A stretch of 46,234 nt of DNA, taken from the NCBI GenBank assembly GCA_005884945.1, contig VAYM01000140.1, positions 1-46,234 of the forward strand. Reading direction: 5' to 3'. The stretch's first letter is position 1; the number at the start of each line of letters is the position of its first letter. The notes under the pieces are model-generated. The model was not told where the DNA came from, did no database searches, and worked only from the letters and a program-made list of their open reading frames with translations. A program made the translations under genes and the position numbers. The DNA is from Actinomycetota bacterium. GTDB taxonomy: Bacteria > Actinomycetota > Thermoleophilia > Gaiellales > Gaiellaceae. Shown here piece by piece: positions 1 through 46,234 of the stretch.

Positions 1-1
1 G

Positions 2-97
2 AAGACCGACAAGGCGTGGGCATCAAGCTGTCGCGAACTCACGCTGCGCTTCAAGGATGGCACGATCAAGAGAGCCCGCTTCCAGCTCTCGAAGTAG
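2..97 (+). CDS. C-terminal fragment of an unknown protein (runs off the left edge)
   Basis: Open frame from base 2 reads KTDKAWASSCRELTLRFKDGTIKRARFQLSK and stops at TAG 95-97; a terminator-like hairpin follows. Confidence 0.4.
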   Translation, partial: KTDKAWASSCRELTLRFKDGTIKRARFQLSK

Positions 98-113
98 GTA
101 CGACGACAAGAGC

Positions 114-140
114 GGAGGGGGCCACGCGCCCCCTCCCCTT
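114..140 (+). terminator. Hairpin terminator after the partial CDS
   Basis: GGAGGGGGC(114-122)/GCCCCCTCC(128-136), then CCTT. Confidence 0.5.
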
Positions 141-306
141 CGCCTGGAGGAACAGGCTACCCCTCGAGTCTCGCTTTCCGGCCGCGTCAGAGGCTCTGCA
201 GCATCGCGTTGCGATAGAACGTCAAGCCCAACGCTGCCCCTGCCGATGCGACTCGTAGCGTCGTTAGCGGCGTACTCCGACTGGGCCGCTCTGCGCTCAC
301 TCCGGG

Positions 307-350
307 AGAGATCGCACCCCATGAGACCAGACAGGCGGGGTGCGATCTCT
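307..350. repeat. Perfect 14-bp inverted repeat (terminator-like hairpin)
   Basis: AGAGATCGCACCCC(307-320) and GGGGTGCGATCTCT(337-350) are exact reverse complements with a 16-nt loop. Confidence 0.7.
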
Positions 351-518
351 TGTTACGCGGGATGACTTCCCTCGTGGCGTCGCGACGAGCAGCGGATCCC
401 CGAAGTTGTCTCTCAACGCTCGCCTGAATTCGCGTCGATCACTCAGTAAGCAACCGCGCCGCTTCTCCTTGCACGCCCCCGGGCGTGCGCCGCAGATTCG
501 AGAGGAGGTGCAAAGCAA

Positions 519-698
519 ATGACGTTCACGGATCTGTACACCTATCTCCGCGCGCGCTTCGTGCGTGAGGAGGGTCAGACGATGGCCGAGTACGGCGTCG
601 TGCTGGCCGTGATCGCGCTCGCTGTGATCGTGGCGTTTACCGCGCTGGCCGGTGGTATCTCTCACGCGCTCAACAACGTCGCGAAGATCCTGCCGTAA
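519..698 (+). CDS. Flp/Fap-type pilin component (59 aa)
   Basis: MTFTDLYTYLRARFVREEGQTMAEYGVVLAVIALAVIVAFTALAGGISHALNNVAKILP: the G-Q-T-M-A-E-Y-G-V/hydrophobic-helix signature of Flp pilins. GAGGAGG SD at 502-508. Absent from the ORF track because it is under 60 aa. Confidence 0.85.
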   Translation: MTFTDLYTYLRARFVREEGQTMAEYGVVLAVIALAVIVAFTALAGGISHALNNVAKILP

Positions 699-712
699 GG
701 GACGAGGACTCT

Positions 713-753
713 CGAACGTCGCGAGGCTGCCCGCAGCAGCCACGCGACGTTCG
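713..753. terminator. Bidirectional terminator-like hairpin between the convergent pilin and GTPase genes
   Basis: CGAACGTCGCG(713-723)/CGCGACGTTCG(743-753), perfect 11 bp. Confidence 0.6.
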
Positions 754-755
754 TC

Positions 756-1673
756 CTACTGAGCGATCTCCACGGCATCGCCGTCCGCGAGCACGTGCTG
801 TGGCCCGACGCGTTGGCCCGCGAATCGCGCCGACGGGCCCCACACACGCGCTCCCGTGCACTGCGCGCCCAGCTCGTGATGGATCGAGTGAGCGACGTCG
901 GTCACGGTCACCGGCGGCCGTAGAGCAACCGGATCGTCGCCGCCGCGTAAATACACGCGCACGAGCCCCGTCAGGTCCCAGAGCACGGCGCCCAAGCGTT
1001 CGAGGCTCGCGTCGTCGAGGACGCTTACTGCAACGACCTCGAAGGACGGAAACGCCGCACGTATCCCCTCGACCGCGGACGACTCGGCGTCGTCTGCCTT
1101 CGTCGCCGCCACCGCTCCGGGCAGATCGATCCCGGCGGCTGCGACCTCGCTCATCACGGCCGCGAGCGCCGTCGTCGAGCCGGCGGCCTCCTGACAGAAC
1201 AAGATCGCGTCCGCACTCCGCAGCACGCTCAAAAGGGGACGCCCTCCGCCGCGACCGGCATGCGCGCCCTCGATGAGCCCCGGGATCTCGACGAGCTGCA
1301 CGAGCACGCCGCCGACCCGCGCCAGCGCGGGCACCGGGCGCGTCGTCGTGAACGCGTAATCACCGGTCTTGATCTGCACGTTCGAGAGCGCCTGCAGCAA
1401 CGACGACTTCCCCGCGTTCGGCGGACCGACCAGGGCGATCTGCGCGGCTCCCTCTCGCCGCACGGAGATCGAGTCGCGGTGGACGACACGCTTGCGCACG
1501 CGCGTCTGGTCGATCTGCGCCTCGACCCACTTGCGAATGTCTGCGTAAGGGCCGTTGCGGTATCCCGGCAGCTCGGCGAGGATCGTGCGCAGCTCGCGGA
1601 TCCGCTCCGTCCCTTCCTTGCCGACGAGCCGGCGCTTGATCACTTGCATCTGCGTGCGATGCGGCATCGGCAT
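756..1673 (-). CDS. DRG/OBG-family GTPase with C-terminal TGS domain
   Basis: G1 GPPNAGKSS, G3 EIPGLIEGAHAGRGGG, G4-like TKAD; C-terminal GARVWGPSARFAGQRVGPQHVLADGDAVEI matches the TGS end of DRG proteins. Confidence 0.8.
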   Translation of the reverse strand: MPMPHRTQMQVIKRRLVGKEGTERIRELRTILAELPGYRNGPYADIRKWVEAQIDQTRVRKRVVHRDSISVRREGAAQIALVGPPNAGKSSLLQALSNVQIKTGDYAFTTTRPVPALARVGGVLVQLVEIPGLIEGAHAGRGGGRPLLSVLRSADAILFCQEAAGSTTALAAVMSEVAAAGIDLPGAVAATKADDAESSAVEGIRAAFPSFEVVAVSVLDDASLERLGAVLWDLTGLVRVYLRGGDDPVALRPPVTVTDVAHSIHHELGAQCTGARVWGPSARFAGQRVGPQHVLADGDAVEIAQ

Positions 1674-1892
1674 CGCGTCACCTTTCCTTTCGATCGTGCA
1701 GGAAGGTGCGCGAGCTCAGCGCGTCAGCAGGCTCGCGTCCCGTCCCGCCGCTTCCCCGGACGCTGGTGTCGGAAGCGGCGGATCAGCCGTGTTGGCTGCA
1801 GGTGATCGATCGCCAGGCGCGCTCGCGCATGCGGCGAGCCTAGCACCGCAATGCTGGAATCCCCGCCCCTCGCCAGTAGAATCCGTCGTTCG

Positions 1893-2951
1893 ATGCTGCG
1901 TCGGCTCGCAGCGGTTGCGGCTTTCCTGTTCGCGGCTGTCCCCGCGCCGGTTGCGCAGGCGGGCGCGCTCGGGCTCGCAGAAGTGCGCGCAGCGGACGGA
2001 ACGCTGCTTGCCCAGGCCGGTGAAGGTCCCTTTGCGTATCCCGCCGACGGCTCGGTCCTGAAGATCGGCTGGGCGCGCGCGACCGCCGCGGGCGTCGAGC
2101 TTCGCGACGTCACGATGTTCAACGGCCGGATCTCCGCGTCCCGGATCGTCGTACCCGCGCGAGGTCTTGCGCGGGCGCGCGTGGAAGGTCTCGTCGCGGA
2201 CGGCAAGGCATACGTCGTCGGTCCGAACGCGCTGATCCATCTCCAGGGCGGCAGCTACCTCGTCGCGCTGCAGGAGGCGGTCTCGCCGGGCCGACACGGC
2301 TCCGGCCTCGTCGGTCTACGCGCGTACGTGTCGGATCCGTCCCTCGGCCTCGCGCCCGGAACGCAGCTCCTCGTGGGCCTTGCGCGCGCGGCGCATCCGA
2401 CGGGCGTCAATCATGCCGCGACGATCGTCCTCGGGTTACCGCAGCTCCCGGCGATGGAGGCTTCGCTGGACGGCGTGCCCGCGACGGCGACGAGCGGAAT
2501 CCCGACGTCGCTTCCGACGGTTTCCGGCGACGGCATCGGCGCGCAGGCGGTCGCGCTCGTGGAGCGATACCTCGGCGTCCCGTACGTCTGGGGCGGGGCG
2601 ACCCCGGGCGGGTTCGACTGCTCGGGCCTCGTGATGTACGTCTACGGACTGCTCGGCATCCGCCTCCCGCACTACAGCGGCTACCAGTGGTACTACGGCC
2701 GCCGGATCCCGGTCGACCAGCTGCAGCCGGGAGACATCGTGTTCTTTCACGCGAGCGCGAACGGCCCGCAGCACGAAGGGATGTACGTCGGCGCGGGCGA
2801 GTTCATCCACGCTCCGCACACGGGCGACGTCGTCAAGGTCTCGAGCCTCTACGACACCCAGTACGCCTTGAGCTACGTGGGTGCCGTCCGGCCCTACGCG
2901 GCGGGCGCCTCGCCCTCGTCGTTCTCCATCTGGACGTTGGCGTCCGGATAG
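1893..2951 (+). CDS. Secreted NlpC/P60 family peptidoglycan hydrolase
   Basis: Signal peptide MLRRLAAVAAFLFAAVPAPVAQA; GVPYVWGGATPGGFDCSGLVMYVY...H..MYVGAGEFIHAP catalytic motifs. The track ORF starts at 1851. Confidence 0.85.
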   Translation: MLRRLAAVAAFLFAAVPAPVAQAGALGLAEVRAADGTLLAQAGEGPFAYPADGSVLKIGWARATAAGVELRDVTMFNGRISASRIVVPARGLARARVEGLVADGKAYVVGPNALIHLQGGSYLVALQEAVSPGRHGSGLVGLRAYVSDPSLGLAPGTQLLVGLARAAHPTGVNHAATIVLGLPQLPAMEASLDGVPATATSGIPTSLPTVSGDGIGAQAVALVERYLGVPYVWGGATPGGFDCSGLVMYVYGLLGIRLPHYSGYQWYYGRRIPVDQLQPGDIVFFHASANGPQHEGMYVGAGEFIHAPHTGDVVKVSSLYDTQYALSYVGAVRPYAAGASPSSFSIWTLASG

Positions 2952-3121
2952 AGGACTCTCCAGACGCGCAGGTAGATCTCGAGCTCGTTCCGCGGAGAGG
3001 GTCCGGGCACCAGGTCGACCTCCAGGAGACCAGGCGCGACGACGAGCACCGCCTGGCCGAGGCTTTCCAGGAAGGTCGCCAGACGGTCCGTGTAGCTCGG
3101 ATCGGAGAGGCGGAGCTGCAT
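2894..3121 (-). CDS. Small conserved-looking protein, 75 aa
   Basis: In-frame ATG at 3121 in ORF 2894..3373: MQLRLSDPSYTDRLATFLESLGQAVLVVAPGLLEVDLVPGPSPRNELEIYLRVWRVLYPDANVQMENDEGEAPAA; protein-like composition, unlike the R/S-rich N-terminal extension. Confidence 0.5.
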   Translation of the reverse strand: MQLRLSDPSYTDRLATFLESLGQAVLVVAPGLLEVDLVPGPSPRNELEIYLRVWRVLYPDANVQMENDEGEAPAA

Positions 3122-3218
3122 CGGTTGCCGCCACGCGAGTCTCCCACTGGTGCACCGCGAACGCGCACACCCGTTCGAGTGACACGCGCTCCCTCGACCG
3201 GGTGAATTTCGCCCCGGC

Positions 3219-3677
3219 TTACGCGGGAATCTCTTCGAGCACCGCCGTCGCGTGCCCGGCCGGCTTGATCCCGAGCATCGCGCGGGCGACGTTGCCGTCC
3301 CGGTCGATGAGGAACGTCGAGCGGTTGATGCCCATGTACTTCTTGCCGGCGAAGCTCCGCTCGCTCCAGACACCGTAGGCCTCGGCGACCTTGTGGTCCG
3401 GGTCGGACAGGAGCGTGAAGGGCAGCTCGTACTTCGACTTGAACTTCCCGTGCGAGGCGGCGTCGTCGGGGCTGACGCCGACGATCTCGATGCCGCGCTG
3501 CCGATAGGTTTCGTAGGCGTCGCGGAACTCGCACGCTTGCGTCGTGCACCCCGGCGTGTCGTCCTTCGGATAGAAGTAGAGGACGACCGGCTTGCCGCGG
3601 AGCTCGGACAGGCGGACGGTGTCCCCGCTGTCGCTCTCGAGCTCGAAGTCCGGGGCGGGCTTGCCTTCCTCGATCAC
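3219..3677 (-). CDS. bcp: Thioredoxin-dependent peroxiredoxin (Bcp/PrxQ)
   Basis: GKPAPDFELESDSGDTVRLSELRGKPVVLYFYPKDDTPGCTTQACEFRD; GTG start with AAGGAGG SD. The track ORF extends to 3770. Confidence 0.9.
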   Translation of the reverse strand: MIEEGKPAPDFELESDSGDTVRLSELRGKPVVLYFYPKDDTPGCTTQACEFRDAYETYRQRGIEIVGVSPDDAASHGKFKSKYELPFTLLSDPDHKVAEAYGVWSERSFAGKKYMGINRSTFLIDRDGNVARAMLGIKPAGHATAVLEEIPA

Positions 3678-3863
3678 GCCGAGAACCTCCTTGTAGGGTG
3701 ACTCGGCGATGGTAACGACCCACCACGCGCTGACACTGGCGCTGGTCGCAGCCGTCGCCCCCTGGCTCAACGCCCCCGCCGACGCTCGCCGCCAGCTCCC
3801 CTGGTTCGGCGCAGCTACGCTGCTTGCGGGCGTATTGGCAGTCCGCGCCTACATGACCGCGAC

Positions 3864-4238
3864 ATGAGACGCCTCTTCGCACGGATGAATCCGACCCTCC
3901 GGGGGTTCCTGATCATCGCGCTGATCGTCATCGTCGTGATGGTCCTGAACCTCTACGGGACGCTCGCGGCACTCGGGATCCTGTTGCGGGTCGCGTTCTT
4001 CCTCGCCATCGCCTTCTTCATCTTCCTGATGTGGCGGGAGCGGCGGGACGAGATCGGCGGCTGGGACACGCGCGAGCGGATCGTCTTCTACGGCTCGGCT
4101 CTTCTGATCGTCGCGGCGATCGGCTCCTACTTCTGGCATGGACTTCCCGGTTATGACGCTCTTGCCTTCATCGGGGTGATTGCGTGCGCGGGATACGCCA
4201 TGTTTCGTGTGTGGCGTGACCGCCACACCTACTCCTGA
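3864..4238 (+). CDS. Small membrane protein, unknown function
   Basis: ORF 124 aa with several hydrophobic segments. Confidence 0.6.
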   Translation: MRRLFARMNPTLRGFLIIALIVIVVMVLNLYGTLAALGILLRVAFFLAIAFFIFLMWRERRDEIGGWDTRERIVFYGSALLIVAAIGSYFWHGLPGYDALAFIGVIACAGYAMFRVWRDRHTYS

Positions 4239-5250
4239 CGAGTTGAACCTGAGGTCGATCCTCCGACCGGTGCCGCACCTCGAGCGGCACCCGGCGCAGC
4301 ACTTCCTGCTGATCATCATCGGTGCAGCACTCGCGCTCGGGGCGCTCGTTGGAATCGCGTGGGCGGCCGGATTCCACCAGGTCTACGAGCTGATGTCGGA
4401 CGTCGACGGCGTCTGGCTTCCAGGCGCGCTCTTCTTCGAGATCGCCGCGTACGCCGGCTACATCGTCGCCTACCGCGAACTCGTGCGCGTCGAAGGCGGC
4501 CCGTCGCTCGGGATCGGTCGCGCGGGCGCGATCGTCGCGGCGGGATTCGGCGTCTTCGTCATCCGCGGCGGCTTCATGGTCGACCGGCACGCGCTGGAGG
4601 ACGCGGGGATCCCCGAGCGGCAGGCGCGGATTCGTGTGCTCGGCCTCGGCGCGCTCGAGTACGCGGTGCTAGCGCCGGCGGTGGCCGTCGCTGCGATGGT
4701 GATCGTCGCCCGGGGACAGACGCATCCGAGCTTCGGGTTCACGCTGCCGTGGGCGATCGCCGTTCCGCTCGGTTTCGGCGCGGCGATCATCGCCCTCGCC
4801 TACCGCGAGCGGCTCCACGGGCATACGGGCTGGCGAAACGTCCTCGCGCACGCGCTCGAGGCGCTCTACGTGCTCCGCCGGCTTGCGGCGCAGCCGCGCG
4901 AGTACGCAGGAGCCTTCCTCGGCACCGGGCTCTACTGGCTCGGCGACATCGCGTGCCTCTGGGCGTGTCTGCGGACCTTCCACTCGCAGCCCGACCTGGC
5001 GGCGATGCTCATCGGCTACGCGACGGGGTATGCCCTCACGCGGAGGACGCTGCCGCTCGGCGGCGCAGGGACGGTCGAGGCATTCGTCTCGTTCGCGCTG
5101 GCCTGGGCCGGCGTGCCGCTCGCGAATGCCGTGCTCGCCGTCTGCGCCTACCGGTTCTTCAACCTCTGGCTGCCGCTTCTGCCGGCCGTGATCGGCCTGC
5201 GCCACCTGAAGCGCTGGCGCAGCCAGGTCGCGTCGAACACGACTCGCTAG
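4180..5250 (+). CDS. LPG synthase TM-like / UPF0104 flippase-like integral membrane protein
   Basis: Multiple TM segments; LPLGGAGTVEAFVSFALAWAGVPLANAVLAVCAYRFFNLWLPLLPAVIGL is typical of this family. The start is uncertain. Confidence 0.7.
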   Translation: MRARDTPCFVCGVTATPTPDELNLRSILRPVPHLERHPAQHFLLIIIGAALALGALVGIAWAAGFHQVYELMSDVDGVWLPGALFFEIAAYAGYIVAYRELVRVEGGPSLGIGRAGAIVAAGFGVFVIRGGFMVDRHALEDAGIPERQARIRVLGLGALEYAVLAPAVAVAAMVIVARGQTHPSFGFTLPWAIAVPLGFGAAIIALAYRERLHGHTGWRNVLAHALEALYVLRRLAAQPREYAGAFLGTGLYWLGDIACLWACLRTFHSQPDLAAMLIGYATGYALTRRTLPLGGAGTVEAFVSFALAWAGVPLANAVLAVCAYRFFNLWLPLLPAVIGLRHLKRWRSQVASNTTR

Positions 5251-6419
5251 TCCGCGGCTTCCTCGACCTCCGGCCAGAACTCTTCGACCGGGCGGTGGTG
5301 GATCGGCCCGAGCTCGGGGTGCGGCTGGAACCAACGCTGCGCGATTGCGGTCGGGACGATCGCGGAGAGGACGACGACGGTGATCAGAAGCGAGAACTGG
5401 GTCCGGTCGATGATGTGCGCATTCAGGCCGTAGAGCGAGCTGATCGTCCCGAACGTCAAGCCGGTCGACATCAGGAGCGTGGTGAACGTCGCATGCGGTG
5501 ACGTGAACCGGCGTGCAAGCGGGTAGATGCCGGCGAGCTTCGGAACCATCTTCGCGGCGAACAGCAACGCCAACACGCCGAGATTCGCCCAGACGGCGCC
5601 GAGCGAGACGTTCATCCCTCCCTTGAAAAAGAAGAGCGGCGTCAGGAACGCGAACGCGACGACACGCAGCCGTTCTTGTTCCTGCCGATGCTGTGCGTAG
5701 TGCGTGGCGAGGGCGAGGCCGAGGACGAACGCGGGGAGGACGGCGTGCGAATGGGCGCGGTCACCGAGCCACATGAGCACGAAGAGCGACGCGAAGACGA
5801 GCTTGATCTCCGGTTCGATCACGCGGTCGCCGTACCGGCCGAAGAACCACGGCGCGATCCTGGGCAGAACGACGATCAACAGGGCCGAGACGAGCACGAA
5901 CGGGACGATCCAGAGGTTCGGCTTGATGAAGAGGATCGAGAGAGCGGCGGCCGTCCCGAAGTCCGTGACGAAGGTCGCAGACATGAGCCGCTTCCCGACG
6001 AGCTCCTGGTTCAGACCGGTCTCGACGAGCACCGCGTACACGACCGCGAGGCTCGTGGTCGATAGGGCGATCCCGGCGATCTCGGATTGCTTGAACGTCC
6101 AGCCGAGCGCCCAGTGGGCAAACGCCCCCGCGGTGAGGAACGGGGCGAGGAACGAAACGGCGCCGATCGACACGCTCGCGTGCCATTCCCGCTTGAACTG
6201 CGGGACGTCCACCTCCGCGCCGGCGAGGAACGTCAGCACGATCCCGGCGAACGAGCCGATGAACGACAGCCAGTCAGGGACGTGCGGATGGAACGCGTTC
6301 CCGACGAAGACCCCCGCGGCCAGCTCCACGAGCGCGACGGAGAGGCCGATCTCGACCGAGATCGTGCTCGCGACGAGAATGGCGCCGCCGAGTACTGCCG
6401 CAAGAGCGAAGCTGCTCAC
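5247..6419 (-). CDS. Cation:proton antiporter (CPA2/KefB-like)
   Basis: About 11-12 TM segments; AGAEVDVPQFKREW, GIALSTTSLAVVYAVLVE, LPAFVLGLALA. Confidence 0.8.
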   Translation of the reverse strand: MSSFALAAVLGGAILVASTISVEIGLSVALVELAAGVFVGNAFHPHVPDWLSFIGSFAGIVLTFLAGAEVDVPQFKREWHASVSIGAVSFLAPFLTAGAFAHWALGWTFKQSEIAGIALSTTSLAVVYAVLVETGLNQELVGKRLMSATFVTDFGTAAALSILFIKPNLWIVPFVLVSALLIVVLPRIAPWFFGRYGDRVIEPEIKLVFASLFVLMWLGDRAHSHAVLPAFVLGLALATHYAQHRQEQERLRVVAFAFLTPLFFFKGGMNVSLGAVWANLGVLALLFAAKMVPKLAGIYPLARRFTSPHATFTTLLMSTGLTFGTISSLYGLNAHIIDRTQFSLLITVVVLSAIVPTAIAQRWFQPHPELGPIHHRPVEEFWPEVEEAAD

Positions 6420-6523
6420 CGCTCCTCCTTCGGAAGTGCTGTGGTCTCGAGTCCGTAGAGGCCATCAGCCCCGGAGGGCGGTTAGGCGCGAGCCTCATCG
6501 CGCGTCGCGCGGATCCTAGCGAG

Positions 6524-7258
6524 TCAGGCTTCGATGCGCGCGGACGCGCCGTCGAGCGCATCCAGCGCTCGACGGACATCCACGTGCTGGCCGACGAAGA
6601 TCGGCGTGTCGCGTTCCGTGTACCGCGACGCCTCGCTCTCACGCAGCGTGAGCATCAGGTGCATGAAATCCGCCGGCTCGTCGCACTCGAAGGCGGTCAT
6701 GAACTCCTGGTCGTCGATTCCGAACGAGTAGGTCGTGTGGTTGTGGATCGTCTCGAACTCCGCGCCGATGCGCATGTGCTCGTCCATCGCGCGCTGGCGG
6801 TCGTCTTCGGAGAGCGCGTACCAGGGCCGCACCTTCACGAACGGATAGACGACGAGGTACGGGGAGCCCTTCGGCACGACCTTGCGGGCGCGCCGCGCCT
6901 TCGTGTACTCGGACGCCTTCGTCGTCGCGAGGTACGAGTACGGCGTCTCGAGCCAGCCCGCGATCGGGGTGCCGTTGAGCCCGGCACCGAGCTCGCCGAG
7001 GTCCTCGTATCGCTCGGTGATCTTCCAGAGGAAGAAGTCGCAGTCGGGACGGACGCCCGAGCAGGTGTACACCCGCAGCCAGTCGAGCCGGGCCGCCCAG
7101 TGCTCGACGACATCGGCGAACGCGTCCTTGCCGGCCGCGCGCTCCTCGACCGGAAGCCGGCGCCACGCAGGATCGACGCGGTAGAACGTGTACGCGACGT
7201 ACTGACCGCTCACGCGGAAGATGCTAGCCGGGGAGGAGCGTCCAGAGGTTGGACGCAT
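6524..7258 (-). CDS. hemQ: Coproheme decarboxylase / chlorite dismutase family (HemQ/ChdC)
   Basis: WLETPYSYLATTKASEYTK, KGSPYLVVYPFVKVRPWYALSEDDRQRAMDEHMRIG. Confidence 0.85.
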   Translation of the reverse strand: MRPTSGRSSPASIFRVSGQYVAYTFYRVDPAWRRLPVEERAAGKDAFADVVEHWAARLDWLRVYTCSGVRPDCDFFLWKITERYEDLGELGAGLNGTPIAGWLETPYSYLATTKASEYTKARRARKVVPKGSPYLVVYPFVKVRPWYALSEDDRQRAMDEHMRIGAEFETIHNHTTYSFGIDDQEFMTAFECDEPADFMHLMLTLRESEASRYTERDTPIFVGQHVDVRRALDALDGASARIEA

Positions 7259-8471
7259 CAGGCGTCCGCTTCGGCGCTTGCGGTACGTCGGCGATCTCGG
7301 TCCAGCCGTCGTCCTCGCCGGGGACGAGGGAGCAGTCGACCGCGCCGGCGCCGATCTGCTGGATCGTCTGCCTGACCGCTGTCCGCGAGGCCTTCGGCGT
7401 CCCGTCCGAGTAGTAGACGCCGGACTGCCAGCGGCCGAGGTTGCTCTCGTCGGTCACGTGGAAGAGGAACATCGCGCGCACGGTCGGCTGGCAGGCCGCC
7501 ATCAGCAGCGCTTCGTCGTAGTACCGCCCCTGCGTCGCTTCGGTCACGGGCTTCGTCGTCGCCGGCTCGCGGCCGACGTAGTCATGGATCTTGGCCGCGG
7601 GAATGATCGACTCGATCCCGTACTCGTCGTAGATGATCGGCAGCTTCGAGCCGAGCTGCGCCGTGCCGTTGAACGCCTTGCCGAGCAGGCCGACGAGCTT
7701 GTCGTAGTCGGCGAGCCCGATCGACGTGCCGTCCGGATGGCCCGCGTCCGGGGCGACGGACGAATTCTCCCCGTAGGGATGGAGCGCGAAGCCGTCCATG
7801 ATCGGCTTCGTGCGGCCGCTGTCGCGATAGGCGATCCCGAGGTCCGTGATGAACGCCGTCGGCGAATGCGTCTTGCGTCCGAGCTTCGGGTTGTCCGAGC
7901 CGTGCGGCGACACTGAACCGCCGATGACGAACGCGTTGGCGTCGACGGCCTTGATCGCGTCGTAGGTGCGCGCGAGCAGCTTCGCGTACATGCTCGCCGC
8001 GAGGTCCTCGCCGTCCGGCCCGAACTGCGGCAGCCAGTAGCGGTTGATGTTCGGCTCGTTCCCGATGATCAGGTTGCGCATGAGCGGGACGCGCCGTGTC
8101 AGGTCGGCTGCGAACGACGCGAACTGCCTCTGTGCGCCCGTCGTCAGCGGCGTCGTCCGGCTGCCGTACGGCATGATCGTCGTGTAGATCGTGATCCCGT
8201 CGAAGGCGCCGGCGGCGGCGACGGACTGCAACGCGGCGAGCTGGTCGTCGGGGACCGTCGTGTCACCGGGAGACCAGATCGCAGTGACTCGGAGCGCCTG
8301 GAAGCCCGCCGCCTTGGCGAGGTCGACCTTGGCGCGGGCGACGGCCGGATCGGCGTTCCGTCCCTCGTCCTCGGCCGCTCCGATCGTCATCGTCATCGAG
8401 GCGGCCGCCGTCGCCGGGGCAAGGCATGCCAGCAGGCACAGGGTCAGGATCGAGAGACGGAAGAGGCGCAC
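7224..8471 (-). CDS. Secreted glycoside-hydrolase-like (TIM-barrel) protein, paralog A
   Basis: GTG 8471 gives a signal peptide (VRLFRLSILTLCLLACLAPATAAA); IGNEPNINRYWLPQF and IIYDEYGIES resemble clan GH-A acid/base and nucleophile regions. The track ORF extends to 8633. Confidence 0.6.
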   Translation of the reverse strand: MRLFRLSILTLCLLACLAPATAAASMTMTIGAAEDEGRNADPAVARAKVDLAKAAGFQALRVTAIWSPGDTTVPDDQLAALQSVAAAGAFDGITIYTTIMPYGSRTTPLTTGAQRQFASFAADLTRRVPLMRNLIIGNEPNINRYWLPQFGPDGEDLAASMYAKLLARTYDAIKAVDANAFVIGGSVSPHGSDNPKLGRKTHSPTAFITDLGIAYRDSGRTKPIMDGFALHPYGENSSVAPDAGHPDGTSIGLADYDKLVGLLGKAFNGTAQLGSKLPIIYDEYGIESIIPAAKIHDYVGREPATTKPVTEATQGRYYDEALLMAACQPTVRAMFLFHVTDESNLGRWQSGVYYSDGTPKASRTAVRQTIQQIGAGAVDCSLVPGEDDGWTEIADVPQAPKRTPDASNLWTLLPG

Positions 8472-8595
8472 GCAGAAAGAAGTCGGGAACGGAGGAGCAT
8501 TTGAGTCTAGTCCGGCGCGTCGAAGATTCAAGAGGGTCGAAATCCCCTGTATAGGGGAGGGCGACCCGGCCGAACGGCCGATATGTTGACAGACG

Positions 8596-8720
8596 TCAGG
8601 GTTGCGTTGCCAAGCTCTCACCGTAGGGAGCACGGGAAGCTCGCCACTCTCCCTTTCTGGTGCGATCCTGAGGTTCGCTATGCGGCCCGGCCTTCTCCAA
8701 CCGGGCCGCTTTCCCTTTTA
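8596..8720 (+). ncRNA. Candidate structured small RNA with Rho-independent terminator
   Basis: 11-bp closing helix TCAGGGTTGCG(8596-8606)/TGCGATCCTGA(8661-8671, includes G.U pairs), internal hairpins, then 9-bp stem GCGGCCCGG(8682-8690)/CCGGGCCGC(8701-8709) and TTTCCCTTTT. Confidence 0.45.
8682..8720 (+). terminator. Rho-independent terminator on + strand
   Basis: GCGGCCCGG-N10-CCGGGCCGC followed by TTTCCCTTTTA. Confidence 0.75.
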
Positions 8721-8749
8721 CGCCGGAGTGATGCGAACCAGACGACGGG

Positions 8750-10174
8750 TCAGGGAACCGTGAAGCGACGGCTGACCGACCGTGGTGGCCCTGGGTTGAC
8801 GGGCGCCGTCAGCGAAACGCCGACCGTATATCTGCCCGGAGGCAGCGCGCCGAGCAGAACGCGTCGCTGGATACCGCCGATCGCGAGCCCGTGCCTACGT
8901 CGGATCGTCCGCCCCGCGGCGCGCACAGTCAGCGCGTAGCTGCAGTCGATGTCGCAGCGCAGATCCGCACGGACGCGGGCCGCCACCTTGACGACGCCGA
9001 GTGACGCGCGCGGGGTGAGCGCGAGCGACGGACAGCGCGTGACGACGCCCCGGTGCGCCTCCCTGACGGCCGTCCGCACGGCCGGGAGATCCGACTTCGG
9101 CTTCCCGTCGACGTAGAACAGCCCGGACTGCCAGCGATTCAGGTCGCCCTCGTCGATCGTGTGGAAGATGAAGAACCCGCGCACGTTCGGCTGGCAGAAC
9201 GCCAACTCGATCGCCTGCCGGTAGTAGTCGCCCTGCACGGACTCCGGCACCGGCTTCACGCTGGCGATCTCCTGGCCGGTATAGAGGCTCGCCTTCGGTG
9301 CGGGGATCTGCGACTCGACGCCGAACTCGGTGTAGTAGATCGGCAGTGTCGAGCCCTGCTGGGCAGTCCCGTCGAACGCCGTACCGAGCAGCGAGACGAG
9401 CTTGTCGTAGTCCGCGACCGCGATCGTCGTCGAGTTCGGGTGCCGGCCGTTGACGGGCGCGATGCTCGAGTTGTCCTCGTACGGATGGATTGCGAGCCCG
9501 TCCATGATCGGCTTCGTCCGCCCGCTGTTGCGGTAGACGGTTCCCATGTCGGCGATGAACGCGGTCGGCGAGTGTGTGAGGCGGATCGAGGTCGGATCGT
9601 CGCCGCCGTGTGGCGAGAGCGCGCCGCCGAGGACGAGGATGTTCCGCGAGACCGCCTTCAGGGCGTCGTAGCTCTCCGCGAGCAGGGCTTCGTACCCCGC
9701 GGCGGCCGCGTCCGAGCCGTCGAGCTCGAACTGCGGCAGCCAGTAGCGATTCAGGTTCGGCTCGTTCCCGATCACGAAGCGCCGGATGTCCGGCACGGCC
9801 CGCGCGATCGCGGCCGCGTACGCAGCGAAGTCCTGACGCTCCTGCTCCGTCAACGGCGCCGTCCGGCTGCCGAAGTTCATGACCACGAGGAACACCTGGA
9901 CCCCGTCGAGGTGCGCGGCCTCTGCGACGTTCCTGAGCACGTCCGTGTCCGCCTGCGACGGGGCGGTCTGGCCGGGTGCCCACACCTGCGTGAGCCGAAC
10001 CGAGTTGAGGCCCGCTGAGGTCAGCAGATCCATCTGCGCCTTCGCGCCGACGAGGGTCGGCTGACGCACCGCATCCTCCGCCGCTCCGATCAACATCGTC
10101 GGGCCGCCGGCTGATGCGGTCGAGGGCAGCGCCCCCGCGAGCGCCAGCAGAGCCAGGACGACGAGACGCTTCAC
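8750..10174 (-). CDS. Secreted glycoside-hydrolase-like protein, paralog B with extra C-terminal domain
   Basis: Signal peptide MKRLVVLALLALAGALPSTASA; FVIGNEPNLNRYWLPQF, IYYTEFGVESQIPAP; extensive identity to the 7224-8471 product plus a C-terminal extension of about 90 aa. Confidence 0.65.
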   Translation of the reverse strand: MKRLVVLALLALAGALPSTASAGGPTMLIGAAEDAVRQPTLVGAKAQMDLLTSAGLNSVRLTQVWAPGQTAPSQADTDVLRNVAEAAHLDGVQVFLVVMNFGSRTAPLTEQERQDFAAYAAAIARAVPDIRRFVIGNEPNLNRYWLPQFELDGSDAAAAGYEALLAESYDALKAVSRNILVLGGALSPHGGDDPTSIRLTHSPTAFIADMGTVYRNSGRTKPIMDGLAIHPYEDNSSIAPVNGRHPNSTTIAVADYDKLVSLLGTAFDGTAQQGSTLPIYYTEFGVESQIPAPKASLYTGQEIASVKPVPESVQGDYYRQAIELAFCQPNVRGFFIFHTIDEGDLNRWQSGLFYVDGKPKSDLPAVRTAVREAHRGVVTRCPSLALTPRASLGVVKVAARVRADLRCDIDCSYALTVRAAGRTIRRRHGLAIGGIQRRVLLGALPPGRYTVGVSLTAPVNPGPPRSVSRRFTVP

Positions 10175-10241
10175 TCCGGCCTATGTATCGGAAATCCAGG
10201 GCTTTCGCCGCGGGAAGCGTGTCCGGTGGAGGCCCGGCTAG

Positions 10242-12101
10242 ATTGGCTCCATAGCCTCTCGCCTCGAAGAAAAGCTCAGGACCCTGCCGGCGAAGCCGGG
10301 TGTCTACCTGTTCCGGGACAGGGAGGGGGACGTCCTCTACGTCGGAAAGGCCAAGTCGCTGCGCCCGCGTGTCCGGTCGTATTTCCAGGCGGGCCACGAT
10401 GCCCGGGCCACGATCCAGCAGCTTCCAGACCGCGTCGATGACGTCGAGGTGATCGTCACGCAGAACGAGGTCGAGGCGCTCCATCTGGAGCAGAACCTCG
10501 TAAAGCGGCACAGGCCGCCGTTCAACGTCCGGCTGCGAGACGACAAGTCGTTTCCCTACATCGCGGTCACGGTCGAGGACGAGTACCCGCGCGTCATGTT
10601 CACGCGGGAGCGGCATCGTCGCGGCGTCTGGTACTTCGGGCCGTACGCGAACGCGAAGAAGGTGCGCGAGACGCTCGACGTCCTCAACCGCGTCTTCCCG
10701 TACCGGCCGTGCGAAGGGCCGAAGCCGGGCCGCCACTCCGGAATCCCGTGCCTCGACTACCACATCGACCGCTGCCTCGCGCCGTGCGTGGGCTACGTGT
10801 CGAAGGACGACTACCGGACGATCATCGACCAGGTGATCGAGTTCCTCTCGGGCGAGACGGAGCCGATCCAGCGCGAGCTCGAGCGCAAGATGCGCGAGGC
10901 CGCAGCCGAGGAGCGGTTCGAGGACGCGGCGCGCTACCGGAACAGGCTGCGGTCCGTGCAGCACCTCGCGGAACGGCAGGCCGCGGACCGGCGGTCGGTC
11001 GGCACCGTCGACGTGATCGGCCTTGCGGTCGAGGGCGATCGTGCGGTCGTCCAGGTTTTCCCTCTGCGCGACGGCAAGATGGTCGACCGGTACTCGTTCC
11101 ATCTCGAGAACGTCGGCGGCCAGGACACGACGACGATCCTCGAGTCGTTCTGTCTGGAGTACTACGGCGGCTCTCCGTCCGTGCCGCCGCAGATCATCGT
11201 GCCGCGCGACGCGGGCGACATGTCGGCGCTCGAGGAGTTTCTGTCGGAGCGCCGTGGAGCACGCGTCGAAGTGCGGGTCGCGGAACGTGGCGAGAAGCGG
11301 CGTCTCCAGGAGCTCGCCTCGGAGAATGCCGCGCATGCGCTCGCTTCCGACACCGCGGTGGCCGAGCAGAAGCGACTGCGCCGGATCGAGGCGCTCGAGG
11401 AGCTCCGCGAGGCGCTGAACCTCGAGTCGCTGCCGATCCGCATCGAATGCTTCGACATCTCGACGGCGATGGGCTCGGAGAACGTCGGCGCGGTGGTCGT
11501 CTTCCAGGACGCGCTGCCGAAGAAGGCGCACTACCGCAAGTTCGGCGTGCGCGGACAGGAGGGGATGGACGACTTCGCGGCGATGGCGGAGGTGATGCGC
11601 AGGCGTTTTGCGCGGCTCTCGGACGGGACCGGGGAGGACCACGACGAGAGCTTCGCCGCGACCCCGAACCTGGTCGTCGTCGACGGCGGCAAGGGCCAAC
11701 TCTCGGCCGCGCTCGCGGCAATGCAGGCGTTCGATCTCCCGCGCGTCGCGGTGGTCGCGTTGGCGAAGCGCGAGGAAGAGGTCTTCGTCCCCGGACGTTC
11801 CGATCCGATTCGCCTCTCGCGGCACTCGCCCTCGCTGCAGCTGTTGCAGCGCATTCGCGACGAGGCGCACAGGTTCGCGATCGGATTCCACCGCCAGCGG
11901 CGCGAGACGCGCTCGTTCGGCTCCATCTTCGACGAGCTGCAGGGCGTCGGCCCGGCGCGCCGGCGCGCGATCCTGCAGCACTTCGGTTCGGCCGAGCGGT
12001 TCCTCGCGGCGACGCAGGAGGAGCTCGAGGGCGTGCCGGGTGTGCCGGCGAAGACGGCGCGGGCGATCTACGCGCAGCTACACAAGGCGGGCCGCGCGTA
12101 G
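10242..12101 (+). CDS. uvrC: Excinuclease ABC subunit C (UvrC)
   Basis: GIY-YIG domain LPAKPGVYLFRDREGDVLYVGKAKSLRPRVRSYF, UvrC core CLDYHIDRCLAPC, RNase H-like ECFDIS/VVDGGKGQL, C-terminal HhH. The frame is open from 10242; the track ORF starts only at GTG 10449. Confidence 0.93.
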   Translation: MGSIASRLEEKLRTLPAKPGVYLFRDREGDVLYVGKAKSLRPRVRSYFQAGHDARATIQQLPDRVDDVEVIVTQNEVEALHLEQNLVKRHRPPFNVRLRDDKSFPYIAVTVEDEYPRVMFTRERHRRGVWYFGPYANAKKVRETLDVLNRVFPYRPCEGPKPGRHSGIPCLDYHIDRCLAPCVGYVSKDDYRTIIDQVIEFLSGETEPIQRELERKMREAAAEERFEDAARYRNRLRSVQHLAERQAADRRSVGTVDVIGLAVEGDRAVVQVFPLRDGKMVDRYSFHLENVGGQDTTTILESFCLEYYGGSPSVPPQIIVPRDAGDMSALEEFLSERRGARVEVRVAERGEKRRLQELASENAAHALASDTAVAEQKRLRRIEALEELREALNLESLPIRIECFDISTAMGSENVGAVVVFQDALPKKAHYRKFGVRGQEGMDDFAAMAEVMRRRFARLSDGTGEDHDESFAATPNLVVVDGGKGQLSAALAAMQAFDLPRVAVVALAKREEEVFVPGRSDPIRLSRHSPSLQLLQRIRDEAHRFAIGFHRQRRETRSFGSIFDELQGVGPARRRAILQHFGSAERFLAATQEELEGVPGVPAKTARAIYAQLHKAGRA

Positions 12102-12248
12102 GAATCCCTCGAACGCGTCACTCGCGCCAGCGATATCCCCCACCACGGGGGAACGCCGATAAGGCAAGGGCCGCGTGGAAAGCCGCACCCTCATCCCGCC
12201 TGGTACCTGAGCCAGATCGAGCGCGGCAAGACCCGGCCCACCGGCGAG

Positions 12249-13403
12249 ATGCTCGCGTGGCTGGGCGAACGGCTGGGCGTCGACGCGTCGTTCCTGGAGA
12301 CGGGACAGTCGTCGGCGGAGTACGCCGAGTCCGAGGCGGCAGTCGCACGCGCCGAGGCGGCGGTGGAGGGTCAGCAGTTCGAAGAGGCGCGCGAGGCCCT
12401 GAGCGGACTCCGCTTCACCCCCGACGCGCCCGAGCTCGAGTTCCGCGCGCTGCTCGCGGACAGCTGGACGCGCTCGTACTTCGGCGAGCAGCGCCAGGCG
12501 CTCGAGGCGCTTGCCCGTGCGCGGGAGCTGTCGGAGCTCGACCTGTTCACGGACGTCGAGCGGTCCGAGGTGCTCTACCGCATGGGCGTCGTCCGCTACC
12601 AGCTTTCGTCGATCAACTCCGCGATCAGCCTCCTGACCGAGGCGTACGATCTCGCGACGCGGTCCGGGCTTCCTTGCGACCGTCTCCGCTCGCACGTCCT
12701 CGAGTGGCGCTCACGCTGCTCGCGCCGGCAGCGCGACTTCGAGGCTGCGCGCGAGGACATCGAGCTCGCGCTCGAGCTCGCGGAGGGTCTCGAGGACACG
12801 CTCACGATCGCGCACGTCACGTTCCAGGCGTCGATCGTCGCCGAGCGCGGCGGCCACTGGTTGCGCGCACGTGCGCTCGCCGAGCGCGCGAAGGAGCTGT
12901 ACGAGGCGCACGGCGACCGCATCAACATGGGCCGGATGCTCAACAACCTCGGCGGGCTCAACTACCTGCTCGGCAAGTCGGACGACGCGGTCACGCATCT
13001 CAAGCAGGCGTTCTCGATCGCGCTCGAGACGGGCAGCGACGCCGACGCCGCGCAGGCCGTCTCCTCCCTCGCGCAGGTTCATCTCGGCGCGAAGGAGTAC
13101 CCGCTCGCGGAGCAGCAGGCGCGACACGCGCTCGAGCTCCTCTCCGGGCGCGAAGACTTCATCGACGAGATCGGCAACGCCCAGATCGTGCTCGGTCGCG
13201 CATTGCTCGAGCAGGACCGCCTCGACGAGGCGGAGACGGTGTTCGACGAGGCCGAGGCGAGCTTGCAACAACTCTCCTCGGCCAGTCACGCGGCAGTCGC
13301 GTGGACGGCGCAGGGCGACCTCGCCATCCGCCGCGGCGACGCAGAGGCGGCGGCGGCGCTCTATCGCCGTGCGGCGGAAGCTCTCCAGGACGTTCGGTTC
13401 TAG
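12249..13403 (+). CDS. HTH-TPR regulator-like protein (XRE HTH remnant plus tetratricopeptide repeats)
   Basis: The open frame upstream of the ATG (from 12102) reads ...PAWYLSQIERGKTRPTGEMLAWLGERLGVDASFLETG (second half of an XRE HTH), followed by many TPR units (NLGGLNYLLGKSDDAVTHLKQAFSIALETG etc.). Confidence 0.75.
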   Translation: MLAWLGERLGVDASFLETGQSSAEYAESEAAVARAEAAVEGQQFEEAREALSGLRFTPDAPELEFRALLADSWTRSYFGEQRQALEALARARELSELDLFTDVERSEVLYRMGVVRYQLSSINSAISLLTEAYDLATRSGLPCDRLRSHVLEWRSRCSRRQRDFEAAREDIELALELAEGLEDTLTIAHVTFQASIVAERGGHWLRARALAERAKELYEAHGDRINMGRMLNNLGGLNYLLGKSDDAVTHLKQAFSIALETGSDADAAQAVSSLAQVHLGAKEYPLAEQQARHALELLSGREDFIDEIGNAQIVLGRALLEQDRLDEAETVFDEAEASLQQLSSASHAAVAWTAQGDLAIRRGDAEAAAALYRRAAEALQDVRF

Positions 13404-13420
13404 GAAGGGAGGTGATCAGG

Positions 13421-13588
13421 ATGCTGCGGAAACTCCTCTCCCTTGGGGCACTCGTCGTGGTCGCTCTCGCGCTCGGCGCAGGCCCAGCGGCGGCGAACAA
13501 CGGCAAGCCCTCCGGGTCGGCGTTTGCAAACGCGAACGGGAAGCCCTTCGTGACGGACGGCTTCTCCGACGGCCGCCTCGCGAACTAA
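13421..13588 (+). CDS. 55-aa secreted peptide
   Basis: MLRKLLSLGALVVVALALGAGPAAANNGKPSGSAFANANGKPFVTDGFSDGRLAN; GGGAGG SD just upstream, 17 nt after the TPR gene. Under 60 aa, so it appears only as the tail of a 959-aa ORF. Confidence 0.75.
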   Translation: MLRKLLSLGALVVVALALGAGPAAANNGKPSGSAFANANGKPFVTDGFSDGRLAN

Positions 13589-13660
13589 GGCGAACGGCCA
13601 CGCACTCGGCTTGAGCGGCCGCTCTCGGTCCTCGGAGCGGCCGTTCGCCTTTCCTCGTTA
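13589..13660. terminator. Large terminator-like inverted repeat after the peptide gene
   Basis: GGCGAACGGCC(13589-13599)/GGCCGTTCGCC(13639-13649), perfect 11 bp, then TTTCCTCGTT. Confidence 0.7.
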
Positions 13661-14611
13661 CGTGCGCTCGGGTTGCGCGGTGCCGTCCGCGTCGATGACG
13701 TCCCGGAAGCGCAGCGTCCTCATCATCAGCAGGATCGCCGTGAATCCCAACGTTGCATTCACGACGATCAGCGTGACGCGCAGGCCGACGCTGAAGCTCA
13801 GCAATGCGCTTCTCGACGCGGCGTGCGCCTTGTTGAAGATGTAGAGGAGCAGCGCCTGCTCCGTTCCGATTCCCGCCGGGCTGAAGGGGAAGATCGTCGC
13901 GAGGCTCTGGCTCACCTGCACGAGCAGCGCGTTGTGGAGCGAGGCGTGGATCTGAAACGCCTCGAGGAAGCAGAAGACGGTCGCGAGGCGCAGCGTCCAG
14001 TCGAGTACCTGGAACGGAACGACGCGCGTGACGTAGTACGGATGGTCGGAGAACGCTGAGAATCCCTGCGCGACGCGTGCCCGGAAGTCCTCGACGCGGT
14101 CGGCGATCCAGACGATGAGCAGTCCGCCGAACAGGATCAGGAGAACGAAGAGGATCAGCCCGATGCGCGGATGCCGGAACGCCCAGCCGTAGTCGAGCGA
14201 CGGCAGATGGGGGAGGACGTGCAGACCCGGCAGGAAGCCCTGCGTGACCGCCCAGATGACGAGGCACCCTGCGACGGCCATGTCGAAGACCGTCTGCAGG
14301 AGCACGGTGGAGACGAGCGTCGTGTAGGTCGAGCCCTGGACGTGCCGCTTGGCGAGGAACAGCTTCACGGCGTCGCCGCCGCGCGCGGGGATGACCGCGT
14401 TGACCCCGGTTCCGGCGACGTACGCGCCGAACATGTGCCGCCAGCGAACCTCGCTGTGGCGATACGCGGCCGCGACGATGTTGCGCCAGGCGGTCGAGAC
14501 CGCGATCAGTTTGCAGAAATGGCAGAGGGCGGCAGCGGCCAGCCACTGCCAGCGGACGTCCGCGAGATGGCCGAAGAAGACGGAGATCGCGTGCCACGTC
14601 GTATGAAACAC
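13658..14611 (-). CDS. LPG synthase TM-like / UPF0104 family membrane protein
   Basis: IPARGGDAVKLFLAKR, FPFSPAGIGTEQALLLYIF; multiple TM segments. Confidence 0.75.
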   Translation of the reverse strand: MFHTTWHAISVFFGHLADVRWQWLAAAALCHFCKLIAVSTAWRNIVAAAYRHSEVRWRHMFGAYVAGTGVNAVIPARGGDAVKLFLAKRHVQGSTYTTLVSTVLLQTVFDMAVAGCLVIWAVTQGFLPGLHVLPHLPSLDYGWAFRHPRIGLILFVLLILFGGLLIVWIADRVEDFRARVAQGFSAFSDHPYYVTRVVPFQVLDWTLRLATVFCFLEAFQIHASLHNALLVQVSQSLATIFPFSPAGIGTEQALLLYIFNKAHAASRSALLSFSVGLRVTLIVVNATLGFTAILLMMRTLRFRDVIDADGTAQPERT

Positions 14612-14632
14612 GCGCTCAGTGTGACTGAGACT

Positions 14633-16291
<1,659 letters not shown>

Positions 16292-16320
16292 CGGCGCCGA
16301 TTGTAGGCTTGTGGTCCGTG

Positions 16321-16878
16321 TCTGTGACGCGCGTCGCCTACGCGGCCGAGGGGTGGGGCGAAGGCGAGCTCTGGTTCGAAGGACCGCGCCTCGTGTGGCA
16401 CGAGCTGCCGCGTCCGCGTCCGACAGAGACGAGTCCGAGGCCACACCCCCACCCGGGTGGGACTCAGTCCCGCCTCCCTCTGCGGTCGACGGTACGGGCA
16501 AAGCGCAGACGTGTCCGGGACGCCGATGTGCCGATGGTGCGCCGATTCGTCCACACCGTGCAGCGCTACTTCGCGGGCGAGCGGACGTCGTTCGGCGCGT
16601 TCGACGTCGACCTCGAGGGCCTGACGCCTTTCCAGCGCGCGATCTCCGACGCTCTGCGCGACGTCCCGTACGGCGAGGTCGTCTCGTACGGAGAGCTCGC
16701 ACGCGACGCCGGTTATCCGAACGCGCAGCGCGCGGCCGGGACGTTCTGCGCGCACAACCGATACCCGCTCGTCCTGCCGTGCCATCGCGTCGTCGCGTCG
16801 AACGGGATCGGCAGCTATGGCAGCCTCGGCGTCGGCTACAAGCGCCGCCTCTTGGAGCTCGAGGGTGTCGCTCTCTGA
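16321..16878 (+). CDS. ogt: Methylated-DNA--protein-cysteine methyltransferase
   Basis: VPYGEVVSYGELA, FCAHNRYPLVLPCHRVVASNGIGSYG. Confidence 0.9.
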   Translation, partial: SVTRVAYAAEGWGEGELWFEGPRLVWHELPRPRPTETSPRPHPHPGGTQSRLPLRSTVRAKRRRVRDADVPMVRRFVHTVQRYFAGERTSFGAFDVDLEGLTPFQRAISDALRDVPYGEVVSYGELARDAGYPNAQRAAGTFCAHNRYPLVLPCHRVVASNGIGSYGSLGVGYKRRLLELEGVAL

Positions 16879-17788
16879 GGATCTCCGCAACGAGCTCGCG
16901 GCGATCGCGCCGCGCAGCGACTGCGACCGGCTCGCCGAGCTCTCGGGCCTGTTCCACGCTGCGGGAAGCATCCACCTTCGTGGACGGGGGGAGGTCTCCG
17001 TGCACCTCGACGTGGCGAGCTCCGCCGTCGCCCGCCGTGCGTTCAGTCTTCTGCGCGACTTCGGCGTCACGTCGGAGATCCGGACGTATCGCCAGCAAGC
17101 GTTCAACCGGCCGACGCGCTACCAGCTCCACGTCGCAGGGAACGATCGTGCGCTCCAGGTCCTCTACGAAGCCGGGGTAGTAACCCAGCGCCTCGCGCCG
17201 CTCGACCATCCTCCGCGCCGCGTCGTCGCGCGCGCCTGCTGCCGGGGCGCGTATCTCCGCGGCACGTTGCTCGGCGGCGGCTCGCTCAGCGGCCCGCGCG
17301 CACCGCACCTCGAGCTGCGATCGGCGTCCGTTGCCGGCGCGCAGTTCGTTGCGGAGCTTGCGGCGCGCGAAGGCGCAACGCTCGCCGTGCTCGATCGAGG
17401 ACGCCATGCCGTCGCGTACGCGAAGGGAACGGATGCGATCGCCGATCTCCTGGCCGGGGTCGGCGCGAGCGATGCCGTCCTCGCGTTCGAGGAGTCCGCC
17501 GTCATGGCGGCGACTCGCGGGCGTGCGAACCGGCTCGCGAACGCCGACCACGCCAACCTTGTCCGCGCGAGCCGCGCGGCGCACGCACAGTTGCGCGCCG
17601 TCGAGCAGCTTCGGCGAGGCGGCGAGCTGGCGGATCTTCCGAAGCCGTTGCGGGAAATTGCCGAGTTACGCATCCGTCATCCGACGCTGTCGCTGCGCGA
17701 GCTCGCGCTGAAATGTCGACCTCCGGCAACAAAAGCTGCTGCACACAGACGGCTTCGCAAGCTTCAGCGTCTTGCAGGCGACCTCTAA
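16865..17788 (+). CDS. whiA: WhiA-family DNA-binding regulator
   Basis: SLSEDLRNELAAI, CCRGAYLRGTLLGGGSLSGP, NRLANADHANLVRA, LPKPLREIAELRIRHPTLSLRELA. GTG at 16865 overlaps the end of ogt. Confidence 0.92.
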   Translation: MSLSEDLRNELAAIAPRSDCDRLAELSGLFHAAGSIHLRGRGEVSVHLDVASSAVARRAFSLLRDFGVTSEIRTYRQQAFNRPTRYQLHVAGNDRALQVLYEAGVVTQRLAPLDHPPRRVVARACCRGAYLRGTLLGGGSLSGPRAPHLELRSASVAGAQFVAELAAREGATLAVLDRGRHAVAYAKGTDAIADLLAGVGASDAVLAFEESAVMAATRGRANRLANADHANLVRASRAAHAQLRAVEQLRRGGELADLPKPLREIAELRIRHPTLSLRELALKCRPPATKAAAHRRLRKLQRLAGDL

Positions 17789-17858
17789 CTCTTTTCGCGC
17801 CGTAGAGTCCGCGTCGCCCTTGCGTCATACTCCAGAGGCGGCGGGTCCGTGCTCGTCC

Positions 17859-18153
17859 GGCGCCGGATTCAGACCCCGTCCGACGCCACGGTCCTGAGCG
17901 TGGTTCAACCGGAGGGGGAGGTCGTCCTCGGAGCTTCCCCTCCGGCCCGCCGCGAAGCGGTGGGCCGGTCGGGCCCAAGCCGGCGCGCCGGCCAAGCCGG
18001 CGCGCCTCTGAGTGTCTGCATCGCAAGCGACGCAGACGCGGCCCGCAGTGCCGCACGAAGTCCGCTGCGGCTGGCGCCGCAGCATGACGACTTCGTGCGG
18101 TGACTATCTCTGGGCGAGCGGTCTCGGCCGACGCGGGCAAAGCCCGCATCGGC
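17859..18153. repeat. Array of consecutive strong hairpins between whiA and gap
   Basis: At least six clear inverted repeats: 17909-17920/17934-17945; 17942-17953/17957-17968; 17982-17992/17996-18006; 18014-18024/18027-18037; 18051-18062/18089-18100 (with inner 18064-18071/18076-18083); 18127-18138/18142-18153. A weaker one lies at 17859-17867/17879-17887. Confidence 0.8.
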
Positions 18154-18182
18154 GGCTGATGTAAGACGGTTAGACTCGAACG

Positions 18183-19211
18183 ATGGCGAAGACACGCGTT
18201 GGAATCAACGGATTCGGGCGGATCGGGCGGAACTTCTTCCGTGCTCACCTCGAGCGTGGCGGCGACTTCGAGGTCGTCGCGATCAACGACCTCGGGGACG
18301 CGAAGACGATGGGGCATCTTCTCAAGTACGACTCGGTCCTCGGTCAGCTCGACGAGGACGTCGAGGTCGGCGACGGCGTCATCAAGGCAGGCAAGACCGA
18401 GTTGAAGGTCCTCTCGGAGCGGGACCCGGCGGGACTGCCGTGGAGCGACCTCGAGGTCGAGCTCGTGATCGAGTCGACCGGCTTCTTCGCGGACCGCGAC
18501 GGCGCGCAGAAACACATCGACGCCGGCGCGAAGAAGGTCGTCATCTCCGCGCCCGCAACCGACCCGGACCTCACCGTCGTCCTCGGCGTGAACGACGACA
18601 TGTACGACCCGGAGCAGCACCACATCGTCTCGAACGCGTCGTGCACGACGAACTGTGTCGCGCCGCTCGCCAAGGTCCTGCACGACAACTACGCGATCGA
18701 GCAGGGCTTCATGACGACGATCCATGCGTACACGAACGACCAGCAGATCCTCGATCTCCCGCACAAGGACCTCCGCCGCGCACGGGCAGCCGCGATCAAC
18801 CTGATCCCGACGTCCACGGGCGCCGCGCGCGCGATCGGGCTCGTGATGCCCGACCTCAAAGGGAAGGTCGACGGGATCTCCGTGCGGGCACCGGTCCCGG
18901 TCGGCTCGATCACCGACCTGGTCGTGAGCCTCGGCCGCGAGGTCACGATCGGCGAGGTGAACGACGCGTATCGCGCCGCCGCCGACTCCGGCCGGCTGGA
19001 GGGAATCCTGCGCTACGCGGACGATCCGCTCGTGTCGACCGACATCGTCCACTCGCAGTACTCGTGCATCGTCGACAGCGAGCTGACGATGGCGAACGGA
19101 CGCATGGTGAAGGTGTTCGGCTGGTACGACAACGAGTGGGGCTACAGCTGCCGCCTCGTCGACGTCGTGTCGAAGATCGCCGCGGACATCCCCGCTGCCG
19201 TCTCGGCGTAG
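18183..19211 (+). CDS. gap: Glyceraldehyde-3-phosphate dehydrogenase, type I
   Basis: MAKTRVGINGFGRIGRNFF, SNASCTTNCVAPLAKVL, WYDNEWGYSCRLVD. Confidence 0.97.
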   Translation: MAKTRVGINGFGRIGRNFFRAHLERGGDFEVVAINDLGDAKTMGHLLKYDSVLGQLDEDVEVGDGVIKAGKTELKVLSERDPAGLPWSDLEVELVIESTGFFADRDGAQKHIDAGAKKVVISAPATDPDLTVVLGVNDDMYDPEQHHIVSNASCTTNCVAPLAKVLHDNYAIEQGFMTTIHAYTNDQQILDLPHKDLRRARAAAINLIPTSTGAARAIGLVMPDLKGKVDGISVRAPVPVGSITDLVVSLGREVTIGEVNDAYRAAADSGRLEGILRYADDPLVSTDIVHSQYSCIVDSELTMANGRMVKVFGWYDNEWGYSCRLVDVVSKIAADIPAAVSA

Positions 19212-19212
19212 C

Positions 19213-19602
19213 GTGCGGCTCACATTCGTCCGGCTGCTCGTCGACGACTACGCGGCCTGCTTCCGCTTCTACCGGGACGTGATGGAGTTTCCGGTGACCT
19301 TCGGGAACGAGACGAGCGGCTACGCCGACTTCGATGCGGGCGCGGACGTGCACATCGCCGTCTTCGACCGCTGCGAGCAGATGGAGCAGCTCGGCGGCGA
19401 GGACCAGGCAAGCGGCGCCCAGGCTGCGCTCATCTTCGAGGTCGTCGACGTCGACTCGGCGATCGCCGGTCTGCGCGCAAGGGGTGCGAGGGTCGCGCGA
19501 GAGCCGGCAGACCGCGCCGACTGGGGAATCCGCGTTGCGTACGTCCGCGATCCGGCCGCGAACCTGATCGAGCTGAACCAGCCGATCCCGATCAAGGGAT
19601 GA
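19213..19602 (+). CDS. VOC/glyoxalase superfamily protein
   Basis: FVRLLVDDYAACFRFYRDVMEFPVTFGNETSGYADFD...YVRDPAANLIELNQP. Confidence 0.85.
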   Translation: MRLTFVRLLVDDYAACFRFYRDVMEFPVTFGNETSGYADFDAGADVHIAVFDRCEQMEQLGGEDQASGAQAALIFEVVDVDSAIAGLRARGARVAREPADRADWGIRVAYVRDPAANLIELNQPIPIKG

Positions 19603-20642
19603 GACGCCCGCGGTCCGTCCGCGACGCAGATGTCTACGGCAAGCGGGTGCTCGTGCGCAGCGACCTCAACGTCCCGCTCGAGGACGGACGTATCGCCGAC
19701 GACACGCGCATTCGTGCCGCGTTGCCGACGCTGCGGTTGCTCCTCGACCGCAGCGCCGGCGCCGTCACGGTTTGCTCGCACCTCGGCCGGCCGCGAGGGC
19801 CTGACCCTGCGTATGCGATCGAGCCGGTGCGGCAGGCCGTCTGCGCCGCGCTCGACGACGCGCGCGTGACGGTGCTCGAAAACACGCGCTTCAACCCCGG
19901 CGAGACGAAGAACGATCCGTCGTTCGCGCGCGAGCTCGCGGACGGAAACGACGTGTTCGTCGAGGACGCCTTCGGCTCCGTTCATCGCGCGCATGCGTCG
20001 ACCGTCGGCGTCGCGGAGCTGCTCCCCACGTACGCAGGACAGTTGCTCGAACGCGAGCTCGAGGAGCTCGGCAAGCTCCTCGGCGACGTCGAGCGTCCGT
20101 TCGTTCTCATCTCCGGCGGAGCAAAGGTGGAGGACAAGCTCGGCGTCCTCCGCAACCTCGGCGGCAAGGCGGATGCGGTGCTCGTGGGCGGCAAGATGGC
20201 CGAGGAGCTGCGCGAGAAGAATCCGCTGCCGTTCGAGGTCGTGCTCCCCACGGACGTCGTCGCCGCCAGCGAGTTCGCCGCCGACGCGCAGACCAAGGTC
20301 GTCGCGTACGACAGCGTTCCCGGCGGCTGGCTCGGGCTCGACATCGGCCCGGAGACGTGCACGACGTTCGCGCAGTACGTCCAGCAGGCGGGCACGATCT
20401 TCTGGAACGGGCCGATGGGCGTCTTCGAGTGGCCGCGGTTCGCCGAGGGGACGAAGGCCGTTGCCGAGGCCGTCGCTCAGTCGGACGCGTTCTCGGTCGT
20501 CGGCGGCGCGGATTCGGCGCGTGCACTGCAGGAGCTCGGCCTGGCGGACGACGTGTCGTGGCTCTCGACCGGCGGCGGCGCCGCGCTCGAGCTCCTCGAG
20601 GGCAAAGAGCTCCCCGGCGTCGCCGTCATCCCGGAGGCCTGA
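19599..20642 (+). CDS. pgk: Phosphoglycerate kinase (short form, 347 aa)
   Basis: GKRVLVRSDLNVPL, SHLGRPRG, HRAHASTVGVAE, GGAKVEDKLGVL, GPMGVFE, STGGGAALELLEGKELPG. Confidence 0.95.
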   Translation: MRRPRSVRDADVYGKRVLVRSDLNVPLEDGRIADDTRIRAALPTLRLLLDRSAGAVTVCSHLGRPRGPDPAYAIEPVRQAVCAALDDARVTVLENTRFNPGETKNDPSFARELADGNDVFVEDAFGSVHRAHASTVGVAELLPTYAGQLLERELEELGKLLGDVERPFVLISGGAKVEDKLGVLRNLGGKADAVLVGGKMAEELREKNPLPFEVVLPTDVVAASEFAADAQTKVVAYDSVPGGWLGLDIGPETCTTFAQYVQQAGTIFWNGPMGVFEWPRFAEGTKAVAEAVAQSDAFSVVGGADSARALQELGLADDVSWLSTGGGAALELLEGKELPGVAVIPEA

Positions 20643-20645
20643 CCG

Positions 20646-21326
20646 TTGTTGATCGCCGCGAACTGGAAGATGTACAAGGGACGGCGGGAGACGCGCGAGT
20701 TCCTCGAGCATTTCGAGCCGCCCGCCGGCGTCGACGTGGTCATCTGCCCGTCGTTCACCTCACTCGCCGCGGCCGTCGAGACCGGGCGCACGATCTACGC
20801 GCAGAACGTGCACTGGGAGAACCAGGGCGCGTACACAGGAGAGGTCTCACCCGAGATGCTCGTCGAGCTCGGCGTCGCCGGGTCGATCGTCGGCCACTCG
20901 GAACGGCGTCAGTACTTCGGTGAGACCGACGAGACCACCGCGAAGCGCGCAGAGGCGGCGCTTGCCGCGGGCCTCGGCGTGATCGCCTGCGTCGGCGAGA
21001 CGGAGGAGCAGCGCGAAGCGGGCGAGATGGAGGACGTCCTGCGCCGGCAGGTCGGCGTCTTGCCGCGGCACGATCGCCTCGTGATCGCGTACGAGCCGGT
21101 CTGGGCGATCGGAACCGGCAAGAACGCGACACCCGAGATGTGCCACCACGCGCACTCGTTCATCAAGTCGCTCACGGACGTGCAGGTCCTCTACGGTGGC
21201 TCCGTGAAACCGGACAACGCCGCAGCCCTCCTCTCGCAATCCTCTGTCGACGGTGCGCTCGTCGGCGGCGCGTCCCTCGACGTCGACTCGTTCACCGCGA
21301 TTTGCCGCGCAGCTATCCCCTCGTAG
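20646..21326 (+). CDS. tpiA: Triosephosphate isomerase
   Basis: AANWKMYK, GHSERRQYFGE, AYEPVWAIGTGKNATP, LYGGSVKPDNA. Confidence 0.96.
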   Translation: MLIAANWKMYKGRRETREFLEHFEPPAGVDVVICPSFTSLAAAVETGRTIYAQNVHWENQGAYTGEVSPEMLVELGVAGSIVGHSERRQYFGETDETTAKRAEAALAAGLGVIACVGETEEQREAGEMEDVLRRQVGVLPRHDRLVIAYEPVWAIGTGKNATPEMCHHAHSFIKSLTDVQVLYGGSVKPDNAAALLSQSSVDGALVGGASLDVDSFTAICRAAIPS

Positions 21327-22759
21327 CGCTCGTCATCCTCGACGGCTGGGGCTGCGCGCCGCCCGGCCCGGGCAACGCGGTCGAGCTCGCGAACACGCCG
21401 AACTTCGACCGGCTCTGGCGCGAGTTCCCGCACACGACGCTCGAGGCGTCGGGCGAGGCGGTCGGGCTCCCGCCGGGACAGATGGGCAACTCCGAGGTCG
21501 GGCACCTCACGATCGGATCCGGCCGCGTGCTCCTCCAGGACCTCATGCGCGTCAACCGGGCGATCGCGGACGGCTCGTTCTTCGAGAACCCCGCGCTGGT
21601 GTCGGCGTTCGAGCGCGGGGAGCGCGTTCATCTCTTCGGCCTCGTGTCGCACGGCGGCGTGCACTCGCACATCGACCACCTGCGCGCGCTGCTGCGCTTC
21701 GCGCCGGAGAAGACGTGGATCCACGCGTTCACCGACGGGCGCGACGTGTCGCCGACGTCGGCGATCCGAGATCTGGCCGAGCTTCCGGTCGATCGCATCG
21801 CCACGGTCGCCGGCCGCTACTACGCGATGGACCGCGACCAACGGTGGGACCGGACGGAGCGGGCGGTCAAGGCGCTGATGGAGGGAACCGACCCGAGTGC
21901 GTCCGATCCGTTGGCCGCGGTCGACGCGAGCTATGCCCGCGGTGTCACGGATGAGTTCATCGAGCCGACCTCGATCGAGGGACGCCCGCGCATCGACCCC
22001 GCCCGCGACTCCGCGATCTTCTTCAACTTCCGACCGGACAGAGCACGCCAATTGACGATGAAGCTCCGCGAGCTCGGCGTCGATATGACGACTATGACGC
22101 GGTTTCGGGCGGACTTCGACTGCCCTGTCGCCTTCGGGGAGCAGGAGGTGCAGGAGACCCTCGCCGAGGTCCTGGCCGAGCACCGGGTCCGGCAGCTTCA
22201 CGTCGCCGAGACCGAGAAGTACGCGCACGTGACGTATTTCTTCAACGGCGGCCGCGAGGACGAGTGGGGCGGAGAGAAGCGCGTCCTCGTCCCCTCGCCG
22301 CGCGACGTGCCGTCGTACGACCACAAGCCGGAGATGTCGGCGGGCGAGGTGACCAGCCGGTTCGTGGAGGAGATCGAGACCGGCGACTACGCTTTCGCCG
22401 TCGTCAACTTCGCCAACCCGGACATGGTCGGCCACACGGGATCGATCCCGGCGGTCGTGAAGGCGGTCGAAACCGCCGACGAGTGCCTCGGCGTAGTAGT
22501 GGATGCGGTCGCCCGGAAAGGCGGCGTGTCGCTGATCACGGCCGACCACGGAAACGCCGAGCAGATGCTCGAGGAAGACGGCAAGAGCCCGCATACGGCC
22601 CACACGACGAACCCCGTGCCGCTGATCGTCACGGAGCGCGAGGTGACGCTCGCGGACACCGGGGAGCTCTCGGATCTAGTGCCCTCTGTGCTGGGCTTTT
22701 TGGGTTTCAAACAACCTTCACAGATGACCGGCAAACCGCTAACAACGTCCGCTGGTTAG
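21302..22759 (+). CDS. gpmI: 2,3-bisphosphoglycerate-independent phosphoglycerate mutase
   Basis: LVILDGWG, GQMGNSEVGHLTIGSGR, HGGVHSHIDHL, FTDGRDVSP, TADHGNAEQM. TTG start at 21302 overlaps tpiA. Confidence 0.95.
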   Translation: MPRSYPLVALVILDGWGCAPPGPGNAVELANTPNFDRLWREFPHTTLEASGEAVGLPPGQMGNSEVGHLTIGSGRVLLQDLMRVNRAIADGSFFENPALVSAFERGERVHLFGLVSHGGVHSHIDHLRALLRFAPEKTWIHAFTDGRDVSPTSAIRDLAELPVDRIATVAGRYYAMDRDQRWDRTERAVKALMEGTDPSASDPLAAVDASYARGVTDEFIEPTSIEGRPRIDPARDSAIFFNFRPDRARQLTMKLRELGVDMTTMTRFRADFDCPVAFGEQEVQETLAEVLAEHRVRQLHVAETEKYAHVTYFFNGGREDEWGGEKRVLVPSPRDVPSYDHKPEMSAGEVTSRFVEEIETGDYAFAVVNFANPDMVGHTGSIPAVVKAVETADECLGVVVDAVARKGGVSLITADHGNAEQMLEEDGKSPHTAHTTNPVPLIVTEREVTLADTGELSDLVPSVLGFLGFKQPSQMTGKPLTTSAG

Positions 22760-22777
22760 CGGATATACTCCGGCACC

Positions 22778-23371
22778 TTGTCACTCCAGCAACCTGATTT
22801 TGGCGTCCTGCGGAAGGCACAAAAGGGTGACGAGCGGGCGTTCAGCCTCATCGTTCGCGCGTACCAGGTTCCCGTCTTCAACTACGTTCTCCGCCTCGTC
22901 GGCGACCGCGCCCTGGCGGAGGACCTGACGCAGGAGGTCTTCCTCCGCGTCTACCAGGGGCTGCCGAAGTTCTCGCTGCGGTCGAAGTTCACGACGTGGC
23001 TGTTCCAGGTGACGAAGAATCGCGTCCTCGACGAGCTGCGCGCCTCGGAGCGCCGGCCGCGGGCGCTCGTCGCGCTCGAGGACGTCCCCCCGCTCGAGGT
23101 CGTCGACGCGCCGTTCGAGCGGCTCGAGGCGATCGACGCGGTCTGGCGCGCGGTCGAAGGGCTCAACGTCGACCTGAAGATGGCGCTCCTCCTCCGCGAC
23201 ATCGTCGGGTTGTCGTACACCGAGATCGCGGACTCGCTGGAGATCACGCTTGCCACGGTGAAGTGGCGGATCTACAAGGCGCGGGAAGACGTGCAGCACG
23301 CGTTGGCCCGCGAGGGGATCACAATCGGCGCCGAGACACGGGCCGCCGACCGCCAGGCCGTCACCTCCTAG
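22778..23371 (+). CDS. ECF-type RNA polymerase sigma factor
   Basis: Region 2 AEDLTQEVFLRVYQGLPKF...FTTWLFQVTKNRVLDELR; region 4 LRDIVGLSYTEIADSLEITLATVKWRIYKARE. Confidence 0.9.
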   Translation: MSLQQPDFGVLRKAQKGDERAFSLIVRAYQVPVFNYVLRLVGDRALAEDLTQEVFLRVYQGLPKFSLRSKFTTWLFQVTKNRVLDELRASERRPRALVALEDVPPLEVVDAPFERLEAIDAVWRAVEGLNVDLKMALLLRDIVGLSYTEIADSLEITLATVKWRIYKAREDVQHALAREGITIGAETRAADRQAVTS

Positions 23372-24452
23372 CGTAGGAGCGCAACCACCGCGACAGGTTG
23401 CGCGCCTCGTCCGCGGGCGTCGCTCCCTGCGCGATCGGCCGCACGCGCGGAACGGCCGGCGGCTTCGACGACGTTTTGCCGCTGCCGCCGAGCCCGACGA
23501 GGCCGAGCACGAGCGCGACAACGGCGAACGCGACCGCCAGCACGATCCACATCCACGTCTTCCGGCCCGAGACGCTGGGCAAGATGCGGCGCGGTAGCGG
23601 CGCCGTGGCGACCGTGACTGCGTTGTCCTCCCTGGTCGCCGCAAGCGCAGCGGCGACGTCGCCGGCAGACTGCGGCCGGAACCGGGCCTCGCGCGCGAGG
23701 CAGCGCATGACGAGCGCCTCGAGCGCCGGCGGGACGGAGGGCTCGAGGTCGCGCACCGGAACGATCGCGCCTTCGCGGTGATGTTCTGCAAGGTCGGCGA
23801 GCGACGCGAACGCGTGCGGCGGACGTCCGGTCAAGAGCTCGTAGAGGACTGCGCCGAGCGAGTAGACGTCCGCTTCGGGGCCGGCCTCGCCGCCGAGCGC
23901 CTGCTCCGGCGCCAGGTACGCGGCCGTGCCGAGGACGGTGCCGTGCTTCGTCAGACGCGTGCTCTCGGCGGCGCGGGCGATTCCGAAGTCCGCGATCTTG
24001 AGGACGCCGTCCTCGCGCAAGAGCAGGTTCTGCGGCTTCACGTCGCGGTGCACCAGACCTGCCTGGTGCGCGTGCTGCAATCCGAGCGCGGCCTGACGCG
24101 CGAGCGCCGCCGCCTCTTCCGCCGGAAGCTTGCGCCGCCGCGCAAGGAGGTCGGCAACCGTCTCGCCCGGCACGAGCTCCATGACGATGAACGGACGGCC
24201 GTCGTCCTCGCCGGCGTCGTACACGTGGACGACGTTGGGATGCGAAAGACGTGCCGCGAGCCGTGCCTCGCGAACGAAGCGCTTCCGAAACTCCTCGTCC
24301 GCCGCGAACTGCTCCGCGAGAACCTTCACGGCGACACGTCGCGCGAGCTCCGCGTCCTCCGCGACGTAGACGACGGCCATGCCGCCGTGGCCGAGCGTGT
24401 CCTCGACGCGATACCGGCCGCGCGCGATCGTCTCGACGCTAATCGCCCTCAC
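23361..24452 (-). CDS. Membrane-anchored Ser/Thr protein kinase
   Basis: LGHGGMAVVYVAED, VHRDVKPQNLLL, DFGIARA, GTAAYLAPEQ; C-terminal TM segment. Confidence 0.93.
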   Translation of the reverse strand: MRAISVETIARGRYRVEDTLGHGGMAVVYVAEDAELARRVAVKVLAEQFAADEEFRKRFVREARLAARLSHPNVVHVYDAGEDDGRPFIVMELVPGETVADLLARRRKLPAEEAAALARQAALGLQHAHQAGLVHRDVKPQNLLLREDGVLKIADFGIARAAESTRLTKHGTVLGTAAYLAPEQALGGEAGPEADVYSLGAVLYELLTGRPPHAFASLADLAEHHREGAIVPVRDLEPSVPPALEALVMRCLAREARFRPQSAGDVAAALAATREDNAVTVATAPLPRRILPSVSGRKTWMWIVLAVAFAVVALVLGLVGLGGSGKTSSKPPAVPRVRPIAQGATPADEARNLSRWLRSYARR

Positions 24453-24825
24453 CGTGCTTTCCGTGCCCCTTGCCCTTGCCGTGGTGCTCTTCGGGCGGAG
24501 GCGGAGCCGGCGTGCAGGTGATCCCGTGTACTAGCTGGTTGGTCGCCGACAGGAGGTCTTCCTGGAAAACCGCAGGGACGCGGTGTGCGTTGATCGCCGC
24601 GATCGTCCGCTGTTGGAGCCGCCGCGCTTCGGCGAGCGCGCCGCAGCCGTCGTTCGCGTCCAGCTTGGCCGCGACGGCGTCGCTGCTGCTCGCGAGCTGC
24701 TCGGCGAGCGCGGCCGGAAGCTTCGGCTGCGGCGGAACACTCCGCCGCGCGTGCCCGCCGCAGCCAGTGACGAGCGCGGCGGTGCAGAGCAAGGTGACGT
24801 GACGTCTCGTTCGACCCGTTCTCAT
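24439..24825 (-). CDS. Small putative lipoprotein, His/Lys-rich C terminus
   Basis: Lipobox-like VTGC after a hydrophobic signal; C-terminal EEHHGKGKGHGKHGEGD. Confidence 0.65.
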   Translation of the reverse strand: MRTGRTRRHVTLLCTAALVTGCGGHARRSVPPQPKLPAALAEQLASSSDAVAAKLDANDGCGALAEARRLQQRTIAAINAHRVPAVFQEDLLSATNQLVHGITCTPAPPPPEEHHGKGKGHGKHGEGD

Positions 24826-25547
24826 TCGCCTCGCCCGAGGCGGTCGGCGAGCAGCCGTGGCAAGCCTGCCTCGCGCATCTCGGCCTGGGTTTTCTCGATG
24901 GGGTATGGGACACGGCGGAAGCTCGCGAACCTGCGCTCGAGATCGAGCAGGAGCCAGGCGGCGCGCGGATCCCCGTCGCGTGGCTGGCCGACCGAGCCCG
25001 GGTTGAGCAGCCGGCGCTCGGCCAGCTCCTCCTCAGCGCCGCCGGCGGCGACGCCTCCGGTGATCCTCCCGTCCGCGAGCGCGAGCGCGAGCGCGACGTG
25101 GCTGTGGCCGACGAGCACGACCGGCGCAGAGGTGAGGTCGAACGTCGCGCGTGCCGCTTCTTCGGAGAGCACGTATTCCCAGACCGGGTCGCGCGCGCTC
25201 GCGTGGAAGAGCGCGGCACCGTCCGCCTCCGCGCTCGGCGCCAACCCGCGGAGAAACGACTTCGACTCGGACGACAGCCGTTCGCTCGTCCAGAGCGCGG
25301 CCGCAGCCGCCTCGTCGTTGAAGTCGGTCACCGTCAGCTCCCCGAGCGCGACGAGGTCGTGGTTGCCGATCAGGCAGAGATCTGCGCGCTCGCGCACGAG
25401 CTCGCAGCACTCGTTCGGCTGCGGCCCGTAGCCGACCGTGTCCCCCAGGCACCAGACCGCGTCGACGCGTTCGCCATCGATTGCGGACAGGACGGCGTCG
25501 AGCGCGTGCCGGTTAGCGTGCACGTCCGAGATGACGGCGACTCGCAT
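24822..25547 (-). CDS. Metallophosphoesterase (YfcE-like)
   Basis: MRVAVISDVHANRHALDAVL, CLGDTVGYGP, LIGNHD, VVLVGHSHVAL, LLNPGSVGQPRDG. Confidence 0.9.
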   Translation of the reverse strand: MRVAVISDVHANRHALDAVLSAIDGERVDAVWCLGDTVGYGPQPNECCELVRERADLCLIGNHDLVALGELTVTDFNDEAAAAALWTSERLSSESKSFLRGLAPSAEADGAALFHASARDPVWEYVLSEEAARATFDLTSAPVVLVGHSHVALALALADGRITGGVAAGGAEEELAERRLLNPGSVGQPRDGDPRAAWLLLDLERRFASFRRVPYPIEKTQAEMREAGLPRLLADRLGRGE

Positions 25548-26724
25548 CGTTCGAGGCGCGACCATAGCCGTCGGCGTCGCCGTCTGGGTCGTCCTCGCTC
25601 TGCTGCTCTGGCGGACGACCGTCCCCTCGAACCTCCGCCTACCGCATCTGGACGAGAGCGCGACGTTCATCCCGCCGATCGTGAGCCGCGCACGACACTA
25701 CGAGCGGTTTCTCGACTGGGACTGGGTGGTCTCGACCGTCGCCGCCCTGGCTGCATACACGACGATGGCTGTCAGAGGACGCCGGTTGGCGCCTCGACTC
25801 GGCCTCGGCAACGTCAATGCCGGAATCGTCATCGGCGTCGTCACCTTCGCGGTCGTGTGGGCCGCGACATTGCCGTTTGCGCTTGCCGAGACCTGGTGGG
25901 GTCGGCGCTACGGAATCGACCGCGAGAGCTACGCGGCGGCGGTCGGCGCGGCATGGGGGCGACTGCTCGGAACGTCGCTGGTGGTCGTGATCGTGCTCTC
26001 GATCGTGCTCGGACTGGCGCGGCGTCTCGGCCGCCGCTGGTGGCTCGCTGCAGGGCCGGCGATCGCGGCCGTGCTGCTCGCCTTGCAATTCGTCACGCCC
26101 CTCCTCGCGACGATCCAGACGCACCCTGTCCGTTCGGCAGCGCTTCGGCGCGCGATCCGTCAACTCGAGGTGCGCGAGCACGCGGGAGCTCCGCCCGTGC
26201 GCGTGGATGACGTCAGCGGACAGACGACCGCTGCGAACGCGTTCTCGATCGGCATCGGTCCGACCGAGCGTGTCGTCCTCTGGAGCACGCTCCTGAGATT
26301 CCCACCGGACGAGGTGCGCTTCGTGGTAGCCCACGAGCTTGGTCACGTCGTCAGGAACCACATTCTCCGCGGCGTGGGGTGGTTCGGTTTGCTCGTCCTT
26401 CCGGTCCTGTTCGTGACGGCGTTCGCCGCCGACGTCCGCCGGCCCGGTTCGGTGCCGCTCGCCCTGCTCGTGATCGCGCTGGCGCAGCTCGCGCTCCTGC
26501 CGCTCCGAAACGAGATCTCGCGCCGCTACGAAAGCGAGGCCGACTGGATCGGCCTCAACGGCACGCACGACCCCGCCGCCGCGAAGGGTCTCTTCACGAA
26601 CTTCCTCGCGACGGGTCTCCAGGATCCGAGCCCGCCCGGCTGGGTCCACGTCATCCTCGACGACCATCCGACGCTGCTCCAGCGCGTCGAAATGGTCGAG
26701 GCCTGGAAGCGCCGAAGACCTTAG
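25531..26724 (+). CDS. M48-family zinc metalloprotease (Ste24/HtpX-like)
   Basis: VVAHELGHVVRNH (HExxH), ESEADWIGL (ExxxD), several TM segments. Confidence 0.88.
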   Translation: MTATRIVRGATIAVGVAVWVVLALLLWRTTVPSNLRLPHLDESATFIPPIVSRARHYERFLDWDWVVSTVAALAAYTTMAVRGRRLAPRLGLGNVNAGIVIGVVTFAVVWAATLPFALAETWWGRRYGIDRESYAAAVGAAWGRLLGTSLVVVIVLSIVLGLARRLGRRWWLAAGPAIAAVLLALQFVTPLLATIQTHPVRSAALRRAIRQLEVREHAGAPPVRVDDVSGQTTAANAFSIGIGPTERVVLWSTLLRFPPDEVRFVVAHELGHVVRNHILRGVGWFGLLVLPVLFVTAFAADVRRPGSVPLALLVIALAQLALLPLRNEISRRYESEADWIGLNGTHDPAAAKGLFTNFLATGLQDPSPPGWVHVILDDHPTLLQRVEMVEAWKRRRP

Positions 26725-27029
26725 GACTCTTCCGGCGTCTCCGGCAGATTCCGGATCCCCTCGCGGTACGACCACTTGGAGTGCGCGTCCTGCATCGCCG
26801 CGAGCAGCTCCGCGTAGAACTGCTGCGCCATGTTGATCCGAGCGACCACGACGCCTGGAACCTCGCCCTCCTCGACCTCGTGGTCGACGCGTGCGAACGT
26901 GATCGTGAACTCGTACTGCGAATAGGTGATGTTGGCGAAGTTCGCGTAGACGCCGGCCATCATCTCCGGGTCGAGGTGGATGTTGAGCTGGCGCTCCTGG
27001 CCTTCGCCGTCCACACGCCTACGATACAT
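26721..27029 (-). CDS. DUF3467-like small protein
   Basis: YANFANITYSQYEFTITFARVD...ARINMAQQFYAELLAAM. Confidence 0.75.
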   Translation of the reverse strand: MYRRRVDGEGQERQLNIHLDPEMMAGVYANFANITYSQYEFTITFARVDHEVEEGEVPGVVVARINMAQQFYAELLAAMQDAHSKWSYREGIRNLPETPEES

Positions 27030-27034
27030 CCCCG

Positions 27035-27950
27035 ATGGACGAGTTCAGCTTCCGCCGTTTTGCCTACGCAACCTCGGCGCTCGTGCTCGTCCTCGTCGGG
27101 GGAACGATCGGCTACCACCACATGCTCGGCGAAGGGTGGGTCGAGTCGTTCTACCGCTCGATCGTCACCATCTCCCTGACCGGGATCGACACGAAACCGC
27201 GCGGCACCGATGCGCAGCTCTTCACGATCCTGCTGCTCCTCCTCGGCGTGGCAATCTTCGCGTACATCGCCGGCGCGATCGTGGAGATGATCGCGCGGGG
27301 CGTCCTCACGGGCGCCTGGGCAGAGCGAAGGAGGCGACGGGCGATCGACCGGCTGCGCGACCACTACATCATCTGCGGCTACGGCCGGGTCGGCCGTCGG
27401 GTCGCCGAGGAGTTCCGCCACGCGGGCGTGCCGTACGTCGTGCTCGACTTCAGCGAGGACGCGATCGACGCGGCGAAAGAGCACGGCGATCACTTCATCG
27501 AGGGGAACGGGACCGAGGACGAGGACCTCGCGGCCGCCGGCCTCGAGCGCGCCCGCGGGCTCGTCGCGTCGTCCGACTCGGACGCGGACAACCTCTACAT
27601 CGCGCTGTCCGCGCGCACGGCGCGGCCGGACCTCCTGATCGTCGCGCGCGCGTCCGACGAGGACGCGGCGAAGAAGCTCGACGGCTGCCAGCGCTCCCGA
27701 TCTCCGCTTCGAGGAGATCATGGTCACCGACATGTGCGGCGCCGCGGGCAAGACGATCCGCGAGCTGAACATCCGCAAGGACACGGGCGCGCTCATCGTC
27801 GCCCTCCGCAAGCGCGACGGCACCTTCGACACGACGCCGAACCCGGAGGTGCGGCTGGACGACGGCGACGTGCTGATCGCCGCAGGAACCCCCGAGGAGC
27901 TCCGCGCGCTCGAGGACCTGTTCGGCCCGCAGGAGGCCGTTGCGAGCTAA
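27035..27950 (+). pseudogene. Ion channel with TrkA-N/TrkA-C (RCK) domains, split by a frameshift near 27672-27692
   Basis: First frame: two TM segments plus HYIICGYGRVGRRVAEEF...AAKKL; then the frame changes to SAPDLRFEEIMVTDMCGAAGKTIRELNIRKDTGALIVALRKRDG...DVLIAAGTPEEL (ORF 27720..27950). Confidence 0.7.
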
Positions 27951-29448
27951 CGCCGTCGAGCGGCTGGCGGCGCAGATCGGAGAGATCGCCGGCGCGGAGG
28001 TGGAGCTCGAGCGGCCGAACGATCCGGCGCACGGCGACTACGCGACGAACGTGGCGCTCCGCACGGCACCGGTGCAGCGACGGTCGCCGCGCGAGCTGGC
28101 GGAAGAGCTCGCGCGCCGCGTCGTCGACCTGCCGGCGGTCGAGCGCGCCGAGGTCGCCGGCCCCGGCTTCCTCAACCTCTGGCTCACGCGCGACTGGGTG
28201 GTCGACGCGCTCGGCGAGATCGACGCGGACTACGGCGGCGGCTTCTCAGAGCCGCATCAGCGCATCCAGGTCGAGCTCGTGTCCGCGAACCCGACCGGGC
28301 CCGTCACCGTCGGCTCGGCTCGCAACGGCGCGTATGGAGACTCGGTCGCGCGCCTGTTGAAGTTCGCCGGCCACGCGGTCGAGGAGGAGTACTACTTCAA
28401 CGACAGCGGACGTCAGGTCGAGCTGTTCCGCGAGTCGGTCGAAGCGCGGCGGCGGGGCGAGCCTCCGCCCGAAGGCGGGTACGTGGGGGAGTACCTCGAG
28501 GAGATCGCGCGCCAACCCGGCGATCCCGTCGACGCGATGCTCGAGGAGATCCGCCGCGAGGTCGCCGAGTTCCGCATCTCGATCGACACCTGGCGCCGCC
28601 AGGCCGAGATCGAGGCGGAGGTCGCCGCGCTGCTGCCGAAGCTGGACACGTACGAGTCGGAGGGGACGGTCTGGGCACGGACGAGCGAGTACGGCGACGA
28701 CAAGGACCGCCCGCTCGTGCGTTCGTCCGACCGCTCGTACCTCTACTTCGCCGCGGACGTCGCGTACGTCCGCGACAAGCTCGAGCGCGGCTTCGACCGC
28801 GCGGTCTACGTCCTCGGCGCCGACCACCACGGCTACGTCGCGCGCCTGAAGGCGGCGGCCGCAATGCTCGGCTACGACCCGGAGCGAATCGAAGTGCTCA
28901 TCTACCAGCTCGTTCACATCGTCGAGCGCGGGGAGGCACGCAAGGGATCGAAGCGCCGCGGCGACGTCGTCTTCCTGCGGGAGCTGATCGAGGAGATTGG
29001 CATCGACGCGGCACGGTGGTACCTCGTCTCGCGGGGCGCCGACCAGCCGATCGACATCGACGTCGACCTCGCACGCGAGCAGACGCAGAAGAACCCCGTC
29101 TACTACGTGCAGTACGCGCACGCGCGGATCGCCGGGATTCTGCGGAACGCGGAGAAGAAGCCGGATGCCGCGGCCGCGCCCGCCGTCCTCGACCCGCTCG
29201 AGCGCGACCTGCTGAAACGGCTGACGGACTTTCCGACGATCGTGCTCGAAGCGACCGAGCGGCGCGCGCCGCACGCCCTGCCGATCTTCGCGATCCGCGT
29301 CGCCGACGACTTCCATCGCTTCTACCACGACCTGCGCGTCGTCGGCTCCGACGCCGAGGAGTTCCGGCTCGCGCTCTGCCGCGCGACGCAGCACGTGATC
29401 GCGCGCTGCCTCGATCTGATCGGGGTCGAGGCGCCCGAGCGGATGTAG
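27940..29448 (+). CDS. argS: Arginyl-tRNA synthetase
   Basis: [75 protein letters not shown]-terminal DALR-like [10 protein letters not shown]. Confidence 0.93.
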
Positions 29449-29482
29449 GTTTTCGGCCGCGCCCGTTGTAGGCTTCGAGGCC

Positions 29483-30511
29483 GTGGCCCAGGCGACGGCT
29501 CAACCGGCGGGCGATACGAGCGGCGTCCGGCCGGACCGCAACCTCGCGCTCGAGCTCGTCCGGGTGACGGAGATGGGCGCGATCGGCGCAGGCCGCTGGG
29601 TCGGGCGCGGAGACAAGAACTCCGCCGACGCCGCGGCCGTCGACGGCATGCGGCTCATGCTCGACACGGTGTCGATGAACGGCCGCGTCGTGATCGGCGA
29701 GGGGGAGAAGGACGAGGCGCCGATGCTCTACAACGGCGAGGAGGTCGGCGACGGGACCGGACCTGAGGTGGACGTCGCTGTCGATCCGCTCGAGGGCACG
29801 CGTCTCTGCGCGCTCGCGCAGCCGAACGCGATCGCAGTCATGGCCGTCGCCGAGCGCGGGACGATGTTCTTCCCCGGCGCGGCCTTCTACATGGAGAAGA
29901 TCGCGGTCGGTCCCGACGCGATCGACGTGATCGACATCACGGCATCGCCGACGGAGAACGTGAATGCCGTCGCGAAGGCGAAGGGGATCTCGGCGCGTGA
30001 CCTGAACGTCGTCGTCCTCGAGCGGGACCGCCACGAGGCGCTGATCGGCGAGCTGCGTCAGGCCGGTGCGAAGGTGCAGCTCATCCGCGACGGCGACGTC
30101 GCACCGTCGATCGCGTCGGCGCAGCCGGGAACGGGCGTCGACATGTTGTACGGGATCGGCGGGACGCCGGAAGGCGTCATCGCGGCCGCGGCGCTGAAGT
30201 GCGTCGGCGGCGGCATCCAGGGGAGGCTCTGGCCGCGGAACGACGACGACCGCAAGACGCTCGTCGAGCAGGGCATCGATCCCGACCGTGTGCTGCACAC
30301 CGACGACCTCGTTGCCGGCGAGTACGTGTTCGTCGCGGCGAGCGGTGTGACGACCGGATCGCTGCTCCGCGGCGTGCGCTACCTGGCGAACGGCGCCGTC
30401 ATCACGGACTCGATCGTGATGCGCTCACGGTCGGGCACGGTGCGCCGCATCGAGGCGACGCACCAGCTCGACAAGCTCGAGCAGCTGACCGGCCGCGCGC
30501 TCTCGAACTAG
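29483..30511 (+). CDS. glpX: Fructose-1,6-bisphosphatase, class II
   Basis: [64 protein letters not shown]. Confidence 0.95.
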
Positions 30512-31536
30512 ACCGCGACTGCCTCTCGCTCCATCTCCGGCGCGTACAGACCGCTGCGCGCCGCGCTGTTCATCTTCGCGCGGTGGTAGAAGGCACGCTG
30601 AGCCGCCTCGACATTCTCCGGCTTCCCCTGCCACGCCTTCAACGCCGGAGCCTGCAGAGCGCGTCCGTACGAGAACGAGAGCTGCCACGGGTGCGGTCCG
30701 TGCGCGTTCATCGCGTTCAGGTGCGCCGTCGCGTCCTCGTCCGACTGTCCGCCCGAGAGGAACACGATCCCCGGCACCGCTGCGGGCACGTGGCGGTGGT
30801 ACTCGTCGAGCGACGTGTCCGCGACCTCGTCGACGCCCGCACGGTTCGGCGTGTCGTATCCGGACAACACCATGTTCGGCTTCAACAGCGTCCCGTAGAG
30901 GTCGATGCGCTGGTCGTGCAGCTCCGTGTAGACGGCGTTGAGCACGCGGCCGGTCGTCTTCGCGCTCGCGTGGATGTCGTGGTCGCCGTCCATGAGCACC
31001 TCGGGCTCGACGATCGGCACGAGCCCGGCCTCCTGGCACAGCGCGGCGTAGCGCGCGAGTGCGTGCGCATTCACCCACACGCAGTACTCGCTCGGCCTGT
31101 TCGCGTCGATCGAATACGTCGCGCGCCACTTCGCGAAGCGCGCGCCGAGCTCCCGGTACTCCTGCAGCCGCTCGCGCAATCCGTCGAGTCCCTCGGTGAC
31201 GGTCTCCCCCTCGGCAAGCGCCAGCGGTTTCGCGCCGGTGTCGACCTTGATGCCGGGAATGATCCCTTTCGAGGCGAGCAGCTTCGGAAACGGAGTTCCG
31301 TCCGTCGTGCTCTGGCGGATCGTCTCGTCGTAGAGGATCACGCCGCTGATGAACTCCTCGACGCCCTCCGTCGTGAACAGGAGGTCGCGGTAGGCGCGGC
31401 GGTTCTCCTCCGTCGACTCGACCCCGATCGAGTCGAAGCGCTTCTTGATCGTGCCGGTCGACTCGTCGGCGGCGAGGATTCCTTTGCCCTCGGCGACGAG
31501 CGCCTTCGCGGTCTCGTGGAGCTCGTTTGCAGCCAT
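30508..31536 (-). CDS. Class I fructose-bisphosphate aldolase
   Basis: [80 protein letters not shown]. Confidence 0.95.
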
Positions 31537-31592
31537 TTCCGCCCTCCGTCCGTCTTTGTGTCGGCGGAAGTATGGCTTAGGATTGCCGACTT

Positions 31593-31627
31593 ACGGAGGG
31601 GCCTCGCTGCGGCGGCGGCCTCTCCGT
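31593..31627. terminator. Inverted repeat in the aldolase/L,D-transpeptidase divergent intergenic region
   Basis: ACGGAGGGGCC(31593-31603)/GGCCTCTCCGT(31617-31627), 11 bp with one G.U. Confidence 0.4.
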
Positions 31628-31784
31628 CTTCGCGTCAGCGGCGGTCGGACTTCCGGGGGGCCCAGAGGGCGTTTGAGCGGAGACCCGGGCTCATGTGATG
31701 GAAGATCCCGAAAGCTCGTGTTTCTTGTTCACCCGAATGAGGGACTTTGTTGGCCTCCGTCCACGTAAGTAGCATCTGTCGTCC

Positions 31785-32666
31785 ATGATTCGCCGTCTAC
31801 TCCTGATGGTCGTCGTGGTCGCCTGCACGGCGCCCGTGCTCGGAGGCGGCGCTGCGCCGCCGGTGCTGGTCGCGCAGGGAGTCACGGTCGCGGGGATTCC
31901 GGTCGGCGGAATGAGCTACGAGCAGGCGCAGGCGGCTGTGACGCCGGCGTTCAACCGCTCGATCCGGGTGATGCTCGGCTCGATGCGACTCAGGGTGTCG
32001 CCGGCGCGCTTCGGCATGTCCGTCGCGGTTGGCGACGGAGTGTCGCGCGCTCTCGATGCGTCGCCCGGAGATGCGGTCGAGCTCGTTCCGAGGATCGACG
32101 CCAATGCGGTGCAGGGACTCGTCCCGCAGTTCAGCGATGCGACGATCGGTCGCAGGGTCGTCGTCGGAGCGACGACGAAGAGGCTCGTGCGCGCGCTGAA
32201 GCTGCCGAGCGCGCGGCGCGTGCGGATCGCGGTGCGGATGATCGCGCCGAAGGTGACCGCAGCGAGCTTCGGCCCGGTGATCGTGATCCGCCGCGGCGTG
32301 AACGAGCTTCGGTACTACGACGGCAAGACGCTCGTGCGGACGTTCGGCGTCGCGACGGGGCAGTCGGTCTATCCGACGCCGACGGGGCAGTTCGACATCG
32401 TGGACATGCAGCGGTATCCCTGGTGGCGTCCGCCCGACTCGCCGTGGGCGCGCGGGCTGAAGCCGATTCCACCCGGGCCGGGCAATCCGCTCGGGACGCG
32501 CTGGATGGGCCTGTCGGCAGCGGGCGTCGGCATCCACGGCACACCGGACGACGCGTCGATCGGCTATTCGGCCTCACACGGCTGCATCCGCATGCACATC
32601 CCGGACGCGGAGTGGCTGTTCAACCACGTGCACTTAGGCACGCCGGTGGTGATCACCGATGCCTAG
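31785..32666 (+). CDS. Secreted L,D-transpeptidase (YkuD) with N-terminal VanW/PG-binding-like region
   Basis: Signal peptide; IHGTPDDASIGYSASHGCIRMHIPDAEWLF (HxxxxxxxxxxxSHGCxR). Confidence 0.9.
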   Translation: MIRRLLLMVVVVACTAPVLGGGAAPPVLVAQGVTVAGIPVGGMSYEQAQAAVTPAFNRSIRVMLGSMRLRVSPARFGMSVAVGDGVSRALDASPGDAVELVPRIDANAVQGLVPQFSDATIGRRVVVGATTKRLVRALKLPSARRVRIAVRMIAPKVTAASFGPVIVIRRGVNELRYYDGKTLVRTFGVATGQSVYPTPTGQFDIVDMQRYPWWRPPDSPWARGLKPIPPGPGNPLGTRWMGLSAAGVGIHGTPDDASIGYSASHGCIRMHIPDAEWLFNHVHLGTPVVITDA

Positions 32667-32704
32667 GACGGCGTCGGTCTTGGGCAACGGCTTCAACCGC
32701 AGAC

Positions 32705-32760
32705 GGCGGCGCGAGGCAAGCTCGCACCGCCTCTAACGCGGCTTCGCGAGCGACGCCGCG
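32705..32760. repeat. Two consecutive hairpins resembling the 17.9-18.15 kb array
   Basis: GGCGG-c-GCGAG-GCAAG-CTCGC-a-CCGCC(32705-32731); CGCGGC-t-TCG-CGAG-CGA-c-GCCGCG(32737-32760). Confidence 0.7.
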
Positions 32761-32813
32761 GGGACGCCCGTGGTCATGACGGACTCGTAGACCGGCGGTA
32801 CAATCCGCCCCGC

Positions 32814-32886
32814 GCGGACGTAGCTCAGTTGGTAGAGCATCAGCTTCCCAAGCTGAGGGTCGCGGGTTCGAACCCCGTCGTCCGCT
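32814..32886 (+). tRNA. tRNA-Gly (anticodon CCC)
   Basis: Acceptor GCGGACG/CGTCCGC, D-arm AGCTCAGTTGGTAGAGC, anticodon arm TCAGC-TTCCCAA-GCTGA, T-arm GCGGG-TTCGAAC-CCCGT; 3' CCA not encoded. Confidence 0.95.
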
Positions 32887-32926
32887 TGTCGTCGCGATTG
32901 CCCGGTTCGGGCTTAATGTCCAGGCC

Positions 32927-33292
32927 GTGCCCGTCTCCGTCGACGAGGTCTGTGCGCTGGCGAGGACGCTGCCGCGAGCCGGCGAGGCGTTCGTCCGCGG
33001 ACGCGTCAAGTTCCGCGTCGGCAGCATCGTCTTCCTCTCCTTCTCGAAGGACGGAGAGACGATGGGCTTCGGCTTCCCGAAGGAGTGGCGGGCCACGCTC
33101 GTCGAGAACGAGCCGGAGAAGTTCTCGCTCCCGAGCGAGTCCGACATGCGCTTCCACTGGGTCCACGTACGGCTCGATTCCATCGACCAGGACGAGATGC
33201 GCGACCTCGTCGAGAACGCCTGGGCCCTCTGCGCCCCGAAATTCCTCGTGGAGGAGTACGCGACCGCGCAGGGGTACCGTCGTGGGGATTAG
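32927..33292 (+). CDS. MmcQ/YjbR family protein
   Basis: VRGRVKFRVGSIVFLSFSKDGETMGFGFPKEWR...HWVHVRLDSIDQDEMRDLVENAW. Confidence 0.75.
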   Translation: MPVSVDEVCALARTLPRAGEAFVRGRVKFRVGSIVFLSFSKDGETMGFGFPKEWRATLVENEPEKFSLPSESDMRFHWVHVRLDSIDQDEMRDLVENAWALCAPKFLVEEYATAQGYRRGD

Positions 33293-33352
33293 GACTGCGC
33301 CGAATCCATAGAGGCAGGAACGTCGGCGTGGGCTCCGAACGGGACCCACGCG

Positions 33353-34114
33353 ATGCCGGTTGCCCAGCCGGAGCTCGAGCAGTTGATGGATGTCGTCCGC
33401 GACGTCGCCGGAGCGCTCGCAGGACGCCTCAGACCCGGCTTCGTCGACCTGGAGGAGCTCGAGGCGGATGGCTTCGAGGGCCTCGTCAAAGCGCTGGACG
33501 ACTACGACAGCGCGAAAGGTCCGTTGACTCCGTACGTCGTCGTCCGTTCCCGCGGCGCGATGATCGACGGGCTCAGAAGGAAGACGATGACGAGCAGGCG
33601 TGCGCGCGCTGCTGGGATCGCAGAACCAGAGGTGCTGTCGCTCGAGCACGAGGTCGACGAAGGCGTGCGTCTGATGGACGTCATCGTCGATCCGACGTCG
33701 CCCACGCCCGAGGAGGCGAGTCTGTCGACCGCGGCTCCGGCGGTTCGATCTGAGCTCGCTTCCCTGCCGAAGCGCCACCAGCGCATCCTTGTCCTGCGTT
33801 TTCTGCACGACCGCCCGCGGACGGAGATCGCCGCGGCCGAAGGCATTCCGGTCAGCCGTCTCGTCCTGATCGAGAAGCGCTTCCGCGATCGGCTACGGCC
33901 GCCGCGGCCTGCCGACACGGATCAGTTGACGGAGAAAGAGCTCGCGGTGCTGCGGCTCGCTGCGGAGGGAGCGAGCGCCGCCGAAACGGCGAAGTCGGTC
34001 CGCCGGAGGCTCGAGACCGTGAAGTCCCAACGGTGCCGAATCATCGCGAAGCTGCGTGCGCGCAACATGATGAACGCCGTCGCGATCAGCTACCAGCGCG
34101 GCCTGCTCCGGTAG
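33353..34114 (+). CDS. RNA polymerase sigma-70 family protein fused to a C-terminal LuxR-type HTH
   Basis: Region 2 LEELEADGFEGLVKALDDYDSAKGPLTPYVVVRSRGAMIDGLRR; region 4 LPKRHQRILVLRFLHDRPRTEIAAAEGIPVSRLVLIEKR; C-terminal LTEKELAVLRLAAEGASAAETAKSVRRRLETVKSQRCRIIAKLRARNMMNAVAIS. Confidence 0.8.
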   Translation: MPVAQPELEQLMDVVRDVAGALAGRLRPGFVDLEELEADGFEGLVKALDDYDSAKGPLTPYVVVRSRGAMIDGLRRKTMTSRRARAAGIAEPEVLSLEHEVDEGVRLMDVIVDPTSPTPEEASLSTAAPAVRSELASLPKRHQRILVLRFLHDRPRTEIAAAEGIPVSRLVLIEKRFRDRLRPPRPADTDQLTEKELAVLRLAAEGASAAETAKSVRRRLETVKSQRCRIIAKLRARNMMNAVAISYQRGLLR

Positions 34115-34169
34115 CTCGGCGTCCGTGCCGAGCGGGACGGCTGCTCGCCGCCCCGCTCGTACCTCGGCG

Positions 34170-34673
34170 TTAGCTCGGGGCCTTCTGGTTGATGCCGGCC
34201 TTGAACATGCCGCCGGTCGCGATCTTCGTCAGCAGCTTGTCCGCGTTGCTCTCCTCGTCGAGCGTTTGGTCGAGCAGATCCTTTGCCTCGGCGAGGTCGA
34301 GCTCGCCCGCCAACGTGCGCGCCGTGCCGTACGCGGCGATCTCGTAGTGCTCCACGCGCTGGGCGGCGGAGATCAACGCCGCGTCCTTCACGACCGGGTC
34401 GCCGGTCGCCGAGACGATCTCCTGGCCCTCTTCGATCAGGCCGCGCATCCCTTCGCACTCGTCTGACATCGAGCTTCCGATCTGCCCGCGGATGTCCTCG
34501 AGCCGGCGAACGTGGTCGCGCGTCTCCTGAAGGTGGTGCTCGAACGCCTCGCGCAGCTCCTTGTTCGACGCGGCCTGCGCCAGCTTCGGCAGCGCGCCGA
34601 CGAGCTGTTGCTCGGCGCTGTAGAGATCGGAGATCTCGTGCTCGAACAGGTCCTGCAATGTCTGCAGTTGCAT
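34170..34673 (-). CDS. DUF892/YciE-family ferritin-like protein
   Basis: MQLQTLQDLFEHEISDLYSAEQQLVGALPKLAQAASNKELREAFEHHLQET...ISAAQRVEHYEIAAYGTARTLA. Confidence 0.88.
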   Translation of the reverse strand: MQLQTLQDLFEHEISDLYSAEQQLVGALPKLAQAASNKELREAFEHHLQETRDHVRRLEDIRGQIGSSMSDECEGMRGLIEEGQEIVSATGDPVVKDAALISAAQRVEHYEIAAYGTARTLAGELDLAEAKDLLDQTLDEESNADKLLTKIATGGMFKAGINQKAPS

Positions 34674-34788
34674 GGTGACCCTCCTCGTTTGCGTGCGAGC
34701 TCTGGCCCTTCCCGGTTCGAAGGCTGCGTAACCGCGATGGAGGAGAGCCTGTTGACGCCGCGAAACAACGGGGCTCCGGGGCCTCCTG

Positions 34789-35553
34789 ATGATCCGAATC
34801 GAACAGACGATCCTCCAGCTATGGCACTTGTTGAGAGCGGACTCGCCGCTCGGCGCGCGAGCCCGTCGCCGGGCCACGGCGACGAGCGCGATGGCGATCG
34901 CGGTTCTGGCGCTGTTCGTCTCCGTCGGCCTGGTGACGATCGTGCTCGTCGTCTGTGCGATGGTCGTCTCGGCCGGTTCGCTGCTCGCGGCCGCGCTGCT
35001 GCTGCACCGTCACCGTGCGCGGCTCCGCGGGTTAGGTCTCCGACTCTGGGACCGCGGAGCGGAGATCACTCTGCGCGCGGCGTCGCGAACGGTCCCGGCT
35101 CTACGCCGCGTCGGCGCACACGCATCGGCGGGCGCTCGCACGGCACAGGGCGTTGCGCGCACCTCGGCAGTCGAGGCACGGACGAGAGCCGAGACGTTGC
35201 ATCGCCGGGTACGTTCGTCCGCGCTCGCGGACCGGCGCGGTCAGGCCGTTCGCGCAAATGGACTGGAGATCGGCGATCGCCGCGCCGAAGCGCTGACGCT
35301 GAACAATCTTGCGCTCGCGCTCGAGCGCGGGGGCGATGCACGAGCGCTCGCGCTGTTCGAAGAGTCGGCGACGATTCTCGGCGAGCTCGGTGACGAGCAG
35401 AACGAGGGCCAGGTGATCGCGAACCTCGCGCTCGCGTTTCGTCGACGGGGGCAGGAACAGGAATCCGTCGAAGCGCTCGAGACGGCGCTCGCCAAGCTCG
35501 AGCCGGAGTCGAACGCCTACCGCAAAGCCGAACGGCTGCGCCGCGCAAGCTGA
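34789..35553 (+). CDS. Membrane protein with C-terminal TPR repeats
   Basis: Two N-terminal TM segments, then ALTLNNLALALERGGDARALALFEESATILGELGDEQNEGQVIANLALAFRRRGQ. Confidence 0.65.
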   Translation: MIRIEQTILQLWHLLRADSPLGARARRRATATSAMAIAVLALFVSVGLVTIVLVVCAMVVSAGSLLAAALLLHRHRARLRGLGLRLWDRGAEITLRAASRTVPALRRVGAHASAGARTAQGVARTSAVEARTRAETLHRRVRSSALADRRGQAVRANGLEIGDRRAEALTLNNLALALERGGDARALALFEESATILGELGDEQNEGQVIANLALAFRRRGQEQESVEALETALAKLEPESNAYRKAERLRRAS

Positions 35554-35585
35554 CCGTCTCTACTCGCACTCGGAGGTCGAAATCG

Positions 35586-35831
35586 ATGGATCGTCTGTTG
35601 CAGAAGTACGTTGCGGCCCTCCTCGGCTTCGGTTTCACGGCCGTCTTGTTGACGCTGGGGCTCGGTTCGGCGATCCTCTGCCTCGTCACCTCCGGCATCG
35701 CTGTCGGCGCGGTCTCGCTTGGCCACCGACGTCGGATCGACCGCTTCACCGCCGAGTTCATGGACGAACGGGGCACGCGGCGCAGACGAGAAGCGCGCAC
35801 GGATCAGCGGCTCGTGCACGAGCACGGGTAG
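35586..35831 (+). CDS. Small membrane protein (81 aa)
   Basis: MDRLLQKYVAALLGFGFTAVLLTLGLGSAILCLVTSGIAVGAVSLGHRRRIDRF; TM helices, plausible SD (CGGAGG). Confidence 0.5.
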   Translation: MDRLLQKYVAALLGFGFTAVLLTLGLGSAILCLVTSGIAVGAVSLGHRRRIDRFTAEFMDERGTRRRREARTDQRLVHEHG

Positions 35832-36044
35832 CTCAGGTCTCGAGCGGCAGAAGCCGCGCGAACGTGACCTCCTCTCTTCCGCGACGATCGTTGCGTTCGC
35901 AATCGGCTGATCCTGCGTGCTGACGCGGGCTCCGCTGACGTACAAGGGGTTCCTCCTCAGACGGCGACTGTTTCTCCTCTCCATTTTCGCTTGACTTCGT
36001 AGCGGCTCCGGAGCATGCTCGCGCGGAGCAGCGGAAGGAGTCGC

Positions 36045-36131
36045 ATGAGCCGTCCGACATCGCTGCTGCGGCATGTGTCCCTCGACGAGGCGCAGATAGC
36101 TGCGGCCGTGGGAGGTGATACGCCGGCCTGA
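36045..36131 (+). CDS. 28-aa peptide, candidate RiPP precursor/leader-like peptide
   Basis: GGAAGGAG SD 4 nt before the ATG; MSRPTSLLRHVSLDEAQIAAAVGGDTPA with a leader-like LDEAQIAAAVGG; directly precedes the maturase-type genes. Confidence 0.5.
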   Translation: MSRPTSLLRHVSLDEAQIAAAVGGDTPA

Positions 36132-36189
36132 TCCGGGGCTTCGCTCTGCGGTCTGCGGCCTTTCGTCCACGCCGAAAGGGGAGACCAAC

Positions 36190-36507
36190 GTGGCAACAGA
36201 AAGCAAGAGGGGATCGACCGCGCTGATCGAGCAGCAGCCGATCACGCGCGAGCGCCTCGAGCAGCTCATCGACGTCCTCAAGGAGCACGACGTCGAGATC
36301 GTGCACTGGTTCCCGAAGGGAATCCCGAACCCCGAGGTGCTGTACGGCGCCGTGAAGGCCCGGCCCGAGGTCGTCGGGAAGCTCGTCGGCAAGATCGTCG
36401 CGACGGAGGGCGTCCGTCTGCGGCTCGACGTGTTCCCGCTCGGGATCCCGTTCCCGGACGAGGTGCTCATCCAGTTCGAGACGCCTCAGGGCTACATCGG
36501 CGGCTGA
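36190..36507 (+). CDS. 105-aa protein of unknown function with internal repeat (FPKGIPNPEV / FPLGIPFPDEV)
   Basis: GTG start with a GGGGAG SD; MATESKRGSTALIEQQPITRERLEQLIDVLKEHDVEIVHWFPKGIPNPEVLYGAVKARPEVVGKLVGKIVATEGVRLRLDVFPLGIPFPDEVLIQFETPQGYIGG. Confidence 0.7.
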   Translation: MATESKRGSTALIEQQPITRERLEQLIDVLKEHDVEIVHWFPKGIPNPEVLYGAVKARPEVVGKLVGKIVATEGVRLRLDVFPLGIPFPDEVLIQFETPQGYIGG

Positions 36508-36513
36508 ACTGCG

Positions 36514-37521
36514 GTGGGGCCGACCGGCGCTTCGCGCATCCTCCAGATCCACCCGACGTTGCGGTGCAACCTGCGCTGCCTGCACTGCTACTCGTCGTCT
36601 GGGCCGGAGGAGCGGACGGAGCTGCCGGTCGGCCTCCTCGGGAATGCGATTGCAGCGGCACGTGCGGAGGGATACACGGTCGTCAGCGTGTCCGGCGGCG
36701 AGCCGCTGATGTACAGGCCGCTGGCCGAGCTGCTCGAGCAGGCGCACGCATGCGCAGCGCTGACGACCGTGACGACGAACGGGATGCTGCTGACGAAGCG
36801 GTGCCTGGCCGAGCTCGTGGGACGCCTCGACCTGCTCGCGATCTCGCTCGACGGTCCGCCCGAGTCGCACAACCGCATGCGCGCGTCGGAACACGCCTTC
36901 GCGCAGATGGAGTCGCGACTCGACGGCCTCCGCGCGTCCGGGATCCCGTTCGGGTTCATCTTCACGCTCACGCAACGGAACGTGCACGAGCTCGACTGGG
37001 TCGCGCGGTTCGCCGTCGAGCAAGGCGCCCGGTTGCTGCAGATCCATCCGCTCGAGGAGGTCGGCCGCGCGCGACGGCTGCTCGCCGGAGACCGGCCCGA
37101 CGAGCTCGAGTCGGCGTATGCATTCCTGGAGGTGACGCGCCTGCGAGAGCTCTACGCCGAGCAGCTGACCGTGCAGCTCGACCTCGTGCACGGCGAGCTC
37201 CTGCGCGCGGCTCCGGAGCGCGCCTACGCCGGCGACGCGGATCCGGATGCACCGCTCGCGGAGCTCGTGTCGCCGCTCGTGATCGAGGCGAGCGGAGCCG
37301 TCGTTCCACTCGAGTTTGGATTCGCGCGCGCGTTCGCGCTCGGCAACCTGCGTAATGCGCCGCTCGGGGAGCTCGCCGAGCGTTGGCGGCGCGAGCGTCT
37401 ACCGGCGTTCTCTCGCGTCTGTCGCGGCGCCTTCGATGCGATCACGGCCCCGGCGGAGCTTCCGTTCGCGAACTGGTACGAGGTCGTCGCCGACCGAGCG
37501 GAGGACATGCTGCCGGCGTAG
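36514..37521 (+). CDS. Radical SAM protein (RiPP-maturase-like)
   Basis: CNLRCLHCY (CxxxCxxC), SGGEPLMYRPL, TTNGMLL, AISLDGPPESHNRMR; C-terminal VIEASGAVVPLEFGFARAFALGNLRNAPLGELAERW resembles a SPASM region with reduced Cys content. Confidence 0.88.
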   Translation: MGPTGASRILQIHPTLRCNLRCLHCYSSSGPEERTELPVGLLGNAIAAARAEGYTVVSVSGGEPLMYRPLAELLEQAHACAALTTVTTNGMLLTKRCLAELVGRLDLLAISLDGPPESHNRMRASEHAFAQMESRLDGLRASGIPFGFIFTLTQRNVHELDWVARFAVEQGARLLQIHPLEEVGRARRLLAGDRPDELESAYAFLEVTRLRELYAEQLTVQLDLVHGELLRAAPERAYAGDADPDAPLAELVSPLVIEASGAVVPLEFGFARAFALGNLRNAPLGELAERWRRERLPAFSRVCRGAFDAITAPAELPFANWYEVVADRAEDMLPA

Positions 37522-37550
37522 GTCGGCTTCGACTGCGCAACAATCGGCGG

Positions 37551-38132
37551 ATGGAGGCCTGGACCGAGGTCAACCTCGTCACGCGACGGCCGCTGGACCG
37601 TGACGTCCTCGTCGACGTCGTCGATCCGCTCGTCCACGACGAGCTCGGCGGCGAGATCGAGACGTGGTTCTTCTTCTGGGAGCCCGACCTGAGGCTTCGA
37701 ATTCGCTGGCGCGATCCGCAGCATGTGGACGAGAACCGCGGCCGGCTCGCGACGAGCCTCGACCGGGCGGGGTCGATTCGTCGCTGGTACGAGGGTGCGC
37801 ACGGCGAAGAGGGGAAGACGTACGCCGGTGAGGCGGAGCACTACGGCGAGGACGTGTGGCCGGGAATCCAGAAGGACTGGATGAACGGCAGTGAGCTGGC
37901 GTTGCTCGTCCTGAAGCTCGAGCGCGAGAGTCGGCTCGCAAGGCCGCGCGACTACCACTGGCAGCGGCACGTCCACCTGTTCACGAACCAGCTCTTCGGC
38001 TCCTGGGAGGACGAGATCGCGCTGTGCCTGCGGCAGGCGCTCGGCTACATCCGCCTCAGCGGGGGGACGACGCGCGAGGCGCGGAAGCTGATCGCCGAGC
38101 TGGGCGAGCTCAGCGGCCGGCGAGGTCGATGA
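37551..38132 (+). CDS. Stand-alone lantibiotic dehydratase C-terminal (SpaB-C / thiopeptide-type) domain-like protein
   Basis: ETWFFFWEPDLRLRIRWRDPQHV...YEGEV-like YAGEAEHYGED...HVHLFTNQLFGSWEDEIALCLRQAL, resembling LanB C-terminal/thiopeptide-type proteins. Confidence 0.6.
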   Translation: MEAWTEVNLVTRRPLDRDVLVDVVDPLVHDELGGEIETWFFFWEPDLRLRIRWRDPQHVDENRGRLATSLDRAGSIRRWYEGAHGEEGKTYAGEAEHYGEDVWPGIQKDWMNGSELALLVLKLERESRLARPRDYHWQRHVHLFTNQLFGSWEDEIALCLRQALGYIRLSGGTTREARKLIAELGELSGRRGR

Positions 38133-38532
38133 GTCCGGCGTTCGTCGGCTCGAAGCCGCACGCGTCGAAGTAGAACGACCGCAGGTGGTCGTCGAAGTCG
38201 ACGTGCAGCCATTCACATCCGGCGCCGCGAGCGTGGTCGGCCGCCAGTTTCACGATCGCGGTTCCGAGCCCTCGGCGGCCGGCCGCGCCGCTCACGATCG
38301 TGTCGAGGACGAACGCGTGCACGCCGCCGTCCCAGGCGACGTTGACGAAGCCGCTGAGCTCGCCGGACTCGTTCCGCGCGCAGATCCACCCGAGACTGTG
38401 CCGCTCGACCTGCCCGACCCAGTCGTCGTCGAGCACGTCATGCGCGAACGCCTCCGCGTGAAGCTCGTTGAGCTCGCGGTTCTCGAACGGACCGCGCCAC
38501 GCAAGGCGATGCTCCATCTGCCGCACGGACAC
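38110..38532 (-). CDS. GNAT family N-acetyltransferase
   Basis: FVLDTIVSGAAGRRGLGTAIVKLAADHARGAGCEWLHVDFDDHLRSFYFDACGFEPT. Confidence 0.88.
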   Translation of the reverse strand: MSVRQMEHRLAWRGPFENRELNELHAEAFAHDVLDDDWVGQVERHSLGWICARNESGELSGFVNVAWDGGVHAFVLDTIVSGAAGRRGLGTAIVKLAADHARGAGCEWLHVDFDDHLRSFYFDACGFEPTNAGLIDLAGR

Positions 38533-38553
38533 TAGTCGCTAGTCTTCCGCCTC

Positions 38554-40044
38554 GTGAGCTCGCTCCAGGCGCTGAAAGACCGCCTCGCTCCGATCGTCGA
38601 CCTGGGGAAGACCTCGCGGATTCTCAGCTGGGACCAGCAGGCGATGATGCCGCCGGCCGGTTCGGGTCACCGGGCCGAGCAGATGGGCACGCTGCAGCTC
38701 CTGTCGCACCGGCTCTTCACCTCTGAGGAGACCGGGCGACTGCTCGAGGAGGCCGCGCGCGAGACGGAGTCGCTCGATCCGGACTCGGACGACGCGGCGC
38801 TGATCAGGGTCGTGCGGCGCGACTACGACAAGGCCGTGCGCGTCCCGGCCGAGCTGCGCGCCGAGATGGCGCGCGCCGCCGCCGAGGCTCGACCCGTGTG
38901 GGTCAAGGCGAAGGCGGACTCCGACTTCCAGTCGTTCCTGCCGGTGCTCGAGCGTCAGGTCGACCTCCGCCTGCGCTACATCGGCTGCTTCGACGACGTC
39001 GAGGAGCCGTACGACATCCTGCTCGACGACTTCGAGCCGGAGACGTCGACCGCCGAGGTACGGGAGATCTTCGACGAGCTGAAGACGCGGCTCATCCCCC
39101 TGATCGCCGAGCTGCGCAACGACGACGTCGACGACTCGTTCCTACGCGGGGACTTCCCGCACGCCGAGCAGGAAGCCCTCGACAAGAGCGTCATCGAGCT
39201 GTTCGGGATGCGTCCCGACACGTGGCGACTCGATCCGACCGTGCATCCCTTCGCGTCGGGCGCCGGCGTCGACGACATCCGGATCACGACGAATTACGAC
39301 CCGACGACGATGAAGTCGTTGTTCTCGACGATGCACGAGTACGGGCACGGGCTCTACGGCCACCAGCTTCCCCGCGAGCTCGCACGCCTTCCGACGGGAC
39401 AGCCGTGCTCGCTCGGCATCCACGAGTCGCAGAGCCGGCTGTGGGAGAACCTCGTCGGCCGCAGCGTTCCCTTCTGGCGGTTCTTCTATCCGCGCGTGCA
39501 GGAGACGTTCCCGCAGCTCGGGATGGTCGAGCTGGACGACTTCGTCGCGGCGATCAACAAGGTGCAGCCGTCGCTGATCCGGATCAAGGCGGACGAGGTG
39601 ACGTACGGCATGCACGTGATCCTTCGCTTCGAGCTCGAGCAGGACATGGTCAACGGGCGCGTCGCGCTGCCCGATCTGCCCGAGGCGTGGAACGCAAAGG
39701 TGAACGAGTACCTCGGGCTCGACGTCCCCGACGACGCGAACGGCGTCCTCCAAGACACGCACTGGGCAGCGGGGTCGATCGGGTACTTCTCGACGTACCT
39801 GCTCGGAACGGTCATGTCCGTGCAGATCTGGGAGCGCGCGTCCGAGGACATCGGCAACCTCGAGGAGCAGATCGAGCGAGGAGAGTTCGCGGCGCTGCGC
39901 GAATGGCTGGGCGATCACGTCCACAAGCTCGGACGCAAGTACTCGCCTCAGGAGACGCTCCGCCGCGCCACCGGCTCGACGATCGACGCGAAGCCGTACC
40001 TCGCCTACCTCGAGTCGAAGTACCGCGCCGGCATCATGGCCTGA
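38554..40044 (+). CDS. M32 family carboxypeptidase
   Basis: STMHEYGHGLYGHQ (HExxH), GIHESQSRLWENLVGRS, LEDTHWA-like LQDTHWAAGSIGYFSTYLLG. Confidence 0.95.
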   Translation: MSSLQALKDRLAPIVDLGKTSRILSWDQQAMMPPAGSGHRAEQMGTLQLLSHRLFTSEETGRLLEEAARETESLDPDSDDAALIRVVRRDYDKAVRVPAELRAEMARAAAEARPVWVKAKADSDFQSFLPVLERQVDLRLRYIGCFDDVEEPYDILLDDFEPETSTAEVREIFDELKTRLIPLIAELRNDDVDDSFLRGDFPHAEQEALDKSVIELFGMRPDTWRLDPTVHPFASGAGVDDIRITTNYDPTTMKSLFSTMHEYGHGLYGHQLPRELARLPTGQPCSLGIHESQSRLWENLVGRSVPFWRFFYPRVQETFPQLGMVELDDFVAAINKVQPSLIRIKADEVTYGMHVILRFELEQDMVNGRVALPDLPEAWNAKVNEYLGLDVPDDANGVLQDTHWAAGSIGYFSTYLLGTVMSVQIWERASEDIGNLEEQIERGEFAALREWLGDHVHKLGRKYSPQETLRRATGSTIDAKPYLAYLESKYRAGIMA

Positions 40045-40046
40045 AC

Positions 40047-40334
40047 GTGGAGCGGGGCGTGCACGACCGCGGCGGATGGCCGACGGACGGTCCGATCGAC
40101 AGGACGGAGCACGAGCTCGCCGACTGGGAGCTGCTGACGGACGGTCTCGTCCACGCGCTCGGCGACCGAGGCCTGATGAACGTCGACGAGCTTCGGCGTG
40201 GAATCGAGAGCATGCCTCCGGCCGAGTACGAGCGCGCCGGCTACTACGAGCGCTGGTTGTTCTCGATCGAGACGATCCTCGAGGAGAAGGGCGTTCTGGC
40301 TCCGGGCGAGCTCGACGGGAGGGTCGGCGCGTGA
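40047..40334 (+). CDS. Nitrile hydratase beta-subunit N-terminal-half homolog (separate gene)
   Basis: VERGVHDRGGWPTDGPI...DWELLTDGLVHALGDRGLMNVDELRRGIESMPPAEYERAGYYERWLFSIETILEEKGVLAPGEL. Confidence 0.8.
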   Translation: MERGVHDRGGWPTDGPIDRTEHELADWELLTDGLVHALGDRGLMNVDELRRGIESMPPAEYERAGYYERWLFSIETILEEKGVLAPGELDGRVGA

Positions 40335-40612
40335 GGTTCGGCCCCGGCGCGCCCGTCCGGGTGGCGAGCCGGCCGCACGACGGTCATCACAGGACCCCCT
40401 CGTACCTGAAGGGCAAGACGGGACGCGTCGAGCGGGTCCACGCCGAGTTCACGAATCCCGAGACGCGTGCGTACGGGAACGACGGTCTCCCGCCGGAACC
40501 GGTCTACCTCGTCGGATTCGCGCAGCGTGACGTCTGGCCCGACTACCGGGGCCGTCCGGGCGACAAGATCTACGTCGACGTCTACGAGCATTGGCTCGAG
40601 GAGGCGGAATGA
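40331..40612 (+). CDS. Nitrile hydratase beta-subunit C-terminal-half homolog (separate gene)
   Basis: VRFGPGAPVRVASRPHDGHHRTPSYLKGKTGRVERVHAEFTNPETRAYGNDGLPPEPVYLVGFAQRDVWPDYRGRPGDKIYVDVYEHWLEEAE; overlaps the previous stop (GTGA). Confidence 0.82.
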   Translation: MRFGPGAPVRVASRPHDGHHRTPSYLKGKTGRVERVHAEFTNPETRAYGNDGLPPEPVYLVGFAQRDVWPDYRGRPGDKIYVDVYEHWLEEAE

Positions 40613-41244
40613 CAGAGCACGGCCACGACCACGACCATTCGCACGAGCCGATCACGAACGGTGACGAACCTTCAGCCGGCGCGCGGGCGCGCGCGCTCGA
40701 GGACCTCCTCGTCGAAAAGGGCGTGATCACCCGAGAGGACGTCCGCCGCAAAGTCGACGCGCTCGTCTCGCGAACGCCCGCCGACGGTGCGCGGCTCGTT
40801 GCGCGCGCGTGGGTCGATCCGGAGTTCAAGCAGCGGCTGCTCGCGGACGCTCGGGCCGCGGCGCTCGAGCTCGGCCTCGACCCGGGACCTGCGCCGGTCG
40901 TCGTCGCCGTCGAGAACACCGACGAGGTGCACCACATGGTCGTCTGCACGCTCTGCTCCTGTTACCCACGCGGGCTGCTCGGGCCGCCGCCGGCCTGGTA
41001 CAAGAGCCTGGCCTACCGCTCTCGCGCCGTCTCCGATCCTCACGGCGTGCTGGCGGAGTTCGGAGTGGAGCTGGGGGACGACGTCGAGCTGCGCGTGCTC
41101 GACTCGACATCGGAGATTCGCTACCTCGTCGTCCCGCGCCGACCCGCAGGTACCGCGGCGATGAGCGAGGACGAGCTTGCAACGCTCGTCACGCGTGACT
41201 CGATGGTCGGCGTCGCGCAACCGGCGGCGCCGGTGCCGGCATAG
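40609..41244 (+). CDS. Nitrile hydratase alpha / thiocyanate hydrolase gamma-type subunit (Co-type motif)
   Basis: VVCTLCSCYPRGLLGPPPAWYKSLAYRSRAVSDPHGVLAEFG; His-rich N terminus MTEHGHDHDHSHEP. Confidence 0.92.
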   Translation: MTEHGHDHDHSHEPITNGDEPSAGARARALEDLLVEKGVITREDVRRKVDALVSRTPADGARLVARAWVDPEFKQRLLADARAAALELGLDPGPAPVVVAVENTDEVHHMVVCTLCSCYPRGLLGPPPAWYKSLAYRSRAVSDPHGVLAEFGVELGDDVELRVLDSTSEIRYLVVPRRPAGTAAMSEDELATLVTRDSMVGVAQPAAPVPA

Positions 41245-41843
41245 TGGACGCCGATGCGGTCGAGCTTCGCGTGCTCGGCTGCCTGATCGAGAAGCAGCGG
41301 ACGACGCCCGACCAGTACCCGCTGTCCCTCAATGCGCTCCGCCTCGCGTGCAACCAGACGACGAACCGGGACCCGGTCGTCGACTACGACGAGACGACGA
41401 TCCGCTCCGCGCTAACCCGTCTGTCGAACCGCGGTTGGGCGCGGCTCGCGAGCGGGCCGGGCAGTCGCGCCGCGAAGTACCGCCATCTGTTCGCCGAGGC
41501 GCTGAGCCTCGCGGACGAAGAGATCTCGCTGCTGGCGGTGTTGGTGCTGCGCGGCCCGCAGACGCCGGGCGAGCTGAAGCAGCGGACGGAGCGGCTCCAC
41601 TCCTTCGAGTCGCTCGCAGCGCTCGAGGACACGCTCTCGCGGCTGGTCGAGCGCGACCTCGTGGAACGCCTACCGAGGCAGCCCGGTCAGAAGGAGGTGC
41701 GGTACCGGCAGCTCCTCGGCGGTGGGGATGACGAGGCCGCCGCGGCCGAGGAGCCCGGCCGGGAGAGCGACCTCGCCCAACGCGTGGCCGCGCTCGAGGA
41801 ACGGATCGAGCGGCTCGAGAGCGAGCTGCGGCCGTCGGAGTAG
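41244..41843 (+). CDS. YceH/DUF480 family protein
   Basis: ELRVLGCLIEKQRTTPDQYPLSLNALRLACNQTTNRDPVVDYDE. Confidence 0.92.
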   Translation: MDADAVELRVLGCLIEKQRTTPDQYPLSLNALRLACNQTTNRDPVVDYDETTIRSALTRLSNRGWARLASGPGSRAAKYRHLFAEALSLADEEISLLAVLVLRGPQTPGELKQRTERLHSFESLAALEDTLSRLVERDLVERLPRQPGQKEVRYRQLLGGGDDEAAAAEEPGRESDLAQRVAALEERIERLESELRPSE

Positions 41844-41905
41844 CGTGGGAGGAGGCCGTCGCTCCGCCGCGTTTAAAGAGCCGCGCCGCGGCGATATCGA
41901 CTCCG

Positions 41906-41989
41906 ATGCTCGGGGTATGGGTCGGAGCGGCGCTAGCGGGAGCCCTGGTGTTCCTCTTTGCGCGCTACGACTTCCGCCATCGTCACTAG
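41906..41989 (+). CDS. Possible 27-aa single-pass membrane microprotein
   Basis: MLGVWVGAALAGALVFLFARYDFRHRH; a TM helix followed by a basic tail. No convincing SD. Confidence 0.3.
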   Translation: MLGVWVGAALAGALVFLFARYDFRHRH

Positions 41990-41997
41990 ACGCGAGC

Positions 41998-42969
41998 TCA
42001 GCCCTTGTAACCGATGATTACTTGCTGCGGCTCGGCGGCAAGGGCTGCAACGCTGACGAGGAACGCGGCGGCGAGCGCAGAGCCGAGCGCGAGCGCCTCG
42101 CCCGGCGATGCGCCGCTTCCGGCGAGAATCGACCACGCGAGCACGCAGAGGAGGAGCCCGTTGCCGAGGCGCGCGCCGAGGCCGATCGCGACCTGCTCCG
42201 AGCGGCCCTCGCCGGCGACCCACAGGCGGCGTAGCATCCACGCGATCGCAGCGACGAACGGCTGAACCAGGAGCACGAGCCGGACGTCCAGCGCCAGGGC
42301 CAGCACGACGTCGGCCGCGACCAGCGCGGCGAGACTCGTGCCACAGGTGACGCCCTTGCCGAAACGCAGGAGCAGCGTCGGCTTCCCGTAGCGGGCATCG
42401 CCTTCGCGGTCACGGAAGTCCTTCAGGGCGATGCGGGCGGTAAAGAGGAGAAAGAGCGCGACGATCAGGGAGGACTGCGCATGCCGCAGCGATCCACGGG
42501 CCGCGACGATGCCGACGGAGTAGGGGATGACGACGTACGCGAGACCGAGCGCGACGGGTGCACCGGCGACGCGGTACGAAAGGCGGACGGGCCACGCCGA
42601 GTAGACCTGGCTGATAACGAGCGCTCCTCCGATCAGGGCGACCGCCCGCCAACCGAGCGGGACGGCGGCGAGGAGGGCGAGCACCAAGGCGGCGACGTGC
42701 AGCACGAGCAACTCGGTGCGTGAAGCCGTCCCCTCGACCAGCGGGCGGCCGGCGTCGCGGGGGTGGTTCACGCGGTCGATCTCCTCGTCGGCGAGGTCGT
42801 TGAGCGCGGTCGCGGCGACGTAGCTCGATGCGAGTGCGAGCGCCGCCCATACGTAACGGAGCCCGAGCTCCAGCCGTGCCTCGCGAGCCGCCCCGAGCAG
42901 CATGAAGATCGCGACCATCGCTGCGACGCGATAGCGCAACATCACCACGTACAGCCGGGGAAGCTTCAC
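41998..42969 (-). CDS. UbiA-family prenyltransferase
   Basis: ALNDLADEEIDRVNHPRDAGRPLVEG and KDFRDREGDARYGKPTLLLRFG (two Asp-rich motifs), multi-TM. GTG at 42969 overlaps the upstream stop. Confidence 0.88.
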   Translation of the reverse strand: MKLPRLYVVMLRYRVAAMVAIFMLLGAAREARLELGLRYVWAALALASSYVAATALNDLADEEIDRVNHPRDAGRPLVEGTASRTELLVLHVAALVLALLAAVPLGWRAVALIGGALVISQVYSAWPVRLSYRVAGAPVALGLAYVVIPYSVGIVAARGSLRHAQSSLIVALFLLFTARIALKDFRDREGDARYGKPTLLLRFGKGVTCGTSLAALVAADVVLALALDVRLVLLVQPFVAAIAWMLRRLWVAGEGRSEQVAIGLGARLGNGLLLCVLAWSILAGSGASPGEALALGSALAAAFLVSVAALAAEPQQVIIGYKG

Positions 42970-43796
42970 TTCGGCGTGACGACCTTGAGCGGCCAGATCG
43001 ACGTCAGCACGAGGACGTAGACGACCCACAGCACGTGGTAGAGCGCGAGGAAGTAGAGGCCGACCCAGAAGAAGCTCATGTACATCGTGGCGTCGCCGAG
43101 TGCGTGCGCGCGCTTCGACGTCGCGTCGAACGCGAGCGCGGCGAACGCCGTTGCCGCCGCGAGCGCGAGCGCGACGAGCAGCGATACGCCCGAGGAGAAC
43201 ACGAAGTCGAGGTAGTCGAGGCCGCCGAAGAGCGGCAGCAGCAGGATGAGGATCGCGCCGCCGCTTCCGATCCCGAGCAGGAAGAGGACGACGAGAGCGA
43301 TCGCGAGCCCGCGCGGAATCCGCGGCACCGGATCGGCGACCGCGATGTGCGCGATCCTGCCCCGGAAGAACCGGTAGAGCAAGACGTACACGACCGCATA
43401 GAGCAGGAAGATCAACGAGGCGGCGGCAACCGCGGCGAGGCTGTCGTCGATCTCGAACCCGCTCGTCAGGTTGCGAGTCTGGTTGACGTCGTAGAACCCG
43501 TGCGGCGCGAGCGCGAGCTTGACGACGATCACGAGCGTGTTGAAGAGGACGGCGTAGAGGCCGACCTTCACAGGTAGGCGCAGGTCGCTGCGGATGCCCC
43601 AGAACAGTGCGAGCGCGCAGATGACGCTGACGATGACCGCCGTCTCGATGAGCATGCGAACGGGCGGAACGTCTCCGCCGCCGGAAACCGTGCGCGGGAC
43701 GAGCATCACGACACCGAGCGACAGCGCGCCGGCGACGGCGAACTTGAGGAGCAGCGTCGGGGCAAGCGTGGCGCGGGTTGTCGGCTCGGAGGACAC
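42966..43796 (-). CDS. Polytopic membrane protein of unknown function, coupled to the UbiA-family gene
   Basis: 276 aa with about 8 hydrophobic segments; stop overlaps the UbiA GTG (4 nt). Confidence 0.65.
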   Translation of the reverse strand: MSSEPTTRATLAPTLLLKFAVAGALSLGVVMLVPRTVSGGGDVPPVRMLIETAVIVSVICALALFWGIRSDLRLPVKVGLYAVLFNTLVIVVKLALAPHGFYDVNQTRNLTSGFEIDDSLAAVAAASLIFLLYAVVYVLLYRFFRGRIAHIAVADPVPRIPRGLAIALVVLFLLGIGSGGAILILLLPLFGGLDYLDFVFSSGVSLLVALALAAATAFAALAFDATSKRAHALGDATMYMSFFWVGLYFLALYHVLWVVYVLVLTSIWPLKVVTPK

Positions 43797-43829
43797 CCGA
43801 GGCGTAGTGAACGGCAGGCGCCGGACGGC

Positions 43830-44312
43830 TCAGCCCGCGGGCCAGATGTCCGCGAGCTTCCGCCGCGTCTCCGCGAGATGCTCGGGGAGCACCTTCACGT
43901 CGGCGAGGACGGGCATGAAGTTCGTGTCGCCGGCCCAGCGCGGCACGACGTGGAGGTGGACGTGGTCGACGACTCCGGCGCCCGCCACGCGGCCGAGGTT
44001 CCAGCCGATGTTGTACGCCTGCGGCGCGTACAGCTGCGCGAGCCCGCCCATGCCCGAGGAGGCCAGGCGGTGCAGCTCGAGGATCTCGTCGTCCTCGAGC
44101 TCGCCGAACTCGCCGACGTGCCGGTTCGGCGCGACCATGAAATGGCCCGACGCGTACGGGAACTTGTTCAGCAGGACGATCGCACGCGCGCCGCGATGCA
44201 CGACGAGCCGCTGCTCGTCGTCGCCCTCGACGGCCGCGCAGAAGACGCACCCGGTCTCGTCGTCCGCTGACTTGATGTACTCGAGGCGCCACGGCGCCCA
44301 GAGCCGCTCCAT
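43830..44312 (-). CDS. HIT family hydrolase/phosphorylase
   Basis: CVFCAAVEGDDEQRLVVHRG...DHVHLHVVPRWAGDTNFMPVLADVKVLPE (HxHxH). Confidence 0.93.
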   Translation of the reverse strand: MERLWAPWRLEYIKSADDETGCVFCAAVEGDDEQRLVVHRGARAIVLLNKFPYASGHFMVAPNRHVGEFGELEDDEILELHRLASSGMGGLAQLYAPQAYNIGWNLGRVAGAGVVDHVHLHVVPRWAGDTNFMPVLADVKVLPEHLAETRRKLADIWPAG

Positions 44313-44500
44313 TACCGCTCGTCGTCGTTCGTGTCGGCCTGGGCCGGGTCGACCTCGGCTCTGACGCGAAGGGCCGTGAGCCACGCGAGCGATCCGAGCA
44401 TGCCGGCGACGAGAAGGAGAGATGTGGTGAGGAGGATCGCTTGCACGACGGCTGGGCGAATGTTCGGTCCGGGCAAGAGGACTCCTTCCCGGACGCTCAC
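44312..44500 (-). CDS. Small single-TM protein (62 aa)
   Basis: MSVREGVLLPGPNIRPAVVQAILLTTSLLLVAGMLGSLAWLTALRVRAEVDPAQADTNDDER; stop abuts the HIT start. Confidence 0.55.
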   Translation of the reverse strand: MSVREGVLLPGPNIRPAVVQAILLTTSLLLVAGMLGSLAWLTALRVRAEVDPAQADTNDDER

Positions 44501-44545
44501 GAAATAGGCCTCGTGACGCCGAAAGATGGGCCACTGGCTGCCGCG

Positions 44546-45532
44546 TCAGAGCCAGCGCTTGTGGCGGAAGAAGGCGACGAGACTGAGCGCCGTCGCCAGC
44601 ATCACGCCTGAGATCGTCCAGAACGCCCATGGCGTGTCGAAGCCCGGGAAGTGCACGTTCATGCCGAAGATCCCTGAGATGAGCGTGAGCGGCAGGAGGA
44701 TGACACTGACCACCGTCAGGATTCGCAGCACGTTGTTCTGCCGGTGCGCGATCACGGACTCGTTCGTGTCCTCGAGCCCGTCGATGACCTCTTTGTAGTT
44801 GTCGAGCAGGTCCCAGATGCGTTCCGCCGCGTCGACGAGGTCGTCGAAGTAGAGCTCGAGCTCCTCCGGCAGGAACCGTTCCACGTGACGCTCGAGCAGC
44901 CGTAGCGTCGAGCGCTCGGGCTTGATGATCTTGCGGTAGGAGATGATCTCCTGCTTCGCGTTCGAGATGTCGCGGACGATGTCTTCGGAGCGCCCCTCGA
45001 ACACGTCGTCCTCGAGCGAGTCGAGCTTGTGACCGATCTTGTCGAGGATCGGGAAGCAGTAGTCGAACAGGTCGTCGAGCACCTCGTACAGGAGCCGTCC
45101 CGAGCCCTTCGAGAAGAGCTGCGAGCGCAGGGCCGCGTCCTCGTAGCAGCGCTGGAACAGCCGCGTCACCGGCAAGAGCTCGACGTTCGGCAGCGTGACG
45201 AGGTAGTCCGGGCCGAGGAAGAAGTCGAGCTCCGCCGCGTTCAGGCGCTGGATCGTCTTGTCGTAGACGGGAAAGTGGAGGACGCCGAAGAGGTATTCCG
45301 GATAGTCGTCGACCTTCGGCCGCTGGCGGCGGGAGAGCACGTCCTCGATGTCGAGCGCATGCCAGTCGAATCGCTGCGCGAGTGCCGTCGCCTCTTCGAG
45401 CCGCGGCGCGTCGAGATGGATCCAGGTCAGTCCGTCGGAGTGGAGCTCGGCCAGCCGGCTACGCGGCTCGGCACGTGCAGAGACGACCTCGCCAGGAGGC
45501 CTCGTTCGCCGGATGCGCGGGACGATGGGCAC
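44546..45532 (-). CDS. corA: CorA family Mg2+/Co2+ transporter
   Basis: LTLISGIFGMNVHFPGFDTPWAFW (GMN motif), two C-terminal TM segments. Confidence 0.93.
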   Translation of the reverse strand: MPIVPRIRRTRPPGEVVSARAEPRSRLAELHSDGLTWIHLDAPRLEEATALAQRFDWHALDIEDVLSRRQRPKVDDYPEYLFGVLHFPVYDKTIQRLNAAELDFFLGPDYLVTLPNVELLPVTRLFQRCYEDAALRSQLFSKGSGRLLYEVLDDLFDYCFPILDKIGHKLDSLEDDVFEGRSEDIVRDISNAKQEIISYRKIIKPERSTLRLLERHVERFLPEELELYFDDLVDAAERIWDLLDNYKEVIDGLEDTNESVIAHRQNNVLRILTVVSVILLPLTLISGIFGMNVHFPGFDTPWAFWTISGVMLATALSLVAFFRHKRWL

Positions 45533-45579
45533 CGGTACTGAGGGGGTCGTCGACGATCGCTGTCACCACGTTCGCCATG

Positions 45580-46234
45580 TTACCCGGGTGGGCCTGCAAC
45601 CAAGCTCGTTGCCGGCTCCACGTGCGGCGTGCGCAGCGCACCCCCCGGCAGCACGCGCTCGAGGCCGAGGGCCCAGCCGCCCGCCACGAGCTGCAGCGCC
45701 GCCGCGACCGGCCAGAGCGCGAACGGCGCGTGCTGCAGCACGAAGCCGCCGCCGGCGGGCCCGATGATCCACCCGATCTGCCACGACTGGCTCGAGAACG
45801 CGAGGTAGCGACCGACGGCGCGCGGCGTCGCGAGGTCGGTGGCGAGCGGGAGGTGGATCGTCCCGTGCAGGCACTCGCCGACGGCGAAGACGATGGTGAT
45901 CGCAGCGAGCAGCACCGCCGCGGTCCAGCGCGACGTCCAGTAGCCCACCGCGTCGAAGCCGAGCAGCGACACAGCCCAGACGCCGCACATGAGCGCGAGC
46001 CCGCGCATGCGTCTGTGTCCTTCCATCAGCTTCGCGATCGGCAGCTGCGCGAGGACGACGACGAACGAATCGACGGCCCAGATGACGCCGATTCCCTCGG
46101 GGCTCACGTGCGCCTGGTTCTTCGCGAACGGCGGCAGGAGCTCGACCCAGATCGCGACGCTCGTCGCGATCACGAGCGCATTGAGGCCGACGTAGCTCAT
46201 GAACACACGGTTGCGAACGACCTCCCCGTAGCCG
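45580..46234 (-). CDS. MFS transporter, 3' part (runs off the right edge)
   Basis: C-terminal six-TM-like sequence; the frame stays open to the window end (GYGEVVRNRVFMSYVGLNAL...). Confidence 0.7.
   Translation of the reverse strand, partial: GYGEVVRNRVFMSYVGLNALVIATSVAIWVELLPPFAKNQAHVSPEGIGVIWAVDSFVVVLAQLPIAKLMEGHRRMRGLALMCGVWAVSLLGFDAVGYWTSRWTAAVLLAAITIVFAVGECLHGTIHLPLATDLATPRAVGRYLAFSSQSWQIGWIIGPAGGGFVLQHAPFALWPVAAALQLVAGGWALGLERVLPGGALRTPHVEPATSLVAGPPG

Follow-up and report, generated by a model that had tools for sequence, protein, structure and literature searches.

A probable substrate-enzyme pair of a G-I-P motif protein and a radical SAM enzyme in a Gaiellaceae genome

Background

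Spliceases are SPASM enzymes that act on X-Y-G together with PlpY (PMC11002830, PMC10533398). The spliceotide system PlpXY shares with the locus described here a radical SAM enzyme, a short motif ending in Gly, and long-leader precursors. The proteusin epimerases PoyD and OspD have one [4Fe-4S] cluster and an essential Cys, and the PoyD type carries a C-terminal RRE (PMC8326336); the single cluster is what they share with our enzyme. SkfB, SuiB, CteB, PqqE, and anSME resemble it in the radical SAM core, the peptide or protein substrate, the adjacent precursor gene, and as its nearest solved folds. In the three-residue cyclophane (triceptide) RiPPs, an aromatic residue lies two positions before the cross-linked residue, and the modifying enzyme is a SPASM enzyme. 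C39-exported GG-leader bacteriocins and RiPPs offer a further likeness, as the GG leader and the HlyD and C39 ABC genes recur at Nitrosomonas and gammaproteobacterial loci of the present family. The C-terminal domain of class I lanthipeptide LanB proteins (PF14028) is matched by the downstream gene at 37551-38132.

We analyzed a locus within a 46,234-nt stretch from a member of the Gaiellaceae (GCA_005884945.1, contig VAYM01000140.1, positions 1 to 46,234), hereafter the window. Radical SAM RiPP systems are a known kind, and the cassette found here, named GIP after its motif, is probably an undescribed variant. A literature search, with most subscription journals outside its coverage, found no paper on the GIP motif or on this enzyme group.

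Organization of the locus

The preliminary description of this DNA reported a compact set of four ORFs, and all four were found again at 36045-38132 on the + strand. The 28-aa ORF (36045-36131, +) has a strong Shine-Dalgarno sequence (SD), GGAAGGAG, 5 nt before its ATG. The 105-aa ORF (36190-36507, +) has a GTG start, the SD AAGGGGAG, and the C-terminal end GYIGG. Its reported repeat, FPKGIPNPE/FPLGIPFPD, is real, since only 10 of 2000 shuffles scored as high or higher. The CxxxCxxC radical SAM gene (36514-37521, +; 335 aa) starts six bases past the 105-aa stop codon, and a stand-alone LanB-C-like gene (37551-38132, +; 193 aa) follows after a gap of 30 nt. As also reported, the genes next to the four ORFs include no transporter, YcaO, or LanB N-terminal gene. 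The locus contains no protease or exporter gene, and a promoter scan found nothing.

The locus lies between an L,D-transpeptidase gene and a GNAT gene, in an interval of about 5.4 kb (32666-38110) that also contains a tRNA-Gly gene, YjbR, a sigma-like protein, DUF892, and a TPR protein. The tRNA-Gly(CCC) gene (32814-32886) is at the edge of this interval. In a genome of the same genus (G249), the order GlpX, FBA aldolase, L,D-transpeptidase, GNAT, and M32 peptidase is kept, with a different gene between the transpeptidase and GNAT genes. The cassette is thus in a variable stretch next to a tRNA gene.

The radical SAM enzyme and its relatives

The enzyme matched PF04055 (Radical_SAM) with E=2.8e-21. 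In NCBIfam, only generic radical SAM similarity was found, with all scores far below the curated cut-offs. The motif CNLRCLHC (residues 18-25; 36565-36588, +) contains the cluster ligands C18, C22, and C25, the sole invariant cysteines in 42 aligned relatives, whereas C303 is kept in 33 of the 42. Depending on the alignment, 37-42 members were compared. PF13186 (SPASM) was weakly matched in 9 of 37 members, and the SPASM cysteines are gone; the C-terminal part therefore looks like a cluster-free SPASM domain.

The relatives were collected by a scan with the radical SAM protein in which each species was represented by one genome. A coherent group, 43-60% identical, comprises enzymes from Nostoc and other cyanobacteria, Nitrosomonas, gammaproteobacterial MAGs, Acidobacteriota, Bradyrhizobium, Roseomonadaceae, Streptomyces/Kitasatospora, and Saccharothrix, followed by a distant tail of about 30% identity. 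Relatives of the gene pair are thereby spread among soil bacteria, cyanobacteria, and ammonia oxidisers. Among 103 genomes of the window's own family, the enzyme was found in only one other (G307; 43% identity). A quick tree with supports of 80-91 and several open forks placed the window enzyme with those of Acidobacteriota and cyanobacteria, apart from Actinomycetota and G307, a placement that is consistent with horizontal transfer without proving it. Plasmid searches with either the 105-aa protein or the radical SAM protein returned none.

A conserved motif in the upstream ORF

The ORFs upstream of each enzyme gene were first listed without any motif in mind, and a small ORF ending just before the enzyme gene, with GIP-like segments, emerged from this list. 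In 40 of the 46 loci, the radical SAM gene is directly preceded by a small motif-bearing ORF; these counts are inflated by near-copies from Nostoc and Nitrosomonas, so the independent events number fewer than 46. The motif [F/L][P/I]-x-G-I-P-x-P-D occurs in these ORFs once or twice, in most cases preceded by [R/S]G[S/D]xxL at the N-terminus. Over 42 copies, the consensus is [F/L]-[P/I]-[R/N/K/Y]-G-I-P-x-P-D. The leader-like motif, in the form [RSKTQC]G[SD]xx[LMF], occurs near the N-terminus in about three quarters of the precursors. In the window protein, it reads RGSTAL (36208-36225, +), and the two motif copies are FPKGIPNP (residues 41-48; 36310-36333, +) and FPLGIPFPD (residues 82-90; 36433-36459, +).

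We also scanned the three forward frames of the 450 nt upstream of each enzyme gene, independently of any ORF choice, with the strict form [FLIVWM][PIT]xG[IVL]P. The strict motif occurred in 36 of 46 upstream windows, against 30 of 1952 other windows from the same loci. By residue count, there were 50 copies in 3,736 precursor residues, compared with 7 in 121,900 residues of neighbouring ORFs. Four of the ten loci missed by the strict scan carry a relaxed motif (L011 FPMGIVNP, L014 PTIGIVWP, L050 FPLGTINP, and L053 FPWGFPEP), and the remaining six are Saccharothrix. The six Saccharothrix enzymes (L036, L037, L038, L039, L041, and L051) are 43-44% identical to the window enzyme; no adjacent motif-bearing ORF was found at these loci, and a profile search of four of the genomes (L036, L038, L041, and L051) gave no precursor match anywhere.

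No Pfam or NCBIfam model covers the precursor family: Pfam gave nothing convincing for the 105-aa and 28-aa products, and NCBIfam had no match for the 105-aa protein. In the 12 genomes with a profile match, there was one precursor per genome. The 105-aa protein retrieved only itself from 299 genomes of its class (E<=0.001), and the precursor profile retrieved only two already known members from 250 genomes of the class of an Acidobacteriota genome, so the distribution is sparse. The locus scan required exact octapeptides. Compared across its relatives, the core of the locus is a two-gene cassette of the 105-aa protein and the radical SAM enzyme.

Two styles of precursor

The precursors come in two styles. 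Those of Nitrosomonas, gammaproteobacteria, and cyanobacteria are typical GG-leader RiPP precursors of 64-97 aa, in which a leader such as LTPEEISQIAGG comes before a core that carries the motif once or twice. HlyD and C39-peptidase ABC genes lie directly downstream in Nitrosomonas and gammaproteobacteria, and Nostoc KVJ20 has a C39 ABC gene at its locus. In the second style, which includes the window and the Acidobacteriota, Bradyrhizobium, and Streptomyces-type precursors, there is no GG leader; the proteins mostly have 100-132 aa and two motif copies about 40 residues apart, and the enzyme is the only common neighbour. Unlike the C39-exported bacteriocins and RiPPs, the window form thus has neither a GG leader nor an exporter. 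The precursor of G307 has 132 aa, begins with MASKEKRGSEKV, and contains IINGIPFPDL.

Some loci had additional features. One acidobacterial precursor (L010:5540-5986) has a Tat-type signal (TIGR01409) before the GIP domain, with FPCGQPDP as its first motif; the twin-arginine signal suggests that the protein is exported folded. Upstream of the G307 cassette lies a gene for a 462-aa protein with a Cys-rich N-terminal part and no Pfam match (L088:1093-2481). In Nostoc KVJ20, two more GG-leader bacteriocin-like ORFs, beginning MSKYDVINAERFAIEELSPEKQQYIQGGG and MSNYNVMASDNFAIEELTLVEQEMIQGGG (L014:7063-7250 and 7364-7554), separate the radical SAM gene from the C39 ABC gene.

Predicted structures

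An AlphaFold2 model of the 105-aa protein, built on 20 aligned precursors, had a pLDDT of 81, with values above 90 over 47 residues. It predicts a small folded (alpha-beta-beta)2 protein with the order alpha-beta-beta-alpha-beta-beta, in which strands 36-43 and 50-57 form hairpin 1, and strands 78-84 and 91-97 form hairpin 2. Both G-I-P segments lie in the predicted turns of these hairpins, copy 1 in the first and copy 2 in the second. Part of the motif conservation could therefore be structural. Searches of PDB and viral folds with this model gave only weak matches of the permuted ferredoxin kind (PilO, EpsL, and XcpY; best E against PDB 0.002) and no functional hint. The winged-helix RRE was ruled out as the fold of this protein. 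For the enzyme, the model (pLDDT 93.6, pTM 0.91) was nearest to SkfB, with DesII, SuiB, anSME, CteB, PqqE, and EpeE also among its closest folds.

Substrate assignment and alternatives

The sequence comparisons show an enzyme family whose genes are almost always preceded by a partner ORF, and a motif, often present twice, that the partner ORFs have in common. We infer that the enzyme acts on the product of the partner ORF and modifies it at x-G-I-P. For the 105-aa protein, a substrate role is very probable because a motif-bearing ORF recurs upstream, part of the precursors have GG leaders, and the motifs lie in predicted hairpin turns. As in RiPP systems, a gene-encoded precursor with leader and core lies beside a modifying enzyme, with a GG leader in a subset. 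On this evidence, we consider it likely that the two proteins belong together as substrate and enzyme, within a radical SAM RiPP or protein-modification family that is so far undescribed. The spread of relatives over several phyla, the single precursor per genome, the likeness of the enzyme fold to peptide-modifying radical SAM enzymes, and the presence of just three invariant cysteines also speak for this reading. The Saccharothrix enzymes with no motif-bearing ORF nearby, the near-copies among the loci, the possible structural share in the motif conservation, and the lack of a protease or exporter gene at the window's locus weigh against it.

Alternatively, the GIP protein could stay unmodified as a partner, that is, a leader-binding or substrate-presenting subunit, with the enzyme acting on another molecule. 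Some RiPP enzymes do work only with a second small protein at their side, such as PlpY, and the 105-aa protein is a predicted folded domain. However, its fold is permuted ferredoxin-like rather than a winged-helix RRE, and a second conserved small ORF is absent. In Nitrosomonas, gammaproteobacteria, and Nostoc, moreover, the motif-bearing ORF at this position encodes a short GG-leader peptide, in several cases next to a C39 exporter gene, as is usual for a precursor. We regard a partner role as unlikely.

It is slightly less probable still that the enzyme is an already known splicease or epimerase under another name, merely another member of its class. Spliceases act at Xaa-Tyr-Gly, and some of the motifs here read FPYG-IP or FPYG-VP (L008, L013, L021, L031, L032, and L052); proteusin epimerases likewise have a single cluster. 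However, the residue before the motif Gly is mostly Arg, Asn, or Lys, with Tyr in a minority, so that the site is x-G-I-P instead of X-Y-G. Neither a PlpY-like gene nor any other conserved small partner gene was found, and the cysteines of the SPASM domain with which splicease is described are missing. The NCBIfam scores are far below every cut-off. As for the epimerases, their invariant catalytic cysteine is absent, C303 being missing in 9 of 42 relatives, and the C-terminal part of the enzyme is SPASM-like instead of an RRE.

Other described classes were also considered and rejected. No thioether is expected, since most core motifs lack Cys; against a sactipeptide or ranthipeptide, the window precursor has zero Cys and the enzyme no auxiliary cysteines. 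The GIP enzymes differ from SkfB, SuiB, CteB, PqqE, and anSME in the missing auxiliary-cluster cysteines and in the substrate motif. Against a triceptide, the aromatic is not constant in the motif, since 21 of 42 copies begin with Phe and 14 with Leu, and the SPASM cysteines are absent. A class I lanthipeptide or thiopeptide needs an N-terminal glutamylation domain and a Ser/Thr/Cys-rich core, and no such gene is in the locus.

The least probable alternative, in which all four genes form one pathway and the radical SAM and LanB-C enzymes modify the 28-aa peptide or the 105-aa protein, draws on the common strand, the short gap between the two enzyme genes, and the strong SD and GG stretch of the 28-aa ORF, but the LanB-C gene is missing from every other radical SAM locus and stands alone in G249, its elimination domain would need a glutamylated substrate that no adjacent LanB N-terminal domain could make, and the 28-aa ORF is not conserved and would have a core of four residues.

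Proposed mechanism and significance

For the substrate-enzyme pair, we propose that the enzyme binds the N-terminal RGSxxL region of the precursor. Its one [4Fe-4S] cluster would generate a 5'-deoxyadenosyl radical, which would abstract a hydrogen within x-G-I-P at each hairpin turn. Because the enzyme lacks auxiliary-cluster cysteines and any further invariant cysteine, the net reaction would most likely be redox-neutral, or the electron would be returned to the same cluster. Epimerisation and a local cross-link are equally tentative candidates for the reaction, a splice-like backbone rearrangement comes close behind them, and some other reaction is rather unlikely. In Nitrosomonas, gammaproteobacteria, and cyanobacteria, the product would be a peptide released by cleavage behind the GG, with an adjacent C39 ABC transporter exporting it in several cases. 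At the window's locus and at the Acidobacteriota, Bradyrhizobium, and Streptomyces-type loci, the substrate resembles a small folded protein and probably stays intact.

In its broadest form, the proposal is a horizontally scattered radical SAM family that performs a reaction not seen before at x-G-I-P turns, both on intact folded proteins of about 100 aa and on leader-core peptides; we hold this as a possible but doubtful extension. If true, it would bridge RiPP biosynthesis and permanent protein modification, with two hairpin tips modified per molecule of about 100 aa. With this analysis, the anonymous 105-aa ORF and the unnamed radical SAM gene become members of a defined enzyme-substrate family whose modification site is predicted, and a possible new peptide chemistry becomes directly testable. 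A peptide radical SAM enzyme that lacks the SPASM cysteines but keeps traces of the domain is also a useful case for studying electron disposal.

The LanB-C-like gene and the 28-aa ORF

The protein encoded at 37551-38132 matched PF14028 (Lant_dehydr_C) with E=3.1e-9, above the Pfam cut-off, in agreement with the LanB-C likeness first noted. It keeps HVHLFTNQL, which resembles the HMHxNRL of LanB proteins. In contrast to class I LanB, the 193-aa protein has no LanB N-terminal domain beside it and is unlinked to the cassette in relatives. The LanB-C gene is in none of the loci of about 45 radical SAM relatives. G307 carries the cassette without it, and G249 carries a LanB-C gene, 67-69% identical, elsewhere in its genome, where it follows an M23-type peptidase gene and is not accompanied by the cassette. 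A search of 348 genomes of the phylum (E<=1e-8) gave no relative beyond that of G249. The gene lies outside the conserved cassette and probably arrived in this variable region independently of it.

The relatives therefore do not support the radical SAM and LanB-C pairing, from which the preliminary description argued, as the defining feature of a class. Its broader suggestion of an undescribed RiPP or peptide-modification class survives for the 105-aa/radical SAM pair, which recurs across phyla, in some cases with clear GG-leader precursors. The preliminary description made its reading depend on small ORFs being conserved beside the radical SAM gene; this holds for the 105-aa ORF and not for the 28-aa ORF.

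The coding status of the 28-aa ORF, with its strong SD and VSLDEAQIAAAVGG, is uncertain. Just three ATG ORFs of 20-45 aa in the 46-kb window are preceded by an SD, this one included, so it is possibly a real gene. Near its end, a GG-leader-like stretch is followed by four more residues. Upstream of the other precursors, no counterpart was found, and the ORF was rejected as a precursor for this lack of conservation. A role as an attenuator, in which a hairpin would hide the SD of the 105-aa gene, was also rejected, as the predicted stability was no better than that of shuffles (z=0.35).

Elsewhere in the same genome, contig C166 (L090, 1-9000) contains a separate class I lanthipeptide locus, with LanB (4-3003, -), a LanC-like gene (5739-7046, -), an ABC transporter gene (7245-8861, -), and two GG-leader precursors (4533-4712, + and 5195-5428, +). 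At the other end of the window, a 38-aa SD-preceded ORF (582-698), MAEYGVVLAVIALAVIVAFTALAGGISHALNNVAKILP, resembles a Flp-type pilin.
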